Source: an uncultured Opitutia bacterium
GTDB taxonomy: Bacteria > Verrucomicrobiota > Verrucomicrobiia > Opitutales > Opitutaceae
DNA: 64,000 nucleotides
Assembly (NCBI GenBank): GCA_903862955.1
Contig: CAIPAH010000003.1
Span: 1 to 64,000 of the forward strand
Direction of reading: 5' to 3'
Below are positions 1 through 64,000 of the stretch, piece after piece. The notes under the pieces were generated by a model. The model was not told the DNA's origin and did not search any database. It worked only from the letters and a program-made list of their open reading frames with translations. The first letter of the stretch is position 1, and each line of letters starts with the position of its first letter. The position numbers were made by a program, and so were the translations under genes.

Positions 1-7
1 ACAGACT

Positions 8-26
8 CACGGGCCAGAGACCCGTG
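8..26. repeat. short perfect inverted repeat
   Basis: CACGGG at 8-13 pairs with CCCGTG at 21-26 around a 7-base loop. It lies in the noncoding left edge of the window (1-249), where I see no credible gene. It may be a transcript-end hairpin or part of a repeat whose remainder lies outside the window. Confidence 0.4.
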
Positions 27-64
27 CCACGCCGCAGCCGCGGGTGTTGAACTCCAAAAAGGCG

Positions 65-94
65 AAGGCCCCGGACGAAGCCGGGGCCTTGTTT
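65..94. terminator. intrinsic-terminator-like hairpin
   Basis: AAGGCCCCGG (65-74) pairs perfectly with CCGGGGCCTT (81-90) around a 6-base loop. It is followed by GTTT on the plus strand and, on the minus strand, by a run of five T (55-59 reversed). It could therefore end the leftward flagellin transcript and anything entering from the left. Confidence 0.6.
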
Positions 95-188
95 GCACTG
101 GCGGCCAGTGCGACGGCCTGACGAGAACAATCGGTTGAACCGCTTGCGACGTCGGGACCTCCGCGGAGAGACGGCCCGGACCCGCTGG

Positions 189-216
189 CCTGGCCGCCGC
201 TTGCGCGGCGGCCAGG
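189..216 (-). terminator. strong hairpin just downstream of first flagellin
   Basis: A perfect 12-bp stem (189-200 with 205-216) and a 4-base loop lie 34 bases after the flagellin stop codon. There is no clear T tract, so it may stabilise the 3' end of the mRNA rather than terminate. The second hairpin at 65-94 is the better terminator. Confidence 0.5.
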
Positions 217-249
217 TTGGGCGAATCATGACAATCTCGTGCGGGTTGC

Positions 250-1068
250 TTACTGGATCAACTTCAGGGCGCTCTGCGCGCTCTGGTTGGCCTGGGCGAG
301 CATCGCCGTGCCAGACTGCACGAGGATGTTCCACCGGGCGAGTTGCGTGGACTCGGCGGCGACGTCCACGTCGGTGATCCGGCTCGAGGCGGCCTCGAGG
401 TTGGCCTTGTTGACCGTGAGCAGCTCCGAGGCGAAGCCGAAACGGCTCTGCTCGGCACCGTTGCCGGCGCGGAACGTAGCGACGTTCTGGATGGCATCGG
501 TGACATTGGTCAACGAGATGGCGCCGAGGTCGGTGGCGCTGGTGCTCGTGAGAGCGGCGACGCCGGCCGTGGTGCCATTGAGGTCGCGACCAGCGATGGT
601 CACGGCTGAGGACGTGCTGCCATCCTCAGTCACAGCCACCGAGAGGGAGCTGCTGCCGAAGAGGCTGACGCCGTTGAACTTTTCCGTCGCCAGGGAAGTC
701 AGCTGCGACTTGAGTTCAGTGAACTCGGAATCGTAGTTGGCCTTGTCACTGGAGTTCTTGGTCGGGTCCGAGTACAGGGTCTTCAACTCGCTGATGCGGT
801 CGAGGACCTTGCCAGCCACCTGCAGCGCTCCGTCCTGCGTCTGCAGGAAGGAAACGGCGTTGCCGATGTTGCTGGAAACCGCGCCTTGGCGTTTGGCCGC
901 CGCGGACAGTTTCATGGAAACCGCCAGGCCACCCGCGTCATCGGCGGGGCTGACGATCTTGGACCCGCTCGAGAGCCGGTTCAGGCTTTTCTGGAGCATG
1001 GCGTTGGACGCGGCCAGATTGTTTGCAGCAATCGTTGCCGAGTAGTTGGTATTAATCACGACTGACAT
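250..1068 (-). CDS. flagellin 1
   Basis: Flagellar filament subunit, 272 residues, exported by the flagellar type III system and polymerised under FliD. The conserved N-terminal D0/D1 region (MSVVINTNYSATIAANNL, then SSGSKIVSPADDAGGLAVS) and the C-terminal coiled region (ITDVDVAAESTQLARWNILVQSG, AMLAQANQ) are both present. The central variable domain is short. The reading frame is open upstream, but the start at 1068 is chosen because it begins the conserved N terminus and is preceded by AAGGAA. It has the same length as flagellin 2 and is closely similar to it, so this is a tandem duplication. The leader contains a GGA-loop hairpin described separately. I found no convincing sigma-28 promoter for this copy. 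The gene name (fliC or hag) is left blank because there are three paralogues. Confidence 0.95.
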   Translation of the reverse strand: MSVVINTNYSATIAANNLAASNAMLQKSLNRLSSGSKIVSPADDAGGLAVSMKLSAAAKRQGAVSSNIGNAVSFLQTQDGALQVAGKVLDRISELKTLYSDPTKNSSDKANYDSEFTELKSQLTSLATEKFNGVSLFGSSSLSVAVTEDGSTSSAVTIAGRDLNGTTAGVAALTSTSATDLGAISLTNVTDAIQNVATFRAGNGAEQSRFGFASELLTVNKANLEAASSRITDVDVAAESTQLARWNILVQSGTAMLAQANQSAQSALKLIQ

Positions 1069-1075
1069 GGTTCTT

Positions 1076-1107
1076 TCCTTGATCTTAATGCGACTATCCG
1101 TCGTCGC
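1076..1107 (-). promoter_or_regulatory. candidate CsrA-binding leader of flagellin 1
   Basis: Read on the minus strand, GCGAC (1103-1107) pairs with GTCGC (1090-1094). The loop GACGGATA carries a GGA (1097-1099). A second GGA (1076-1078) lies in the Shine-Dalgarno AAGGAA. The two GGA triplets are 21 nt apart, and the loop GGA begins 31 nt before the ATG. This is the two-site layout known for CsrA repression, and csrA and fliW lie in this window. The flagellin 2 leader has the same geometry. Confidence 0.65.
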
Positions 1108-1294
1108 CACGTGTCCGGATAAGCAGCGCCGGACCGCGCTGTCTGGGGCGAAAGCCCCAAAGGGGATCCGCACCGGGGTGCGGAAATGGGAGGAAAAAAG
1201 AACCCTGGCCCCACCCGGAGCCGACAACCGCGTTAGCTCGGGCGCGGGACCGGGGGACTAGCCCGGCCCGCGGGGTGGGGACAGGTGCGCTCGC

Positions 1295-2113
1295 TTACTG
1301 GAGCAGCTTGAGCGCGACCTGGGCGCTCTGGTTGGCCTGGGCCAGCATCGCCGTGCCCGATTGCACGAGGATGTTCCACCGGGCCAGCTGGGTGGATTCG
1401 GCGGCGACGTCGACGTCGGTGATGCGGCTCGAGGCGGCCTCGAGGTTGGCCTTGTTCACCGTGAGAAGGTCGCTGGCGAAGCCCAAGCGGCTCTGCTCGG
1501 CGCCGTTCTGGGCGCGGAACGTCGCGACATTCTGGATCGCGGCGGTGATGTCGGTGAGGGCAATCGCCCCGAGATCGGTCGCGGAGGTGGCGGTGAGCGC
1601 GCCGACGCCGGTGGCCGTGCTGGTGAGGTCACGGCCGGCGATCGTGACGGCGGACGTCGTGCTGCCATCCTCGGTCACGGGCACGCTGAGGCTGGAGGTG
1701 CCGAAGAGGCTGACGCCGTTGAACTGCTCGCCGGTGAGGGCGCTGAGCTGGCTCTTCAACTCGGTGAATTCGGAGTCGTAGTTGGCCTTGTCGTTGGCGT
1801 TCTTCGTCGGGTCATTGTACAGGGTCTTCAGCTCGCCCATGCGGTCGAGGACCTTGCCGGTGACGGAGAGGACGCCGTCCTGCGTCTGCAGGAACGACAC
1901 GGAGTTGCCGATGTTCTGCGAGACGGCGCCCTGGCGCTTGGCCGCGGCGGACAGTTTCATCGCGACGGCGAGGCCACCCGCATCATCGGCGGGGCTGACG
2001 ATCTTGGAACCGCTCGAGAGCCGGTTGAGGCTCTTCTGCAACATTTCGTTGGAGCGGGCGAGGTTGTTCGCGGCGACGGTCGCCGCGTAGTTGGTGTTAA
2101 TGACGACGGACAT
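1295..2113 (-). CDS. flagellin 2
   Basis: Second filament subunit, 272 residues, a near copy of flagellin 1 with substitutions concentrated in the central region (residues about 120-190). The start at 2113 opens the conserved MSVVINTNYAATVAANN segment and has AAGGA upstream. The C terminus ends with AQVALKLLQ. Its promoter is a sigma-28-type box at 2216-2242, and its leader carries a GGA-loop hairpin followed by a GGA-containing Shine-Dalgarno. The 226 bases between its stop and the start of flagellin 1 hold the flagellin 1 leader and two further GC hairpins, so the two copies may be expressed separately or by read-through. Confidence 0.95.
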   Translation of the reverse strand: MSVVINTNYAATVAANNLARSNEMLQKSLNRLSSGSKIVSPADDAGGLAVAMKLSAAAKRQGAVSQNIGNSVSFLQTQDGVLSVTGKVLDRMGELKTLYNDPTKNANDKANYDSEFTELKSQLSALTGEQFNGVSLFGTSSLSVPVTEDGSTTSAVTIAGRDLTSTATGVGALTATSATDLGAIALTDITAAIQNVATFRAQNGAEQSRLGFASDLLTVNKANLEAASSRITDVDVAAESTQLARWNILVQSGTAMLAQANQSAQVALKLLQ

Positions 2114-2120
2114 GGTATCT

Positions 2121-2151
2121 TCCTTGATGCTAAGCGCGGCTTCCGTGCCGC
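2121..2151 (-). promoter_or_regulatory. candidate CsrA-binding leader of flagellin 2
   Basis: On the minus strand, GCGGC (2147-2151) pairs with GCCGC (2136-2140). The loop ACGGAA contains GGA at 2142-2144. The second GGA (2121-2123) is in the Shine-Dalgarno. The spacing between the GGAs is 21 nt and from loop GGA to ATG is 31 nt, both identical to flagellin 1, while the stem bases differ and still pair. Confidence 0.65.
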
Positions 2152-2215
2152 AGTCGGACCCGGTGGATTCAGCTCCGGGTCGCGCCGGTCGGGGCTCTTG
2201 CCTCGACGTGGGGGA

Positions 2216-2242
2216 TGATCGGACCACCCGCGAAAAACATTT
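2216..2242 (-). promoter_or_regulatory. sigma-28 (FliA) promoter of flagellin 2
   Basis: On the minus strand the box reads AAATGTTT - 11 bases - TCCGATCA, matching the FliA consensus TAAAGTTT-N11-GCCGATAA at 6 of 8 positions in each half with exact spacing. The predicted start lies about 95 bases before the flagellin 2 ATG, so the transcript includes the GGA hairpin. A fliA gene is present at 28641-29435. Confidence 0.65.
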
Positions 2243-2380
2243 GCGGAAAAGCTAAATTCTTTTTCCGCCCCGCGCCCTGGCCTGGAATTGCGGGAGCTTT
2301 TCCGCCGGCCTCCCTCGCGCAGGCCGGTCTGCGACGGCAGGCGGCCTCGGTAGGCGAGGCGGGGAAGGCCATTTTCCGTC

Positions 2381-2407
2381 TAAAGTCCGGGTCTGTCCGG
2401 CCGATGT
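2381..2407 (+). promoter_or_regulatory. sigma-28 (FliA) promoter of the fliD operon
   Basis: TAAAGTCC (2381-2388) - 11 bases - GCCGATGT (2400-2407) matches the FliA consensus TAAAGTTT-N11-GCCGATAA at 6 of 8 positions in each half. It sits 31 bases before the fliD start. It is divergent from the flagellin 2 promoter within the same 325-base gap. Confidence 0.8.
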
Positions 2408-2438
2408 TATCTACCTAGAAAACCACCGCACCCGCGCC

Positions 2439-4175
2439 ATGTCCGGCATCCAAATCTCAGGTCTCCTTTCGAACTCGGCTTTCGACTGGAAGTCCGTCGT
2501 TGACCAGCTCATCACCGCCGATTCCGCGCCCATCACGGCGCTGACCACCCAAAAGACCACCAACACCAGCAAGGTGACGGCCCTCTCCGGGCTCCAGACC
2601 GCGCTGCAGGACCTGCAGGACTCGCTGCAGTCCATCCGGTCGGGCGATCTGTTCTCGCTGCGCAATGTCAACTCTGACACCGCCGGCACGACGTGGAAGT
2701 CGAACTCCGCGAACGGCGCCACCGTCGGCAGCTATAAATTTGCCGTCCAGCAGCTCGCCACTGCCACGACGGTGCAGGGCGCCGCGGACGTCGGCGCGGG
2801 CCTCGCGGCGACGAGCGTCGTCAGCGGACTCACCCTGGCCAACCTTCCGACCGCGACCGCCGTCACCGCGGGCACGTTCACGGTGGACGGAAAGACAGTG
2901 ACCATCGCGCTGACGGATTCCCTGCAGGACGTGTTCGACAAGATCTCCACGGCCACCGCGGGCGATGTCACCGCGAGTTACGACCCGACCAGCGATCACA
3001 TTTCCCTCACCAGCGGCAGCGGCGAGCTGGTCCTGGGCGCGGCGAATGACACGAGTAATTTTCTCTCGGTGATGAAGCTGGCCAACAACGGCACCGCCAC
3101 CGCCGCGAGTTCCTCGTCCCTCGGCACGCTCCGCCTCGCCAGTCCCCTGGCCAGCGCGGGCTTGAAGGGCACGATCACCGCCGTCGATGGCTCGGGCAAC
3201 GGCTCGTTCTCGATCAACGGCGTCAGCATCAGCTACAACGTCAATTCCGACAGCCTCAGCACCATCCTCGGCCGCATCAACCAGTCGGGCGCCGGTGTGA
3301 CTGCGAACTACGATCCGTCGGCCGACCGCGTGACGCTTACCAACGCCAAGACCGGTGACATGGGCATGGGAGTCAGCGACGTGACAGGCGGGCTGCTCGA
3401 CGTCCTGGGACTGACTTCTCCGTCCAGCACGCTGACCCGCGGCGTGAACGCCCGCTTTACCGTCAACGGCGGCCCGACCCTGACCAGCACCAGCAACACG
3501 CTGGACAGCTCCGTCCATGGCATCACTGGACTGAGCGTGACGGTGAACACCCAGGCTACGCAGACGGTGACCGTGGACAGCGACACATCGTCGATGCAGA
3601 CGGCGATCCAGAACTTCCTCGACAAGTTCAACGCCGTGCAGGACTCGATCGACACCAACACCAAGACGACCGTCTCCTCCGGCACGGTGACGACGTCGGT
3701 GCTCTCCGACAACCGCGAGGTCCAAGCCTGGGGAAGCAAGCTCCGCTCGCTGGTCTTCGACGCCGTGAGCGGCGTGACCGGCACCGTGCAGCGCCTCGAT
3801 AACCTCGGGATCGACTTCGACTCCACCACCGGCCACCTCACGATCAAGAACTCCGACAAGCTCGCCACGGCGCTGGCGGATCATCCCGACGACGTGAAGG
3901 CGTTCTTCCTGACGCCCGGCACGGGTCTGGTGTCCAAGGGCTACACTTACCTGACGAACCTGATCAGCGCCGACAGCACGCAGCAGGACAACCTGAACAA
4001 GGCGTCGACGGACATCGACACGCAGATCACCACGCTCCAGGCGCGCCTCGATGCGGAGCGGCAGCAGCTGACCAATTCCTTCATCCAGATGCTCGACGCC
4101 CAGTCCATGGCGCAGAGCCAGAACACCACGCTGACCAACGCGTTCTTCAAGAACACGAGCAGCAGCGGCAACTAA
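2439..4175 (+). CDS. fliD: flagellar filament cap protein FliD (hook-associated protein 2)
   Basis: The pentameric FliD cap sits at the filament tip and helps exported flagellin fold into place. The protein has 578 residues. The N-terminal FliD_N region (ISGLLSNSAFDWKSVVDQLI, then coiled residues to about 70) and the C-terminal coiled FliD_C region (residues about 380-570, ending DAQSMAQSQNTTLTNAFF) fit the family. The middle is rich in Ser/Thr and contains repeated flagellin-hook-IN-like segments, as in longer FliD proteins. It is the first gene of a plus-strand operon read from a sigma-28 promoter and followed after 2 bases by a lipoprotein gene. Confidence 0.95.
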   Translation: MSGIQISGLLSNSAFDWKSVVDQLITADSAPITALTTQKTTNTSKVTALSGLQTALQDLQDSLQSIRSGDLFSLRNVNSDTAGTTWKSNSANGATVGSYKFAVQQLATATTVQGAADVGAGLAATSVVSGLTLANLPTATAVTAGTFTVDGKTVTIALTDSLQDVFDKISTATAGDVTASYDPTSDHISLTSGSGELVLGAANDTSNFLSVMKLANNGTATAASSSSLGTLRLASPLASAGLKGTITAVDGSGNGSFSINGVSISYNVNSDSLSTILGRINQSGAGVTANYDPSADRVTLTNAKTGDMGMGVSDVTGGLLDVLGLTSPSSTLTRGVNARFTVNGGPTLTSTSNTLDSSVHGITGLSVTVNTQATQTVTVDSDTSSMQTAIQNFLDKFNAVQDSIDTNTKTTVSSGTVTTSVLSDNREVQAWGSKLRSLVFDAVSGVTGTVQRLDNLGIDFDSTTGHLTIKNSDKLATALADHPDDVKAFFLTPGTGLVSKGYTYLTNLISADSTQQDNLNKASTDIDTQITTLQARLDAERQQLTNSFIQMLDAQSMAQSQNTTLTNAFFKNTSSSGN

Positions 4176-4177
4176 CC

Positions 4178-4906
4178 ATGATCCGCTCCCATCTTCTCCG
4201 CCGCGTTTCCCGCCTCGCCGGCCTCGCCGCCTGCGTGGTTCTCACCTTCGGCTGCTCGACTGTGCCTTGGTCGAAGTCTGCGCGTGCCAGCGCCGAGTTC
4301 GTTCCCACCAACCATTCCGGCGATTCCGTTTTGCCGACCAGCGTGCGGAGAGTGGTGCTCCTGCCGCTCGCCGGCGGCGAAATCGCCCCGCCGGCCAGCA
4401 TGGCGGATTTGGATCCGATCGTGGCGGCGGCGCTGCAGCATCAGAATCGCTTCGAGGTCATCACGGTGTCGCGTGACGCCTGCCGCCGGCTGTTCTCCAC
4501 AGAGGAGCTTTCCTCCGTCGAGGCACTGCCCGCCAATTTCATGGCGGTGATCCGGCACGAGTTCGCCGCCGACGCGGTGCTCTTTGTGGACGTCACCGTC
4601 TTTCACGCGTATCGGCCGCTAGCCATCGGCTTCCGGGCCAAGCTGGCGACCGTGCGCGACGTGCGGCTGGTGTGGACGTTCGACAATCTGTTTTCGGCGT
4701 CCGACCCGGTGATCGCCAAGAGCGCCAGCCGCCACCTCGAGGCCGACGGCCTCCCGGAGGTGCCGTCGGACCTGAGTCCCGCCGCCTTGCAATCGCCCTC
4801 CCGCTTCACGGCCTACGCCGCCGAGGCCATGTTCGGCACCTTGCCCCCGCTGGCGCCCGCCGGAATCCCGGTCGTCGCGGCCGATTTGCCCGCCCCGGCC
4901 CGCTGA
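4178..4906 (+). CDS. putative lipoprotein of the fliD operon
   Basis: A 242-residue protein with a type II signal peptide: Arg-rich start, hydrophobic stretch LAGLAACVVLTFGC, and lipobox Cys at about residue 26. The mature part contains RRVVLLPLAGGE and an alternating alpha/beta pattern with AADAVLFVDVTVF. This broadly resembles small outer-membrane-associated lipoproteins of the CsgG/FlgO kind, but I cannot assign a family. Two bases separate it from fliD, so it should be co-transcribed with filament genes. A role in the cell envelope around the flagellum is only an inference from position. Confidence 0.75.
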   Translation: MIRSHLLRRVSRLAGLAACVVLTFGCSTVPWSKSARASAEFVPTNHSGDSVLPTSVRRVVLLPLAGGEIAPPASMADLDPIVAAALQHQNRFEVITVSRDACRRLFSTEELSSVEALPANFMAVIRHEFAADAVLFVDVTVFHAYRPLAIGFRAKLATVRDVRLVWTFDNLFSASDPVIAKSASRHLEADGLPEVPSDLSPAALQSPSRFTAYAAEAMFGTLPPLAPAGIPVVAADLPAPAR

Positions 4907-4984
4907 ATCGGGCTAAAGCTGCCGCCATTCCGGCCGATTATTTCCCTGTCAGCGGACCCACGTTTCGCCGGTCGAAACCACCCA

Positions 4985-5269
4985 ATGATTCCCTCCACGC
5001 CACCTCCTGATCGCACCGTGCGCCCCGACGCCCTCGCCGCGTCCGGCCCGTCCACGCCGCGCCCGCCCGCCCCGCGGCCTGACCAACTTTCCACCGCCAG
5101 CGCCGCCGCCCTGCGCGTCTCCCTCGCCCGCGATCCCGAGATTCGCCCCGCGGAAGTCGCGCGCGCCCGCGCCCTGGCCGCCGATCCGACTTATCCTCCG
5201 GTTGCCGTCATGCGTCGCGTTGCCCAGCAGATCCTGGCCGCGCCGGACCTGAGCGAAGACGAGTCCTGA
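4985..5269 (+). CDS. FlgM-like anti-sigma factor candidate
   Basis: A small 94-residue protein with a Pro/Ala-rich, probably disordered first half. The helical C-terminal half (residues about 40-88) has the pattern LSTASAAALRVSLA...EVARARALAADPTYPPVAVMRRVAQQIL, which resembles the FlgM C terminus that binds sigma-28. FlgM blocks FliA until it is secreted through the finished hook. The position between fliD and fliS, under a sigma-28 promoter, suits that role. The similarity is weak and based on pattern only. It could instead be an unrelated small flagellar protein. Confidence 0.5.
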   Translation: MIPSTPPPDRTVRPDALAASGPSTPRPPAPRPDQLSTASAAALRVSLARDPEIRPAEVARARALAADPTYPPVAVMRRVAQQILAAPDLSEDES

Positions 5270-5276
5270 CCCGGCC

Positions 5277-5702
5277 ATGCCAGCCACGGCCTACGCGCAG
5301 ACGTACCGCGCCAACGCGGTCCTCACCGCCAGTCCCGGACAGCTCGTGCTCATGCTCTACGACGGGGTGCTGAAAGCCCTCGCCATCACCCGCGACGCCT
5401 TCGCGCGGCCCGTGGACGATCCGCGCCGGATCGAGACCATCAACCACCAGCTCCTCAAGGCCCAGACGATCATCGCCGAGCTGCAGGGCGGCCTCAACCT
5501 CGAGGCCGGCGGCGAATTCGCCCTGACGCTGCAACGCCTCTACGACTACCACAACCGCCGCCTGCTCGAGGCCAACCTCCGCAAGCAGGTCGAGCCCGTG
5601 GTCGAGGTGGAGCGCCTCGTGCGCGAACTGCGAAACGCCTGGGCTGAGATGCTCTGCACGCAGGATACCTCGGTTACCGAGAAAGTGCGCGTCGTCGCCT
5701 GA
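5277..5702 (+). CDS. fliS: flagellin export chaperone FliS
   Basis: FliS binds the C-terminal helix of flagellin in the cytoplasm, prevents early polymerisation and delivers it to FlhA. The protein has 141 residues, within the family range. The N-terminal AYAQTYRANAVLTASPGQLVLMLYDG is the classic FliS signature. Helices continue through INHQLLKAQTIIAELQGGLNLEAGGEFA and LYDYHNRRLLEANLRK. It starts 7 bases after the FlgM-like gene and is followed after 3 bases by a FliT-like gene, in the usual fliD-S-T order. Confidence 0.93.
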   Translation: MPATAYAQTYRANAVLTASPGQLVLMLYDGVLKALAITRDAFARPVDDPRRIETINHQLLKAQTIIAELQGGLNLEAGGEFALTLQRLYDYHNRRLLEANLRKQVEPVVEVERLVRELRNAWAEMLCTQDTSVTEKVRVVA

Positions 5703-5705
5703 CGC

Positions 5706-6083
5706 ATGTCCTCGCCGGATTCCAAGTTTCTCCGCCTGCTCACGGTGCTGGAGGAATTTGCCGGCCAGGAATCGATGCTCCTCTGCGCCGGAGACATCAC
5801 CGCGATTCGGGAACTGCAGGCGCGGGCCGAGCCCGTGCTCGCGGAGCTGACGCGTGGCCAGCACGGCCCGCTTGCCCCGACGGTGCAGGGCCGCCTTGCG
5901 GCCTTGCTGACTCGCCGGCGCGGGAACCAGCAGCTCCTGGATGAAAAGTTCGCCGAGGTGCAGGCGGAGTTGGAGCGGACGCGGGACAATCTTCAGACGA
6001 TCGGTCGGATCGCGCCCGTTTACGGCCGCCACACGCGGGCGGACAGGGCGGGGCACACGGGGACGACGCACGCGGTCGCGTGA
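5706..6083 (+). CDS. FliT-like small helical protein
   Basis: A 125-residue, mostly helical protein with charged amphipathic segments (residues 5-105) and a disordered His/Thr/Arg tail. No motif is decisive. The size, predicted helical bundle and placement directly after fliS match FliT, the chaperone for the FliD cap, and more loosely FlgN-type chaperones. It is the last gene of the fliD operon. The assignment rests mainly on context. Confidence 0.5.
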   Translation: MSSPDSKFLRLLTVLEEFAGQESMLLCAGDITAIRELQARAEPVLAELTRGQHGPLAPTVQGRLAALLTRRRGNQQLLDEKFAEVQAELERTRDNLQTIGRIAPVYGRHTRADRAGHTGTTHAVA

Positions 6084-6118
6084 ATCTGTTCGGGTTCGCG
6101 GTTGCCGCGCGAGCCTGC

Positions 6119-6538
6119 TCAGCCCGTCGCGCTCTTCAGCGGATGGGCCGAACCTTGGGACGCGCTCGGTCCGGCTTCGATCGTGGCGGCGGCCGGGGGA
6201 CCGGCGAGCCAGGTGGCAGCAATTTGGCGGGCTTCCGCCTTCCAGTCGACCGTCGGCTTCGCGTGCAGCGAGACCCGCACCGTGACCGGGCTGCGGTCCC
6301 AGCTGAGGACGGCCTTGAGTGTGAGCGAGCCGTCGGACAGCAGAAAGCTGTAGAGGAGAACCGAACCGCCGGCGGACGGGTCGGCGGCGTCGGCCGGGGG
6401 CGTCAGGATGACGCGGGCCAAGCCGTCCTTGAAATTCACCGAGCGCTGGCTGCTCCATTTTACCACGGGCGCCGTGCCCGTGTCCTGCGACAGGGCATGC
6501 TCGATGCTTGTCAGGAAGGAAAGGAGTCGGGTGGACAT
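6119..6538 (-). CDS. hypothetical protein
   Basis: 139 residues from the ATG at 6538. The frame allows a start at 6565, but the shorter start avoids a Ser/Thr-rich extension. I do not recognise a family. It has an alternating hydrophobic pattern (VVKWSSQRSVNF, LYSFLLSDGSLTLKAVLSW, VTVRVSLHAKP) suggesting a small beta-rich domain followed by a helix (DWKAEARQIAATWL). There is no signal peptide or membrane segment. It lies on the minus strand between the fliD operon and the response regulator, convergent with the former, and may be a flagellar accessory or an unrelated insertion. Confidence 0.55.
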   Translation of the reverse strand: MSTRLLSFLTSIEHALSQDTGTAPVVKWSSQRSVNFKDGLARVILTPPADAADPSAGGSVLLYSFLLSDGSLTLKAVLSWDRSPVTVRVSLHAKPTVDWKAEARQIAATWLAGPPAAATIEAGPSASQGSAHPLKSATG

Positions 6539-6767
6539 GAGCGTCAGGGTGGAGGAGGGGCACATCGGGTGCTCCGGGAACCAATATCGGCGGGGCTTGC
6601 GCCGACTTTAGTTATTTCTCGCGGCCCCGGCGGATCGCAGGCGCCCGGTGCGGGAATTACGCATTGGGGCCTCGGCGGGCCGTCTTGCGGCAACATTTGT
6701 TTGTATCGTCCGGGTGATTCGTGTCTATGGGTTTCCCCCCGAAATGCCCGCCACACCTCTCTCTGTC

Positions 6768-8195
<1,428 letters not shown>

Positions 8196-8211
8196 GCGGC
8201 GTGATTTGGAG

Positions 8212-8237
8212 ACGCGGCGCCCCGCCGTGTTTCATTT
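8212..8237 (+). terminator. weak terminator-like hairpin
   Basis: ACGCGGC (8212-8218) pairs with GCCGTGT (8224-8230), including one G-T pair, followed by TTCATTT. It lies 17 bases after the response regulator stop and before the convergent HD-GYP gene. Confidence 0.35.
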
Positions 8238-8298
8238 CGGACGGTCGGCTGCTCGACCCCGCGACCCTCACCCTCGACTTCCCGGCTTCGGCCTGCGC

Positions 8299-9576
8299 TC
8301 AACTATACACCAGTAGCCGCTGGCTGATCGGTGTGACCTGGTTGTGGCTGCGGATCTTGGTGATCGTGCCGGGGCTCAGGGCCTGGCCCTCGCCGATCAG
8401 CAGCAGGCCGTGCGGACTGTAGATGCCGTTGGCCAGCACCATGCCGGGCTCCAGTTCGTGCAGCAGGATTTCGCGTACCTGCCGGGGGAGCTGCACGAGG
8501 TTGCTCACCTTGAGGAAGAGGCGGACCGCTTCGGGATCGTAGGCGGACCCGGAGCGGGCAAGCACGGCTTCCAGCGCGGCGGCCTTGGGCAGGCCGGACT
8601 CGACAAAGCCCACCGCGACGGCAAGGCAGCGCGAGGGCCAGGAAATATTTTCGCCCGCGAGCCCGTCAGGATAACCGCGGCCGTCGTAGCGCTCGTGGTG
8701 CGCGCGAATGATTTCGCCCGTCTCGGTGCGTCCGTCCACCAGCGCGGCGAGGGTCTGGCTGTAAACCGGATGATTGTGCAGCATGCCGCGCTCGTGCTCG
8801 CTGAGGCCGTCCGGATTCGAGCGGAAGGCCCGCAGCATTTCCCGTGGCATGCCGATCAGGCCGAGGTCGCAGAGCCGCGCGGCGGCGCGCAGGGCGTGGC
8901 GCTCGGTGTTGTTGAACTCGTCGGTCATGGACATCTGCTCCGCAAATTCCACCAGCGCCTTGGTCTGCCCGCCGAGGACCGGGTCGTAGGCGGTCAGGAT
9001 GCGGCGGCAGAGTTCGAGCGAATGGTCGTAGTTCTCCGCCAGCTCGCGGTTCGCGGTGTCCAGGCGCTGGCGCTGCTGCTCGAGGTCGGCGACCTGCGCG
9101 GCGAGGGCGGCGTTGGCGGACGTCAGGCGCTCGTTGAGGCTGGCCGTCTCGCGGAGCAGCTCGGTGTTGTGCGTAACGAGGTCGTGGCGCTGCACGGCGT
9201 TGCGCACGGTGGCGATCAGCTCCTCGCGCAGCCAGGGCTTCGCGACAAAGCGGAAAATTTCGCCCTTGTTGATCGCGTCCACGATCGTCGGCAGCGCCAG
9301 CACCGCCGTGATCAGGATGCGCGACGCGTGCGGTCGGAGCCGGCGGCTCTCGATGAGGAAATCCAGCCCGAGCATGCCGGGCATGCGCTGGTCGGAGATG
9401 ATCACCGCGAAGTCGCGCTCGGCGAGCAGCGCGAGCGCCTTGAGCGGGCACTGGCAGGCGACGGTGGAAAAGTGTTCGCGCTCGAGGGTTTCCTTCAAAG
9501 CGCCCAGCACGACGGGCTCGTCATCGACAATGAGAATGCTCGGCTGGGTCGCCGGGGCGGAGGCAGGGGTGGACAT
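8299..9576 (-). CDS. response regulator with degenerate HD-GYP domain
   Basis: 425 residues from the ATG at 9576, where the receiver begins after a short disordered lead. The receiver (residues 12-130) has D62 in IISDQRMPG. A coiled coil spans about 135-185. The output domain (about 190-345) keeps HNHP (267-270) and HHERYDGRGYP (293-303) of HD-GYP phosphodiesterases, but the diagnostic HDIGK reads CDLGL (236-240) and the later metal-binding Asp segment is not recognisable. HD-GYP proteins hydrolyse cyclic di-GMP. This one has probably lost metal binding and may act as a sensor or scaffold. It is divergent from flgB and convergent with the sigma-54 regulator, so a role in motility control is plausible. 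Confidence 0.82.
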   Translation of the reverse strand: MSTPASAPATQPSILIVDDEPVVLGALKETLEREHFSTVACQCPLKALALLAERDFAVIISDQRMPGMLGLDFLIESRRLRPHASRILITAVLALPTIVDAINKGEIFRFVAKPWLREELIATVRNAVQRHDLVTHNTELLRETASLNERLTSANAALAAQVADLEQQRQRLDTANRELAENYDHSLELCRRILTAYDPVLGGQTKALVEFAEQMSMTDEFNNTERHALRAAARLCDLGLIGMPREMLRAFRSNPDGLSEHERGMLHNHPVYSQTLAALVDGRTETGEIIRAHHERYDGRGYPDGLAGENISWPSRCLAVAVGFVESGLPKAAALEAVLARSGSAYDPEAVRLFLKVSNLVQLPRQVREILLHELEPGMVLANGIYSPHGLLLIGEGQALSPGTITKIRSHNQVTPISQRLLVYS

Positions 9577-9945
9577 GGCGGGCGACGGGGTAGAGTGGGG
9601 CGGAGGCAGGCGGTTAGGTGTTGCCCGGGAACGGGAATGACCGGCCGAGCCGGCGCGGTTCCGAACGGCGGCAAATCCGCGCACCGGCGGGGTGGCGGCT
9701 CAGTTCAATCACGGGATCGGTCTTCAATGTTGCACCTTCAATCGGCACGCCCGCCGGCAAATGAAGACACTCAGTAAAAGCCGCCGCGCGAACGTCGCTT
9801 CATTGACCGGCAAAATTTTCCGACGCGCAGCGGGCCGCGTGAATGCCCGATGGCTTCGGCTTCGTTGGAAATTGTATTCTTCTGACAGACAGTCGGATCG
9901 GAGAGTGCGCAGGCGGATGGCACCGCCCTTGCTGAAACGCGCCCC
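9577..9945. other. 369-base intergenic region before flgB
   Basis: This gap separates the divergent HD-GYP regulator and flgB. Apart from the sigma-54 promoter at 9918-9933 it contains a TTGGAAA at 9865-9871, about 54 bases before the -24 GG. A similar sequence stands 55 bases before the -24 GG at flhB. I see no credible small gene. Confidence 0.5.
9918..9933 (+). promoter_or_regulatory. sigma-54 promoter of the flgB operon
   Basis: TGGCAC-CGCCC-TTGCT is a perfect match to the sigma-54 consensus TGGCAC-N5-TTGCW, with GG at 9919-9920, ten bases, and GC at 9931-9932. Counting 12 bases from the -12 C puts transcription start near 9944, two bases before the flgB ATG, so the mRNA should be almost leaderless. 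Confidence 0.88.
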
Positions 9946-10332
9946 ATGATCGACCCCATTTTCCAAACCGACAACTACCAGTTGGCGCGGAAGCTCATGG
10001 ACGCGGCGGCGCTCCGCCAGGAGGCCATTGCCTCGAATGTGGCGAACGTCGAGACGCCCGGGTATCACCGGCTCGACGTCGCTCCGGATTTTGTCCAGCA
10101 GCTCAAGGCCAGTTCGGAGCGGGGTGATCTGGGCGCGACGGTCAACGATCTGCAGCCGAAACTCGCCGAGGATGCGAATGCCCGGACGATGCGTCCCGAC
10201 GGCAACACGGTCGAGTTGGAGCACGAGCTCCTCGCGATGAACAAGAACGCGGTCGAGTACGACTACCTCAGCGAGGTCGTTTCGAACAACCTCAAGCAGC
10301 TGAAACTCGCCATCAGCGGCCGCAACAGCTGA
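9946..10332 (+). CDS. flgB: flagellar basal-body rod protein FlgB
   Basis: FlgB forms the proximal end of the periplasmic rod. 128 residues, near the family norm. The conserved rod-protein N-terminal motif is seen as ALRQEAIASNVANVETPGYHRLDV (residues about 24-47), and the C-terminal helix NAVEYDYLSEVVSNNLKQLKLAI is typical. It heads the largest flagellar operon (flgB to fliR), directly behind a consensus sigma-54 promoter with almost no leader. The next gene, flgC, follows after 26 bases. Confidence 0.95.
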   Translation: MIDPIFQTDNYQLARKLMDAAALRQEAIASNVANVETPGYHRLDVAPDFVQQLKASSERGDLGATVNDLQPKLAEDANARTMRPDGNTVELEHELLAMNKNAVEYDYLSEVVSNNLKQLKLAISGRNS

Positions 10333-10358
10333 CCGGTCCTTTTCCAACCGCACTCACC

Positions 10359-10778
10359 ATGAACCTGATCGCCGGCATCGACGTCACCGCGGGAGCCCTC
10401 AACGCGCAAAAGACGCGACTCGACATCGTCGCGCAGAATATCGCCAACGCCCAGACGACGCGCACGCCCGAGGGCGGGCCTTACCAGCGGCAGGTCGTGT
10501 CCTTCGAGTCGGAGTTGGTCCAGCGCGAGGGCGCCGGTGGGACGCCCATGCAGACGGTGAAGGTCGGCGGCATCACGGCCGACCGCACGCCCGGCCAGCA
10601 GGTTTACAACCCGCAGCATCCGGACGCCGGCCCGGACGGGCTCGTCACGATGCCCAACGTCAACCTCGCCTACGAAATGGTCGACCTCATCACCGCCTCC
10701 CGGGCCTACGAGGCCAACCTCTCCGTGGTGAAGAACGCCCGGCAGATGGCGATGAAGACCCTCGATATCGGCAAGTAA
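10359..10778 (+). CDS. flgC: flagellar basal-body rod protein FlgC
   Basis: Rod component, 139 residues. The N terminus LIAGIDVTAGALNAQKTRLDIVAQNIANAQTTRTPEGGPYQRQ matches the FlgC/rod-protein signature. The C terminus ends with the coiled segment VNLAYEMVDLITASRAYEANLSVVKNARQMAMKTLDI shared by rod and hook axial proteins. Secreted without a cleaved signal by the flagellar type III apparatus. Second gene of the flgB operon, followed after 10 bases by fliE. Confidence 0.95.
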   Translation: MNLIAGIDVTAGALNAQKTRLDIVAQNIANAQTTRTPEGGPYQRQVVSFESELVQREGAGGTPMQTVKVGGITADRTPGQQVYNPQHPDAGPDGLVTMPNVNLAYEMVDLITASRAYEANLSVVKNARQMAMKTLDIGK

Positions 10779-10788
10779 TTCCCTGCGC

Positions 10789-11121
10789 ATGAATCCCATC
10801 GGCTCCATCAACCCTCTCGCCGCATCGGCCTTGACCCGCATCGACGCGCCCCTGCCGGCCGGCGGCCTGACGTCCCTGGGCGGAACCGCGGCCACGCCGA
10901 CGGAGGGTTTTGGCAAGGTCCTCGATAACCTCGTCGCCGTCGTCGATGGCAAGCAGGCGTCCGCGCAGGACGTGACCCGTCAGGTGCTGCTCGGCGATTC
11001 CGGCCAGCTGCACCAGAGCGTCATCGCGATGCAGGAGGCTTCCGTCGCTTTTTCCATGATGGTCGAGGTGCGCAACAAGCTCGTCGATTCGTATCAGGAA
11101 CTCATGCGCATGCAGGTGTGA
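10789..11121 (+). CDS. fliE: flagellar hook-basal body complex protein FliE
   Basis: FliE joins the MS ring to the rod. 110 residues with a variable N terminus and a conserved C-terminal half: GFGKVLDNLVAVVDGKQASAQ, LLGDSGQLHQSVIAMQEASVAFSMMVEVRNKLVDSYQELMRMQV. The pattern LHxxxIAMQEAxxxFxxMVxVRNKLVxxYQEIMRM is characteristic. It lies between flgC and fliF as in most flagellated bacteria. Confidence 0.94.
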   Translation: MNPIGSINPLAASALTRIDAPLPAGGLTSLGGTAATPTEGFGKVLDNLVAVVDGKQASAQDVTRQVLLGDSGQLHQSVIAMQEASVAFSMMVEVRNKLVDSYQELMRMQV

Positions 11122-11149
11122 GCGCTCTCCTCGATTTTAACCACGTCTG

Positions 11150-12757
11150 ATGAAAAACTTCACGCAATCCCTCCTCGAGCTCTGGAAACAGTTTGGCGTC
11201 AACCAGCGCGTTTCGCTCGTCGTCACCGCCCTCGCCGTCGCCGGCGGCCTCGTCGCCGTCGTGCTCTGGTCGCAGCGCCCCGACTACCAGCTGCTCTACG
11301 CCCGCATGGGCGAGAAGGACGCCGCCTCCGTCATCGGCTACCTCGAGGCGCAGAACATCCCGCACCAGGTCAGCGCCGGCGGCACCGCCGTCCAGGTGCC
11401 CAGCACGCTCGTCTACAAGCTCCGCATGGACCTCGCCGCCAAGGGCCTCCCGAGCGGGGAGGGCGTCGGCTTTGAGATTTTCGACAAGGGCCAGTTCGGC
11501 CTCTCCGACTTCGTGCAGCGCACGAACTACCTCCGCGCCTTGCAGGGCGAGCTCGCCCGCACCATCTCGCAGCTGCAGGGCGTCCAGTCCGCGCGCGTCA
11601 TGATCGTGCAGCCGGAAAACCGGCTCCTCCTCACCGACCAGGGCGTCAAGCCCACCGCGTCCGTCTTCGTTGACGTCGGCGGCGGCCGGCTCGAGCTGGA
11701 CCAGGTGAATTCCATCCGCCATCTCGTGGCCAACGCCGTGCAGGGCCTGCAGACGGACCAGGTCGCTGTCGTCGACAACCGCGGCCACGTCCTCTCCGAG
11801 GAACTCCGTCAGGACCCGACGCTGGGGACCGCCAACGGCCAGATGCGCTACCGCGAGCAGGTCGAGGATTACTTTGCCAAGAAGGTCGAAACCATGCTCG
11901 CCGCCGTCATCGGGCCCGGCAACGCCGTCGTCCGCGTCTCCGCCGAGATCGAGACCGAAGCCACGGTTTCCACGCAGGACAAATACGACCCCGAGGGCCA
12001 GGTCGTCCGCTCGCAGACCGTGAGCGAAGACAGCAACACGTCGAGCGAGTCTCGTTCCTCCGGCGGTCCCGTCGGCGTGAGCGCCAACGTCCCGGAAAAG
12101 AGCGGCAGTTCCGCCGCTGCCCCGAAGCCGGTCAGCAACTCCGAGCAGACGCGGAAGAACCGCACCACGGCCTACGAAATCAATCACACCATCACCAATG
12201 TCACACGCAGCCCCGGCACGGTGAAGAACCTCACCGCCGCCGTGTTCATCGCTCCCCGCCTAGCCCCGATCGCCGCGCCCACGGCCGACGGCAAACCGGC
12301 TCCAGCGCCCACCGCGGCCAAACGCACGCCGGAGGAGCTCAACGCCCTGCGTCAGATCGTGGTCAACGCGCTCGGCCTCAAGCCCGCCGCCGGCCAGACA
12401 CTCGAGTCGATGGTTTCGCTGCAGGAGATGGAGTTCCAGGCGCCCCAGGCCTTGCCGGCACAGGTCGAGGCCGTCCGCGGCGAGGGCCGCCTCGAGGGCT
12501 GGCTGGAAATCGCGCGCCATTGGGCCGCACTCGCCGGCGCCGCTGCCGTGCTGTTCATGTTCTGGCGCACGCTCGGCAAGCAGAAGCCCGAGCCCGTGCC
12601 GGTCGAGGTCCTCGCGATGTCGCCCGCCGCCGCCGCGCGTTCCCTCCCGAGCAACTCCGTGACGCCGGAATTGCTCAACGAATTGATCCGCCAGAAGCCC
12701 GCCAATGTCGGCGTGGCGCTCCGGGACTGGGTCGCCGAGCCCGCCGGCAAGAACTGA
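11150..12757 (+). CDS. fliF: flagellar MS-ring protein FliF
   Basis: FliF builds the inner-membrane MS ring on which the rod and C ring assemble. 535 residues with two membrane helices (about residues 23-42 and 460-478) and a large periplasmic part between them. It shows YLEAQNIPHQVSAGGTAVQVP and the FliF-type segments GEGVGFEIFDKGQFGLSDFVQRTNYLRALQGELARTI and ALVVDN-like AVVDNRGHVLS. The cytoplasmic tail (residues 480-535, ending VGVALRDWVAEP) is the FliG-binding region. It lies immediately before fliG. Confidence 0.96.
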   Translation: MKNFTQSLLELWKQFGVNQRVSLVVTALAVAGGLVAVVLWSQRPDYQLLYARMGEKDAASVIGYLEAQNIPHQVSAGGTAVQVPSTLVYKLRMDLAAKGLPSGEGVGFEIFDKGQFGLSDFVQRTNYLRALQGELARTISQLQGVQSARVMIVQPENRLLLTDQGVKPTASVFVDVGGGRLELDQVNSIRHLVANAVQGLQTDQVAVVDNRGHVLSEELRQDPTLGTANGQMRYREQVEDYFAKKVETMLAAVIGPGNAVVRVSAEIETEATVSTQDKYDPEGQVVRSQTVSEDSNTSSESRSSGGPVGVSANVPEKSGSSAAAPKPVSNSEQTRKNRTTAYEINHTITNVTRSPGTVKNLTAAVFIAPRLAPIAAPTADGKPAPAPTAAKRTPEELNALRQIVVNALGLKPAAGQTLESMVSLQEMEFQAPQALPAQVEAVRGEGRLEGWLEIARHWAALAGAAAVLFMFWRTLGKQKPEPVPVEVLAMSPAAAARSLPSNSVTPELLNELIRQKPANVGVALRDWVAEPAGKN

Positions 12758-12765
12758 GGACCGCC

Positions 12766-13788
12766 ATGGCCGCCGAAATCGATTACACCAAGCTCAACCG
12801 CCAGCAGAAGCTCGCGATCTTCCTGATCGTGATCGGGCCGGAAGCCGCCGCCGAGGTGCTCCGGCAGTTTGACGACGCGCAGATCGAGCTGCTGTGCCGG
12901 GAGATGTCCACGCTGACCATCGTGCCCGTCGCCGTGCAAAAGCAGGCGATGGAGGAATTTTCCGCGGTGCTGGCGCAGGGCGCGAGCTCCGCGATGGGCG
13001 GCATCGCCTACGCGCAGCGCACGCTCGAGATCGCCAAGGGCGACCACAAGGCCTCCGCCATCATCGGCCGGGTGGGGCCGGTGGGCACGTCCGTGGACGT
13101 GATCAAGGACATCAGCGAGATGGAGGCCCGGCAGATCTTCAACCTGATCAAGAACGAGCAGCCGCAGACGATCTCCTTCGTGCTGTCCTACCTCGACAGC
13201 GCCAAATGTTCACAGGTTTTCGCGCTGTTCGGACCGGAACTTCGCGAGGAAGTCCTCGAGCGCCTCGGGACGATTGAACCCACGTCCCTCGAACTCGTCG
13301 GCAAGGTCGCGCAGCGGCTCGGCCGGCACCTCGACACCAATGTCCGCCCCGCCTTCCACCGCAGCGGTGGCGTGCGCGTCGTCGCGGATTTGCTGAATCT
13401 GATGGAGAAGGACGTGAGCAAGAGCCTGCTCGCCCGCCTCGAGGAACGGAACGCGACCCTCAGCGCGGCCATCCGCAAGAAGCTGTTCAGCTTCGAAGAC
13501 CTCACCCGCCTGCAGCCGTCGGATCTCCAGCGCGTGCTGCGCGAAGTGGATTCCGCGAACCTCGCGATCTCGATGAAATCCGCCAGCGAGCCGCTGCGGG
13601 AGAAAATTTACGGCGCCATCTCCAAGCGCGCCGCCGAAAGCCTTCGCGAGGAAATTGGCCTGCTCGGGCCGGTGCGCCTCAAGGATGTCGAGGCCGCGCA
13701 GGAGGCGATCATCCAGGTCGTCCGCCGCCTCGAGGAAGAGGGTCAGGTCACCCTCGACACCGGCTCCGCCCAGGGGCTGATCGCCTGA
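12766..13788 (+). CDS. fliG: flagellar motor switch protein FliG
   Basis: FliG couples the stator to the rotor. 340 residues from the ATG at 12766, 8 bases after fliF. The frame is open inside fliF, but MAAEIDYTKLNRQQKLAIFLIVIG begins the conserved N-terminal FliF-binding domain. The EHPQ motif of the middle domain reads EQPQ (in IKNEQPQTISFVLSYL). The C-terminal stator-interacting domain has LFSFEDLTRLQPSDLQRVLREVD, with the conserved charged residues, and ends with VRRLEEEGQV. Confidence 0.96.
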   Translation: MAAEIDYTKLNRQQKLAIFLIVIGPEAAAEVLRQFDDAQIELLCREMSTLTIVPVAVQKQAMEEFSAVLAQGASSAMGGIAYAQRTLEIAKGDHKASAIIGRVGPVGTSVDVIKDISEMEARQIFNLIKNEQPQTISFVLSYLDSAKCSQVFALFGPELREEVLERLGTIEPTSLELVGKVAQRLGRHLDTNVRPAFHRSGGVRVVADLLNLMEKDVSKSLLARLEERNATLSAAIRKKLFSFEDLTRLQPSDLQRVLREVDSANLAISMKSASEPLREKIYGAISKRAAESLREEIGLLGPVRLKDVEAAQEAIIQVVRRLEEEGQVTLDTGSAQGLIA

Positions 13789-13790
13789 CC

Positions 13791-14372
13791 ATGGCCCACG
13801 CCCGACTCATCGCCTTTGACCGCTCGCTTGCCGGCGTCGCCCTCCACGGCCAGGCCGGACGCCTCTGCACCGAGGCCGAACTCGCTGAACAGACCCAGGC
13901 CGCCTACCGACGCGGCGTCGATTCCGCGCGCGCGGCGGCCGATCAGCAGATGGTCGAGTTCCGCGCCGACATCGGCCAGCTCAGTGACGGCATCCTGCAA
14001 AAATTCTCCGCGATGGAAGCGCTGCTCGTCAGCCAGCTTCGCGCCGAGCTGCCAGGGCTCGCCGTCGAGATCGCCAAGCGCCTGCTGGCCGGCTTCGAGC
14101 CGCCGCCCGACCTCGTCGCGCGCCTCTGCAGCGAGGCGCTGGACGAACTTTTTCCCGAACGCGAAAATCTCGAGCTCGTCGTCAGCCCGCGTGACGCCAC
14201 GCTCCTCGAAAATCTCCGCCCCGAATGGCAGGCCCGTTACCCGGGTCTGCGGATTCGCAGCGACGCTGCGCTCGCGCCCGGTGACTGCCAGGTGCGCAGC
14301 CGGTTCGGGCTCACCGACGCCCGTCTCGGCGCGAAACTCACCGCGCTGACGCACAGCCTCACGCCCGCATGA
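13791..14372 (+). CDS. fliH: flagellar assembly protein FliH
   Basis: FliH is the stator-like partner that holds the export ATPase FliI in check and links it to FliN and FlhA. 193 residues, shorter than enteric FliH. It has a charged, Ala-rich helical N-terminal half (GLU/GLN-rich, QTQAAYRRGVDSARAAADQQMVEF) and a C-terminal globular part (about 85-190) with LPGLAVEIAKRLLAGFEPPPDLVARLCSEALDELF. The family diverges strongly, so the call rests on pattern plus its place between fliG and fliI. It overlaps fliI by ATGA. Confidence 0.85.
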   Translation: MAHARLIAFDRSLAGVALHGQAGRLCTEAELAEQTQAAYRRGVDSARAAADQQMVEFRADIGQLSDGILQKFSAMEALLVSQLRAELPGLAVEIAKRLLAGFEPPPDLVARLCSEALDELFPERENLELVVSPRDATLLENLRPEWQARYPGLRIRSDAALAPGDCQVRSRFGLTDARLGAKLTALTHSLTPA

Positions 14373-15691
14373 ACTCCATGGTCGCACCGTTGGTTGATGT
14401 CCTGCGCACGCAGGTCCGGCACCTGCCGCCGGTCCAGCGCGTCGGCACCGTCACGGGTGTGGCCGGGCTCGTGATCGAGTCCGATGGCCCGAACGTTGGT
14501 CTCGGCGAGCTCTGCCAAATCCGGTCTTCCCGCGACGAATTTCGCGTGCAGGCCGAGGTTGTCGGCTTTCGCGAACATCGTGTGCTGCTCATGCCGCTTG
14601 GACCCACCACCGGCCTGCACGTTGGCTGCGAGGTTGCAGCCTGCGACCATCCCGCGCTGCCGTCGCCCCGACCCGAGCTACTGGGCCGCGTGCTCGACGC
14701 GCTTGGACGTCCGCTCGACGGCCGCGGTCTGCTGCCGGTTTCGCGGAATGGCGGTCCGTCCTCCAGCGTTCCGCACCCGCTGCGGCGCCAGCGTATCCGC
14801 GAACCCTTCGTCACCGGCGTCCGTGCCCTCGATGCCTTCACTCCGCTCGGCCGCGGCCAACGCCTCGGGCTCTTCGCCGGTTCCGGCGTCGGCAAGTCCA
14901 CGCTGATGGGCATGATCGCGCGCGGCTGCGAGGCGGACGTCATCGTCGTCGCCCTCGTGGGCGAGCGCGGACGCGAGGTGCGCGAGTTTATCGAGAAGGA
15001 TCTCGGCCCCGAGGGCATGAAGCGCGCGATCGTCGTGGTCGCGACCTCCGACAGTCCCGCGCCGCTGCGGCTGCGCGCCGCGTTCACGGCCACCTCCATC
15101 GCCGAGTCGTTCCGCGACGAGGGCCGCAATGTCCTGCTGATGATGGACTCGGTTACGCGTTTTGCCATGGCCCAGCGCGAAATCGGCCTCGCGATCGGCG
15201 AGCCGCCGGCCACGCGCGGCTACACACCGTCGGTTTTTGCGCTACTGCCGCGATTGCTCGAACGCACGGGTAGTGGCGAGGTCGGCGCGATCACCGCGCT
15301 CTACACCGTGCTCGTCGAGGGCGACGACATGAACGAGCCCGTGGCTGACTCGGTGCGCGGTATCCTCGACGGGCACGTGGTGCTTTCCCGCTCGCTGGCG
15401 CATTTCAACCACTATCCCGCCATCGATGTCCTCGAGAGCGTGAGCCGTCTGACGCGCGATGTCTGCGCTCCGGCCGAGGTTGCGCTGGCCAGCCGCGCGC
15501 GCGAGTTGCTGGCGCTCTACCGGAAGAACGAGGACCTGATTTCCATCGGCGCCTACCAGAAGGGTGGGAGCGCGCCGCTCGACGAGGCGATCCTCTGCCA
15601 GCCGGCGCTGCGCAAATTCCTTTGCCAGCCCACCGCCGAGCATTCGGCGCGGGCCGAAACCTACCGCCAGCTCAAGGCCCTCCTGCCGTGA
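14369..15691 (+). CDS. fliI: flagellum-specific ATP synthase FliI
   Basis: Export ATPase homologous to the F1 beta subunit. It energises unfolding and entry of flagellar type III substrates. 440 residues with Walker A GSGVGKST (171-178), the segment VVALVGERGREVREFIEKDL, and Walker B region NVLLMMDSVTRFAMAQREIGLAIGEPPATRGYTPSVF, which is specific for type III ATPases. The start overlaps the fliH stop (14369-14372), and the stop overlaps the GTG start of fliJ. Confidence 0.97.
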   Translation: MNSMVAPLVDVLRTQVRHLPPVQRVGTVTGVAGLVIESDGPNVGLGELCQIRSSRDEFRVQAEVVGFREHRVLLMPLGPTTGLHVGCEVAACDHPALPSPRPELLGRVLDALGRPLDGRGLLPVSRNGGPSSSVPHPLRRQRIREPFVTGVRALDAFTPLGRGQRLGLFAGSGVGKSTLMGMIARGCEADVIVVALVGERGREVREFIEKDLGPEGMKRAIVVVATSDSPAPLRLRAAFTATSIAESFRDEGRNVLLMMDSVTRFAMAQREIGLAIGEPPATRGYTPSVFALLPRLLERTGSGEVGAITALYTVLVEGDDMNEPVADSVRGILDGHVVLSRSLAHFNHYPAIDVLESVSRLTRDVCAPAEVALASRARELLALYRKNEDLISIGAYQKGGSAPLDEAILCQPALRKFLCQPTAEHSARAETYRQLKALLP

Positions 15692-16140
15692 AACGCTTCC
15701 ATTTCAACCTTCGTCCGGTCGCCGTGATCCGGGCCCACCACGAGCAGCGCGCCCGTGACGCCCTGGCCGCGGCGGTCCGTCAGTTTCAGGAGGTCACCGA
15801 AAAGCTCGGTCGCATCCGCGCCCGCAAGGAGGAGTTCGAGGTGGCCTTGCTCGCCAGCCGTCGCGTCCGCTTTGACGCCGCCGGCGAGGCCCCCGTGCTC
15901 CTGGCTTATCGCGGCGTCTGCCTCGAGGAAGCCGAGGCCGACAAGGCCGTGTCGGCCGCCCGTGGCGTCATGGCCGAGCGCCGGGCTGCGTACATCACTG
16001 CCCACCGCCGGCTCGAGATTGTCCGCCGCCTCGAGACCAAGGCGCGCGTCGCGCACCGCCAGGCGGCGCTGCATGCCGAGCAGGTGGAATTCGACGAATT
16101 CGCCGGCCGCGCGGCCCACCGCAAATCCGTCCCCTTATGA
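15688..16140 (+). CDS. fliJ: flagellar export protein FliJ
   Basis: A 150-residue, almost entirely coiled-coil protein that acts as the central stalk of the FliI hexamer and as an escort for chaperones. I choose the GTG at 15688 as start. It overlaps the fliI stop as GTGA and opens the sequence VKRFHFNLRPVAVIRAHHEQRARDALA, which matches the FliJ N-terminal pattern (F.L..VL..R...E..A...L). An ATG start inside fliI (15622) would add unrelated residues. Long Arg/Glu/Ala helices follow to the end. It overlaps the next gene by ATGA. Confidence 0.85.
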   Translation: MKRFHFNLRPVAVIRAHHEQRARDALAAAVRQFQEVTEKLGRIRARKEEFEVALLASRRVRFDAAGEAPVLLAYRGVCLEEAEADKAVSAARGVMAERRAAYITAHRRLEIVRRLETKARVAHRQAALHAEQVEFDEFAGRAAHRKSVPL

Positions 16141-16751
16141 TCAGCAAACTGCAAAATCCTGTCACGGCCATGGCCGTCAGCCTCGTGCTGAGCGTCGTCC
16201 TGGGCGTCGCGCTCTGCTGGCGCGCCGCGGGCCCGCTGCTGGCGCTGGCCGCCACCGCGCGGCCCAAGGTCGTCATCGACAAGAAGGAAAAGGGCTGGGA
16301 CTTCTGGACCATCGAGATGGAAAACCTCTCGACCGACCTCACCGAGGAGCGCGCCCGCCTGCACAAACAGGCCGACCTGCTCGACCAGCGCGCCGCGCGA
16401 CTCGACGACGAGCAGAAGGAACTGGGCAAGATCCGCAGCGACATCGAGGGCATGCGCCGCGACATCGCCAGCCGCGTCATCGAGATCACCGCCGACGAGA
16501 TGAAGAACCTGCGCATGCTGTCGCAGACTTACACGAATCTCTCCCCGCGCGCCGTCGTCGCCATCTTCCGCGAGATGGACGACCTGACCGTCGTGAAGAT
16601 CCTCTCGCTCATGAAACCCGACGTGGTCGGGCCGATCTTCGAGGAGATGAGCCGTTCCGCCGGCACCGATGGCCCGCTCGCCCGCCGCGCTGCAATCCTT
16701 TCAGAAAAACTTCGACTGATGAAATCCAGCAAACCGGCCGGCGGCAGTTAG
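16137..16751 (+). CDS. MotE-like protein with MgtE N-terminal-type domain
   Basis: 204 residues: a membrane helix (about 10-40, AMAVSLVLSVVLGVALCW), a coiled coil (about 60-125, TEERARLHKQADLLDQRAARLDDEQKEL) and a C-terminal helical domain (about 130-190) with YTNLSPRAVVAIFREMDDLTVVKILSLMKPDVVGPIFEEMSR. This is the MgtE intracellular N-domain/FliG-middle-domain-like fold. This architecture is known from MotE, a chaperone for the periplasmic motor protein MotC in rhizobia, and from YlxF-type proteins in other flagellar operons. The place between fliJ and fliK matches the latter. The exact role here is unknown. Confidence 0.78.
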   Translation: MISKLQNPVTAMAVSLVLSVVLGVALCWRAAGPLLALAATARPKVVIDKKEKGWDFWTIEMENLSTDLTEERARLHKQADLLDQRAARLDDEQKELGKIRSDIEGMRRDIASRVIEITADEMKNLRMLSQTYTNLSPRAVVAIFREMDDLTVVKILSLMKPDVVGPIFEEMSRSAGTDGPLARRAAILSEKLRLMKSSKPAGGS

Positions 16752-16809
16752 CCGCCAGTGCCGCATCCATGGACGGATGCGCTCAGCTCCACGGAAGGAG
16801 TCCACGTCC

Positions 16810-18312
16810 ATGCAACTCTCCACTTCCGTCCTTCCCCCCGAATCGCCAGCACCTGCGGCGTCGTCGGCCAAGCGGGGCGCAACGAATTCGCCTGTTTTCG
16901 CCGACGCTACGCCCGGCGCGTTTGAATTGCTGCTGCCCGGACAGCCCGTCGCTGCCCCGATTTCCGCCAAAAAACCTGCGGCAGCGCCCTCCAATTCCAA
17001 CAGCGAAGCGGCCGCCTCAGTGTGGGCGGCCTGGTTCGCCGCCACCCCGCAGCCTCTGCAAGTCGCCAAAGGAGGGGAGTGTCCCGAGTCGGATTCCTCG
17101 GCGACAGCCGTTGAGAGCGAAAAGACAGGCGCTGCCGTTGCCACGTCCGACTTCGCCACGGGGACGACCCGTGCGTCACCCGACTTGTTTTCCATTCGGT
17201 CGAATTTCCCAGGGGAAATGTTGAGGTTCAGTCCCGCCCAGGCGGCGATCGGCGGAGTCACTTCCACGCCCGCAGTTGCCGGCATGGCCAATCCGCCGAT
17301 GGCTCCCGGGCAGACTCAGCCCGCGCCGGCCGCGGCCGTGACACCGGCGGCGCAGGTGAATGCGAGCCTCGCCTCCATGCCGGCCCCGATTGCGTCTGTC
17401 GCGGCTGCCAATGTTCTCCCCGCGTCGCCAGCGATCGCGTCGTCGGCGGCAGAGAACGTCGTCGCGACGCAATTGACGGCGGCAAACGTTGCCGTTCCGG
17501 CCGAAAATCCGGCGGGCGCTGGGCCGAAGCCGACCGGTGTCGGCAACTCCTCGATCCGAAAGGGGAAACTGCCGGTTTCGGACATGGCAAAAATTGCCGC
17601 CCCCGCCGCGAAGTCCGCCGCCGAAGCTCGGATGCCAGCCGACTTTGGAAATAAAAAGATTTTAATCGTTATCGAAAAACAGGTTACGGACGTCGGATCA
17701 GCCATTGGCACGGACAATGCGTTACGCCCGCCCATGTCCAACTCCGTCGCGCAAATCCACCCGTTGTCTCCCGGATCCTCCGGCAGCGCGCCCGTGGCTT
17801 TGCTGCAGCCGGTGACGACTTCGCCCCAGGCCAATGCCGAAGCGGACACTTCACTGCTCGCGCATCGCGCGGTCGAGGCCGTGATGACCGCGACCGAACG
17901 CGTCGATGCCGGCAACCGCGCGGTCGTGCGCCTGCAGTTCTCCGTCGGCGATGCCAGCCTCTCGGTCCACGTTCAGCTGCGCGCCGGGGAGATTCACACG
18001 ACCTTCCGCACCGACTCGTCTGACCTGCGTTCCGCTCTGGCCTCCGAGTGGCAGGCCGTGAATGCCGACTCGACCCGCGCGATCCGTCTCGCCGACCCGG
18101 TTTTCGCTCCCGCCACCGCGCAGAATCACACCGCGGGTTTCGGCGGCGGGGCCGCGCAGCAGCAGAACCGCGGCGAACGCGAGCAGGCGGATTCGTCCGC
18201 CCCCGTGAATTTCCCCTCTGCCTCCGTCGGTCCGTCGGCCCGGCCTGACGCTGCTCCGGCTAATTCGCCGGCCCTGCTGCCCGCCAACCTCAACCTCTAC
18301 ACCTTCGCCTAA
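16810..18312 (+). CDS. fliK: flagellar hook-length control protein FliK
   Basis: The secreted molecular ruler that stops hook growth and switches export to filament proteins. 500 residues from the ATG at 16810, preceded by a good GGAAGGAG; an ATG 33 bases upstream is less likely. Residues 1-350 are Ala/Pro/Ser-rich and low in complexity, as in FliK. The C-terminal part (about 370-430) carries the Flg_hook domain pattern [42 protein letters not shown], which matches the region of FliK that contacts FlhB. flgD follows at once. Confidence 0.85.
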
Positions 18313-18317
18313 TCACC

Positions 18318-18785
18318 ATGTCCACCGTTTCCTCCGTCACTTCCGCCACCAGTCCGTATGCCGCCGCCACGGATGCCACCACGTCCACCGCCACTGCGAC
18401 GACACCCACGCAGACGCTCGGCCAGAACGATTTTCTCAAGCTTCTCTCGGTCCAGTTTCAAAACCAGGACCCGATGAAGCCGATGGACGACACCGCCTTC
18501 ATCGCCCAGATGGCGCAGTTCTCGTCGCTCGAGCAGACGCAGACCCTCACCCAGCAGATGACGCAGATGCGCGCCACGCAGGATCTCACGACGGCCAACA
18601 GCTACATCGGCCGCCAGGTCACGGTGAACGACGGCAAAGGCGGCACGGTCACGGGCAATGTCACCGCGGTCGACGCCAGCGGCTCGTCGCCGCAGCTGGT
18701 CATCAACAGCCAGTCCTACGCCCTTTCCGCAGTGCTCCGGCTGGAACCCGGCGCCACCACGAGCGCTTCCGCTCCCACGAATTAA
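18318..18785 (+). CDS. flgD: flagellar hook capping protein FlgD
   Basis: FlgD caps the growing hook and places FlgE subunits. 155 residues, which is the short form (core plus N-terminal export region) without the extended Ig-like domains of enteric FlgD. The family signature [41 protein letters not shown] (residues about 34-75) is clear. A small beta segment follows ([24 protein letters not shown]). It starts 5 bases after fliK and precedes flgE. Confidence 0.95.
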
Positions 18786-18805
18786 TCCTCCAACCCAACC
18801 ATCCC

Positions 18806-19684
18806 ATGTCACTCATCGGCACAATGGACAGCGGCGTCAGCGCGCTCCGGACCTTCCAGAAGGGTCTTGAAGTCATCGGCAACAACATCGCGAACGTCAA
18901 CACGACCGGCTACAAGAGCTCCGGCGCGAGTTACGGCGACAGCTTCAGCAACATCCTCCAGCAGTCCTCGCCCGCCGTGGGCGGCGGCGGCTCGAACACC
19001 TCCGTCATCGCGGTCGGCACCGGCGTCAACCTGTCGGGCATCTCGACCAACTTCGGCCAGGGTTCGCTCTCGAGCACCGGCAACGTCACCGACCTGGGCA
19101 TCTCCGGCAACGGCTACTTCATCGTCACGAACCCGACCGACGGCAGCACGTTTGCGACGCGCGACGGCAACTTCCGCATCGATTCCACCGGGCACCTCGT
19201 CACGCAGCAGGGTCTGCGCGTGCAGGGTCTCACCGGCGGCTCGGGCGCGACGCCGCCGTCCACCGTGGGCGACATCACCCTCGGCACGCCGCCCGCCGGC
19301 ACGCAGCTCCAGTCCTTCACCGTCGACAAGAGCGGCAGCGTGATCGAGTTCTACTCGGACGGCTCGTCCGCCACGACCAACCAGGTCCTGCTGCAGAGCT
19401 TCAACGACCAGACCGGCCTGACCAGCGTCGGCAACGGCCTCTACACTGGCATGGTTTCCGCGGGCCCCGTCAGCGGCTCCCTCGCTCTCACCGCGGCGAA
19501 CAACACGCCCGGCACCATCGGACTCGGCTCGATCCAGTCCGGTACGCTCGAAGGCTCGAACGTCGACCTGACCCAGCAGTTCTCCGACCTGATCACCACC
19601 CAGCGCAGCTTCCAGGCCGCGTCGCGTCTCATCACCGTGTCCGACACGGTGCTCGATGACATCGTCAACCTGAAGACCCGGTAA
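18806..19684 (+). CDS. flgE: flagellar hook protein FlgE (short form)
   Basis: Hook subunit. 292 residues, shorter than most FlgE proteins (often 400 or more) because the outer domains are reduced. The N terminus SLIGTMDSGVSALRTFQKGLEVIGNNIANVNTTGYKSS and the C terminus LEGSNVDLTQQFSDLITTQRSFQAASRLITVSDTVLDDIVNL are the axial-protein signatures. The middle has the FlgE/F/G segment LGISGNGYFIVTNP..FATRDGNFRIDSTGHLVTQQG. Its place after fliK and flgD identifies it as the hook protein rather than FlgF or FlgG, which are found at 31722-33373. Confidence 0.9.
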   Translation: MSLIGTMDSGVSALRTFQKGLEVIGNNIANVNTTGYKSSGASYGDSFSNILQQSSPAVGGGGSNTSVIAVGTGVNLSGISTNFGQGSLSSTGNVTDLGISGNGYFIVTNPTDGSTFATRDGNFRIDSTGHLVTQQGLRVQGLTGGSGATPPSTVGDITLGTPPAGTQLQSFTVDKSGSVIEFYSDGSSATTNQVLLQSFNDQTGLTSVGNGLYTGMVSAGPVSGSLALTAANNTPGTIGLGSIQSGTLEGSNVDLTQQFSDLITTQRSFQAASRLITVSDTVLDDIVNLKTR

Positions 19685-19693
19685 GTTTTCGCC

Positions 19694-20308
19694 ATGGCCG
19701 CCTCGAAGACCGACACCCAACCCGCGACTCCGGCCGCGGCTGCCGTCCCGGCCGCCGCCGCTGCTCCCGCTGCGAACGGCACCGCGCCCGCCCCGGCCGT
19801 GGCCCCGTCCGCCAGCCCGCTCAAGGGCTGGCTGCCGGTCATCGCCGCGCTCGTGCTGAGCCCGGCGATCACGTTCGCGACGGTGGAGTTCGTCCTCTTG
19901 CCCCGCCTGACCCGCCAGCTCACCGCGGCCGCGTCCGCCGATCCGGCGCCGGCCAAGGAGAAGGCGGAGAAGGGTGGGGAAAAGGGCGGCAAGGAGGGCA
20001 AGGACAACAAGGAAGGCTATGAATTCCAGAGTGTCGTCGTGAACCTCGCCGGCACCATGGGCACGCGCTACCTCAAGACCACGTTCCTCGTCACCGGCGC
20101 CGATGCCGGCATCAAGGACATCTTCGAGGGCAACAAACCGCGCCTCACCGATGTGACGCTCAACGTCCTGTCGTCCCTCACGCTCGCCGACCTCGAGGAG
20201 CCGGGCGCCAAGAACGTCATTCGCGAAAAACTCGTCACCGCCTACAACCAGACCCTTGGCCGCAAGGTCGCCGAGCAGGTTTATTTCTCGGACTTCGTCG
20301 TCCAGTAA
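19694..20308 (+). CDS. fliL: flagellar basal body-associated protein FliL
   Basis: Single-span inner-membrane protein that surrounds stator units and stabilises them. 204 residues: an Ala/Pro-rich cytoplasmic start, a membrane helix (about 35-58, GWLPVIAALVLSPAITFATVEFVLLP), a Lys/Gly/Glu-rich linker, and the periplasmic FliL domain with FQSVVVNLAGTMGTRYLKTTFLVTG and TLNVLSSLTLADLEEPGAKNVIREKLVTAYNQTL. It follows flgE after 9 bases and precedes fliM. Confidence 0.93.
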   Translation: MAASKTDTQPATPAAAAVPAAAAAPAANGTAPAPAVAPSASPLKGWLPVIAALVLSPAITFATVEFVLLPRLTRQLTAAASADPAPAKEKAEKGGEKGGKEGKDNKEGYEFQSVVVNLAGTMGTRYLKTTFLVTGADAGIKDIFEGNKPRLTDVTLNVLSSLTLADLEEPGAKNVIREKLVTAYNQTLGRKVAEQVYFSDFVVQ

Positions 20309-20320
20309 CCCAATCCCAAC

Positions 20321-21334
20321 ATGGCCGACCAACCTTCAGCACCCGGCACCGGCGCACTCGAACCAACCGCCCAGACGCCGCCGCAGCCGACGCTTCGCGC
20401 GAACGGGTCGCGCACCGGCGGAGACGCGAAGGTGGAGGCCTACGATTTCCGCAATCCCGCGTTCTTGTCGGAAACCGAGCTCCGCCGCCTGCGCCTGGTG
20501 CACGAGGATTTCATCCGCTACCTCAGCGCGCGCCTCTCCCTGCACCTCCGCATGGAGTTCGGCATCAAGATGTCGAAGCTGACCACCGTCACCTACGCGA
20601 AGTTCACCGAGTCCCTGGCCAATCCGAGCCATCTCAGCCTGTTCAAGATCGAGCCGCTCGTCGGCGTGGGTATCCTGGAGATCAGTCCCCGCCTCGCCCT
20701 GACCATCGCCGACCGCCTCCTGGGCGGTCGCGGACAAGCGGTGAAGGCCGAGCGCTATCTCACCGAGATCGAGGTTTCCCTGATCGAGGATGTCGTCGTC
20801 ATCCTCCTCGAGGAGTGGTGCGGCCAATGGAAGCTCGAGAAAGAGCTTCGTCCGTTGCTCATCGGCCACGAAAACAACGGTCGTTTCCTCCAGACTTCGC
20901 CGAAGGACGCCGTCGTCCTCGCGCTGTCCCTCGAGGTGACGTTCGGCGATTGCACCGAGCAGATCCAGATCGGCGTGCCGTATTACCTGATCGAGCCGGT
21001 GGTAAAAAAACTTCAGAACAGCCGGCAGAAGGACTCCGTGATCGCGCCCGTCGAGAAGCGGGCTGAGTGGCAGCCGGCCTACGATCGCATTCTCCTCCCA
21101 GTCCGCGCCGAGTGGTCGGGCCTCGACCTCACCTTGCGCGAGATCACCTGCCTGCGGGTCGGCGATGTGATCGAGATGCCCGCCAGCCTTTTCAACGAAA
21201 CCCGCGTGCTGCTCAACGGCAGCCCCAAGTTCATCGGCAGCGTCGGCCATGATGCCGACCGCGTCGCCGTGCAACTCACCCGCCAACTCTCACCCGAGGA
21301 AACCACCCATGCCCACCCAATTGCTGGAAGATAA
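20321..21334 (+). CDS. fliM: flagellar motor switch protein FliM
   Basis: C-ring protein linking FliG to FliN. 337 residues. The middle domain is clear: AYDFRNPAFLSETELRRLRLVHEDFIRYLSARLS, TYAKFTESLANPSHLSLFKIEPLVG, LLGGRGQ, and the C-terminal SpoA domain spans about 255-330. The first 40 residues are Pro/Thr-rich and do not contain the EIDALL-type peptide through which phospho-CheY normally binds FliM. The 3' end overlaps the fliN start by 26 bases. Confidence 0.95.
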   Translation: MADQPSAPGTGALEPTAQTPPQPTLRANGSRTGGDAKVEAYDFRNPAFLSETELRRLRLVHEDFIRYLSARLSLHLRMEFGIKMSKLTTVTYAKFTESLANPSHLSLFKIEPLVGVGILEISPRLALTIADRLLGGRGQAVKAERYLTEIEVSLIEDVVVILLEEWCGQWKLEKELRPLLIGHENNGRFLQTSPKDAVVLALSLEVTFGDCTEQIQIGVPYYLIEPVVKKLQNSRQKDSVIAPVEKRAEWQPAYDRILLPVRAEWSGLDLTLREITCLRVGDVIEMPASLFNETRVLLNGSPKFIGSVGHDADRVAVQLTRQLSPEETTHAHPIAGR

Positions 21335-21575
21335 AGCCCTCGACATCGTGCTCGACGTCAAGGTGAAGGTCACCGTGCAGCTCGGCTCCGTCCAGCTGCC
21401 CATGCGCGACGTGCTCGAACTCGCGCCCGGCTCCGTCGTGCAGCTCATGCAGCACGCCAGCGACCCCGTGGGCCTGTTCGTCAACGACAAGCTCATCGCC
21501 TACGGCGAGGTCGTCGTCGTCGAGGACAACTTCGGCATCAAGGTCACCGAACTCGTCGGCAGTGCCAAGGCATGA
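21309..21575 (+). CDS. fliN: flagellar motor switch protein FliN
   Basis: C-ring base subunit with a SpoA fold. 88 residues, so essentially only the conserved core. The start at 21309 is chosen because MPTQLLEDKALDIVLDVKVKVTVQLG begins the domain; the open frame upstream lies inside fliM. The core reads LGSVQLPMRDVLELAPGSVVQLMQHASDPVGLFVNDKLIAYGEVVVVEDNFGIKVTEL, a textbook FliN. It overlaps both fliM and fliO, which suggests translational coupling. Confidence 0.95.
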   Translation: MPTQLLEDKALDIVLDVKVKVTVQLGSVQLPMRDVLELAPGSVVQLMQHASDPVGLFVNDKLIAYGEVVVVEDNFGIKVTELVGSAKA

Positions 21576-21967
21576 GCCTGCGTCTTCTCCTTGCCTGGCT
21601 CCTCGCCGGGTTCTGCGCCTCGGCCGCGTTTGCTGCTGATGAAAACCGCGTGATCTACCCGGGCCGCGACGGTGCGGCGGGTTCGACGGCCTCGGCCTCC
21701 GCGCCGGGACTCGGCGCGGTCACCACCATCGGGCTGATCGTGCTTGTCGGTGCTGGCGGCTGGATGCTCTGGCGCGGGCGCAAACTGCCCTTCGCCGGCC
21801 GTGACGTCCGCAAGCTTGCGATCGACGAGACCCGTTCCCTCGGCAGCCGCCAATACCTGGTGGTCGCGTCCTACGAGGGAAAGAAACTCCTGCTCGGCGT
21901 CTGTCCGGGCCGGATTGACCTGTTGACGCCGCTCGACGCGCCGTCACCGCGGGATTCCGCGCGATGA
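21572..21967 (+). CDS. fliO: flagellar biosynthetic protein FliO
   Basis: Small membrane protein that assists assembly of the FliP export-gate ring. 131 residues with a signal-like N-terminal helix (1-20, LLLAWLLAGFCASAAFA) and a second helix (about 48-66, VTTIGLIVLVGAGGWMLW). The cytoplasmic part has KLAIDETRSLGSRQYLVVASYEGKKLLLGVCPGRIDLL, which is the FliO/FliZ domain pattern. It overlaps fliN and fliP by ATGA junctions. Confidence 0.88.
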   Translation: MSLRLLLAWLLAGFCASAAFAADENRVIYPGRDGAAGSTASASAPGLGAVTTIGLIVLVGAGGWMLWRGRKLPFAGRDVRKLAIDETRSLGSRQYLVVASYEGKKLLLGVCPGRIDLLTPLDAPSPRDSAR

Positions 21968-22809
21968 ACCCTTTTTCCCGCTTCGTTTGGTTGGCTCTCT
22001 GCGCGCTGCTGCTTTGCGTCGTCGCTGTCCCCGGCTTGCAGGCCCAGGCCAGCGCCGACACCGTGCCTTCGCTTGCGCCCGCTTCGTCGGCCCCGACTTC
22101 GGCTCCTGCCGCCGCGCCCGCGGCCAAGTCGGGCGATCCGTTCCGGCTGAACATCGGGCTCGAGGGCACCGGCCAGCCCGGCGGCCAGGTGAGCGTGGCG
22201 GTGCAGATCGTCCTCGTGATGACCCTGCTCTCCATCGCGCCCTCGATTGTGCTGCTGATGACGAGCTTTACCCGCATCGTGATCGTCCTCGGCTTCGTCC
22301 GCACCGCCCTCGGCACGCCGAGCGCGCCGTCCAACCAGATCATCGTGGGCCTGTCGCTCTTCCTGACCTTTTTCCTGATGGGACCGGTGTTCGACCGCGT
22401 CCAAAAGGAGGCGCTGACGCCATATCTGGCCAACCACATCTCGTCCGGCGAGGCGATTGACCGCGCCTCGGTGCCACTGAAGGAATTCATGCTGAAGCAG
22501 ACCCGCACCCGGGACCTCGAATATTTCCTCGAGCTCGGCGGCTTCGGGCCCACGGCGGTCAAGGACCTGCCCATGCGCGTCGTGATTCCCGCGTTCGTCA
22601 TCAGCGAACTGCAGACATCCTTCCAGATGGGCTTCATGCTCTTCCTGCCGTTTCTCGTCATCGACTTCCTCGTGTCGTCCGTGCTGATGGCGCTGGGCAT
22701 GATGATGATGCCGCCCACCGTCGTGGCGCTGCCGCTGAAGCTGCTGCTCTTCGTCCTCGTGGACGGCTGGCACCTCGTCGTGAAGTCCCTCGTCCAGAGC
22801 TTCGCGTGA
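21964..22809 (+). CDS. fliP: flagellar export-gate protein FliP
   Basis: FliP forms the export channel core with FliQ and FliR. 281 residues with a cleavable signal peptide (about 1-28) and an Ala/Pro-rich linker. The conserved body contains LLSIAPSIVLLMTSFTRIVIVLGFVRTALGTPSAPSNQIIVGLSLFLTFFLMGPV, LPMRVVIPAFVISELQTSFQMGFMLFLPFLVIDFLVSSVLMALGMMMMPP and the last helix LPLKLLLFVLVDGWHLVVKSLVQSF. The family signature is intact. fliQ follows after 43 bases. Confidence 0.97.
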   Translation: MNPFSRFVWLALCALLLCVVAVPGLQAQASADTVPSLAPASSAPTSAPAAAPAAKSGDPFRLNIGLEGTGQPGGQVSVAVQIVLVMTLLSIAPSIVLLMTSFTRIVIVLGFVRTALGTPSAPSNQIIVGLSLFLTFFLMGPVFDRVQKEALTPYLANHISSGEAIDRASVPLKEFMLKQTRTRDLEYFLELGGFGPTAVKDLPMRVVIPAFVISELQTSFQMGFMLFLPFLVIDFLVSSVLMALGMMMMPPTVVALPLKLLLFVLVDGWHLVVKSLVQSFA

Positions 22810-22852
22810 ACCGCAAAGTTGCCTGCCGAAAACTGATGCCTGAAAGCTCCTC

Positions 22853-23122
22853 ATGAATCCCGACCTCGCGATCGATATCTTCAAATCGACGGTGATGCTG
22901 TCACTTTACGTCGTGGCGCCGTTTCTGGGCGTGACGCTGGTGGTCGGCCTGGCGGCGAGCCTCGTGCAATCGGTGACGAGCATGCAGGAGCCCACGCTGA
23001 CGTTCATTCCCAAGCTGCTGGCGCTGGCCGGCATGGCGCTGATCCTGACGCCCTGGCTGCTGCGCGTGCTGTCGGAGTTCGCGATCACGATGATCACGCG
23101 CATGGGCACGCTGGGCCATTGA
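22853..23122 (+). CDS. fliQ: flagellar export-gate protein FliQ
   Basis: 89-residue, two-helix membrane protein of the FliPQR export gate. Helix 1 is at about 15-38 ([24 protein letters not shown]) and helix 2 at about 50-72. The conserved loop [21 protein letters not shown] lies between them. Flanked by fliP and fliR in the usual order. Confidence 0.95.
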
Positions 23123-23147
23123 GCCCGCGCCGTCGGGCACCCCGGCC

Positions 23148-23900
23148 ATGAGCCTCGCCTATTTGCTGACCTGGATGTTCGTCTTCCTGCGCAGCCTGGG
23201 ATTGCTGCTGCAACTCCCGGTGCTGGCCGGGCGGCCGCTCCCCGTGACCGTGCGGCTCGGGCTGGGCGTGTGCCTGGCGACGCTGCTGGCGGGAATTGTC
23301 CCCGCCGCGATAGTGCCGGCCACCTTGCCCGAGCTGGGCTTCATGGCGGCAGGGGAGGTCATCCTTGGGTTGGTGTTGGGTTTCATTTCCCGCCTGGCGT
23401 TCGCCGCGGTGGAAATGGCGGGGCGGATGATGTCCTCGGAAATCGGCCTCTCCGCCACGCCCGGCATGGGCGTGCCCGAGCCGTCCACTGAGCCACTCGC
23501 CGCGCTGCTGTCGTCGCTGGCGCTCGTGCTTTTCTTCCTGCTCGGTGGCCACCACGCGTTGCTCGAGGCGTTTGCGCGGAGCTTCCAGCTGGCCCATCCC
23601 GGCCACGTCGTGCTCGGCGCGGTCGCCGCGGAACTGCTCATCCAGGCCTGCGGACACGTGATCGAACTCGGCCTGCGCATGGCGGCGCCGTTTATCGCCA
23701 TGAATTTCCTCGTGACGCTCGCGTTCTCCGCCCTCGGCCGGATGGTGCCGAAGATGAATGTGTTCATCCTGAGCTTCTCGGTGCGCGCGCTCGCCGGCCT
23801 GGCGCTGCTGGGCGTGTCGGGCGGCCTGATCGCGCGGTATCTTTACGTCGAGTTCGCCGATGCCCCGCTGCAAATGCTCCGCATCTTGGCTGCACACTGA
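23148..23900 (+). CDS. fliR: flagellar export-gate protein FliR
   Basis: 250-residue polytopic membrane protein that completes the FliP5-Q4-R1 gate. About six hydrophobic segments are seen, including [18 protein letters not shown] at the N terminus and [25 protein letters not shown] in the middle. The conserved segments [25 protein letters not shown] and [31 protein letters not shown] are typical of FliR/YscT. It is the last gene of the flgB operon, and an intrinsic terminator follows 27 bases after the stop. Confidence 0.95.
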
Positions 23901-23927
23901 CCGCCCGGCACTTTTTGCCGCTATTTT

Positions 23928-23955
23928 ACGTCCGCTTTTTGCGGACGTTTTTTTT
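23928..23955 (+). terminator. intrinsic terminator of the flgB-fliR operon
   Basis: ACGTCCGC (23928-23935), loop TTTTT, GCGGACGT (23941-23948), then seven T. This is a textbook rho-independent terminator between fliR and the sigma-54 promoter of flhB. Confidence 0.92.
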
Positions 23956-23971
23956 GTGCCCATATCGTGAT

Positions 23972-23987
23972 TTGGAAAACTTTAAGA
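23972..23987 (+). promoter_or_regulatory. candidate upstream activator element of the flhB promoter
   Basis: TTGGAAAACTTTAAGA, ending 40 bases before the -24 GG of the flhB promoter. AAAGTTTAAGA at 31644-31654 stands at exactly the same distance from the flgF promoter. The position (about -80 to -65) would suit binding of an NtrC-type activator or a DNA-bending protein. The function is inferred. Confidence 0.45.
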
Positions 23988-24025
23988 TATTGGTGAATAG
24001 CGGTTAATGGAGCAAGTAAGACCGT

Positions 24026-24041
24026 TGGCATCTGCGTTGCT
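24026..24041 (+). promoter_or_regulatory. sigma-54 promoter of the flhB operon
   Basis: TGGCAT-CTGCG-TTGCT, with GG at 24027-24028, ten bases, then GC at 24039-24040. One base differs from the TGGCAC-N5-TTGCW consensus. The predicted start is near 24052, five bases before the flhB ATG. Confidence 0.85.
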
Positions 24042-24056
24042 ATTACCGGCGCGCCC

Positions 24057-25160
24057 ATGCCCGAGACCGACCAAGATCAAAAAACCGAACAGCCGACGGA
24101 GAAGCGGCTGCACGAGGCGATGGAGCGCGGGCAGTTCGCCAAGTCGCCCGAGCTGTCGTCAGCGCTGTTGCTGGCCACGGTGCTCGGGGTTTTCGCGCTG
24201 ACGACGCAGTCGGCCTCGCGGGACGTGGCGGACTACGCGGTCGGAATTTTTTCGCGCTTCGCCACCACCACGGTTTCGCGGGAGACGATTCCGTCCGAGC
24301 TCGGCGGCGTGCTGCTGACCAGCGGCCACGCGTTGATGCCGCTGCTCCTCGGCTGCGTCGGGGCGGCGCTGCTGGCGGGTGGGCTCCAGAGCGGTTTCCG
24401 GCTCTCGCCGGAGGCGGCCTTATTCAAGTTCGAGCGGCTCGATCCCGCCGCGGGCTTCGCGCGTGTTTTCTCCAAGGGTGTTTTCGTCAAGGGCGGCCTC
24501 GATGTGCTCAAGCTCGTCGCGGTCGGCGGCGTGCTCTACCTCGGCGCGCGCGGCCTGATGGCCGACCCGCTGTTCAGCGCGCCGGTCGAGGCGGCGTATC
24601 TCGGTGAGTTCCTGAGCAAGTCCACGATCCTTTTCCTGAGCCGCCTGCTCTTCGCCATCGCGGGCGTCGCCGCGCTGGGCTACGCCTACGAGAAGTTCAA
24701 GACGGGCCGCGAGCTCCGCATGACCAAGCAGGAGGTCAAGGAGGAGCGCCGCAACGCCGAGGGCGACGCCCACACCAAGGCCGCCATGCGCCGCATGGCC
24801 CGCCGCCTGATGCAGAAGCAGATGCTCTCCGCGGTCGCGACCGCGGACGTGGTCGTCACCAACCCGACCCACTTCGCCGTCGCGCTCAAATACGAGCGCG
24901 GCAAGGACCAGGCGCCGGTCGTCCTCGCCAAGGGCGAGAACCGTTTTGCCCAGCGCATCAAGGCCCTGGCCGCCGAGCACGGCGTGCCGACCGTCGAGAA
25001 CAAGCCCGTCGCGCGCCTGCTGTTCGCCATGGGCAAGGTGGGGGAGACGATTCCCGCCAACCTCTACCAGGCGGTCGCCGAGATCCTCGCGGTCGTTTAC
25101 CGCACGCACCGCTACTATTTCCACCGGCTGAAGACCCGGCGCCTGGAGGGCACTGCCTAA
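24057..25160 (+). CDS. flhB: flagellar biosynthesis protein FlhB
   Basis: Export-gate protein and substrate-specificity switch. 367 residues with the N-terminal KTEQPTEKRLHEAMERGQFAKSPEL signature, four membrane segments, and the cytoplasmic domain starting RMTKQEVKEERRNAEGD. The autocleavage site NPTH is at residues 269-272 (VVTNPTHFAVALKYERGKDQAPVVLAKG). It is the first gene of the second large operon, directly behind a sigma-54 promoter with almost no leader. flhA follows after 3 bases. Confidence 0.97.
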   Translation: MPETDQDQKTEQPTEKRLHEAMERGQFAKSPELSSALLLATVLGVFALTTQSASRDVADYAVGIFSRFATTTVSRETIPSELGGVLLTSGHALMPLLLGCVGAALLAGGLQSGFRLSPEAALFKFERLDPAAGFARVFSKGVFVKGGLDVLKLVAVGGVLYLGARGLMADPLFSAPVEAAYLGEFLSKSTILFLSRLLFAIAGVAALGYAYEKFKTGRELRMTKQEVKEERRNAEGDAHTKAAMRRMARRLMQKQMLSAVATADVVVTNPTHFAVALKYERGKDQAPVVLAKGENRFAQRIKALAAEHGVPTVENKPVARLLFAMGKVGETIPANLYQAVAEILAVVYRTHRYYFHRLKTRRLEGTA

Positions 25161-25163
25161 GCC

Positions 25164-27338
25164 ATGCCGCATTCTACCGTCACTCCCGGCCCCGTCGCCA
25201 CGCTGCTCCGCCGTGCCGACCTGATCTTCACCGGCGGCCTGTTCCTCACGGTCCTGCTGCTGATCATGCCGATCCCGGCGCCGCTGCTGGACTGCTTCCT
25301 CGCGCTCAACATCGGCCTTTCGCTGCTCGTCCTGCTGGCGATCATCTACGTCAAGGACCCGCCGGAGTTCTCCAGTTTTCCCACGCTGCTGCTCGCGCTG
25401 ACGCTCTTCCGCCTCGCGCTCAACATCAGCTCGACGCGCCAGGTGCTGATTCACGGCTACGCCGGCCACGTGATCGACGCGTTCGGCCACTTCGTCATCC
25501 AGGGCAACTACATCGTCGGCGCCGTCGTGTTCGTGATCCTGGTGGTGATCAACTTCGTGGTCATCACGAAGGGCGCGGGCCGCATCGCCGAGGTGAGCGC
25601 GCGCTTCACCCTCGACGCGCTGCCCGGCAAGCAGATGGCCATCGATGCAGAACTCAACGCGGGCATCATCGACGAGGTCACCGCCACCACGCGCCGCCTG
25701 AAGGTCCAGAAGGAGGCCGATTTCTACGGCGCGATGGACGGCGCGTCCAAGTTCGTGCGCGGCGACGCCATCGCGGGCATCATCATCACGCTCGTCAACG
25801 TCGTCGGCGGGTTCGCCATCGGCGTCTTCCAGATGGGCCTCTCGCTGCCGGAGTCGCTCCAGAAATTCACGCTCCTGTCCATCGGTGACGGTCTCGTCTC
25901 CCAGATCCCGGCCCTGATCCTGTCCGTCGGCGCCGGCATTCTCGTCACCCGCGCCTCGGCCAACACCAATCTCGGCACGCAGCTCGCCGGCCAGCTCTTC
26001 CGCTACCCGCGTGCGATGAAGATTGCCGCCGGCATGATGCTGGTCTTCGGCCTCATGCCCGGCATGCCGTTGCTGCCGTTCGTGGCCCTCGCCGGCGTCG
26101 CTGCTTACTTTGCGAGGATTCTCCAGGAACAGGAGGAGAAAGACGGCCATGCGCTGGGCGATGCGCCCGCCGCCACCGGCGGGAAGTCCGCCGCGTCCAC
26201 CCGGGGCAAGCCCGGTGAGCCCGCCCACGCTGCCGCGCCCACGCCCGGTTCGACCGAGGACGTCCGCAAGCTCATCGAGATCGACATCTTCGCCATCGAA
26301 ATCGGCTTCGGCCTGCTCCCGCTCGCCGACACCAAGAAGGGTGGGGAACTGCTCACGCGCGTCACTGGCGTCCGCAAGTCGCTCGCCCGCGAGAAGGGCA
26401 TCGTCGTGCCGCCGGTCTCCGTCCGCGACAACCTCGAGCTGGAACCTAACGACTACCGCTTCCTCCTCCGCGGCAAGCCCGTGGCTCGCGGCCAGCTCAT
26501 GCCCGGCCGCCTGCTCGCGATGAACGTCTCCGGCAGCAAGGTCCGCCTCAAGGGCGTGCCCACGCGCGAGCCGGTGTTCAACCTCGAGGCCACCTGGATC
26601 GACGAGGCCGAGAAGAAGACCGCCGAGATCAACGGCTACACGATCGTCGACCCGGCTTCGGTCCTCATCACGCACCTCTCCGAGACGCTCAAGCTCAACG
26701 CCCACCACCTGCTCGGCCGCCAGGAGGTCCAGCACCTCATCGACCATCTCAAGCAGACGCAGCCCGCGCTTGTCGCGGAGCTCATCCCCGACCTCGTCAA
26801 CCTCGGCATCATCCAGCGCGTCCTGCAGAACCTGCTGCGCGAGAACGTCGCGATCCTCAACCAGCCGCTCATCCTCGAGGGCATTGCCGACTTCGCGTCG
26901 CTGTCGAAGAACCCCGACGACCTCAGCGAGCTCGTTCGCCGCCGCCTCGGCCTGTATTTCGTGCCCGAGCACGAGTGCCGCCCCGGCGTGATCCGCGCGG
27001 TCACGCTCGACCCGCGCCTCGAGCACTGGCTCGGCACCAAGATTCACCGCTCGCCCACCGAGGTCGGCCTCGCCCTCGACCCGGCGTCCGCCCGCCACCT
27101 CCTCGACGAGATCACGCGCCGTACCGGCGAACTCACGGCCGCGGGCCAGCCCGCCGTCATGGTCGTCTCGACCGAGGTCCGCCTGCCGCTCAAGCGCTTC
27201 TTCGAGTCCTCCTTCCCGCGCCTCGTCGTCCTCGCGTTCCAGGAGCTGCCCACCGCGACCGAAATCGAGAACGCCGGCATCGTGACGTTCCCGGCGCATC
27301 TCGTGCCCGCCGAACTGACGGCCAAGGCCGCCGCCTGA
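25164..27338 (+). CDS. flhA: flagellar biosynthesis protein FlhA
   Basis: Major export-gate component forming the nonameric ring that docks chaperone-substrate complexes and uses the proton motive force. 724 residues: eight hydrophobic helices in the first half (LTVLLLIMPIPAPLLDCFLALNIGLSLLVLLAIIYV and following), the FHIPEP-type segment GKQMAIDAELNAGIIDEVTATTRR with FYGAMDGASKFVRGDAIAGIIIT, and a large cytoplasmic domain from about 360. Length and order are typical. Confidence 0.97.
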   Translation: MPHSTVTPGPVATLLRRADLIFTGGLFLTVLLLIMPIPAPLLDCFLALNIGLSLLVLLAIIYVKDPPEFSSFPTLLLALTLFRLALNISSTRQVLIHGYAGHVIDAFGHFVIQGNYIVGAVVFVILVVINFVVITKGAGRIAEVSARFTLDALPGKQMAIDAELNAGIIDEVTATTRRLKVQKEADFYGAMDGASKFVRGDAIAGIIITLVNVVGGFAIGVFQMGLSLPESLQKFTLLSIGDGLVSQIPALILSVGAGILVTRASANTNLGTQLAGQLFRYPRAMKIAAGMMLVFGLMPGMPLLPFVALAGVAAYFARILQEQEEKDGHALGDAPAATGGKSAASTRGKPGEPAHAAAPTPGSTEDVRKLIEIDIFAIEIGFGLLPLADTKKGGELLTRVTGVRKSLAREKGIVVPPVSVRDNLELEPNDYRFLLRGKPVARGQLMPGRLLAMNVSGSKVRLKGVPTREPVFNLEATWIDEAEKKTAEINGYTIVDPASVLITHLSETLKLNAHHLLGRQEVQHLIDHLKQTQPALVAELIPDLVNLGIIQRVLQNLLRENVAILNQPLILEGIADFASLSKNPDDLSELVRRRLGLYFVPEHECRPGVIRAVTLDPRLEHWLGTKIHRSPTEVGLALDPASARHLLDEITRRTGELTAAGQPAVMVVSTEVRLPLKRFFESSFPRLVVLAFQELPTATEIENAGIVTFPAHLVPAELTAKAAA

Positions 27339-27342
27339 TCCC

Positions 27343-28401
27343 ATGACTCCGCCCCGTCCCAACCTCGCGCCCGGCGCCTACAAGTTCACGGTCAAATCCG
27401 CGGCTGAGGCCGTCACGCTCATCCGCGAGCAGCTCGGCCCGAGTGCGCGGGTCTTGTCCGTGCGCTCGGTCGAGGCCACCGGGTTCAAGAAATTTTTCAC
27501 CGGCCCGCGGCTGGAAGTCATCGCGCAAGTGGACGCGCCGACGGCGGACATGACGGCGCTGAATGCAATTTCCCTCGATCCCGCGTTGCCGCCGACCGTG
27601 CCGGAACGTCCGGGCACCCCGAGCCGCACGTCCCCGACGCCGCCCGCCTTGGCGAGCCTGCTGCGGCGGTCCGGTCTGCCGGAGACGGCGCTCGCGCGTC
27701 TGCAGAGCGGATCGAAGTGGGCCGAGTTGAATACCTTGCCGCTGCATCGCGCGCTCGCCGAGACCTCTCGCCTCCTGCGTGCGGGTGGCGGCACCCGTCA
27801 GCCGCGTCCGCCGTTGTCCCGCGCGGCCTTCCTCGGCGCGCCGGGGGTGGGGCGCACCACCGCTCTTTGCAAGTGGCTCGCCATCGAGGTGTTTCGCCGC
27901 GCGCGGTTCGGCCATGTCGTGAGCGTGGAATTCGACCGGCCCAACGCGCTCGGGCCGCTGCCCGTGTTCAGTGAGGCGCTCGGCGTGCCGCTGGCGCACT
28001 TTCCCTGCGAGACGCGTCCGGCCGTGCCCGGCGGCTTCGTTTACTTTGACCTGCCCGGCCTCTCGACGCGCAGCCCGGACGACAACTCCGGCTTGGCCGA
28101 GTTTCTCGACCGCGAGCAGATCCAGGAGCGCGTGCTGGTGCTCAACGCCGCCTACGACCGCGCCTCGCTGCGCGACGCCTACGCTGCGGGCCGCGATCTT
28201 GGCGCGACGCACCTCGTCTTCACTCACCTCGATGAGGTGCCGCAGTGGGGGAAGCTCTGGGATTACCTCTTCGACGCAAACCTGGAGCCGCTGTTCTTCG
28301 CCACCGGCCCGTCGCTGACGGGCGATTGCGAGGAGGATGCGACCGCGGCGCTCGCCCGGCGCACGCTGCCCGAAACCGATTTCGGAGACCCTTCCCTATG
28401 A
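27343..28401 (+). CDS. flhF: FlhF-like SRP-type GTPase, divergent
   Basis: FlhF marks the polar flagellar site and belongs to the SRP GTPase family. 352 residues: the N-terminal B domain (YKFTVKSAAEAVTLIREQLGPSARVLSVRSVEATGFKKFFTGPRLEV) is typical, followed by a linker and the NG domain. Key GTPase motifs have changed. The P-loop is GAPGVGRTT (Arg instead of the catalytic Lys), the DTAG motif reads DLPG (VYFDLPGLS), and TKLD reads THLD. Nucleotide hydrolysis is therefore doubtful. The gene follows flhA as usual, but no flhG lies after it. The stop overlaps the next gene by ATGA. Confidence 0.88.
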   Translation: MTPPRPNLAPGAYKFTVKSAAEAVTLIREQLGPSARVLSVRSVEATGFKKFFTGPRLEVIAQVDAPTADMTALNAISLDPALPPTVPERPGTPSRTSPTPPALASLLRRSGLPETALARLQSGSKWAELNTLPLHRALAETSRLLRAGGGTRQPRPPLSRAAFLGAPGVGRTTALCKWLAIEVFRRARFGHVVSVEFDRPNALGPLPVFSEALGVPLAHFPCETRPAVPGGFVYFDLPGLSTRSPDDNSGLAEFLDREQIQERVLVLNAAYDRASLRDAYAAGRDLGATHLVFTHLDEVPQWGKLWDYLFDANLEPLFFATGPSLTGDCEEDATAALARRTLPETDFGDPSL

Positions 28402-28622
28402 AATTCGTCTTTCTCGCCGGCGGCCTCGCCGGGTTTCTTCTCGCCGCCGGCGCCGGCTGGTGGGCCGACCGCGCGCCCGACCGCATCTTCTTGGATGCGT
28501 CCATCGGCTGCCTCGTGGGCGCCCTCCTTTTCCGTTGGTTCTGGACCGTGCTCGTGCGCGGCATCCGGGAAACGATTTTGCAACGTCATGCCGCGGCCAA
28601 CCCCGTGGCCAAAGCCAAGTAA
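28398..28622 (+). CDS. small two-helix membrane protein in the flhG position
   Basis: 74 residues starting at the ATGA overlap with flhF. Two hydrophobic helices (about 2-22, FVFLAGGLAGFLLAAGAGWW, and about 32-52, ASIGCLVGALLFRWFWTVLV) are joined by a charged loop (ADRAPDRIF), with a basic C-terminal tail. I recognise no family. In most polar flagellates flhG (fleN) stands between flhF and fliA. Here this small protein takes its place, translationally coupled to flhF and 18 bases before fliA. Confidence 0.7.
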   Translation: MKFVFLAGGLAGFLLAAGAGWWADRAPDRIFLDASIGCLVGALLFRWFWTVLVRGIRETILQRHAAANPVAKAK

Positions 28623-28640
28623 CCGTCAGTCCATGCAGTT

Positions 28641-29435
28641 ATGAATACCGCTACACCACCCGTCCCTGGCATGGAAGCTACGCCCGCCACCGCCTGGCGC
28701 GCGTATCAGGGAGTCTCACCTAGCGCCGTCGATGAAAAGGATTTGATCGAACGCTATCTGCCCCTCGTCCGCAATGTGGTCGATCGCATCAAGCTCAACG
28801 TGCCCGCGCACGTCGACGCCGATGATCTCTACAGCGTCGGCATCACCGGGCTCATCGCCGCCGTGCGAAAATTCGATCCCGAGCAGGGCAGCACGTTCGC
28901 GTGCTACGCCGCCATGCGGATCCGCGGCGCCATCCTCGATGAGCTCCGCCGCATGGACTGGTGCCCCCGCCGCGCCCGCGCCCGGTCGCGCAAGCTCAAG
29001 GCCGCGATCAACGACATCGAGCAGAAGCTTGGCCGCGCCGCCACCGACGACGAGGTCCGCGCCACCCTCGGCCTGAGCGCCAAGGACTACGCCAAGTGGG
29101 TGGAGGAGGCCAAGCCCGTGACCTTCATCAACATCGACCAGGAAAGCGACGGCGAGGAGGGCAAGGGCGCCTCGTTGCACGAGCTGCTGGCCGACGAAAC
29201 CGACGTCACCGGCCGTGAATCGCTCGAAAAGGAGGAATTGCTGCAACTTCTCACTCAAAGGATCGCCGAGTTGCCCGATATACCGAGGAAGATCCTTGCC
29301 ATGTATTATTTTGAAAACCTGCGCCTTGCGGAAATTGCTGAGGTCTTTGGCCTTACCGAGTCCCGCATCTGCCAAATCCATGCCCAGACCATCCTAGGCA
29401 TCCGCGCCTACCTCCAACGCGTCCGCGACCGCTGA
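28641..29435 (+). CDS. fliA: RNA polymerase sigma factor FliA (sigma-28)
   Basis: Directs late flagellar transcription. 264 residues: region 2 with VDADDLYSVGITGLIAAVRKFDPEQGSTFACYAAMRIRGAILDELRRMDWCPRRARARSRKL, which is diagnostic for the FliA/WhiG group; region 3 with INDIEQKLGRAATDDEVRATLGLS; region 4 with LPDIPRKILAMYYFENLRLAEIAEVFGLTESRICQIHAQTI. It is expected to read the promoters at 2216-2242 and 2381-2407. Transcribed in the flhB operon and followed after 29 bases by motA. Confidence 0.96.
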   Translation: MNTATPPVPGMEATPATAWRAYQGVSPSAVDEKDLIERYLPLVRNVVDRIKLNVPAHVDADDLYSVGITGLIAAVRKFDPEQGSTFACYAAMRIRGAILDELRRMDWCPRRARARSRKLKAAINDIEQKLGRAATDDEVRATLGLSAKDYAKWVEEAKPVTFINIDQESDGEEGKGASLHELLADETDVTGRESLEKEELLQLLTQRIAELPDIPRKILAMYYFENLRLAEIAEVFGLTESRICQIHAQTILGIRAYLQRVRDR

Positions 29436-29464
29436 TTCCGATCCCCGTGGCGGGGTCCTAACGC

Positions 29465-30325
29465 ATGCTCATTCTCGTCGGAGCCTTCATCGTCATCGCG
29501 TCGACCCTCGGCGGCTTCATGCTGGCCGGGGGCCATCCGTTGGTGCTGCTCCAGATCTCGGAGTTCATCGTCATCGGCGGCGTCGCGATCGGCGTGCTCG
29601 TGATCGCCAGCCCCGGCCACGTCCTCAAGCACATCATCCACAAGGTCCAGGGCGCGCTCTTCGGCAAGCAGGCTGGGCGCGAGGACTTCAACGACCTGCT
29701 GAAGCTGCTCTACGAGGTTTTCATGACCGGCCGGCGCAACGGCCTGATCGCGCTCGAGGAGCACGTGATGGACCCCGACAAGAGCGCCATTTTCCAGCGT
29801 TACCCCTCCGTGCTCAAGCACCACGAGCGCGTCGAGTTCCTCTGCAGCGGCCTCAAGCCCGTCATCGACGGCAAGATCAAGCCCGACCAGCTCGAGGTGC
29901 TCATGACCGCCGAGCTCGATGCCAAGGCCCTCGAGTCCGAGCACCCCGTGCACATCCTCCAGCTCGTGGGCGATTCGCTCCCCGGCATCGGCATCGTCGC
30001 GGCCGTGCTCGGCATCATCAACACCATGGCCTCGATTTCCGAGGGCCCCGCGAAGGTCGGCGAGCACGTCGCCGCCGCGCTCACCGGCACGCTCCTCGGC
30101 ATCTTCATCGCGTATGGCTTCGTCAGCCCGCTCGCGATTCGCGTCAAATTCAACAACGCCTCCGAGGAACAGTTCCTCAAGTGCATCATGACGGCGGTGG
30201 CGGGCTTCGCGAAGGGCCTCGCCCCGCTCACCGCCGTCGAAATCGCCCGCCGGTCGCTCGACAGCGCCGTCCAGCCGGATGGCGCCGCCCTCGAGGCCGC
30301 CGTCAAGACCCTCGCCACCAAGTAG
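29465..30325 (+). CDS. motA: flagellar motor stator protein MotA
   Basis: Proton-channel stator subunit. 286 residues with four membrane helices: about 2-20, 30-48 (ISEFIVIGGVAIGVLVIAS), 175-195 (LPGIGIVAAVLGIINTMA) and 205-225 (ALTGTLLGIFIAYGFVSPLAIRV). The long cytoplasmic loop carries AGREDFNDLLKLLYEVFMTGRRNGLIALEEHVMDPDKS, the region that contacts FliG. The organisation matches proton-type MotA. motB follows after 11 bases. Confidence 0.96.
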   Translation: MLILVGAFIVIASTLGGFMLAGGHPLVLLQISEFIVIGGVAIGVLVIASPGHVLKHIIHKVQGALFGKQAGREDFNDLLKLLYEVFMTGRRNGLIALEEHVMDPDKSAIFQRYPSVLKHHERVEFLCSGLKPVIDGKIKPDQLEVLMTAELDAKALESEHPVHILQLVGDSLPGIGIVAAVLGIINTMASISEGPAKVGEHVAAALTGTLLGIFIAYGFVSPLAIRVKFNNASEEQFLKCIMTAVAGFAKGLAPLTAVEIARRSLDSAVQPDGAALEAAVKTLATK

Positions 30326-30336
30326 GCCGCACGACC

Positions 30337-31185
30337 ATGGCACGAAAGAAGGCCGAAGCGCATCACGGCGGCGCCTGGAAGGTCGCTTACGCCGATTTCG
30401 TCACCGCGATGATGGCGCTCTTCATGGTGCTGTGGATCTCCGCGCAGGACCAGCGCATCCTCATCGCCACGTCGCAGTATTTCCAGAACCCGTTCCACTC
30501 GCCGATGAACGCCAACGCGGGTGTCATGCCGTTCAACAGCAACAAGACGTCCCACAGCGAGGGCCGTGACCAGGGCTCGGAGAAGGAGCCGCCGTCCAAG
30601 AACAAGGCGATCGAGATGACGTTCCTCAACACCGTCGCCGCCGACTTCTTCCGCATGCTCCATCTCGACCAGACGCTCGAGGACAAGCCCATCGACATCC
30701 AGGTCACCTCCGACGGCCTCCGCATCACGCTCTTCGACCGGGCCAAACGACCGCTCTTCGTGAACGATTCCACCGAGCTGACAGAGTGGGGGAAGTTCAT
30801 CATGCAGAACCTGGCGTGGATGATCGACCGCCACCACTTCCGCGTCACTATCGACGGCCATACCCGCGCCCCGGCCAAGCCGAATGCCTCCGACGACCGC
30901 GGCTGGGAGTTGTCCGCCGCCCGCGCGAACGTCTCCCGGCGCACCTTGGTTTACTACGCGGTCGAGCCGGAGCTGATCGAGCGCGTCACCGGCTACGCCG
31001 CCACGCGTCCACTGCCCGACGAGAAGCCCACCGCCGAGTCCAACCAGCGCGTCACCCTCAGCCTCTCGCTGTCGCCGCAGGAGCATCTGAGCGACACCAA
31101 ACTGGTCGAAACCAAGAGCGTTCCCGCGCCCGAGAAGCCCGCCCCGGCGACTTCGGCCGATGCCGACGACAAAGCCTTACCATGA
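30337..31185 (+). CDS. motB: flagellar motor stator protein MotB
   Basis: Stator subunit with the ion-binding aspartate and a peptidoglycan anchor. 282 residues from the ATG at 30337 (the upstream open frame lies in motA). The N-terminal GGAWKVAYADFVTAMMALFMVLWI contains the conserved D20 in the single membrane helix. A plug/linker region follows, then the OmpA-like domain (about 140-250) with FRVTIDGHTRA and WELSAARANVSRRTL. The stop overlaps the next small gene by ATGA. Confidence 0.95.
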   Translation: MARKKAEAHHGGAWKVAYADFVTAMMALFMVLWISAQDQRILIATSQYFQNPFHSPMNANAGVMPFNSNKTSHSEGRDQGSEKEPPSKNKAIEMTFLNTVAADFFRMLHLDQTLEDKPIDIQVTSDGLRITLFDRAKRPLFVNDSTELTEWGKFIMQNLAWMIDRHHFRVTIDGHTRAPAKPNASDDRGWELSAARANVSRRTLVYYAVEPELIERVTGYAATRPLPDEKPTAESNQRVTLSLSLSPQEHLSDTKLVETKSVPAPEKPAPATSADADDKALP

Positions 31186-31418
31186 AACCGTTCCTCCACG
31201 GCAAAAAATCCCATCCCATGTCCGCCTTGCGCGTGCCCGCCCCGACCGGCGGCATCCCGCACCGCGCGGGCCCCGCCGCTCACCCCGACCTGACCGAGCC
31301 CGCCCCGGCGCCCACCGTCGAGACCATCAAGGAAGGCGACAAAGTCGTCCGCCTCATCGTCACCTGCGGCTGCGGCGAGCGAATCGAAGTCGACTGCATC
31401 TACCCCGCCGGCAGCTGA
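31182..31418 (+). CDS. small conserved-looking protein after motB
   Basis: 78 residues beginning at the ATGA overlap with motB; an internal ATG at residue 13 is an alternative. A Pro-rich, probably unstructured start is followed by a compact C-terminal motif TIKEGDKVVRLIVTCGCGERIEVDCIYPAGS. Three cysteines in CGCG..C might bind metal, but I recognise no family. Its coupling to motAB suggests a stator-related or regulatory role, which is only an inference. Confidence 0.65.
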   Translation: MKPFLHGKKSHPMSALRVPAPTGGIPHRAGPAAHPDLTEPAPAPTVETIKEGDKVVRLIVTCGCGERIEVDCIYPAGS

Positions 31419-31435
31419 GCCGCCCCAAGGCCGAT

Positions 31436-31558
31436 GGTTGGCCAAGAAAAGGCACAAAAATTGTCGATGCCTTCGTCTCTAACTCTCCCGCGCGCCTATA
31501 GGCGCAATGGAGAGTCTGCCGTAGCCCCGATGCCCTTGTGCCTCTTCGTGGCCAAACT
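31436..31558. repeat. nested palindromic repeat, family A copy 1
   Basis: TTGGCCAAGAAAAGGCACAA (31438-31457) pairs with the arm at 31536-31555 (18 of 20). Inside lie ACTCTCC (31482-31488) / GGAGAGT (31509-31515) and the perfect 14-bp palindrome GCGCCTATAGGCGC (31492-31505). The whole is a nested cruciform of about 120 bases between two flagellar operons. It shares arm sequence with copies at 50461-50540 and 62322-62421. Confidence 0.75.
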
Positions 31559-31643
31559 CCGATCCAGCGACTGGGCAAAACCTGCCGGGTTGAACGTGGC
31601 GGGTGACAGAGCAGGTGATTCCGGTCGGTCGGGGCGCGATAAA

Positions 31644-31654
31644 AAAGTTTAAGA
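31644..31654 (+). promoter_or_regulatory. candidate upstream activator element of the flgF promoter
   Basis: AAAGTTTAAGA, ending exactly 40 bases before the -24 GG of the flgF promoter. This is the same distance as AAACTTTAAGA at the flhB promoter. Inferred enhancer or bending site. Confidence 0.45.
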
Positions 31655-31692
31655 AACAGCAGATCAGTGACATACGCATCTATTGACGGTTT

Positions 31693-31708
31693 AGGCACGC
31701 GGTTGGCT
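31693..31708 (+). promoter_or_regulatory. sigma-54 promoter of the flgF operon
   Basis: AGGCAC-GCGGT-TGGCT keeps the invariant GG (31694-31695), ten-base spacer and GC (31706-31707), with one mismatch in each half of TGGCAC-N5-TTGC. The predicted start is near 31719, three bases before the flgF ATG. This is the same near-leaderless layout as at flgB and flhB. Confidence 0.75.
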
Positions 31709-31721
31709 GTAAGGCGAGGCC

Positions 31722-32471
31722 ATGAACATCGGACTCTACCAAAGTGCCTCCTCGCTTTCGGCGTTGGAGCGTTGGCAGGACTCCGTGTCGCAGAATATCG
31801 CGTCCAGCCAGCAGACGGGCTACCGCAAGCGGACGGTCAATTTTTCCACGCAGGTTGCCGGCGAGTTGCAGAATGACCCGAAAGGCCGCGTCGGCGATGG
31901 CCGCGGGCAGGAGATGCTCTTCCCGAAGGTCAACACCGGCATCAACTTCGTCACCGGCGAAACCCAGCCCACGCGCCGCCCGCTCGACGTCGCGATCCAG
32001 GGCGATGGTTTCTTTGAGGTGCAGGCGCCGGACGGCACGAAGTCCTACACGCGCAATGGCGAATTCCGACTCAGCGCCGACCGCACCCTGGTCGACTCGA
32101 CCGGGGCGCACGTCATGTCCGAGAGCGGCACGCCGATCACGCTGGGATCCGACGAGGGCGACCTCGTCATCAACCAGGACGGCACGATTTTCCAGGGCGG
32201 CACTTCGCTCGGCAAACTTTCGGTGGTGAAATTCGCCGACAACAACCAGCTCGCGCCCGTGGCGGGCGGGGCCTTCGTCCCGACCGGCGGCATGACCGCC
32301 ACGCAGGTCGAGAAACCCGAGCTCCTGCAGGGTTACCTCGAAGGCAGCAACGTCACGCCGCTCCGCGAGATGGTGGACATGGTCCTCATCTCCCGCGCCT
32401 ACGAGGCCAACCAGAAGATGATCACGACCGTGGATGAACAGATGCAGAAAACCCTCGATGCCCTCGGATGA
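31722..32471 (+). CDS. flgF: flagellar basal-body rod protein FlgF
   Basis: Proximal-rod/distal-rod adaptor of the FlgE/F/G family. 249 residues. The N-terminal NIGLYQSASSLSALERWQDSVSQNIASSQQTGYRKRTVNFS is a divergent axial-protein signature. LDVAIQGDGFFEVQAPDGTKSYTRNGEFRLSADRTLV is the family core, and VTPLREMVDMVLISRAYEANQKMITTVDEQMQKTLDALG is the C-terminal helix. FlgF is chosen over FlgG because a more typical FlgG follows. It heads the third operon. Confidence 0.88.
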   Translation: MNIGLYQSASSLSALERWQDSVSQNIASSQQTGYRKRTVNFSTQVAGELQNDPKGRVGDGRGQEMLFPKVNTGINFVTGETQPTRRPLDVAIQGDGFFEVQAPDGTKSYTRNGEFRLSADRTLVDSTGAHVMSESGTPITLGSDEGDLVINQDGTIFQGGTSLGKLSVVKFADNNQLAPVAGGAFVPTGGMTATQVEKPELLQGYLEGSNVTPLREMVDMVLISRAYEANQKMITTVDEQMQKTLDALG

Positions 32472-32510
32472 ACCCCTTTCCCGCCCGTTTTCCCAGAGAG
32501 ACAACCGCCA

Positions 32511-32559
32511 TCACGACTGCCCGGCCGTGCGCGCATGGGAGCGCGCCGGCCTTTCGTGA
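32511..32559 (+). terminator. long hairpin between flgF and flgG
   Basis: TCACGA (32511-32516) pairs with TCGTGA (32554-32559). Inside, 32523-32534 pairs with 32541-32551 (11 bp, one bulged T) around a 6-base loop, with TTT after the inner stem. It may attenuate transcription or set the 3' end of flgF, making flgF more abundant than the downstream genes. Confidence 0.5.
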
Positions 32560-32587
32560 CGGTTGCCGCTTTTAATCCCGACCCGAC

Positions 32588-33373
32588 ATGAACCTATCCC
32601 TGTATTCCGCCGCCACCGGCATGGAGGCCCAGCAGCTCAACCTCAACACGATCGCGAACAACCTCGCGAACGTGAACACCTCCGGCTTCAAGCGCAGCAA
32701 GATCGAGTTTCAGGATCTCCTCTACCAAAAGCCCACGCGCGCCGCCGGCACCGACTCGGGTGGCGGCAACCTCGTGCCCACGGGCGTCGAGGTCGGCAAC
32801 GGCACGCGCATCGCGTCCACGTCCAAGGATTTCACCCAGGGCCAGCTCACCTCCACCGGCGAGAAACTCGACATCGCCATCCAGGGCGACGGCTTCTTCG
32901 AGGTGCAAAAGCCCGACGGCACGATCGGCTACACCCGCGACGGCTCGTTCAAACTCAACGCCCAGGGCCAGGTCGTCACGCTCGATGGCCTCCCGGTCCT
33001 CAGCGGGTTTCAGCCCATCCCTTCCGGCGCCTCCGCCCTCACGATCGCCGAGAACGGCCAGGTCACGGTGCAGAGCGCCAGTGGCACGGCGAGCTTCCGG
33101 CTCACGCTCACGCGGTTCCCCAATCCCGCCGGCCTCCGCAGCCTCGGCGGCAACCTCTACGACGAGACGGCCGCCAGCGGCACGCCCGAAACCGGCCAGC
33201 CCGGCGAGCAGGGCTACGGCAGCACCATCCAGGGCTACAAGGAGGCCTCCAACGTGAACATCGTGGAGGAAATGGTGAACCTCATCACCGCCCAGCGCGC
33301 CTACGAGATCAATTCCAAGTCCATCCAGACCTCCGACGAGATGCTCCAGAACGTCGCCCAGATGAAACGCTGA
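32588..33373 (+). CDS. flgG: flagellar basal-body rod protein FlgG
   Basis: Distal rod protein. 261 residues, the standard length. NLSLYSAATGMEAQQLNLNTIANNLANVNTSGFKRSKIEFQDLLYQ is a clear FlgG start. LDIAIQGDGFFEVQKPDGTIGYTRDGSFKLNAQGQVVTLDG and VNIVEEMVNLITAQRAYEINSKSIQTSDEMLQNVAQM complete the family pattern. It is separated from flgF by 116 bases with a long hairpin, and flgA follows after 2 bases. Confidence 0.96.
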   Translation: MNLSLYSAATGMEAQQLNLNTIANNLANVNTSGFKRSKIEFQDLLYQKPTRAAGTDSGGGNLVPTGVEVGNGTRIASTSKDFTQGQLTSTGEKLDIAIQGDGFFEVQKPDGTIGYTRDGSFKLNAQGQVVTLDGLPVLSGFQPIPSGASALTIAENGQVTVQSASGTASFRLTLTRFPNPAGLRSLGGNLYDETAASGTPETGQPGEQGYGSTIQGYKEASNVNIVEEMVNLITAQRAYEINSKSIQTSDEMLQNVAQMKR

Positions 33374-33375
33374 CC

Positions 33376-34074
33376 ATGCGCCGCGTCCTTTCCCTTTTCC
33401 TGTTCGCCGCCGCGCTGTCCTCCGCGTCCGCCGCCCCCGCGCCAGCGCCGCTCGCGCGCGACGCGCTGCTCGCGCTGGTTGGCCGCGACCTCACGGCCCA
33501 TTTCCATCTCGAGGGCGAGTTGCAGCTCGAGCTGACGCGTCCTTGGTCCGCGCCGGATTCGGTGGCAACCCAATGGACGCTCGAGGGCCTCGAATATCCG
33601 CTGCAACCGAGTTCCGCGATGCTCGTACGGTGCCGGCTGTCCGCCGACGGCCAGCCCGTGGAAGAGCAGACCCTGATCGTCCGCGCGTCGCTGTGGCGCG
33701 ATGTCTGGGCCACGCGCCAGCAGCTCGAGGTCGGGACCGCCTTCGATCCCGGCGTGCTGGAGACGCGCCGCATCGACGTGTTTCGCGAGCGCGAATACGT
33801 GCCCGCCGTGGCCGGCGACCGCTCCTACGTTTTTGCCCGCGCGATCCCGGCGGGCCGCGTCCTCACCTGGCACGATCTCAAGCACCGCCCGCTCGTCCGC
33901 AAGGGCCAGCTCGTCGAGGTTTCGGCCGTCGAAGGCCAGCTTTGCATCACGATGAAGGCCCTCGCCCTGGAGAGTGGCGCGCAGGGCGACACCGTGACGG
34001 TCCGCAACCCCGAGTCGCACAAGGATTTTTCCGCACTCGTCGTCGATGAAAACCATGTCCAAGTCCATTTCTAG
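33376..34074 (+). CDS. flgA: flagellar P-ring assembly chaperone FlgA
   Basis: Periplasmic chaperone for FlgI. 232 residues with a Sec signal peptide (MRRVLSLFLFAAALSSASA, cleavage near 19-20). The mature part ends in the SAF-like FlgA domain (about 120-230): VLETRRIDVFREREYVPA, ARAIPAGRVLTWHDLKHRPLVRKGQLVEVSA, GAQGDTVTVRNPESHKDFSALVVDENHVQV. The start at 33376 is chosen as the signal-peptide start. The 3' end overlaps flgH. Confidence 0.92.
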   Translation: MRRVLSLFLFAAALSSASAAPAPAPLARDALLALVGRDLTAHFHLEGELQLELTRPWSAPDSVATQWTLEGLEYPLQPSSAMLVRCRLSADGQPVEEQTLIVRASLWRDVWATRQQLEVGTAFDPGVLETRRIDVFREREYVPAVAGDRSYVFARAIPAGRVLTWHDLKHRPLVRKGQLVEVSAVEGQLCITMKALALESGAQGDTVTVRNPESHKDFSALVVDENHVQVHF

Positions 34075-34660
34075 CCTGCTGCTGGCCTGCGTCCTCGCGA
34101 CTTCCGCCCACGCCAACTCGCTCTGGCCCGCCACGGGCAAGGGCTCGGCTGGCATGTATGGCGACCACAAGGCCGCCGTCACCGGCGACATCCTCACGGT
34201 CATCGTGGCGGAGTCCGCTGTCGCGCAAAACTCGCAGAGCAAGAAATCCGAGCGTGATTCCAGCATCAACGACGCCGTTTCCAATTTCATCTATCCCGGC
34301 CTCGCCACGCACGGCGGCCAGATGCCGAGCCTGAGCCTCACCGGCAAGGCCAGCTACACCGGCGGCGGGGAGATCAGCAACTCGCAGAGCCTCACCGCCC
34401 GCGCGGCCGTGCTCGTCACCGACGTGTTGCCCAATGGCAACCTCGTCATCGAAGGCGCGCGCATCGTGACGTTCTCCGGCGAGACGCAATACGTCACGCT
34501 CCACGGCATCGTCCGCCCGGACGACATCGTCAGCGACAACACCATCCTCTCGACGAACATCGCCGACGCCCGCGTGCAGTTCTACTCGGAGGGCGCGCTC
34601 ACCGACGCCCAGAAGCGCGGCTGGTTCGCCAAGCTCTACGAAAAGCTCCGGCCCATTTGA
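34046..34660 (+). CDS. flgH: flagellar L-ring protein FlgH
   Basis: Outer-membrane L-ring subunit. 204 residues. The body carries the family pattern GDHKAAVTGDILTVIVAESAVAQNSQSKKSERDS, LTARAAVLVTDVLPNGNLVIEGARIVTFSGETQYVTLHGIVRPDDIVSDNTILSTNIADARVQF and FAKLYEKLRP. Most FlgH proteins are lipoproteins. Here the N terminus has a short signal with Cys15 in LLAC but a more likely AHA-type cleavage near residue 23, so lipidation is uncertain. The start overlaps flgA by 29 bases; an ATG three codons later is possible. Confidence 0.92.
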   Translation: MKTMSKSISSLLLACVLATSAHANSLWPATGKGSAGMYGDHKAAVTGDILTVIVAESAVAQNSQSKKSERDSSINDAVSNFIYPGLATHGGQMPSLSLTGKASYTGGGEISNSQSLTARAAVLVTDVLPNGNLVIEGARIVTFSGETQYVTLHGIVRPDDIVSDNTILSTNIADARVQFYSEGALTDAQKRGWFAKLYEKLRPI

Positions 34661-34670
34661 GGACGCCACC

Positions 34671-35771
34671 ATGACACGGATGTTCAAATTCTCCCTCCTG
34701 CTCGCGCTCATCACACCCTTCGCGCTGCACGCCTCGCGCATCAAGGACCTCACGCTCGTCGACGGCGGCCGGGACAACCAACTGGTTGGCTACGGCCTCG
34801 TCGTCGGCCTCGCAGGCGACGGTGACAGCAACGCCGCCACCACGCTGCGCAGCGTCGCCAACGTGCTCCAGCGCTACGGCCTCACGATCAATCCCACCGA
34901 CATCAAGGCGAAGAACGTCGCCGCGGTCATGCTCACGGCCGACATCGGCGCCTTCGTCAAGTCGGGCACGCGCATCGACGTGAATGTTGCCTCGCTCGGT
35001 GACGCCAAGTCGCTCCAGGGCGGCGTGCTCCTGCAGTCGCCGTTGCTCGGCGCCGATGGCCGCGTCTACGCCGTCGCCCAAGGTCCGATTGCCCTCGGCG
35101 GCTTCCTCGGCGGGCAGGGTGGGGCAGGCGGCGCCACCGTGCAGAAGAATCATCCGACCGTCGGCTCGATCAGCAGCGGCGCCATCGTCGAACGCGAAAT
35201 CCCCGCCGTCATTGTTCGCGACAACTCCCTGCGCCTGCTCCTGCACAATCCCGACTTCATCACTGCCTCGCGCATGGCCGACGCCATCAACGCCCAGTGG
35301 CCCGCCGCGGCCATGCCGGTGGATTCCGCCACGATCCGCGTGAACCTGCCCGCGGACTTCCGCGGCCGCGACGTGGACTTCATTGCCCGCCTCGGCGAAG
35401 TCGAATCCACGCCTGACACCGTCGCGCGCATCGTGATCAACGAGCGCACCGGGACCATCGTCGCGACCTCGACCGTGCGGATTTCCCAGGTCGCGATCGC
35501 GCACGGCTCGCTGACCATCACCGTGACCTCGACCTTGGGGGTCAGCCAGCCCAACGCGTTCAGCCGCGGCGGATCGACCGTCACCGTTCCCAGCACGCAG
35601 ACCGACGTGAACGAGTCCAAGGGGTCCTTCTTCGTGCTCAACGAGCCGCCCACCATCGAGCGACTCGCCGCCGCGCTCAACGCCCTCGGCGTGTCCACGC
35701 GCGACATGATGGCCATCTTCCAAACGTTGAAGCGCTCCGGCGCGCTGCAGGCCGAGCTTGTTGTGAACTAA
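34671..35771 (+). CDS. flgI: flagellar P-ring protein FlgI
   Basis: Periplasmic P-ring subunit that surrounds the rod in the peptidoglycan. 366 residues with a signal peptide (MTRMFKFSLLLALITPFALHA). The highly conserved start of the mature protein, SRIKDLTLVDGGRDNQLVGYGLVVGLAGDGDS, is intact. TLRSVANVLQRYGLTINPTDIKAKNVAAVMLTADI and the end VSTRDMMAIFQTLKRSGALQAELVV also match. Lies between flgH and the FlgJ-type gene. Confidence 0.97.
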   Translation: MTRMFKFSLLLALITPFALHASRIKDLTLVDGGRDNQLVGYGLVVGLAGDGDSNAATTLRSVANVLQRYGLTINPTDIKAKNVAAVMLTADIGAFVKSGTRIDVNVASLGDAKSLQGGVLLQSPLLGADGRVYAVAQGPIALGGFLGGQGGAGGATVQKNHPTVGSISSGAIVEREIPAVIVRDNSLRLLLHNPDFITASRMADAINAQWPAAAMPVDSATIRVNLPADFRGRDVDFIARLGEVESTPDTVARIVINERTGTIVATSTVRISQVAIAHGSLTITVTSTLGVSQPNAFSRGGSTVTVPSTQTDVNESKGSFFVLNEPPTIERLAAALNALGVSTRDMMAIFQTLKRSGALQAELVVN

Positions 35772-35774
35772 GCC

Positions 35775-36125
35775 ATGAACATCTCCGCCATTGCTTCCAG
35801 CCTCTCTGCCCCGGACCGCGCCGCCGCCGCCACCGCGGCCAAGGACGCCGCGCCCAATTCCCCCGAGGCCGCCGCCCAGCGCAAGAAGGCCGCCGGCCAG
35901 TTTGAGGCCATCCTCGTCCGCCAGCTGCTCAGCAAGAGCGTCGGCTCCATGATGGGCGGCGACGACGTGGCCGGCAGCGTTTACGGCGACATGATGACCG
36001 ACGCGATGGCCCAGAATCTCACCGCCGGCCAGGGCCTCGGCCTCGGCCGGATGATCGAACAACAACACACGCCGCCCGCGGCCAAAACCGCCGCGGCTGC
36101 GTCCAAACCCGCTCTCCACCAATGA
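35775..36125 (+). CDS. flgJ: rod-binding protein, FlgJ N-terminal domain only
   Basis: 116 residues. The rod-binding domain of FlgJ is seen as AAGQFEAILVRQLLSKSVGSMMGGDDVAGSVYGDMMTDAMAQNLTAGQGLGLGRMI (about 40-95). The peptidoglycan-hydrolase half found in enteric FlgJ is absent, as in many non-enteric flagellates, so another enzyme must open the wall. An Ala-rich tail follows. It starts 3 bases after flgI and overlaps flgN by ATGA. Confidence 0.88.
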   Translation: MNISAIASSLSAPDRAAAATAAKDAAPNSPEAAAQRKKAAGQFEAILVRQLLSKSVGSMMGGDDVAGSVYGDMMTDAMAQNLTAGQGLGLGRMIEQQHTPPAAKTAAAASKPALHQ

Positions 36126-36616
36126 GGACTTCCTGGCAACACATCGCCGACTGCCTTCGGCAGGAACTCGCCGACTACGGCGGCTTGCTGCATCTTTTCG
36201 AGCAACAGCAACGCAGCCTTTTCGACCGCGACTCCCAGACGGTCATGGGCCTCGGCGCCGCCATCGAGACCCAGGCCCGCACCGTCGCCGTCTGCCGCAT
36301 GCGCCGCGAACAGGCTGTCGCCGAGCTCGCGGAACAGCACGGCCAGCCCGCCAATGCGACGCTGCGGGCGTTGCTGCCGCTGCTCGACCCTGACGCCCGG
36401 CCGTTGCTCGAGGCGCTGATCGATGAGGTCAACCTGCTCCTGCACCGTGTGCGCCGCACCAGCCGCCAGAATCACACGCTGCTCACCCGCGCGGTCGAGA
36501 TCCACCAGGAGGTGCTGCAGCAGCTCCGCCCGACTTCCTTCCTCAAGACCTATTCGCCCGCCGGCACCGTGTCGGTTTCCGGCGCCCAGGCCTCCTCGTT
36601 GTCCGTCGCGGGCTGA
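36122..36616 (+). CDS. flgN: FlgN-like export chaperone
   Basis: 164-residue helical protein with the FlgN-type pattern: an N-terminal amphipathic helix (WQHIADCLRQELADYGGLLHLFEQQQRSLFDRDSQTVMGLGAAIETQ) and a C-terminal helix (ALIDEVNLLLHRVRRTSRQNHTLLTRAVEIHQEVLQQL). FlgN escorts FlgK and FlgL to the export gate. The call is supported by its position immediately before flgK and flgL. The tail is Ser/Ala-rich. Confidence 0.8.
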   Translation: MRTSWQHIADCLRQELADYGGLLHLFEQQQRSLFDRDSQTVMGLGAAIETQARTVAVCRMRREQAVAELAEQHGQPANATLRALLPLLDPDARPLLEALIDEVNLLLHRVRRTSRQNHTLLTRAVEIHQEVLQQLRPTSFLKTYSPAGTVSVSGAQASSLSVAG

Positions 36617-36632
36617 TTCGCCCTTTTTCCCC

Positions 36633-38045
36633 ATGTCCGGCCTCTTCGCCAGTCTCAACTCGTCCGTCCAAGCGCTCACCGCCCAGAGCCGCGCGCTGGA
36701 AATTTCCGGCAAGAACCTCGCGAACGTGAACAACACGAGCTACGCGCGCCAGCGCGTGCAGTTCGGCGACTTGGGCACGGTCATGACGCCGCAGGGACCC
36801 GAGAGCATGGGCATCCAGGCATTATCCGTGCAGCAGATGCGGGACTCGCTGCTCGACGGCCAGGTGATGAACGAGAGTTCCCTGTCGTCGTATTACCAGA
36901 CCCTGCAGACCGCCTACCAGCGCGCGCAAGCGGGACTCGGCCAGACGGTCACAAGCCCGACGGCTTCGAACACGACCACCAGCACGACCGACACCGGCAT
37001 CGGCGCTGCGCTCGACGACGTGTTCAACGCCTTTCAGAGCTTCGCCGCCAGCCCGACGGACACCGGCCTGCGCCAGGCCCTCGTGCAGAAGACCGCCATC
37101 CTGTCGGACCGCATGCAGCTCACCGACTCGCGGCTCGGCCAGGTGCAGACGGACTTGAACACGCAGATCAGCAGCGACGTCACCACGGTGAACGGCCTGC
37201 TGCAGAATGTCGCCAGCCTCAACGCCCAGATCGGGCGCTTTGAGATCAACAACCCCGGTTCTGCCGTGGATCTGCGCGACCAGCGCCAGGCCGTGCTCGA
37301 GCAACTTGCGGCCAAGCTCCCGGTCACCTCCACGGAAATGCCCGGTGGCCAGGTGCAGGTCAGCGCCAAGGACGCCAGCGGCAATCCGGTCGTGTTGGTG
37401 AATCTCGCCGCGGTCACCGGCCCGGTCACGTTCAACGGCACCCAGCTGTCCGCCGGCTCGCCCGCGACCGTGCTCGCGCCCAACGCCGGCTCCATCCAAG
37501 GCGCGCTGACGGCGCGTGACGGGGCGATCCAGACGCTGCGCGACAACCTCAACTCCCTCGCCAGCCAGCTTGTCACGTCCGTCAACGCCGCCTACAATCC
37601 CACCGGCTCCACCGGCAATTTCTTTGACGCGGCCGGCACGACCGCCGCGACGATCCGCCTCGATCCGACCGTGACGGCGGCGAACCTGAAGGCCAGCGAC
37701 GGCGGCGCCGCGGGTGACAACACGGTGGCGCAGGCTATCGCGCAGCTCGCCAACCACACGTTTTCCACCGCCGGTGGCGACCAGTTGGACGGCTCGTTCT
37801 CGAGCTTTTACGCGAACAGCGTCGGCAGCCTCGGCCAGTCGCTCTCGGGCGCAAATTCCCAGGTCACCAACCAATCGAACATCGAGACGCTGGTCCGCTC
37901 GCAGCGGGACAGCGTGAGCGGCGTCTCCCTCGATGAGGAGTTGGCCGATCTCCAGAAATACCAGCGCGCCTTCCAGGCCTCGTCGCGGGTCTTCACCATC
38001 GTTGACGACCTGCTCGACAACGTCGTCAACCAGCTTGGCAAGTAA
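36633..38045 (+). CDS. flgK: flagellar hook-associated protein FlgK
   Basis: First hook-filament junction protein. 470 residues from the ATG at 36633; the open frame upstream lies inside flgN. LFASLNSSVQALTAQSRALEISGKNLANVNNTSYARQRVQF is the FlgK N terminus, with NPGSAVDLRDQRQAVLEQLAAKLPV in the middle and SVSGVSLDEELADLQKYQRAFQASSRVFTIVDDLLDNVVNQLG at the end. Length is at the low end of the family. Confidence 0.95.
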   Translation: MSGLFASLNSSVQALTAQSRALEISGKNLANVNNTSYARQRVQFGDLGTVMTPQGPESMGIQALSVQQMRDSLLDGQVMNESSLSSYYQTLQTAYQRAQAGLGQTVTSPTASNTTTSTTDTGIGAALDDVFNAFQSFAASPTDTGLRQALVQKTAILSDRMQLTDSRLGQVQTDLNTQISSDVTTVNGLLQNVASLNAQIGRFEINNPGSAVDLRDQRQAVLEQLAAKLPVTSTEMPGGQVQVSAKDASGNPVVLVNLAAVTGPVTFNGTQLSAGSPATVLAPNAGSIQGALTARDGAIQTLRDNLNSLASQLVTSVNAAYNPTGSTGNFFDAAGTTAATIRLDPTVTAANLKASDGGAAGDNTVAQAIAQLANHTFSTAGGDQLDGSFSSFYANSVGSLGQSLSGANSQVTNQSNIETLVRSQRDSVSGVSLDEELADLQKYQRAFQASSRVFTIVDDLLDNVVNQLGK

Positions 38046-38057
38046 TCCCTTCCCCCC

Positions 38058-38954
38058 ATGCGCATCGCCAGCAGTACCATCTCCGACAACATCGTCCGCC
38101 AGATCCAGCAGCTGAACACGCAGCAGGCGCGGCTGCAGGCCCAGGTTTCCTCGGGCCAGCGCATCACAAACCCGGAGGACGATCCTGCTGCCGTCACGAG
38201 CGTGCTGAACCTGACCAGCTCCCGCCGCGAGGTCGCCCAGTTCACGGACAACGCCAGCCGGGCGCTCGCCGTCAGCCAGGCCTCCTATGCCGGCTTGCAG
38301 TCGATCAAGAAGGTCTCCGACCGCGCCGGCGAACTCGCCACTCTCGGCACCGGCACCCTCGGCACCGACGCCATGCAGTCCTACGCGACCGAGACCAACC
38401 AGCTCATCGAGCAGGCCGTGCAGACCGCGAATTCCACCTTCAACGGCGATTACCTCTACTCCGGCACGGCCCTCAGCACGCCGCCGTTCACCATCGCCCG
38501 CGATGCCAGCGGCCAGATCACCGGCGTGACGTATGCCGGCAATGCCGGGCAGACCTCCGTCAATCTCTCCGAGACGAGCAGCATCAACCCTTCGACCGAC
38601 GGCACCACGAACGCCGGCCTGGGTAATTTTATCAACAGCCTCGTCTCGCTCCGTGACGCCCTCAACAGCGGCAGCACCAGCGCCGTGTCAGCCGCGCAGG
38701 CCGGCCTCACCACCGGGGAGAACGTGCTGGTTTCCTCCATCGCCAACGTCGGCGGCGTCCAGACGCGCATCCAGGCCGCGCAGGCCGAGCTGACGGACCG
38801 CGGCACGAGCCTCGACTCGCTGATTTCCTCGTCCACCGACGCCGACCTGCCCAGCACCGTCGTCAAACTCAACCAGGCGCAGACCGCCTACAAGGCGGCC
38901 CTGTCCTCCGCCGCCAACATCATGAGCGTCTCCCTGCTCGACTACCTGAAATAA
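38058..38954 (+). CDS. flgL: flagellar hook-associated protein FlgL
   Basis: Second junction protein, flagellin-like. 298 residues. RIASSTISDNIVRQIQQLNTQQARLQAQVSSGQRITNPEDDPAAVTSVL is the FlgL N terminus with the SSGxRIxxPxDDP motif. NSTFNGDYLYSGTAL is the typical FNGxYLFxG segment, and the C-terminal helix ends in LNQAQTAYKAALSSAANIMSVSLLDYL. It lies between flgK and fliW. Confidence 0.95.
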   Translation: MRIASSTISDNIVRQIQQLNTQQARLQAQVSSGQRITNPEDDPAAVTSVLNLTSSRREVAQFTDNASRALAVSQASYAGLQSIKKVSDRAGELATLGTGTLGTDAMQSYATETNQLIEQAVQTANSTFNGDYLYSGTALSTPPFTIARDASGQITGVTYAGNAGQTSVNLSETSSINPSTDGTTNAGLGNFINSLVSLRDALNSGSTSAVSAAQAGLTTGENVLVSSIANVGGVQTRIQAAQAELTDRGTSLDSLISSSTDADLPSTVVKLNQAQTAYKAALSSAANIMSVSLLDYLK

Positions 38955-38963
38955 TTCCCGGCC

Positions 38964-39428
38964 ATGAAAGTCCTCCCTGACGTCTATCCCACCGATTTCG
39001 ATCCGCCCCCGGCGAACGAGCTCATCCTGCCCAACGGCCTGATCGGCTTCGGCGCGTACCAGCGGGCCGAGCTGCTGTATCTGCCCGATCATCTCCCATT
39101 CCTGTGGATGAAGCTCCACGGCCCCGAGGTCCTGCACTTCATCGTGATCGAGCCGGGCGGGATCATTCCCGGCTATGAACCCGAGATCTTCGACGAGGAC
39201 GCCGCCCAGCTCGACCTCCGCACGCCCGCCGAGGCCATGATTCTCAACATCGTCACGCTCCGCCGCCAGCAGCCCGTCGAGGCCACCGTGAACCTCATCG
39301 GCCCGGTCGTCGTCAACCGCCGCACCCGCACCGGCCGGCAGCTCGTGATCTCCAATTACTCGCGCTACAGCGCGCATCATTCCCTTGTGGAAAACCCGCA
39401 GGCCTCCAGCATCGCCCGCACAGCCTGA
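38964..39428 (+). CDS. fliW: flagellar assembly factor FliW
   Basis: FliW binds flagellin and, when free, binds and inactivates CsrA, so that flagellin is translated only when the cell can export it. 154 residues with the family features [102 protein letters not shown]. It is followed after 7 bases by csrA, the classic partner arrangement. Confidence 0.94.
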
Positions 39429-39435
39429 GTCCGCC

Positions 39436-39684
39436 ATGCTCGTCCTCTCCCGCAAAATCAACGAGTCGATCATCATCGGTGACAACATCGAGATCCGCAT
39501 CACGCGGATTGACGGTGACAGCGTGAAGATCGGCATCGCGGCGCCCCGTGACGTCCCGATCTTCCGCAAGGAAGTCCTCACCACCATCGCCGCGAGCAAC
39601 CAGGCCGCCGCCGTGCGCCCGCCGCCGACCGGGGCGCTGCCCGCACTGCCGGCCAAGTCCGCCATCACCCCGTCCAAAACCTGA
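39436..39684 (+). CDS. csrA: carbon storage regulator CsrA
   Basis: Dimeric RNA-binding repressor of translation at GGA hairpins. 82 residues from the ATG at 39436. The core [47 protein letters not shown] has the RNA-contact residues L4 and R44. The Ala/Pro-rich C-terminal tail (about 25 residues) is longer than usual. In the FliW partner-switch the main target is flagellin mRNA, and candidate sites are present in the leaders of flagellins 1 and 2. It lies between fliW and a third flagellin gene. Confidence 0.96.
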
Positions 39685-39693
39685 CCCACTGCC

Positions 39694-40575
39694 ATGAGCG
39701 TCCTTCCCGCCAATTTTTCCGCCCTCAACTCCGCCAGCGCCCTCGAACGCGCCTCCGACCTGCTGAACCGTTCGTTGAGCCGACTCTCCTCCGGCACGAA
39801 GATCGTCACGCCCGCCGACGACTCCGCCGGCCTGGCGCTGGCCTCCAAGCTCGACGCCCAGAACCTGCGCCTCAGCGCCGCCAGCACCAACGTGCAGAAC
39901 GCGGTCTCCTCCGTGCAGTCGGGCGAAAGTTTCCTGAGCAGCATGGGCAACGTCCTTTCCCGCCTCGGAGAACTGGCCGGCATGGCCCAGGACCCCACGA
40001 AGAGCGCTTCCGATCTCGCGCTTTACCAGCAGGAATTCTCGTCCCTCCAGGACCAGTTGCGCGCCACGATTGGCGGAACCACCGCGCAGATCGGCGGCAC
40101 CACGGACGTCACGCAGCCTCTCGGCTCGTTCAACGGCGTGGCGCTTTTCGGCGCGACGGCGTCCGGCGGCCAGACCCTCACGGTGGGCGACACCAGTGGC
40201 GAGACACTGACAATTCCCGACGTGAATCTCCGGACCGGCAGCATGCTCGGCCTCATCGGCCAGGACAGCACGGGTGCCTACACGCTGCAGCTCTCTGATC
40301 CCACGGCCCTCGCCACAGTCAACAGCGCCACCCAGCAACTTGGCGCCGGACAAGCGACCCTCGGCGCTGCGGATTCCAGCCTTTCAATGACCGCCGCGAA
40401 ACTGTCGGTCGAGGGCGAGAACCTCACCGCATCTCTTTCCAGCATCCGCGACGTCGACGTGGCCACCGAGTCCACCGCCTACGCCAAATACAACATCAAG
40501 GTGCAGGCGAGCACCGCGATGCTGGCGCAGGCGAACCAGGATCCGGCGGCTGTGCTGCAACTGCTGCGGGCCTGA
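39694..40575 (+). CDS. flagellin 3 (divergent flagellin-family protein)
   Basis: 293 residues of the flagellin family, clearly different from the tandem pair. The N terminus is NFSALNSASALERASDLLNRSLSRLSSGTKIVTPADDSAGLALASKLDAQNLRL, and the C terminus is IRDVDVATESTAYAKYNIKVQASTAMLAQANQDPAAVLQLL. The starting helix is diverged from the NTN type. It ends the flgF operon (sigma-54 class), directly after csrA, and has neither a sigma-28 box nor a GGA leader. It may be a minor filament protein made early. Confidence 0.9.
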   Translation: MSVLPANFSALNSASALERASDLLNRSLSRLSSGTKIVTPADDSAGLALASKLDAQNLRLSAASTNVQNAVSSVQSGESFLSSMGNVLSRLGELAGMAQDPTKSASDLALYQQEFSSLQDQLRATIGGTTAQIGGTTDVTQPLGSFNGVALFGATASGGQTLTVGDTSGETLTIPDVNLRTGSMLGLIGQDSTGAYTLQLSDPTALATVNSATQQLGAGQATLGAADSSLSMTAAKLSVEGENLTASLSSIRDVDVATESTAYAKYNIKVQASTAMLAQANQDPAAVLQLLRA

Positions 40576-40587
40576 GGTGGCGGCTGA

Positions 40588-40603
40588 CGCGGGACGGCCC
40601 GCG
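40588..40603. terminator. hairpin between convergent genes
   Basis: CGCGGG (40588-40593) pairs with CCCGCG (40598-40603) around ACGG. It lies in the 29-base gap between the flagellin 3 stop and the stop of the convergent kinase gene. There is no T tract, so activity is uncertain. Confidence 0.35.
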
Positions 40604-40604
40604 G

Positions 40605-42608
40605 TTAGTTGGGCGGCACGGGTTCCGGCGGGTGCAGCGCGCGGTGAATCGCGTGCGCGAGTTGCTCCGTCGTGAACGGCTTGGCCAGCAGTTCCACGGG
40701 CGCGATTTCCTCGAGTTCCGCGGACGAGATTTTCGAGAAATAACCCGACATGATGACGACGGGCAGCACCGGGATGAGCTTGCGCATCACCATGACGAGC
40801 TTCGTGCCCTGCAAGCCCGGCATGGCCTGGTCCGTCACGAGCACGCGGCAGTCCGGCAACTGACCCTGCCAGGCGGAAAGGCACTCCTCGGCCGAACCAA
40901 ACGCGATGGTCCGGTAGCCGAGCTTTTCGATCGCGGCCTTGGTGTAGCGGTTCACGATGCGCTCGTCGTCCACGATGCAGACCAGCTCGCCCGCGCCGTG
41001 CGGCACCGGTGTGCCAGCAGGGATCTCGGCGGAGCGGTCGGCCGAGCCGGTGGGGAGATAAACATGGAACGTCGTGCCGGCGCCCACCTCGCTCTCGACG
41101 CTGATCGCGCCGCGGTGGGCCTTCAGGATGCCGTGCACGACCGCGAGGCCGAGTCCGGTGCCTTCCTTGGTGTTTTTTGTCGTGAAGAACGGCTCGAAGA
41201 TCCGGCGCTGGGTTTTCTCATCCATGCCGTGGCCCGTGTCGGACAGCGAAAGCCGCACGTAGCGGCCGGGGTGCACGTCGCCCAGGCGGACACTCTGGTC
41301 GTGCTCGATTTCCCATGGTTGCAGGCTGATGCGCAGCGTGCCGCCGTGCCGGCGCATCGCGTGGGCGGCGTTGGAACCCAGGTTGAGCATGACCTGGTGA
41401 ATCTGCGTGGCATCGGCCAGGACGTTGGGACAATCGGGATCCACCGCGGTCTCGATGTTGATGTTGGACGGCAGGGTCGCGCGCAGGAAGCGCCGGGCTT
41501 CCTCAACCACCAGGCCGAGATCGATCGCGCCGTGCTCGGTCTTCGCGGATTGGCGGCTGAAGGTGAGGATCTGCTCGACCAGCTCGCGCGCGCGCAGGCT
41601 GGCGTGCTGCGCCTCGGCGAGGCACGCGCGGGCCGGATGATCCGCCGGGATCGAATCGCTCGCGAGCTCGTGGAAGCCGAGGATGCCCGTCAGCAGGTTG
41701 TTGAAATCATGCGCGATGCCGCCGGACAGCGTGCCCAGCGTTTCCACTTTCTGCGCCTGGAAGAGCTGCAGCTCCAGCTGCCGGCGATCCGTTTCGGACT
41801 GGTGCTGGGCGGTGATGTCCTGCAACGCTCCGTGCACGCGCCCCGGCCGGCCTTCCTGGATTTCCGTGCGGCCAAGCACGCGCACCCAGATGTGGCGGCC
41901 CTTCGCGGTGACCAGCGGCAGCTCGCGGTCGAACATGTCGACGCGCCCGTTCGGATCGTCCTGCTCGATGGATTCAAGGTAACCGGGAGGGAACAGCCAG
42001 CGGACGTCGTCGAGGGTGGGCTGGTAGCCCTCGGCCGCCTCGTGGATGCGGTGAACCTCGCGAGACCACGTCACGCGCTTCGTATACAGGTCGACCTCCC
42101 AGCCGCCGATGCGCGCGAGTCGGCTGACCTGATCGGCGAGTTCGTCCGACCGCCGCAGGCGGTGTTCGAGATCCTTGCGGGTGGTGATATCCGCGTGCGT
42201 GCCGACCATCCGGAGGGGCCGTCCGTCCGGGCCGCGTTCCACGACCTTGCCGCGGTCGAGGATCCAATGCCAGGTGCCGGACTTGGTCCGCATGCGGTAT
42301 TCCGCCTGGTAGAGAGGCAGGCGCTGGGCGAAGTGGTCGTTTTTGACCTGCTCGCAGGTCGCCAGGTCGTCGGGATGCACGAGCTGGCGCCAGCCTTCGA
42401 ACGAGGCGTCGATCTCCGCGGACTCGTAGCCCAGCATGCGGGCCCATTTCTCGTCGTGAAAGATGACGCCGCTGGTGAAATTCCAGTCCCAGACGGCTTC
42501 GTTGGCGCCCTCCAGTGCAAGCTGCCAGCGCGAGACGCCGTCCACGGGAGACGAGGAATCGCGCGAATTGGAAGCGTCAGGAGCGGGGCTGCGCTGGACA
42601 GTGGGCAT
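40605..42608 (-). CDS. hybrid sensor histidine kinase with two PAS domains and a receiver
   Basis: 667 residues from the ATG at 42608. PAS/PAC 1 spans about 30-145 ([34 protein letters not shown]) and PAS/PAC 2 about 160-270 (ending [12 protein letters not shown]). HisKA has H300 in [19 protein letters not shown]. HATPase_c shows [36 protein letters not shown] and [15 protein letters not shown]-terminal receiver has [10 protein letters not shown] and KPF. There are no membrane segments, so it is cytoplasmic. It is convergent with the flagellar operon. It could phosphorylate the flagellar sigma-54 regulator, but no sequence evidence proves it. Confidence 0.9.
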
Positions 42609-42719
42609 TACGGAGTCGGGGTCGCCAAAAGAAGGCGGGCGAACGAAACAGGGCCACTTCCCGAGGTCAAGGCCCGCGCCAGCAGGGCGCATGGCGCCGC
42701 CGAGCCATTTCCCGCCCGG

Positions 42720-43304
42720 CTAGGCGGCCTTGCGACCCAGCTCGCCGATGCGTCCGAGCCATTTCTGCCGGGACGCGGCGCTCTTGTCCTCAACGAGGCC
42801 GATGAAGGTCTCGCGGATCGGTCGCAGCCCGCAAAAGCCGAGAATGCTGCGCTCCATGCCCTTGAGGCCCTCCGCACGGAAAAAACTTCGATACCACCGC
42901 GCCGGCATGCCCATGGTCATGATCACACGGGCGGATTTGTGCTTCAGCCCCTTTGTGAGCGAGTGGTGGGCGTCATACCGGAACGCGAAGCCCGGCCGCA
43001 GCACTTGCTCGAGGAAGCCCTTCACCAGGGCCGGCATCATGCCGAGCCAGAGCGGGAAAATGAGCACGACGTGATCCGCCCACGCGATCGCCGCCTGGGC
43101 GTCCCGCAGTCCCGCCGGCAGCGGTCCGTCCGTCCATTCGCGTTTGCTGCGTAGGAAGGGAAAGTTGAGTTTCGCCACTTCGACGCGCCGGACCTCGTGC
43201 CCGGTCAGCGTCGCCTCGCGTGCATACGCGTCGGCCAGCGCATGGCCGAAATGTTTCTGGGTCGGGTCCGGGTGGCCCTGCAGGATGACGATCTTTTTGG
43301 GCAT
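42720..43304 (-). CDS. NAD(P)H dehydrogenase (quinone), flavodoxin-like fold
   Basis: 194 residues of the NQO1/KefF/MdaB-type family. The N-terminal KIVILQGHPDPTQKHFGHALADAYA binds the flavin phosphate. DHVVLIFPLWLGMMPALVKGFLEQVLRPGFAFRY is the family signature. Expected to transfer hydride from NAD(P)H to quinones or similar acceptors with FMN or FAD. The C-terminal part is compact (ILGFCGLRPIRETFIGLVED). It lies 111 bases upstream of the kinase on the same strand and diverges from the DksA-like gene. Confidence 0.88.
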   Translation of the reverse strand: MPKKIVILQGHPDPTQKHFGHALADAYAREATLTGHEVRRVEVAKLNFPFLRSKREWTDGPLPAGLRDAQAAIAWADHVVLIFPLWLGMMPALVKGFLEQVLRPGFAFRYDAHHSLTKGLKHKSARVIMTMGMPARWYRSFFRAEGLKGMERSILGFCGLRPIRETFIGLVEDKSAASRQKWLGRIGELGRKAA

Positions 43305-43544
43305 GGTGCGGTGGGACCGGCAAATGCGCCGGCCGCCTTGACTCTATTCCCCTTGCCGCCGTCGCGCTCGGCGAAACTTGTGAATTTCTGGGCGAAAATT
43401 GCCGCGCGCATCCGTGCCGCGCAGCGGTCTCCCGGCGGGCGCGCCGGGCCGGGCAAGGGGTGCGGAGGACTTGGCAAATTCCGCTGAGTCGCCCGGGCCG
43501 GGCGGGTCTAGATTCAGCCCAGCGTGGCTCAACCCCCAAACCCC

Positions 43545-43994
43545 ATGTCAAACCCCAAGCCCGCCTCGTCGGTGAATGGTAATTCGTCGCCGGCTCCCAA
43601 GTCGGCCACTTCGCCCAAACCCCACGTGCCACCCGCGTGGGCCTGGCATCATCGGACGCTGCTGGCGCTGCGCCGGCGGCTTGGCGCCGAGACCCGCCAG
43701 CACCAGTTGGCGTCGGCCGCGACTTCCGTCGGCGGTTCCACCGAGCCCGTCGACACCGTCAGCGACAAACTCGAGCACGAGTTGCTGCTGGCGGAGCTGC
43801 GGCTCGAAGAAAACACCCTCGCCGAAGTCGACGCCGCCCTGACGCGGATCGATACGGGCGTCTACGGCACCTGCGAGGTGACGGGCAAGGCCATCCCCGC
43901 CCAGCGCCTGCGGGCGCTGCCCTGGACCCGCGTCGTGCGCGAGGTCGCGGAACAGCGCGAGCATTCCTCAGATCACCCGCCGGTGGGACGCTGA
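43545..43994 (+). CDS. DksA/TraR-type protein lacking zinc ligands
   Basis: 149 residues from the ATG at 43545; a GTG 21 bases upstream is an alternative. A Pro/Ser-rich lead of about 35 residues is followed by a helical DksA-like region (LLALRRRLGAETRQHQL...LEHELLLAELRLEENTLAEVDAALTRIDTGVYGTCEVTGKAIPAQRLRALPWTRVVREVAEQ). The family zinc finger needs four Cys. Only the first remains (YGTCEVTGK), and the C-terminal pair is replaced by VVREV. Zinc-free DksA paralogues are known in other bacteria. It probably still binds RNA polymerase or acts in stress, but this is uncertain. Confidence 0.8.
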   Translation: MSNPKPASSVNGNSSPAPKSATSPKPHVPPAWAWHHRTLLALRRRLGAETRQHQLASAATSVGGSTEPVDTVSDKLEHELLLAELRLEENTLAEVDAALTRIDTGVYGTCEVTGKAIPAQRLRALPWTRVVREVAEQREHSSDHPPVGR

Positions 43995-44095
43995 AGTTTG
44001 AATCTCGGTCAATGGGCTCGGTTTGGGGCAGTGCAAAACTACGTAGGAAGCCCCATTCCTTTTGCATAGCTTGGGGCGCGTCGCCAAACGGCAGG

Positions 44096-44109
44096 GCAGC
44101 CTAGGCTGC
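44096..44109. promoter_or_regulatory. palindromic operator-like site
   Basis: GCAGCCTAGGCTGC is a perfect 14-bp palindrome ending 16 bases before the ATG of the next gene. The same 131-base gap has CTACGTAG (44039-44046) and GCCCCA/TGGGGC arms. Together they suggest a controlled promoter, but no regulator is identifiable. Confidence 0.4.
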
Positions 44110-44125
44110 TCCATAGAACCCTATC

Positions 44126-45424
44126 ATGGGGATGCGCACTTCTCTGACGGCATTTTTCTTCACCTGCTTCGCCGGCACGTGTCTCGGAGGTTTGGGCAAT
44201 GATGACAGCTGGTTCAACGGTTCACTCGGCACGGCGCCGCCCACGCCTTCATCGTCTCCCGTCGGTGGCGGCGGAAGCTACTATGTCCAGCCGGTGGGTC
44301 CGCCACCGCCGACCAAGGAGGAGTTGGAACTGAAGGATCTCGCGGAGGCGTCCGACGACTATGTTGACCGGGGCAACAAATGGTACCGGAACGGCAAATG
44401 GGAGTCCGCGATCGCATTTTACAAAAAGGCGCTCAAGGAAAATCCGGACAACGACGAGGCCCTGCACAACCTGAAGAAGGCCGAGCAAAATCTCGCCCTC
44501 GAGCAGCAACGGGCGCGCGACGAGCAAATGCGGCGGATCGCGGAAATCGAGCGTCAGGATCGAGAGCGGGCGGCGGAGCAGCAGCGCATGGTTGCCGAGC
44601 GTGACAAGGTCATCGACAACGACCGGCAGTATCACAACGCGCAGCTGGAGCGCCTGATGGTGGAAACCGACCACATCGTGGTCCCGCCTCCGCCGGTGCC
44701 CCCGCACATCCATGAGGGCATCCTGCTGGGCCTGTTCGATCCGCAGGACGAGGGGGAGTCCAGCCTGGGCGGAGCCAACAGCCCGTTCTCCGGGCATCCG
44801 TATGAGAAGGGCGCCATTTTCGCCAGTGCCGACTCCAAGACCGCGCATGAGGCGATGCGGGGCCTGCTCGATAACCTGACGGTGGGCGAATACACGCTCA
44901 ACACCCCTTACGGGAAACAGCTGATTGAGCGATTGAACGGCACCCAATTCGACCGGCTCATCGCCCACAGTAACGGCGCCACGATTGCCGAGGCGCTGAT
45001 CAAGCGCGGCGTGATCAAGGTGGATGAGTTGAATGTCGTGGGCGGTGACCGGTCCCTCATCAACCAGGCCGGTTACCAAAACCTCATCGATTCCGGCCGG
45101 GTCAAACGCATCGTCGTCTGGATCAACCCGGGTGACGCGATTCCGGTCGGCAGTTCACTCAGCTATGTTTCGCCCATGGGTGGCGTGAACGTCGCGCCAC
45201 TCCTGACCTCGGCCGAGCATTATGCTAATGTGCTGACCGGCAATCACCAGGGTGGGGATGGCAAGACCGTGGAATACCGGCTGCTCAAGGGTCCGGACTA
45301 TGCCGGGCAGAGCCTGCATGCGGACAAGACCATCTTTGCCGCCCACGATCTGAAGAGCGCCTACCTGCCCAACATTGCCCAATTTTTCAGGAAGAACAGC
45401 AGTCCCGATTCAACCACACCTTAG
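44126..45424 (+). CDS. TPR protein with alpha/beta-hydrolase-like C-terminal domain
   Basis: 432 residues. A probable signal peptide (1-22, SLTAFFFTCFAGTCLGG) is followed by a Pro/Gly/Ser-rich stretch, a TPR unit (about 76-112, YVDRGNKWYRNGKWESAIAFYKKALKENPDN), and a Gln/Arg/Glu-rich coiled coil (115-180). The C-terminal domain (about 235-425) has a nucleophile-elbow-like FDRLIAHSNGATIAEAL (S282), NPGDAIP (D337) and FAAHDLKSAY (H407), in the order and spacing of a hydrolase triad. I cannot name the family. It is likely exported and followed after 7 bases by a membrane-anchored protein. Base composition is slightly less GC-rich than its neighbours. Confidence 0.75.
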   Translation: MGMRTSLTAFFFTCFAGTCLGGLGNDDSWFNGSLGTAPPTPSSSPVGGGGSYYVQPVGPPPPTKEELELKDLAEASDDYVDRGNKWYRNGKWESAIAFYKKALKENPDNDEALHNLKKAEQNLALEQQRARDEQMRRIAEIERQDRERAAEQQRMVAERDKVIDNDRQYHNAQLERLMVETDHIVVPPPPVPPHIHEGILLGLFDPQDEGESSLGGANSPFSGHPYEKGAIFASADSKTAHEAMRGLLDNLTVGEYTLNTPYGKQLIERLNGTQFDRLIAHSNGATIAEALIKRGVIKVDELNVVGGDRSLINQAGYQNLIDSGRVKRIVVWINPGDAIPVGSSLSYVSPMGGVNVAPLLTSAEHYANVLTGNHQGGDGKTVEYRLLKGPDYAGQSLHADKTIFAAHDLKSAYLPNIAQFFRKNSSPDSTTP

Positions 45425-45431
45425 CTCCCTC

Positions 45432-45923
45432 ATGAAAATCACCCGTCCCCTCAACCTCACCCTGTTTGCGCTCAATGCCGCGTTGATCGTGGCGGCGGCC
45501 CATTGGCTCGGTTGCGCCACCCCCACGCGTCATGAGGCCCCCCGCGCACCGGGGATGTACGGACTTACCGGATGGGGCGGTAACTCAACCTGGCGTGACG
45601 GCAACACCAACAAGGCCTCCGATCTGGACGTTTCCGGCACGGTTGGGAGTCCACTTTATGTCCAGGGTTGTCGGGCCGAGATTGTGCCCTCCAATGTCGG
45701 TTGGACGGCTAATCACCGGGTTCTAACGGGAGAATTGCCCCCAGGAATGCACTTCTCGGACAACGGTTCCACGATCGAGGGAGTTCCAACGGAGCGGGGG
45801 CATTGGATTGTTACCTTGGAACTCTACGATATTAAAAAGAACGACGAACCGGACTTCACTTATTTCGGCATTATCCAAACCGTGCGTTTTCACATCACGG
45901 GCAGCGGCGAGGTCCACCAATAG
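45432..45923 (+). CDS. membrane-anchored protein with putative Ig-like domain
   Basis: 163 residues. An N-terminal hydrophobic helix (about 6-28) ends in HWLGCAT, a possible but atypical lipobox (Trp at -3). The mature part contains a GxxG-rich start and a segment VLTGELPPGMHFSDNGSTIEGVPTERGHWIVTLELYD, which is the signature of the putative Ig (He_PIG) domain (LPxGLxxxxxGxIxGxPT). It would be anchored at the cell envelope. The stop is followed at once by the GTG start of the Lgt-like gene. Function unknown. Confidence 0.72.
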   Translation: MKITRPLNLTLFALNAALIVAAAHWLGCATPTRHEAPRAPGMYGLTGWGGNSTWRDGNTNKASDLDVSGTVGSPLYVQGCRAEIVPSNVGWTANHRVLTGELPPGMHFSDNGSTIEGVPTERGHWIVTLELYDIKKNDEPDFTYFGIIQTVRFHITGSGEVHQ

Positions 45924-46727
45924 GTGCACCCCGTTCTGTTTCGCATCGGGACCTGGCCGCTCAGCAGCTATGTTGTCCTGCTGGGCATTGCCGCCTTGGT
46001 CTCGCTATGGTATTTCAAGTCCCTCGAGCCCCGAATGGAGTTCGGCGGGCGGGGTGATTTCTGGCTGCTGACCAACCTCATCGTCTTCATGGGGATGGTC
46101 GGCGGATGGCTGCTGGCCGTGGGTCTGCGGCTGCCAGGCGCCGGCCGTTGGGATTTTTCCGCCGAAGGGCTGCCCACGTTCGGCGTCCTGCCGGGTGTAG
46201 TGGCAGGCGTCTGGCTCTTTACCAAGCTGCGGCCGGGACATTTTCTCCACCTCTTGGATTTTGTGTTTGTCGTGGTTCCCGTATGCCATGGCATTGCCCG
46301 GCTGGGCTGTTTCCTGGCCGGGTGCTGCTACGGTCGACCCGTGGCGTCGCCTCTGCCGTGGTCCGTGGTCTTCCACGACCCTCAGTCGGAAATTCCGGCC
46401 CGGTTGCTGGGGTTCCCGCTGCATCCCACCCAGCTCTATGAGGCCACGGGGGATTTTGTGCTCGCGGCCTTCCTTGGGCTGGTTCTCCTGCCGCGAGTCC
46501 GGGCCAAAACCGTCCCGCCGGGATCAGTGTGCCTGGCCTATTTCGCGGGTTACGGACTGGTGCGCTTGGTGGTGGATTTTTACCGGGGAGATACGCCGGC
46601 GGCGGGGCTAAGCTCCGCGCAGATCCTGGCCTTGGTGGCGCTTGGGTTGGCGATTTTCGTTTGGGCCGTTCGCCTCGCTGTGGAAAATAATTCAGGATCG
46701 CCACCGCACTCCCACGTCGGCGACTGA
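45924..46727 (+). CDS. prolipoprotein diacylglyceryl transferase family protein
   Basis: 267 residues with seven or so hydrophobic helices. GTG start directly after the previous stop. It shows the Lgt-family features FLHLLDFVFVVVPVCHGIARLGCFLAGCCYGRP and HPTQLYEATGDF, corresponding to the catalytic Arg/His region. The standard GRxGNFxNxE signature is changed to ARLGCFLAGCCYG, as in the Cys-containing branch of the family. Lgt transfers diacylglycerol to the lipobox Cys. Whether this one is the main enzyme or a dedicated paralogue for the preceding proteins cannot be told here. Confidence 0.78.
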   Translation: MHPVLFRIGTWPLSSYVVLLGIAALVSLWYFKSLEPRMEFGGRGDFWLLTNLIVFMGMVGGWLLAVGLRLPGAGRWDFSAEGLPTFGVLPGVVAGVWLFTKLRPGHFLHLLDFVFVVVPVCHGIARLGCFLAGCCYGRPVASPLPWSVVFHDPQSEIPARLLGFPLHPTQLYEATGDFVLAAFLGLVLLPRVRAKTVPPGSVCLAYFAGYGLVRLVVDFYRGDTPAAGLSSAQILALVALGLAIFVWAVRLAVENNSGSPPHSHVGD

Positions 46728-46786
46728 TCCCTAAGACTGAGCTTGCACGCGCGGCTGCATCCAACTCCGCTCACCCTATCTTCCCC

Positions 46787-47215
46787 ATGGAACCCCGCCT
46801 CAGCATCCTCACGCTCGGCGTGAGAAACTTTTCCGCCTCGTTCCGGTTTTATCGCGACGGCCTGGGATTCCAGACCAAGGCGAAGGAGACGGACGGAATC
46901 GCGTGGTTTACCACCACCTCCGGCGTGCTGCTCGGGCTTTATCCAATCGACAAGCTGGCCGAGGACATCGGGCCCGACGTGCAGCCGCGGCCGGGGTTTT
47001 CGGGCATCACGCTCGCCCACAACGTCCGCCAAAAGGAGCAGGTCGCGCAGGTGCTAGCGTTCGCGGAGCAGGCGGGCGGGAAGATCGTCAAGCCCGCGCA
47101 GGATGTGTTCTGGGGCGGCCACGCCGGCTATTTCACGGACCCCGACGGCTATCATTGGGAAGTCGCGTGGAATCCGGGCGCGACCTGGGATGCCGCCGGC
47201 AACCTGACGATTTGA
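46787..47215 (+). CDS. VOC (glyoxalase/bleomycin-resistance) family protein
   Basis: 142 residues with the VOC fold pattern: LSILTLGVRNFSASFRFYRDGLGFQ at the start, GVLLGLYP in the first half, and GGHAGYFTDPDGYHWEVAWNPG in the second, giving the usual Tyr/Glu metal-site positions. Members bind divalent metals and include glyoxalase I-like and dioxygenase-like enzymes. The substrate is not predictable. It starts 59 bases after the Lgt-like gene and precedes a PhyH-type oxygenase. Confidence 0.85.
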   Translation: MEPRLSILTLGVRNFSASFRFYRDGLGFQTKAKETDGIAWFTTTSGVLLGLYPIDKLAEDIGPDVQPRPGFSGITLAHNVRQKEQVAQVLAFAEQAGGKIVKPAQDVFWGGHAGYFTDPDGYHWEVAWNPGATWDAAGNLTI

Positions 47216-47255
47216 AGGTAGACCACCACCGCGCCATCCCCTACGGATTTCTCCC

Positions 47256-48101
47256 ATGCCTGTTTCCCTCGCCAAGGAAGAGCGTGACCTGAGTTTCCTG
47301 CCCACCGTGAATCCCTCGCCGCGTCGCCTGACGCCGGCGCAGATCGCGACCTACAACGAGTCGGGCTATGTGATGCCGCTGGATGCCTTCACCCCGGCCG
47401 AGGCGGCGCGGAACCGCGCGTATTTCGACGACCTGCTCACGAAGGTCCAGCAGGCCCGCAGCGACCTCGATGCGTATTCGATCAACGGCTTCCACGTCCA
47501 TTGCGCGGGGCTCTACGACATCGTGACGAACCCGATCATCCTCGACTACGTGCAGGACATCCTCGGTCCGAACTTCATCTGCTGGGGCAGCCATTTCTTC
47601 TGCAAGCTCGCCCACGATCCCCGCAAGGTGGCCTGGCACCAGGACGCGTCCTACTGGCCGCTCACGCCCGCGCGTACCGTCACGGTGTGGCTGGCGATTG
47701 ACGACGCCGACCGCAGCAACGCGGCGATGAAGTTCCTGCCCGGCACGCACCGCCAGGGCCACTTGAAGTGGCGCGAGGTCGCCAAGGACCAGGCGGTGCT
47801 CAATCAGGAGATCGAGAACACCGCGCAAATGGGCGAGCCGGTTTACGATGTGCTCCGGGCGGGCCAATTTTCACTGCACGCCGACATGCTGGCCCACGGC
47901 TCGGACCCCAACGGCTCCGACCGCCGCCGCTGCGGGCTGACCATCCGCTACTGCCCCACGAACGTCCGGTCGCTCAATGTGCACTGGACCAAGGGAGCCA
48001 TCCTCTGCCGCGGCACGGACAACGCGGGCCACTGGACTTACAATTCCCGTCCGCCGGGCGAGAATTTCCAGGCCATCGTCAAGGCCATCGGCGCCAACTG
48101 A
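47256..48101 (+). CDS. phytanoyl-CoA dioxygenase (PhyH) family protein
   Basis: 281 residues. Fe(II)/2-oxoglutarate-dependent oxygenase fold with the facial triad H128 and D130 (AWHQDASYWPL) and H214 (MLAHGSDPNGSDRRRCGLTIRY), plus a downstream Arg for 2-oxoglutarate. LTPAQIATYNESGYVMPLDAF is the typical PhyH start. Bacterial members hydroxylate varied small molecules, and the substrate cannot be predicted. It lies between VOC and GFA enzymes. Confidence 0.88.
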   Translation: MPVSLAKEERDLSFLPTVNPSPRRLTPAQIATYNESGYVMPLDAFTPAEAARNRAYFDDLLTKVQQARSDLDAYSINGFHVHCAGLYDIVTNPIILDYVQDILGPNFICWGSHFFCKLAHDPRKVAWHQDASYWPLTPARTVTVWLAIDDADRSNAAMKFLPGTHRQGHLKWREVAKDQAVLNQEIENTAQMGEPVYDVLRAGQFSLHADMLAHGSDPNGSDRRRCGLTIRYCPTNVRSLNVHWTKGAILCRGTDNAGHWTYNSRPPGENFQAIVKAIGAN

Positions 48102-48117
48102 GCGGCGGGAACCGACC

Positions 48118-48579
48118 ATGTCTGAGTCGCGCATGACTGGAGCCTGCCTCTGCGGCGCGGTGGCCTACGAATTCAGCGGCGAGCCGATCATGCTCTACGC
48201 CTGTCATTGCGCGGACTGCCAGACCGCGACCGGGAGTGCCTTCGTCCTCGCCCTGCGGGTGCCGGCCGGGACGATCCGCCCCACGCGTGGGCAGCCCAAG
48301 CCCTACGTCCGGGCCCGCGCCGACGGCCGGAAGAGAAACATTCTCCGGTGCCCCGAATGCCTCACGGCCCTCTGGAGCGAACAGCTCGGACCGAGCGACT
48401 ACGCGACGATTTACGCGGGAACGCTGGACAGTTCGCCCGCACTGCAACCTGAGGTGCATATCTGGACGGACGATGCCCAACCTTGGATCGTGTTGCCGCA
48501 GGGCGTGCCCAGGTTTCCTCGAAACCCGCCGGACATGGACGCCTTGACGCGAACCTTGCAATCGGCGCGCAAACCCTGA
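48118..48579 (+). CDS. GFA family zinc protein (Gfa/CENP-V fold)
   Basis: 153 residues from the ATG at 48118. The zinc-binding pattern is complete: CLCGAVAYEF (C10, C12), CHCADCQ (C29, C31, C34) and CPEC (about C82, C85). The family is named after glutathione-dependent formaldehyde-activating enzyme, but most members have unknown function. It starts 16 bases after the PhyH gene, so the two may be co-transcribed. Confidence 0.88.
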   Translation: MSESRMTGACLCGAVAYEFSGEPIMLYACHCADCQTATGSAFVLALRVPAGTIRPTRGQPKPYVRARADGRKRNILRCPECLTALWSEQLGPSDYATIYAGTLDSSPALQPEVHIWTDDAQPWIVLPQGVPRFPRNPPDMDALTRTLQSARKP

Positions 48580-48588
48580 CGGCGGGAG

Positions 48589-48957
48589 TCAGGCTTGCCC
48601 TGCAGCGGGTTTCTTGACCGCGTTCTCAATCGCGGAAATGAGCTCCTGCAGGGCGAACGGCTTTGCAATCAACTGCGTGGCGCCCAGCGCGCCGGCGATC
48701 GCGAGGGGCGCGCGGCTGCCGGAGATCGCGATAATCGGCAGGGTGGGGAATTGCTCGCGCAAAACCCGGATCGTGGGCAGGCCGCCGTGAGGCATGACGA
48801 TGTCGGTGAGAATCAGGTCGGCCTGCTGCTGCCGAAACAGCGCCAGTCCGTCGAAGCCATTGCCGGCCACGGTCACCTCGTGTCCCTCCTGAGTCAGCAC
48901 GCCGCACAACATGTCGCGAAAGGGCTGGTCGTCGTCGATCAGGATGATGCGGGCCAT
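48589..48957 (-). CDS. single-domain response regulator
   Basis: 122 residues from the ATG at 48957; the frame is open further but the receiver fold begins at MARIILIDDDQ. Acidic pocket D8-D10, phosphoacceptor D52 (LILTDIVMPHGG), S/T in AISGS and K in LIAKPF are all present. There is no output domain, so it acts as a CheY/Spo0F-like relay. No kinase is adjacent. It might serve the hybrid kinase at 40605-42608, but this is speculation. Confidence 0.9.
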   Translation of the reverse strand: MARIILIDDDQPFRDMLCGVLTQEGHEVTVAGNGFDGLALFRQQQADLILTDIVMPHGGLPTIRVLREQFPTLPIIAISGSRAPLAIAGALGATQLIAKPFALQELISAIENAVKKPAAGQA

Positions 48958-49131
48958 GGGTTCAAAATGTGCGTGCGGTCGGCGCCGGAGCTGCCAGTCG
49001 CCTCGTGTCCAATCGGCCGGGCCGGGCGGAACTGTTTGTAAGATTACGGTGAACTTGGGCCGCCGGACGACCGCCAGTGAGGCCTCTCCCGGGTAATGTA
49101 ACTGCCGGCGCCGGTCGCGCATGCGGCGCGG

Positions 49132-49584
49132 TCAGTGCGCGTTGCTTTTGGCTGCGGGTTTGCCGTTGAAGACCACGAGGTGCTCGAGCCCGAGCAGGCC
49201 GCGGCGCACCTTCCACTTCAGGTCGCCGCGGAGGCGTTCCTTTTGGATCAGGGCGAGGAATTCAACGAGGGTGAGGCCGCGGACGAGTTGCTCGTTGAGC
49301 CGGACGATCTCATCTCCGGGACTGAATCCGGCTTTCTCGGCCGTGCTGCCGGGAATGACGTCGACAACCGTGGCCCAGTAAATGGTCGCGGTGGGATCGC
49401 TGGCGTCCGCCTTGTTCATCGCGAAGTTGACGCCGATCGAGCCAAGCACCGAGGCGGTCACCTCCACCCGCTTCATCGTCACGGCCCGGCCCCGGGACTC
49501 GGCCGCCATGTCGGCCGCCTGGCTCAAGGCGTCCGGTGACGGGCTGGCCGGGAGAGCGGCCAGGATCAGGAGGGCCAGGAACAT
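49132..49584 (-). CDS. PDZ-domain protein with signal peptide
   Basis: 150 residues from the ATG at 49584, chosen because it opens a signal peptide (MFLALLILAALPASPS). The PDZ domain (about 75-135) shows YWATVVDVIPGSTAEKAGFSPGDEIVRLNEQLVRGLTLVEFLALI, with the usual carboxylate-binding loop partly changed. No protease domain is present. It probably works as a periplasmic protein-binding module. It lies between a response regulator and an SDR on the minus strand. Confidence 0.75.
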   Translation of the reverse strand: MFLALLILAALPASPSPDALSQAADMAAESRGRAVTMKRVEVTASVLGSIGVNFAMNKADASDPTATIYWATVVDVIPGSTAEKAGFSPGDEIVRLNEQLVRGLTLVEFLALIQKERLRGDLKWKVRRGLLGLEHLVVFNGKPAAKSNAH

Positions 49585-49648
49585 GACGGAGCCAACGAGG
49601 GCATCGGGGTGGGGTGCGTGCCTCCTAGACGCTCGGCAGGTCGGCGGG

Positions 49649-50404
49649 TTACCCGCGCATGTCCATGCCACCATCCACTGTCAGCGTCATGCCGGTCACA
49701 AACTCCGCGAGCGGCGAAAGCAGGTAGACGGTCGCGCCGGCGATGTCCTCGGGCCGCCCGATGCGGCCGAGGGGAAACCCCGCGATGATTTTGTCGCGCC
49801 CGATTCGCGCAAAGGAATCCTGGGCCATGTCCGTGTCGGTCCACGCGGGCGCCACGCAATTGACGCGGATCTTCGCCGGCGCGAGTTCCTTGGCCATGCT
49901 CTTCATGAACATGATCTGGCCCGCCTTGCTCGTGGCGTAGGCCGAATAGGGGTCGCTGCCGCGCTGGCCGGCGGTGGAGCTGTAGATGACGATGCCACCG
50001 GTGCCGGCTTTCTTCAGGTGCGGGACGGCGGCCTTCACCGCAAGGAAGGTACCAGTGAGGTTGGTCGCGAGCACGCGGTTCCAGAGCTCGAGTGACATCT
50101 CCTCGATGGGCTTGCCGTCGAAAATCCCTGCGGAGACCACGAGTCCACTCAACCCACCCAGCGCCGCGGCGGCGCGGTCGACGGCCCCCTTGATTTCGGA
50201 CTCGTTGGTGACATCCGCCTGGACGGCGAGCGACTTGCGGCCGAGGGCCTCGATTTTCTTCACGGTCGCGAGCGCGGCCGCCCGGTCGCGGGCGTAGCCA
50301 ACGGCGACATCTGCCCCGGCCTCGGCGGCCAGCAGCGCAGCTGCGCGGCCGATGCCACGACTCCCGCCGGTGACGAAGATGCGCTGGCCGGTCAAGTTGA
50401 GCAT
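49649..50404 (-). CDS. short-chain dehydrogenase/reductase (FabG-like)
   Basis: 251 residues from the ATG at 50404. Classical SDR: cofactor motif TGGSRGIG (12-19), NNAG-equivalent VSAG, S143, Y156 and K160 (YSAYATSKAGQIMF) as catalytic residues, and a C-terminal GRPEDIAGATVYLLSPLAEFVTGMTLTVDGGMDM as in 3-oxoacyl-ACP reductases. Arg41 after the second strand hints at NADP preference. It probably reduces a 3-oxoacyl thioester or another ketone. The repeat at 50461-50540 lies in its divergent upstream region. Confidence 0.9.
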   Translation of the reverse strand: MLNLTGQRIFVTGGSRGIGRAAALLAAEAGADVAVGYARDRAAALATVKKIEALGRKSLAVQADVTNESEIKGAVDRAAAALGGLSGLVVSAGIFDGKPIEEMSLELWNRVLATNLTGTFLAVKAAVPHLKKAGTGGIVIYSSTAGQRGSDPYSAYATSKAGQIMFMKSMAKELAPAKIRVNCVAPAWTDTDMAQDSFARIGRDKIIAGFPLGRIGRPEDIAGATVYLLSPLAEFVTGMTLTVDGGMDMRG

Positions 50405-50460
50405 GGGGCAAAATCTGCGGCGGCCAATTTGGGTGGCGAGCCGAATTGCAGCCGGAGATG

Positions 50461-50540
50461 GCCACGAAGAGGCACAACAAGGCACAAGAAAGTTCGGTTC
50501 TATCGACGTCATCTTTGTGCTTCTTGTGCCTCTTCGCGGC
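50461..50540. repeat. palindromic repeat, family A copy 2
   Basis: GCCACGAAGAGGCACAA (50461-50477) pairs with 50524-50540 (16 of 17), with a second AAGGCACAAG arm inside. The sequence is close to the right arm of the copy at 31436-31558. It occupies the gap between the divergent SDR gene and recN. Confidence 0.75.
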
Positions 50541-50598
50541 TAATTTCCGTTAGAAGTGGCTTTGACGTGTGCCGCCCGCTTGTTCATCGGTAACCGCC

Positions 50599-52260
50599 AT
50601 GCTGCAATCGCTCCGCATCCGGAATCTCGCGCTCCTCGAGGAGGTCGCGCTGGATTTCGAGGCGGGCTTCACCGCGGTCACGGGCGAAACCGGTGCGGGC
50701 AAGAGCATCCTGCTCGGGGCGCTGAGCCTCCTGGCCGGCGAACGGGCGGACAAAACCATCATCCGGCAGGGCGCGCCCGCGGCGGAGGCGGAGGCGGCGC
50801 TATTTTTCACCGACTCACGGAAGATCGATGCGGTGTTGGTGGGGCTGGAGCTGCCTTCATGCGAGGATGGCGTCCTGATTCTTAAGCGCAGCCTCCCGCG
50901 CGACAAGGCGCCGAAGATCACCGTAAACGGCAGCCTCGCGACGCTGTCGGTGCTGCAGCAGCTCGGCGAGCACTGGGTGGATTTCCACGGGCCGAGCGAG
51001 CCGCGCCGCCTGCTCAAGGAAAGCTTCCAGCTGGAAATGCTCGACCTGTTCGGCCGCGCGGGCGACGCGCTGGCGGCTTACCAGACGGCCTACCGCGCGT
51101 GGCGCGACCTCGTGGCCGAGCGGGAGCGGATTGCGCAGGTGACGCGGATGGCGCCGGATCAGATCGCGTTTTTGCAGAATCAGCTGACGCGAATCGAAGC
51201 GCTCGACCTGACCACTGAGGCGATCGAGGCGTTGGAGCGGGATTTCGCACGAATGAGCCGGGCGCAGGAACTGATCGAGCTGTCGCAGGCGCTCGCGACG
51301 GGATTGACGGGCGAGGAAGGCGTGCAGACGCGTGTCGCGGCACTGCTGCGCGAGGCGCGCCAGCTCGAGGAGATCGACGCGGCCAGCAAGCCGCTGGCGG
51401 AGCGGCTGGCGTCGGCGGCGGTGGAGCTGAACGATCTCGGCGCGGAGTTCTCAGCGCTCGGACAGCAACTGCAGTTCGATCCCGAGCAGGCGGAGCAATT
51501 GACCGAGCGAATGGACACGTGGCTGGAACTGAAGCGCAAACACGGCGGCGAACTGCCGGCGGTGCTGGCGGCCCGCGACGAGCTGCGCCGGCGGCTCGAA
51601 GTGCAGGGCGACCTCGAGGGCACGCTGGCGAAGCTGGAAAAGCAGATCGCCGACGCTCACCGCGCGGCGAAAAAGGAAGCAACCGCCTTGCGCGGGTTGC
51701 GCGAGAAGGCGGCGAGGGACCTCGCTAGGGTCGCGGCAAAGGGCATCGCGCAATTGGGCTTCAAGAAGGCGGATTTCTCGGTGCGCGTGGTGCCTCTGCC
51801 GGAGCTGGGCCCGACGGGGGATTGCGGCGCGGAATTCCTGTTCTCCCCGAACGTCGGTGAGGCGCCGCTGCCGCTGAACCGCGTGGCGTCGAGCGGCGAA
51901 CTGGCGCGCGTGATGCTCGCGTTGAAAACCGTGCTGGCCGACCTCGACGAGGTGCCCCTGCTCGTCTTCGACGAGGTGGACGCGAACGTCGGCGGCGAGA
52001 TCGGCCGCGTGGTCGGCGAGAAGATGGCTGGCATCGCGAGGAATCACCAGGTGCTCTGCGTGACGCACCTGCCGCAGGTCGCGGCGCAGGCGACGTGTCA
52101 TCTGGTCGTCACGAAGGACCAGTCCAAGGACCGAGCGGTCGTCACAATCGAGCCCATCCAGGCCAGCCGGAAGGCCCGGGTGTCCGAGATCGCCCGCATG
52201 CTGGGCGACAGCAAGGCCAAGAGCGCCCTCGCGCACGCCGAGGAGATGCTGGGCAAGTAG
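50599..52260 (+). CDS. recN: DNA repair protein RecN
   Basis: SMC-like ATPase that holds DNA ends during double-strand break repair. 553 residues from the ATG at 50599. Walker A GETGAGKS (29-36), a long coiled-coil middle (about 150-400), the ABC signature VASSGELARVMLALK and Walker B LLVFDEVDANVGG followed by the H-loop VLCVTHLPQVAAQA are all present. The N terminus LQSLRIRNLALLEEVALDFEAGFTAVTGE is typical. Confidence 0.96.
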   Translation: MLQSLRIRNLALLEEVALDFEAGFTAVTGETGAGKSILLGALSLLAGERADKTIIRQGAPAAEAEAALFFTDSRKIDAVLVGLELPSCEDGVLILKRSLPRDKAPKITVNGSLATLSVLQQLGEHWVDFHGPSEPRRLLKESFQLEMLDLFGRAGDALAAYQTAYRAWRDLVAERERIAQVTRMAPDQIAFLQNQLTRIEALDLTTEAIEALERDFARMSRAQELIELSQALATGLTGEEGVQTRVAALLREARQLEEIDAASKPLAERLASAAVELNDLGAEFSALGQQLQFDPEQAEQLTERMDTWLELKRKHGGELPAVLAARDELRRRLEVQGDLEGTLAKLEKQIADAHRAAKKEATALRGLREKAARDLARVAAKGIAQLGFKKADFSVRVVPLPELGPTGDCGAEFLFSPNVGEAPLPLNRVASSGELARVMLALKTVLADLDEVPLLVFDEVDANVGGEIGRVVGEKMAGIARNHQVLCVTHLPQVAAQATCHLVVTKDQSKDRAVVTIEPIQASRKARVSEIARMLGDSKAKSALAHAEEMLGK

Positions 52261-52261
52261 G

Positions 52262-52320
52262 CTCGCGACGACGCGACGGTCGAGCCGCCGGAGCGTCGCG
52301 TCCGTCGTGCCCGTCGCGAG
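52262..52320. repeat. palindromic repeat, family B copy 1
   Basis: CTCGCGACG (52262-52270) pairs with CGTCGCGAG (52312-52320), with further CGCGACG/CGTCGCG pairing inside. It starts one base after the recN stop. Read in reverse it matches the left arm of the copy at 54155-54228 at about 22 of 28 positions. Confidence 0.7.
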
Positions 52321-52391
52321 ACGCCCTCTCCGTCGCGGCGAGGCACGGAATTTATTCGTCCTCGTTCCGTCCGTTGTTCAGCTTCGCGCGC

Positions 52392-54131
52392 ATGAAAATC
52401 GTGCCCCTTGGTCTGGCTGTTTTCAGTTTCATGGCTGTTCCGGCACTCCGGCTTGCCGCCACCCCCGCAGACACCGCTTTTGAATCCATCGCGCATTCCG
52501 CCATCGAGGATTACCTTCGACTCAACCCGGAAGAGGCCACGCAGCTTGGTGACCACCGCTACGACGGAAAGCTGAGCGACTACAGCGCCGGGGCGTTGCA
52601 GCACTCGGCGGCGATCGCCCGCCAGCAGCTCGCGGCGCTGGACGCGATTGACCAGGCCACGCTCACGGGGGCAAACCGGATCGATTTCCAGATGCTCCAC
52701 TCCAATCTGGAATACCGCCTGTTCACCCTCGAGCAGCTGCGTCCCCAGGAGAACAACCCGCGCTTCTACAACGGCAGTTTTGCCGACTGCATTTACGAGC
52801 TGACCGCCCGCGAAACCCAGCCGGTCCGGGAGCGGTTGCACAACATCGCGCTGCGGCTGGCGGCGATGCCCGCGGTCGTGGAACAGGCGAAGGCCAACTT
52901 GAAGAACCCGCCATCGATTGCGACGCAGACCGCGTATGACCAGATGGGCGGCGCAATCGGACTTATCCGCGACGAGCTGGAGCCGCTGCTCAAGCAGGCC
53001 CCCGAGCTGCGCGCCGAAATCGCGCCGGTGCAGGCCAAGGCGGTGACGGCCCTCACGGCCTACCGTGACTGGCTCAAGCGCGACTTGCTGCCGCGCTCCA
53101 CCGGGGACTTTCGCCTCGGCGAAAAGCTCTATCGCCAGAAGCTGCATTTCGCCCTGAATTCCGATCTCTCGCCCGAGGTCATCATCGCCCGCGCCGAAGC
53201 GGAGCTGACGAAGACCACGGACGAGATGTATGTTACGGCAAAGGGGCTCTACGACTTGTATCATCTCGGCGCCCCCGGCGCCGCACAGCCCGCGGACCAC
53301 GCGGCGGTCATCAAAGCGGTGCTCGACCATCTCGGGCAGAACGCGCTGACCGACACGACGATCGTCCCGCGCGCCTCGGAAATCCTGAAAAACGCGACGG
53401 ACTTTGTGCGCCGCCATGACCTGGTGACGGTGCCGGCGACGCCGGTGAAGGTGATTGTTGCGCCCGAGTTCAATCGCGGCGCGGCGGTCGCGTATTGCCA
53501 GCCGCCCGGGGCGCTGGAGCCGCAGGGCGAGACGTTCTTTGCCATCGCGCCGACGCCGGCGGACTGGCCGGAGAAGCGGAAGGCCTCGTTTTACCGCGAA
53601 TACAACGAATACATGCTGCACGACCTGACGGTGCACGAGGCGATGCCGGGGCACTACCTGCAGCTGGCCCACGCCAACGAATTCAAGGCCCCGACGCTGG
53701 TGCGCGCGCTGTTCGCCAGCGGCAGCTTCATCGAAGGCTGGGCCGTTTATATGGAGCGCGTGATGGGCGAGGCCGGCTTCGGTGGGCCCGAGGTTCGCAT
53801 GCAGCAATACAAGATGCGCCTGCGCGCCACGATCAACGCGATCATCGACCAGAAGATCCACATGGGCCACATGACGGAGCAGGAGGCGCTCGCCCTGATG
53901 ATGAAGCAGGGTTTCCAGGAGGAGGGAGAGGCCGTGGGCAAGTGGAAGCGGGCGCGGCTGACCTCGACGCAGCTCTCGACGTATTTCGTGGGCACCATCG
54001 AGCATGACGACCTGCGGGCCGCGGCGGAGAAGAAGTGGGGCGCGGCGTTCAACCTGAAGAAATACCACGACCAGGTGATTTCCTATGGCAGCCCGCCCGT
54101 GAAATTCGTCCGCCAGGAGATGGGCCTGTAG
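52392..54131 (+). CDS. DUF885 family exported hydrolase
   Basis: 579 residues from the ATG at 52392 with a Sec signal peptide (about 1-23, MKIVPLGLAVFSFMAVPALRLAA). DUF885 proteins look like zinc metallopeptidases: HEAMPGHYLQ gives H415, E416 and H421, and SFIEGWAVYMERVMGE supplies a downstream Glu. DYLRLNPEEATQLGDHRYDGKLSDYS is the usual family start. It probably cleaves peptides in the periplasm. Palindromic repeats of the same family lie immediately before and after the gene. Confidence 0.86.
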   Translation: MKIVPLGLAVFSFMAVPALRLAATPADTAFESIAHSAIEDYLRLNPEEATQLGDHRYDGKLSDYSAGALQHSAAIARQQLAALDAIDQATLTGANRIDFQMLHSNLEYRLFTLEQLRPQENNPRFYNGSFADCIYELTARETQPVRERLHNIALRLAAMPAVVEQAKANLKNPPSIATQTAYDQMGGAIGLIRDELEPLLKQAPELRAEIAPVQAKAVTALTAYRDWLKRDLLPRSTGDFRLGEKLYRQKLHFALNSDLSPEVIIARAEAELTKTTDEMYVTAKGLYDLYHLGAPGAAQPADHAAVIKAVLDHLGQNALTDTTIVPRASEILKNATDFVRRHDLVTVPATPVKVIVAPEFNRGAAVAYCQPPGALEPQGETFFAIAPTPADWPEKRKASFYREYNEYMLHDLTVHEAMPGHYLQLAHANEFKAPTLVRALFASGSFIEGWAVYMERVMGEAGFGGPEVRMQQYKMRLRATINAIIDQKIHMGHMTEQEALALMMKQGFQEEGEAVGKWKRARLTSTQLSTYFVGTIEHDDLRAAAEKKWGAAFNLKKYHDQVISYGSPPVKFVRQEMGL

Positions 54132-54154
54132 AAAGACGGACAATTAGGCGGTCT

Positions 54155-54228
54155 CTCGCGACGAACGCAACGGACGCGACGCCCAACCCGGCGTACTTCC
54201 CGTCGCGCGCGTCGCATCGTCGCGAGAT
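54155..54228. repeat. palindromic repeat, family B copy 2
   Basis: TCTCGCGACGA (54155-54165) and its exact reverse complement (54218-54228) enclose further GCGACG-rich pairing. It lies between the convergent DUF885 and ccsA-type genes. Confidence 0.72.
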
Positions 54229-54244
54229 ACTCTCCGAGTCAGTC

Positions 54245-56176
54245 TTAAACTTCCAGTTTTGGGCAGAAGCTTCGCCATTTCTCCAGCGGCAGGTTGGCGA
54301 GGGCGATGATCGCGAGCTGGCTGGCGACGAAGGCGATCAGCCACCAGAAGGCCGACTCCATGAAGCCGTAGCTGTGGAGGCCGACGCCGAGCATGTTCAC
54401 GCCGAACCAGCTCCAGCTCGTGACGACGTTGCCAAAGACCGCGAGGCACATCAGGCCGCGCTGTTTCACCATTCCGCCCCAGCGGGCGTGGAGGATGATG
54501 GCGTTCCAGATCACGATGATGAGCGCGCCGTTCTCCTTGGGATCCCAGCCCCAGAAGCGGCCCCACGATTGGTCGGCCCAGATGCCGCCGAGGACTGTGC
54601 CGACGAGGCTGCAGAGCGTGGCGAAGCAGACGACGCCGTAAACCATCCGCGCGAGCGACGCGGCCGTGGTCTGGTCGAGCGACTTGGTGAAGAGGCCGCG
54701 GACGATGTAGATCAGCGCGAGGAAACCCGCGAGGAACGTCGCGGCGTAGCCGGTGGTGACGACGACGACGTGCGTGGCCAGCCAGAGGTTGGTGTCGAGC
54801 ACCGCGCGCATCATCTCCAGCGTGTCGCCGCTCAGCGAGAGGTGGTGCGCGATGAGCAGGGTGATGAAACCGATCATGCCCGCAGCGACGGAGCCGATGG
54901 CGTTGCGGTAGATTTTCTCCAACAGCAGGCAGAGCGCGACTGAACCCCAGCCGACGAAGAGGGCGGAGGAATAGAGATTGGTGACGGGCGGGCGTCCCTC
55001 GAGCCACATGCGGGTGAGGATGCCGGCGGTGGCCAGCAGCCACGCGAGGCCGACGAGGCCGAAGGCGGATTTGCCCAGGAGATCCGGCCAGAAGAGCCAG
55101 GAGCAAATCGCGAGGAGGAAGGCGATCGCGTAGAGCACCATGCAGCGATAGAACGGCTCGGCGGCGTTGAAGCGGACCTCGATGTCGCTCTTGCGGAGCT
55201 GCGGACCGTAGCGGGTGGCCAGCTGCTCGCGGTCGAGGCGGAGGATTTCGTTGAACTCGACGGGCTGGTGCGTGCGCCAGGCGTGGCCGAGCGCGGCATA
55301 CACGATGACCTGCGGGTCCACGCGGCCGGTCTGGAAGGTATCGAGCAGCGCGTGGCCGGCGGTCTTCCACGCGAGGGAGTTGGGTTCGCTGGCCGCGGGC
55401 GGGATCGCGAGCAGGTAGCCCATCTTGTCCATGAAGTCGTAGCGCTCGGTCAGGCGGATCATGGCCTTGAAGGCCGCGTCATCGTGCGGCTGTCCTGCCT
55501 GCTGGGCGCGGACCGCCTCGACCCCGGCAGGCAGCGCCTTCTGGAAAAGATCCAGCTCGTTGAAGAAGTCCGGGCTGTCGGGCGCCTGCAGGCTGTGCTT
55601 CAGGCGCTGGTAGAGCACGAGGGTGTCGCGCAGGCGGATGACCTGCTTTTGGAAAGGCGAGCGGAGCTGCTCCTCGATCGGCTCGGCCAAGCGGGCCTGC
55701 CGGTCGAGTTCGTCGAGCTTGGGCTCGATCTGTGCGAAAGAGAATCGCGAGCGGGTGCTCGGCAGGAAGTCCAAAATCGCCAGCGTCCGCAGCGCCGCGT
55801 CGGAGTATTTGATGCGCAGCTGATCTTCCGTAAGCCCCATCAGCGCGACGAGTTCAGGGGCGTCACTGCTGCTGATGCGGAACGTGGGCAGCTGGTCGGC
55901 CTTGGCCGGATCAAAGAGCAGGTCAGCCAGCCATTCCGTCGGCGACGCGACCAGCGGCTCGGGCACGGCCGGGTCGCCGACGCGCTGGCGGCCCTGGAGG
56001 ATCAGCAGCGAAGTGCGCGCGACGGTGTCGAGCGGTTTGATCCGGCCATTGACCAGCACGGGCAGCCGCCCAAAGGCCGCGAGGTCAAAGCCGTCAGCCG
56101 GCGGCGTCTCCCGCAGCCCGGACAACGCCCAGCCGGCAGCGAGGATCACCAGGATGATGGGCAGGAAGCGCTTCAT
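54245..56176 (-). CDS. cytochrome c biogenesis protein, CcsA/ResC-type with N-terminal extension
   Basis: 643 residues from the ATG at 56176. The C-terminal half (about 370-640) has multiple membrane helices and the haem-handling motif WGRFWGWDPKENGAL (about 540-550) with flanking His residues (AHHLSLS, LATHVVVV), diagnostic for CcsA/CcmF-type proteins. The first helix is followed by a soluble segment of about 330 residues (GRIKPLDTVARTSLLILQGRQ), as in the long forms found in Bacteroidota and relatives. Together with the overlapping ResB gene it forms a system II haem-lyase for cytochrome c. Confidence 0.9.
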   Translation of the reverse strand: MKRFLPIILVILAAGWALSGLRETPPADGFDLAAFGRLPVLVNGRIKPLDTVARTSLLILQGRQRVGDPAVPEPLVASPTEWLADLLFDPAKADQLPTFRISSSDAPELVALMGLTEDQLRIKYSDAALRTLAILDFLPSTRSRFSFAQIEPKLDELDRQARLAEPIEEQLRSPFQKQVIRLRDTLVLYQRLKHSLQAPDSPDFFNELDLFQKALPAGVEAVRAQQAGQPHDDAAFKAMIRLTERYDFMDKMGYLLAIPPAASEPNSLAWKTAGHALLDTFQTGRVDPQVIVYAALGHAWRTHQPVEFNEILRLDREQLATRYGPQLRKSDIEVRFNAAEPFYRCMVLYAIAFLLAICSWLFWPDLLGKSAFGLVGLAWLLATAGILTRMWLEGRPPVTNLYSSALFVGWGSVALCLLLEKIYRNAIGSVAAGMIGFITLLIAHHLSLSGDTLEMMRAVLDTNLWLATHVVVVTTGYAATFLAGFLALIYIVRGLFTKSLDQTTAASLARMVYGVVCFATLCSLVGTVLGGIWADQSWGRFWGWDPKENGALIIVIWNAIILHARWGGMVKQRGLMCLAVFGNVVTSWSWFGVNMLGVGLHSYGFMESAFWWLIAFVASQLAIIALANLPLEKWRSFCPKLEV

Positions 56177-57345
56177 GATTTCGCCGCGGAGGCCGCGGTG
56201 CGCTTGCCAATGAAGCCGAGGAGGTGGAGGCCAAACTGGAGGACGAGGCCGAGCGCCATCAGGATGCAGGCGACGTAGGGCATAATCCAGCCGGGGTTGT
56301 GCACGACCTGCAGCCCGGAGGTGTTGGTTTCGCTGTCCATCGTCTGCTGGTAAAAAGTCAGCCCGCCGAAGCGCAGCGGGTTGTTCATGTAGATGAGCAC
56401 CTCGCGGTCCACGCGGCCGTCGGGCGTGGTCAGCCGCAGGCGGGACGAGAAATTCTTGGGAATGTCGGTGCCGGGGTAGACATCGTGCGTGGCCTTCACG
56501 AGCGTGAGCGTGAACGGCCGGTAGGTGCGCTCGGGACGCAGCGCGAGGCGCCACGTCCGGCCGGCGTAGTCGAAGGTCTGCGGCGCCGGCAACTGTGGCG
56601 TGACGAGCCAGGTGCCGAGCGAACCCTCGGGGCCGGCGAGTTCGATGAAGGCCGCGGGCGTGTTGCGCTCATCCTGCTTGTAGGTCTGGGCCAGCGGCGT
56701 GAGCACGACCTGCGGGCCGACGCCGGCCGTCGCGAGGGAAGCGGGCTCGTCCTTGCCGGCGCCGCGCATGGCGAAGGCGGCGTTGGGATAATACGCCTTG
56801 GTGATGACGCGGAACGGCAGCGCCGGGTGCTGGATGGCGGCGCCGTCCGCCAGCAGCGATTCGGGCACGGCGACGACGGTGTCGAATTGCGGGTCGGTCG
56901 TGTTCAGGATCGCGAGCTCGTTCCGGTCATAGCTCTCCGAGTAGCTCTTCGCCTCGCCCTCGCGGAACTCCATGCGGGTCTCCTGCTGCAACAGGCCCGA
57001 GAAAAACTCGCCGAGCAGTAGCACAACGAGTCCGAGGTGCGTGAGGAAGATGCCGCACTTCTTCCACGAGAGCTGGAAGCGGTAAACGTGCGCGGCGATG
57101 AGATTGGCGAGGAGAAAGGCGCCGAGCAGATATCCGCCAGGAAAAACCGGCAGGGTGAAGTCGGAGTGCGGGAGCCGCCAGAGGACGAACAGGCTGTGGA
57201 ACCACTTCGCCTGCACCGCGCCGATGCCGAGGTTCACCTGGTCGAGCGTCGCGGCGAAAATCAGCAGCATCGACAGCGTCAGCAGCACGACCGTGAGCCG
57301 GAGCGACACGAAGAAATCCCGAAACTGGCGGACCGTGTCGTTCAT
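56173..57345 (-). CDS. cytochrome c biogenesis protein ResB (Ccs1)
   Basis: 390 residues. It has the ResB pattern: an N-terminal helix SLRLTVVLLTLSMLLIFAATLDQ, a second and third helix (GGYLLGAFLLANLIAAHVYRF, KKCGIFLTHLGLVVLLLGEFFSGLL), a large periplasmic domain with EFREGEAKSYSESYDRNELAI and a final helix near 360-380, preceded by MNNPLRFGGLTFYQQTM. Partner of CcsA in the system II haem-attachment complex. The stop overlaps the ccsA start by 4 bases. Confidence 0.9.
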   Translation of the reverse strand: MNDTVRQFRDFFVSLRLTVVLLTLSMLLIFAATLDQVNLGIGAVQAKWFHSLFVLWRLPHSDFTLPVFPGGYLLGAFLLANLIAAHVYRFQLSWKKCGIFLTHLGLVVLLLGEFFSGLLQQETRMEFREGEAKSYSESYDRNELAILNTTDPQFDTVVAVPESLLADGAAIQHPALPFRVITKAYYPNAAFAMRGAGKDEPASLATAGVGPQVVLTPLAQTYKQDERNTPAAFIELAGPEGSLGTWLVTPQLPAPQTFDYAGRTWRLALRPERTYRPFTLTLVKATHDVYPGTDIPKNFSSRLRLTTPDGRVDREVLIYMNNPLRFGGLTFYQQTMDSETNTSGLQVVHNPGWIMPYVACILMALGLVLQFGLHLLGFIGKRTAASAAKS

Positions 57346-57983
57346 GGCGCAGGCGGGCGGACGGTTTGCAGGAAGGCCAGGAATTCCGGCTTCGCGGCGG
57401 CGACGAGTGCATCGGGGCCCGTGAGTTTGAAAAACCAGGTGGCGCCCTGGTAGGGGACCATCGCGCCGAGGATGCGGGTGGGCTTGTTGGCGGAGGGGCT
57501 GACAAAGTCGACGACGACAAACTCCAGGCCATTCGCGGTGAGTCGTGTCGTCGCGGTTGCCAGGTCGCCTTGGTTGAGCGGCGGCAACTGGATCTGACCC
57601 CGCCAGCGGTTAACGTTGGCGAGTTCGCCGCCGACATCGCCAGGGAAGGCCGTGATGGACAGGTCAGCCTCGGCGCCCTCCGCGCCGGAGACGGCGTAGC
57701 TGCCCTTGCGCATCGCGGCGGGCGGCTTCGGCTTCCAGCGCTCGGGTGCACTCCACGTCAGGTCCGCGCCGCTGGCCGTGGGCACGGCGGTGGCGGCCAT
57801 GTCGGGCCGATTCGCGGCCGCGCCGGGCAGTGTGGGGGCGTTGGTGCTCGAACCCGCGGACATCGCGGGCGGCAACTCGTCGGTCTTGTCCTTGGGCGCC
57901 CGGTAGCTCGTCACCTTGGCTTCGCGGCACGCGCCCAGCAACAGGAGCGAGGCGAGCAACGGGAGGGCGATGGCGCGGCGCAT
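57342..57983 (-). CDS. hypothetical lipoprotein upstream of resB
   Basis: 213 residues with a clear type II signal peptide (ALPLLASLLLLGAC, Cys about 19). After a Pro/Ala-rich linker the domain reads APERWKPKPPAAMRKGSYAVSG, VNRWRGQIQLPPLN and GAMVPYQGATWFFKLTGPDALVAAAKPEFLAFLQTV. This pattern is common in small exported proteins encoded beside cytochrome biogenesis genes. I do not know its role. The stop overlaps the resB start, so it is the first gene of a three-gene operon. Confidence 0.8.
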   Translation of the reverse strand: MRRAIALPLLASLLLLGACREAKVTSYRAPKDKTDELPPAMSAGSSTNAPTLPGAAANRPDMAATAVPTASGADLTWSAPERWKPKPPAAMRKGSYAVSGAEGAEADLSITAFPGDVGGELANVNRWRGQIQLPPLNQGDLATATTRLTANGLEFVVVDFVSPSANKPTRILGAMVPYQGATWFFKLTGPDALVAAAKPEFLAFLQTVRPPAP

Positions 57984-58036
57984 GGAACCCCCGACCTCAA
58001 GGTTTTGCCGGGAAACTTCAACTCAAACCTCCCAAA

Positions 58037-58128
58037 TGTTGCCCACAGAAAGCACGGAACAAGCGGAAGCACGAACACTGCATGATGGGGGATTGGCTTC
58101 CGGGTTCTCCGTGTGATCCGTGGGCAAA
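58037..58128. repeat. palindromic repeat, family C
   Basis: TTGCCCACAGAAAGCACGGA (58039-58058) pairs imperfectly with the arm at about 58107-58128, whose reverse complement begins TTTGCCCACGGATCACACGG. It fills most of the divergent gap between the lipoprotein gene and pxpB. Confidence 0.65.
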
Positions 58129-58187
58129 CTCAGGCGCCGGCAGAGCAGGCTCTTGCCAAGTTGCAGCTCTCCCCGGATAAACGCCGC

Positions 58188-58880
58188 ATGACGTTTACCC
58201 CGCTGGGCGACTCCGCGGTCGTGGTGGCACTCGGTGCCGGCATCGACGAAGAGGCGCTGCGCCGGGTGCGGGCGCTCACGGCGTTGCTGGGCGGGGACCG
58301 GCCGGCGGGGATTTGCGACGTCGTGCCGGCGTATGCCACGGTGACGGTATTTTACGACCCGGGCCGGCTGGCGGGCGCGCGGCCCTACGAGACCGTTTGC
58401 CGGTACATCGCGGAGCGCTCGCGAAACCTCGAGGCCGAGGCGAAAAAGAAGCCGGCGACGGTGGCGCGCGTCATCGAGATTCCCGTGTGCTACGGCGGCG
58501 AACATGGGCCGGACCTCGGGTTGGTGGCCGAGCACTGCGGCTTGGATGCGGAGGATGTCGTATCCAAGCACCGCGGCGCGGACTATCTCGTGCACGCCAT
58601 CGGCTTTGCGCCGGGGTTTTCCTATCTGGGCGGGCTGCCGGCGAAGCTGCACACGCCGCGCCGGCCCACGCCGCGGGTGACCGTGCCGACAGGCTCGGTC
58701 GGCATCGGCGGGGCGCAAACGGGCATCTACCCGCTGGCCACGCCGGGCGGCTGGCAGCTCATCGGCCGCACACCGATGGCGCTGTTCCGGCCCGACGCGA
58801 CGGAGCCGGCGCTGCTGCGCGTGGGCGATCGCGTGAAATTCCGCTCGATCACGGCGGAGGAGTTTGCCGCATGGAAATAA
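58188..58880 (+). CDS. pxpB: 5-oxoprolinase subunit PxpB
   Basis: 230 residues from the ATG at 58188. PxpB/KipI-type allophanate-hydrolase subunit 1 domain: FTPLGDSAVVVALGAGIDEEALRRVRALTALL at the start, and the conserved HAIGFAPGFSYLGGLPAKLHTPRRPTPRVTVPTGSVGIGGAQTGIYPLATPGGWQLIGRTP in the second half. Together with PxpC and PxpA it opens 5-oxoproline to glutamate using ATP. It overlaps pxpC by 10 bases. Confidence 0.93.
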   Translation: MTFTPLGDSAVVVALGAGIDEEALRRVRALTALLGGDRPAGICDVVPAYATVTVFYDPGRLAGARPYETVCRYIAERSRNLEAEAKKKPATVARVIEIPVCYGGEHGPDLGLVAEHCGLDAEDVVSKHRGADYLVHAIGFAPGFSYLGGLPAKLHTPRRPTPRVTVPTGSVGIGGAQTGIYPLATPGGWQLIGRTPMALFRPDATEPALLRVGDRVKFRSITAEEFAAWK

Positions 58881-59797
58881 CCGTCATTCGCAGCGGGATG
58901 CTGACGACGGTGCAGGACCTTGGTCGCACCGGCCACCGGGCCGCCGGCGTGCCGCTGGGTGGGGCGATGGACCCCGTGGCGCTGCGCGTGGCGAACCTGC
59001 TCGTGGGGAACCCCGAGGACGCGGCGGCGCTCGAGTGCACGCTGCTGGGGCCCGAACTCGTTTTTTCCGCGGACACGTGGGTGGCGCTGGGCGGCGCGGA
59101 GTTCGAAGGCCTCGTGGCCTGGCAGCCCCGGTTCGTGCACGCGGGGGAGCGGCTGAAACTCGGGGCGGCGCGTCGCGGCTGCCGCGGTTATTTGGCCGTG
59201 GCCGGGGGAATCAATGTCCCGCCGGTGCTCGGGAGCCGCAGCACCTACCTCCGCGGCGGATTTGGCGGTTTACAGGGCCGGGCGCTGCGCGACGATGACG
59301 TTGTATCGGCGGCCAACGCGGTGAGGCGCGTCCATGACCACTGGCGCATCGATGCGCGGATCCTGCCGGATTATTCCGCGTCACCGACGGTGCGCGTGGT
59401 GGCGGGTGCGCAGCGGGACGAATTTGGCGGGGCGCTGTTCGCGGCGGAGTTCAAGATTTTGCCGCAATCCGACCGCATGGGCATCCGGCTCGGGGCGGCG
59501 AAGCTCGTGCGGATCGGTGGCGGAGGGGAACTCGTGTCGTCGGCGGTCGCGCCCGGCACCGTGCAGGTGCCACCCGATGGCCAGCCGATCGTGTTGATGG
59601 CGGACGCGCAGACGCTCGGGGGTTATCCAATGGCGGCGCATGTGATTGCCGTGGATCTGCCGTTGGTGGCGCAGCTCAGGCCGGGCGACCGACTGCGGTT
59701 CGCCGAGGTGCCGCTGGAGGAGGCGCACCAGCTGGCGATGCAACGGGAACGCGTGCTCGCGCTGTTGCACGAAGGACTGGCCCAGAAAGTGCGCTGA
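58871..59797 (+). CDS. pxpC: 5-oxoprolinase subunit PxpC
   Basis: 308 residues from the ATG at 58871, inside the end of pxpB. KipA/allophanate-hydrolase subunit 2 domain: ITVIRSGMLTTVQDLGRTGHRAAGVPLGGAMDPVALRVANLLVGN, GAARRGCRGYLAVAGGINVPPVLGSRSTY and SDRMGIRLGAAK, GTVQVPPDGQPIVLMADAQTLGGYP. It is the usual partner of PxpB and works with PxpA in 5-oxoproline breakdown. pxpA follows after 19 bases. Confidence 0.93.
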   Translation: MEITVIRSGMLTTVQDLGRTGHRAAGVPLGGAMDPVALRVANLLVGNPEDAAALECTLLGPELVFSADTWVALGGAEFEGLVAWQPRFVHAGERLKLGAARRGCRGYLAVAGGINVPPVLGSRSTYLRGGFGGLQGRALRDDDVVSAANAVRRVHDHWRIDARILPDYSASPTVRVVAGAQRDEFGGALFAAEFKILPQSDRMGIRLGAAKLVRIGGGGELVSSAVAPGTVQVPPDGQPIVLMADAQTLGGYPMAAHVIAVDLPLVAQLRPGDRLRFAEVPLEEAHQLAMQRERVLALLHEGLAQKVR

Positions 59798-59816
59798 AGC
59801 TGCGCGACCGAGAGCC

Positions 59817-60572
59817 ATGAAGACGCTGGACCTCAACTGTGATCTCGGTGAAGGCGCAGGGCACGACGCCGATCTCATGCCGCTGATCACGTCGGCCAAC
59901 ATCGCGTGCGGCGCGCACGCGGGTGACGAGGCGACGATGAAGGCGACCGTTGCGTTAGCCTTACGGCACGGCGTGGCGATCGGGGCGCATCCGGGTTACG
60001 CAGACCGGGAGAATTTCGGGCGCGTGGAACGAAGCTTGTCGGCCGGGGCGCTGCGGGAGTTGGTGACGTCGCAGATCGCGGCGCTGGCGCGATTTGGTAA
60101 GCTGCGGCACGTGAAACCCCACGGCGCGCTCTACAACCAAGCGGCGCGGGATCCCGGCGTGGCCCGCGTGGTCGCGGTGGCGGTGCGGGAGGTCAACCCG
60201 GCGCTGGTGCTGTTTGCGCTGGCGGGCAGCGAACTGGCGCGCGCGGGACGCGAGGCGGGCTTGGCGGTGGCCGAGGAGGTCTTTGCGGACCGTTCCTATC
60301 AGCGGGATGGCTCGCTGACGCCCCGGTCCGCTGCGGGCGCGCTGATCACCGATGAGAATGTGGCCGTGGCCCAAGTCCTGCGAATGATGCGCGAGGGCGT
60401 CGTGCGCGCGACTGACGGCACGGACGTCGCGATCCGCGCCGACACCGTGTGCGTGCATGGCGACGGCCCGCATGCAGTCGCGTTTGCGCGGCGGCTGAAC
60501 GCAGAGCTGCGGAGCGCGGGGATGAACCTGAAGTCGTTTGAACCGCGAATGGGCGCGAATTCACGCGAATGA
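59817..60572 (+). CDS. pxpA: 5-oxoprolinase subunit PxpA (LamB/YcsF family)
   Basis: 251 residues from the ATG at 59817. LDLNCDLGEGAGHDADLMPLITSANIACGAHAGDE, VAIGAHPGYADRENFGR, HVKPHGALYNQAA and VCVHGDGPHAVAFAR are the family motifs. The last ten or so residues (EPRMGANSRE) are encoded by the left arm of a palindromic repeat that begins at 60542, and the stop codon also lies in that arm. The ancestral C terminus has thus been changed or extended by the repeat. Forms the 5-oxoprolinase with PxpBC. Confidence 0.94.
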   Translation: MKTLDLNCDLGEGAGHDADLMPLITSANIACGAHAGDEATMKATVALALRHGVAIGAHPGYADRENFGRVERSLSAGALRELVTSQIAALARFGKLRHVKPHGALYNQAARDPGVARVVAVAVREVNPALVLFALAGSELARAGREAGLAVAEEVFADRSYQRDGSLTPRSAAGALITDENVAVAQVLRMMREGVVRATDGTDVAIRADTVCVHGDGPHAVAFARRLNAELRSAGMNLKSFEPRMGANSRE

Positions 60573-60632
60573 AAACCGAGGACAGAGTAACTCCGAGAGG
60601 CATTCGTTCGCGAATTCGTGTCCATTCGCGGT
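60542..60632. repeat. palindromic repeat, family D, overlapping the end of pxpA
   Basis: The left arm (60542-60571, starting ACCGCGAATGGGCGCGAATT) pairs with the right arm (60601-60632), whose reverse complement starts ACCGCGAATGGACACGAATT. The element ends 9 bases before the DUF969 gene start. Confidence 0.78.
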
Positions 60633-60640
60633 AGCCCATC

Positions 60641-61351
60641 ATGATCAAACTCATCGGCATTCTTATCGTCGCGGTGGGATTCGGTCTGCGGTTTAACACG
60701 CTGCTGGTCGTGATGGCGGCGGGGATCGGCACGGGGCTCGTCGCGGGGCTTTCGTTCAACGAGATCATGGCGTTGTTCGGGCAATATTTCGTCGAGAACC
60801 GCTTCGTCACGCTGGTGGCGTTGCTGGTGCTGCCGATGGTCGGCCTGTTGGAGCAATATGGCTTGCGCGAGCGGGCGGAGATGCTGGTGCACCGGACCAA
60901 GGCGGCAACGGCCGGGCGCGTGCTGCTGCTTTACACAGCCATCCGGCAAATCTCGATCTCGCTGGGCGTGAACATCGGCGGACAGGCGGCGATGGTGCGT
61001 CCGCTGGTGGCGCCCATGGCGGAGGCGGCCGCAAAACTTCAGTCTGAGTCCGCGGGTTCAACGGGGCGGGGCGAACTGCCCGACGCCACGGTGCAAGACA
61101 TCCGGGCCCACGCGGCAGCGGCGGAAAATGTGGGGAATTTCTTTGGCGAAGACACGGTGTTCGCTGTCGGAGCGGTCTACCTGATCAAAGGCGTGCTCGA
61201 CGCGGCCGGGCAGAAAGTCGGCGTGTGGTCGCTCTCGCTGTGGGGCATCCCGACGGCGCTGGTGGCCTTCGCCGCGATGGCGTGGCGGGCGCGTGCGCTC
61301 GACCGGCGCATCCGGCGCGAAGCCGCGGAGAGGAGGCAACGCGCGCCATGA
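60641..61351 (+). CDS. DUF969 family membrane protein
   Basis: 236 residues with about five hydrophobic helices. IKLIGILIVAVGFGLRFNTLLVVMAAGIGTGLVAGLSFNEIMALFGQYFVENRFVTL and LLEQYGLRERAEMLVHRTKAATAGRVLLLYTAIRQISISLGVNIGGQAAMVRPLVAPMAEAAA are typical of DUF969. DUF969 and DUF979 proteins are usually encoded together, commonly beside pyrrolidone-carboxylate peptidase or 5-oxoprolinase genes. A role in uptake of 5-oxoproline is a reasonable inference but unproven. The stop overlaps the next start by ATGA. Confidence 0.88.
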   Translation: MIKLIGILIVAVGFGLRFNTLLVVMAAGIGTGLVAGLSFNEIMALFGQYFVENRFVTLVALLVLPMVGLLEQYGLRERAEMLVHRTKAATAGRVLLLYTAIRQISISLGVNIGGQAAMVRPLVAPMAEAAAKLQSESAGSTGRGELPDATVQDIRAHAAAAENVGNFFGEDTVFAVGAVYLIKGVLDAAGQKVGVWSLSLWGIPTALVAFAAMAWRARALDRRIRREAAERRQRAP

Positions 61352-62310
61352 AGCTGCTCAGCCTGAATCTGTTTTACGTGGTGGCGGGCATCTTCCTGGG
61401 ACTCGTCGCCGCACACATTGCGCTGGATCGAAATCATCCCCGGCGCTGGGGCTCGGCGTTGTTCTGGGGCCTGTTGGCGCTCGTGTTCCTGATTGGGAAG
61501 TCGGTTCCCGCGGTCTGGGTCGGTTATCTGCTGCTGGTGCTCGTGGGCTTGGCTGCGACAAACCAAGTGGGCGGCAAGGCGGAGGCTGGGCCCTCGCTGG
61601 TGGAGCGAACGGCCTCGGCGCTGAAGCTCGGCAACCGGCTCTTCATCCCGGCGCTGTTGATTCCGGCGACGGCGGTGATTGGCACGTTTTTGCTGGGCAA
61701 GATTCACGTGGGCGATTTCTGGCTGATGGATGTGACCAACGTGACGGTCAGCTCGGTGGGTCTGGGCGCGGTGGTGGCGGCCATCGTGGGCTGGCGTCTG
61801 ACCGGGGCGCCGGCGCGGACGCCCGTGGTGGAAGGCGGCCGGCTGCTGCAGACGATTGGCTGGGCGATCATCCTGCCGCAATTTCTCGCGGCGCTCGGAG
61901 GAATCTTTGCGAGGGCGGGCGTCGGGCCGGTGGTGGCGGACGTCGTGGCGCGGGCCTTGCCGACGCAGTATTCCTTCATCGCGGTGCTGGCGTATTGCGT
62001 GGGGATGGCGCTCTTCACGGTTTGCATGGGCAACGCGTTTGCGGCGTTCCCGGTGATCACGCTGGGGATCGGCCTGCCGTTCATCGTGCAGCAGCACGGA
62101 GGCAACCCGGCGATCATGGCGGCGATCGGCATGCTCTGCGGCTACTGCGGCACCCTGCTCACGCCAATGGCGGCGAATTTCAACGTGGTGCCGGCGCTAC
62201 TGCTCGAGCTGAAGGACAAGAATGCGGTGATCAAGGCGCAGGTGCCGATCGCGCTGACGATCCTGGCGGCGAACGTCGCGCTGATGTATTTCTGCGTGTA
62301 TCGGTTCTGA
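61348..62310 (+). CDS. DUF979 family membrane protein
   Basis: 320 residues from the ATG at 61348, overlapping DUF969. About nine hydrophobic helices (NLFYVVAGIFLGLVAAHIAL, FWGLLALVFLIGKSVPAVWVGYLLLVLVGLAA and others). Conserved stretches include GNRLFIPALLIPATAVIGTFLL and MGNAFAAFPVITLGIGLPFIVQQHGGNPAIMAAIGMLCGYCGTLLTPMAANFNVVPALLLEL. It probably forms a transporter with DUF969 for 5-oxoproline or a related acid, judging from the pxp genes upstream. Confidence 0.88.
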   Translation: MKLLSLNLFYVVAGIFLGLVAAHIALDRNHPRRWGSALFWGLLALVFLIGKSVPAVWVGYLLLVLVGLAATNQVGGKAEAGPSLVERTASALKLGNRLFIPALLIPATAVIGTFLLGKIHVGDFWLMDVTNVTVSSVGLGAVVAAIVGWRLTGAPARTPVVEGGRLLQTIGWAIILPQFLAALGGIFARAGVGPVVADVVARALPTQYSFIAVLAYCVGMALFTVCMGNAFAAFPVITLGIGLPFIVQQHGGNPAIMAAIGMLCGYCGTLLTPMAANFNVVPALLLELKDKNAVIKAQVPIALTILAANVALMYFCVYRF

Positions 62311-62321
62311 GCGGTAGGATG

Positions 62322-62421
62322 GCCACAAAAAGGCCCGAAGAGACGCAAAAAACCAATGGATCAGGCCTGCCGCGACGGGACAGCCGTTCCGGTCTTGTGC
62401 GTGCTCGTGCCTTTTTGCGGC
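62322..62421. repeat. palindromic repeat, family A copy 3
   Basis: GCCACAAAAAGGC (62322-62334) pairs with GCCTTTTTGCGGC (62409-62421, one mismatch), followed inwards by degenerate GACGCAAAA/CTTGTGCGTGC arms. It fills the gap between the convergent DUF979 and PEP-CTERM genes and may double as a terminator. Confidence 0.6.
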
Positions 62422-62428
62422 AAACGAC

Positions 62429-64000
62429 CTAGACGGCCCGGCGGCGGCGCCAGGCGAGGAGCAGGGTGGAGCAACCGGCCAGCACGGCGCCATAGACGGC
62501 GGGCTCGGGCGCGGGCGTGATCTGGTGATCGTAGGGCAGCCACTTGGTGTCGTTGTTCGTGTAGCTGCCGCCGGTGAAATTGAATTGGTTGAGCGGGGCG
62601 GAGCCGGCGCCGTTGCCGCTCGGGTCGGGCGTGGAGAGGGAGTAGAAGTAATCCACGGCATTCACCCAGTTGTTGACGGTGAGCGTGAGCAGCGTTGTGC
62701 CGAAGCTCACGGAATTGGCGGTCAGGCTGGTGGCGACGGAGCTGCCGAAATCGAGGACGGAGTTGGCGTTGATCGTCAGGCTGCCGATGATGTTGCTCAG
62801 CGAGCCGGCGGTGCCGTTGAGGTTGAGCGTGCCGCCGTTGAGGATGACGTTGATGCCGGAATTGTTGAACGCGGCGTTGAGGGTGAGGGTCGCGCCGGCG
62901 TTGATGACGATGGTGCCGACGCCGGCGAAGGAACCGCCGGTCTGGAGGAAGCTGCTGCCCGAGCTGAGCGTGAGGATCTGCGCCCCGCCGGTGCCGAGCT
63001 GGACGGTGCCGGAATTGTTGAGCGAGGCGATGGCCGCGTTGTAGTCGTTGAGATTGAGGGTGGCGCCGGACGCCACGGTGAGCACGTTCGCGCTGTTGAA
63101 GACCGTCGCGGCTTGGGCGACGACCGTGCCGGCGTTGATGTTCACCGCGCCGGTGTAGCCGGAGTTGTTGCCGCCTAGCGTGAACGTGCCGGAACCGGCC
63201 TTCGTGAGCGTGCCGCTGCCGGTGAGATTGCCGGAGTAGGTCGAGCTGAGGTTGTTGGTGGCGTTGCCGACGGTCAGGTTGTTGGTGCCGAGGTTGACCG
63301 TGTTTGTGCTCGCGCCGTTGAGCGCGCCGAACGTCTGGCCGGTGGCGCCGAGGTTCACCGTCGTGCCGCCCGACAGGTTGACGTTTGCCAGGGTGCCGAG
63401 GGCGGTGGCGTTGTTCGAGTTGAGCGTGCCGTCGGTGACGTTGACGGTGGTCCCGTCAACCAAGCTGGTCGCGGCCGAGCCGAGGGTGGTGGCGCCGGTG
63501 TCCTGCAGGGTCACGTTGCGCGCGGTGCCGCCGTCGTTCAGGGCGCCGAGTGTCAGCAGCGTGCCGTTGGCGCGGTCGAAGGTCGCGTCGCCGGTCAGGG
63601 TCGTGGCGCCGAACGTGACTCCGGCGGTGCCGCTGCCGACATTGGCGCCCTTGGTCAGGTTGAGCTGCTGGGAGCCGATCGACAGCGTGCCCAGCGTGTG
63701 CGTGACGCCCGCGTTGCCGAGGGTGAGCACGTCCGACTCGAGGGTCGTGCTGCCGGTCACGGTCGTGTTGCGCGCGAAGTTGAGCCCGGCATTGTTGGCG
63801 AGCGAGAGCGTGCCGCCGTTGAGGATGAGCCCGCCGCCGCCCAGGGCGTTCGCGCTGGTCGTGGCGCGGAGAATGCCGTTGTTGAGCGTCGTGGTGCCGG
63901 TGTAGGTGTTGGCGCCGGAGAGGATCCACGTGCCGGCTCCATCCTTGAAGAGCGAGGTGAGGTTGGTGCCGGAATTGTTCACGATGGCGCCCGAGATGGC
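62429..64000 (-). CDS. autotransporter-type beta-strand repeat protein with PEP-CTERM anchor (5' end outside window)
   Basis: At least 524 residues. The frame runs off the right edge, so the N terminus is missing. The visible part is Gly/Asn/Thr/Leu-rich with repeated beta-strand units such as GTLTKAGSGTFTLGGNNSGYTGAVNI and GAGTWILSGANTYTGTTTLNNG, the autotransporter-associated beta-strand repeat pattern. The C terminus is a PEP-CTERM sorting signal: APEPAVYG, a hydrophobic helix AVLAGCSTLLLAW and RRRR. Such proteins are exported, then processed by an exosortase and held in or released from the outer surface. No exosortase is in the window. Confidence 0.9.
   Translation of the reverse strand, partial: AISGAIVNNSGTNLTSLFKDGAGTWILSGANTYTGTTTLNNGILRATTSANALGGGGLILNGGTLSLANNAGLNFARNTTVTGSTTLESDVLTLGNAGVTHTLGTLSIGSQQLNLTKGANVGSGTAGVTFGATTLTGDATFDRANGTLLTLGALNDGGTARNVTLQDTGATTLGSAATSLVDGTTVNVTDGTLNSNNATALGTLANVNLSGGTTVNLGATGQTFGALNGASTNTVNLGTNNLTVGNATNNLSSTYSGNLTGSGTLTKAGSGTFTLGGNNSGYTGAVNINAGTVVAQAATVFNSANVLTVASGATLNLNDYNAAIASLNNSGTVQLGTGGAQILTLSSGSSFLQTGGSFAGVGTIVINAGATLTLNAAFNNSGINVILNGGTLNLNGTAGSLSNIIGSLTINANSVLDFGSSVATSLTANSVSFGTTLLTLTVNNWVNAVDYFYSLSTPDPSGNGAGSAPLNQFNFTGGSYTNNDTKWLPYDHQITPAPEPAVYGAVLAGCSTLLLAWRRRRAV

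Follow-up and report, generated by a model that had tools for sequence, protein, structure and literature searches.

The window, i.e., the whole stretch of 64,000 nucleotides that was analysed, contains two tandem flagellin genes on the minus strand and, on the plus strand, fliW, csrA and a third flagellin gene (Table 1). It belongs to a genome of the Opitutaceae kind: the four sequences that match flagellin 2 best come from Opitutae and Opitutaceae MAGs and are 71-88% identical to it over nearly the full length. The preliminary description reported in both tandem leaders a 5-bp hairpin (here referred to as hairpin H) whose loop holds ACGGA, together with another GGA within the Shine-Dalgarno (SD) sequence, and direct reading of the sequence bears this out. 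So it does for the equal spacing of the two leaders (21 nt from GGA to GGA and 31 nt from the loop GGA to the ATG) and for the adjacency of fliW, csrA and a flagellin gene lacking the element (38964-40575). The stems were also said to differ in sequence and still to pair, which is true, but the difference between the two paralogs amounts to a single compensatory pair (A-U to G-C), which is weak when taken alone; real covariation is provided by the relatives. What the preliminary description missed in its otherwise valid picture of a hairpin with two GGA sites is a pseudoknot, a 5' hairpin (P1), a small hairpin at the SD, and a difference between the leaders of first and later genes.

Table 1. 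Flagellin genes, leader elements and the fliW-csrA region in the window.
Feature	Position	Strand	Basis or comment
Flagellin 1 gene, second of the tandem pair	250..1068	minus	CDS 1068-250
Flagellin 1 SD region, AUCAAGGAAAGAA	1071..1083	minus	location of the second GGA, which no 3-bp stem encloses
Flagellin 1 hairpin H, GCGAC-GACGGAUA-GUCGC (DNA GCGAC-GACGGATA-GTCGC)	1090..1107	minus	8-nt loop; sequence reading
Flagellin 1 H-type pseudoknot, S1 CAGCG/CGCUG, S2 GUCCGG/CCGGAC	1113..1141	minus	loop CUUAU
Flagellin 1 5' hairpin P1, UUUGGGGC-UUUC-GCCCCAGA	1142..1161	minus	covariation in relatives
Flagellin 2 gene, transcribed first of the tandem pair	1295..2113	minus	CDS 2113-1295
Flagellin 2 SD hairpin, AUC-AAGGAA-GAU	2117..2128	minus	predicted CsrA site 2, overlapping the ribosome-binding site; sequence reading
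Flagellin 2 hairpin H, GCGGC-ACGGAA-GCCGC	2136..2151	minus	C-ANGGAN-G hexaloop, predicted high-affinity CsrA site 1; sequence reading and covariation in relatives
Flagellin 2 H-type pseudoknot, S1 CGGC/GCUG, S2 GACCCGG/CCGGGUC	2157..2187	minus	5 nt upstream of H; covariation and per-sequence search
Flagellin 2 5' hairpin P1, GUCGaGGC-AAGA-GCCcCGAC	2188..2207	minus	covariation in relatives
Weak sigma-28-like promoter upstream of flagellin 2, CAAATGTTT ... TCCGATCAT	2215..2243	minus	assumed consensus
fliW	38964..39428	plus	PF02623, E 5.6e-28; matches FliW of PDB entry 5dmb, E 9.6e-11
csrA, 82 aa, with C-terminal tail	39436..39684	plus	PF02599, E 1.4e-23; matches CsrA of PDB entry 5dmb, E 1.3e-13; sole csrA match in the genome
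Third flagellin gene, 9 nt behind csrA	39694..40575	plus	upstream stretch without GGA hairpin

The CsrA protein has L4, V40 and R44, which we take to be RNA-contact residues, and PDB entry 5dmb, to which both proteins were matched by sequence, holds FliW as well as CsrA. The promoter-like sequence upstream of flagellin 2 was called by what we assume to be the sigma-28 consensus, and the transcription start point would fall near the foot of P1. The folding energies of the two leaders are unremarkable (z -1.59 and -0.59). A strong hairpin, CCGCACCCCGGTGCGG, lies on the minus strand at 1168-1183, between the tandem genes and upstream of the flagellin 1 leader, and is a possible processing or termination point.

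Both strands of the window were scanned for a perfect 5-bp stem with a loop of 6-8 nt containing A.GGA, followed by a second GGA 17-24 nt further on and then by a start codon. This arrangement occurs at exactly two places, namely the two flagellin leaders, compared with 0.04 occurrences per window in 100 mononucleotide shuffles.

Conservation among Opitutaceae

We collected 139 flagellin leaders from the matches listed, 2 from the window and 137 from relatives; they represent the window's genome and 66 relative genomes, of 79 genomes with a flagellin match. Alignment A1 consists of 134 of these leaders from 65 genomes. One leader was too short (L113) and four were left out by eye as having no GGA hairpin (L145, L167, L169 and L171); consequently, counts from A1 are counts among hairpin-bearing leaders. 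The leader L169 comes from a genome with six flagellin matches (G078) and has a hairpin in the right place, the loop of which lacks GGA.

The GGA hairpin is present in 134 of 138 family leaders. Within A1, all five stem pairs of H are formed in 122 of the 134 leaders, with 30 distinct stem sequences, and the SD GGA is present in every leader (134/134). The distance between the two GGAs ranges from 17 to 30 nt (18-22 nt in 122 leaders) and that from the loop GGA to the ATG from 28 to 40 nt; the hairpin is therefore conserved among relatives, as the preliminary description anticipated, but the exact 21/31-nt spacing varies and only its range is kept. The possibility that the arrangement is an artefact of the general SD consensus was rejected because the covarying stem of H falls outside the SD.

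The loop of H has six nucleotides in 75 of the 134 aligned leaders, and 68 of those 75 read ANGGAN, the six-nucleotide loop given as the RsmE/CsrA optimum in the part of PMC7652899 available to us. The 24 loops of seven nucleotides are mostly able to close one further pair, which yields a 6-bp stem with a pentaloop, and we consequently refer to such loops as altered rather than simply larger. A 3-bp stem around the SD GGA can be drawn in 117 of the 134 family leaders and is absent in 17, flagellin 1 among these; predicted folds do not include this stem. Its sequence, AUC/GAU, has changed mainly in one way, to AAC/GUU in 10 of the 134 leaders, and the longer stem found in other families (see below) is better support for the predicted SD hairpin than the 3-bp stem of this family.

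Covariation and the H-type pseudoknot

For a test independent of any assumed structure, a background-corrected covariation score was computed for all 6328 column pairs of A1. Four of the five pairs of H are among the top 20 and the fifth has rank 28; pairs of helix S2 (which crosses helix S1) and of P1 also rank high. So do some column pairs that are mostly unable to pair (e.g., 16-169 and 117-172), the probable reason being the presence of two leader types in the alignment. When the named structure is assessed in the 134 leaders, 80.2% of its cells are paired, compared with 62.6% after shuffling, and its covariation score is 0.484, compared with 0.203 after shuffling and at most 0.196 when the structure is slid. 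All 21 pairs, including the five of H, have changes on both sides. The fraction of paired cells is 96.6% in H, 78.1% in S2, 72.6% in S1, and 74.6% and 71.9% in P1. The comparison of relatives' leaders that had been proposed as a check of the initial observation thus finds the hairpin, its loop GGA and the SD GGA conserved and the stems covarying.

Helices S1 and S2 together form an H-type pseudoknot, the last strand of which stops a few nucleotides before H. A search of individual sequences found a pseudoknot with a score of at least 22 in 79% of 133 leaders, compared with 7.5% of dinucleotide shuffles, and none in 7% of the leaders. This search had no room for the 7-bp S2 of flagellin 2 and gave a weaker alternative there; by a wider search the flagellin 2 pseudoknot scores 29.5, which was reached by none of 40 shuffles.

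The pseudoknot is kept by structure, not by sequence, and its loops have no position at 90% conservation in the 134-row alignment. Searches against Rfam gave no match above the gathering score in the 64-kb window; in the leader regions of three relatives, searched to E 5, there was a single match (E 3.5), far under the cut-off of its family. The leader is a structured RNA without an Rfam match, which would add a pseudoknot to a known type of switch. H-type pseudoknots are found in small riboswitches, and this one adjoins a regulatory hairpin and has A-rich loops in several families, so one could propose that it is the aptamer of a small-molecule riboswitch controlling access to the hairpin and the SD. 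We rejected this as the first choice and consider it very improbable: with no loop position at 90% in 134 leaders there is no conserved ligand pocket, the letters of both stems and loops vary between families, and Rfam offers no match.

Specificity and distribution

In the genome of the window, R1, a covariance model built from the leader, gives two genuine matches, both of them flagellin leaders (94.4 and 86 bits); the third match has 10.7 bits and E 7. The hypothesis that the two-site arrangement arose by chance was rejected on the basis of these two genome matches and of the 0.04 occurrences per shuffled window. Over 384 genomes of the class, R1 has 23 matches with E <=1e-4 outside Opitutaceae, of which 22 were fetched: 21 stand directly before a flagellin N-terminus and one before a short ORF without a name in Pfam, which was applied to five of the genes behind the matches, the others being judged from the sequence letters. 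Among 16 weaker matches that were fetched, three stand before flagellin (L236, L237 and the second place in L224) and 13 do not. Strong R1 matches are flagellin-specific, i.e., they stand upstream of flagellin genes as expected of a flagellin leader.

One contig outside the family (L225, G182) has the element twice, at 2776-2853 before a flagellin gene that is frame-shifted further on and at 3960-4070 before a short ORF to which no Pfam family matches; these are possibly decayed flagellin copies.

A csrA gene was found in 30 of the 31 class genomes with an R1 match of E <=1e-4 (the family included), compared with 86 of 384 overall, although the presence of csrA is confounded with having flagella in general. 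The genome lacking a csrA match (G286) is a draft of 530 contigs and 95% completeness. There is likewise no csrA match in the element-bearing family drafts G039 (93% complete), G014 (81%), G087 (72%) and G106 (68%). Among 150 family genomes, csrA was found in 72, fliW in 74 and flagellin in 79. The 68% complete draft G106 contains an array (L133) of eight or more flagellin genes in which both types of leader occur.

The remaining 56 csrA-bearing genomes of the class have no strong R1 match. We inspected 30 of them, 28 of which have flagellin, and found a GGA hairpin in 12 of the 28; one of the 12 (L298) has no second GGA before the start. In the other 16 no GGA hairpin was seen in the pieces inspected, where five perfect pairs were required and which often hold the csrA-adjacent flagellin alone. 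Fifteen leaders from 11 of the 12 genomes, picked for having the hairpin, make up alignment A3. Their hairpin reads C-ANGGAN-G, with a 7-nt loop in two leaders, and both GGAs are invariant. The SD hairpin has a 5-bp stem here (e.g., GACTC-AAGGAAG-GAGTC), and every pair of it is formed in 93%. An H-type pseudoknot with the same succession of helices closely precedes H in 14 of the 15 leaders, and each is equalled by at most 2 of 40 shuffles. In ten of these loci (L278, L283, L285, L286, L288, L290, L294, L295, L299 and L300), the SD hairpin is separated from the GGA hairpin by an additional GC-rich one of the CCCC-GCAA-GGGG type.

In alignment A2, which has 45 rows, such a pseudoknot likewise occurs before H in 19 of the 20 leaders from outside the family, and over all rows 84.4% of the cells are paired in S1, 69.1% in S2 and 93.2% in H. 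Leaders with the pseudoknot thus come from 14 families in the class, namely Opitutaceae, four families reached via R1 and nine among the divergent leaders.

A second model, R2, was applied to 80 flagellin loci that a wide search had returned and matched strongly in five Opitutae loci only. Forms as divergent as the leaders of A3 are most likely missed by R2, so for other phyla the result should be read as "not found" rather than "absent". Six genomes beyond the class gave weak R2 matches (E 4.7e-4 to 0.009) with no GGA-loop hairpin and no flagellin visible behind them.

Leaders of first and later genes

In the flagellin arrays fetched, the leader type goes with the position of the gene. The first genes have a six-nucleotide H loop in 51 of 53 cases, 46 of which read ANGGAN, and in 49 of 53 the loops of H and of the SD hairpin each have six nucleotides. 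Among the later genes the H loop is altered (7-9 nt as counted) in 54 of 65, and both loops have six nucleotides in 10 of 65. Of 48 regions with two genes, 38 have the six-nucleotide type followed by the altered type, nine have six-nucleotide loops twice and one has altered loops twice; the reverse order does not occur. The window fits this pattern, with six-nucleotide loops at both sites of flagellin 2, the first gene; in flagellin 1, the second, the H loop has 8 nt and the SD stem is lacking. In 22 loci both genes are complete, and a strict loop rule classes 17 of the 22 first genes but none of the 22 second genes as canonical. Since extra loop nucleotides can lower the affinity of RsmE (PMC7652899, in the part available), the six-nucleotide loops are predicted to be tight CsrA sites and the altered ones weak.

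In the same 22 loci the flagellin proteins are 84% identical within a genome compared with 72-74% between genomes. The leaders of first and second genes are equally alike within (72.5%) and between (72.3%) genomes, and the second leaders are most alike among themselves (77.4%). On a protein tree, an average of 13.7 out of 15 independent pairs have a leader class that tracks gene position, and the reverse never occurs (median p 1.2e-4). Either gene conversion has homogenised the coding part with the leader types kept, or pairs have originated repeatedly with the same change in the leader, and both alternatives suggest selection on the leader type.

A crude sigma-28-like pattern was found within 200 nt of 36 of 52 first-in-array leaders of relatives but of only 2 of 64 later ones. 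With later genes mostly devoid of such a pattern and another strong hairpin at 1183-1168 in the window, the hairpins might be taken for transcription terminators or processing sites between tandem genes. We find this hardly credible, since the same structure precedes the first genes, behind their promoter pattern, and in the window's leaders H is followed not by a U-run but by the SD.

Discussion

We propose that the leaders are targets of a FliW-CsrA flagellin homeostasis switch, with CsrA sites that are predicted from sequence comparison and analogy, and assign this reading a probability of roughly 0.8. It was put forward in the preliminary description and is supported by the conservation and covariation of the element, its flagellin-specific strong matches and the co-occurrence of csrA and fliW. 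By homology to Bacillus and Campylobacter, a CsrA dimer would dock on the loop GGA of H, bridge ~20 nt to the SD GGA and exclude the ribosome; export of flagellin would then free FliW, which would antagonise CsrA and allow translation to resume. The third flagellin, adjacent to csrA, may escape the switch, judging by its leader; the csrA-adjacent flagellin also lacks the element in all six distant genomes where the start pattern recognised one (L274, L276, L279, L282, L289 and L297). In the arrays, the six-nucleotide loops of first genes would bind CsrA tightly and the altered loops of most later genes more weakly, and with affinities graded in this way the paralogs would be released at different levels of FliW.

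Flagellin mRNA is abundant, and the leader might be a 5' stabiliser or an enhancer of translation of a generic kind, with the GGAs of the loop and the SD unrelated to CsrA. Structure does cover most of the 5' UTR, and GGA is common in SD sequences anyway. Such a function, however, requires neither a covarying hairpin with GGA in its loop, which 134 of 138 leaders have, nor an ANGGAN loop of six nucleotides, which 46 of 53 first genes have, and csrA co-occurs with the element (30/31). We therefore regard this explanation as quite unlikely.

The lower half of the leader, with its predicted SD hairpin, matches the proven flaA leader of Campylobacter. According to the available part of PMC4894983, the C. 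jejuni flaA leader has two stem-loops with ANGGA loops, the second over the ribosome-binding site, and compensatory changes among relatives; CsrA binding was shown, with a Kd raised four- to tenfold by GGA mutation, and FliW is the partner of CsrA. Unlike that leader, which is 45 nt long and for which the same part mentions no pseudoknot, the leaders described here are ~100 nt long, have P1 and the pseudoknot in front and differ in a graded manner between tandem paralogs in their loops. In B. subtilis, a CsrA dimer occludes the SD of hag and FliW relieves this; flagellin mRNA is the target and fliW and csrA are neighbours there as well, but the phylum is another and the accessible part of PMC6529632 does not mention a pseudoknot for hag. 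The E. coli glgC leader resembles ours in having a GGA hairpin of high affinity shortly before an SD site, the two being bridged by one CsrA dimer, but it belongs to a metabolic gene and CsrA activity is set there by the CsrB/C sRNAs; FliW is absent from Gammaproteobacteria (PMC7652899, as far as available).

A full-text search of open-access papers returned none on pseudoknot, flagellin and Verrucomicrobia together, and among the matches listed no open-access paper concerned, by title, CsrA and a pseudoknot in flagellar leaders or FliW, CsrA or flagellin in Verrucomicrobi- or Opitut-. The comparative evidence extends the FliW-CsrA flagellin switch to a little-studied Verrucomicrobial line. 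The leaders of first and later genes form a natural series, where the proteins are alike within a genome and the leader type is tied to gene position. This makes it possible to ask by experiment what job the pseudoknot has ahead of the predicted CsrA site and whether differences in CsrA affinity tune the paralogous flagellins.

The pseudoknot and P1 fill most of the remaining 5' UTR and most likely serve as a ligand-independent scaffold of the 5' end, which would insulate and present hairpin H and stabilise the mRNA; a scaffold is the simplest role for the pseudoknot because no loop letters are conserved. FliW binds the hag leader of Bacillus too. More tentatively, and on balance doubtfully, the pseudoknot could be a second input to the flagellin switch, kept by structure across the class, that binds FliW or another flagellar protein or alternates between an open form and a folded one so as to expose or hide the CsrA hairpin; combined with position-tied leader types and proteins converging within genomes, it might order the tandem flagellins along the filament. 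In three first-gene leaders of relatives (L152, L153 and L155), P1 itself carries a six-nucleotide GGA loop, AGCGC-AAGGAU-GUGCU, that is near the SELEX consensus for CsrA and is a possible third site.
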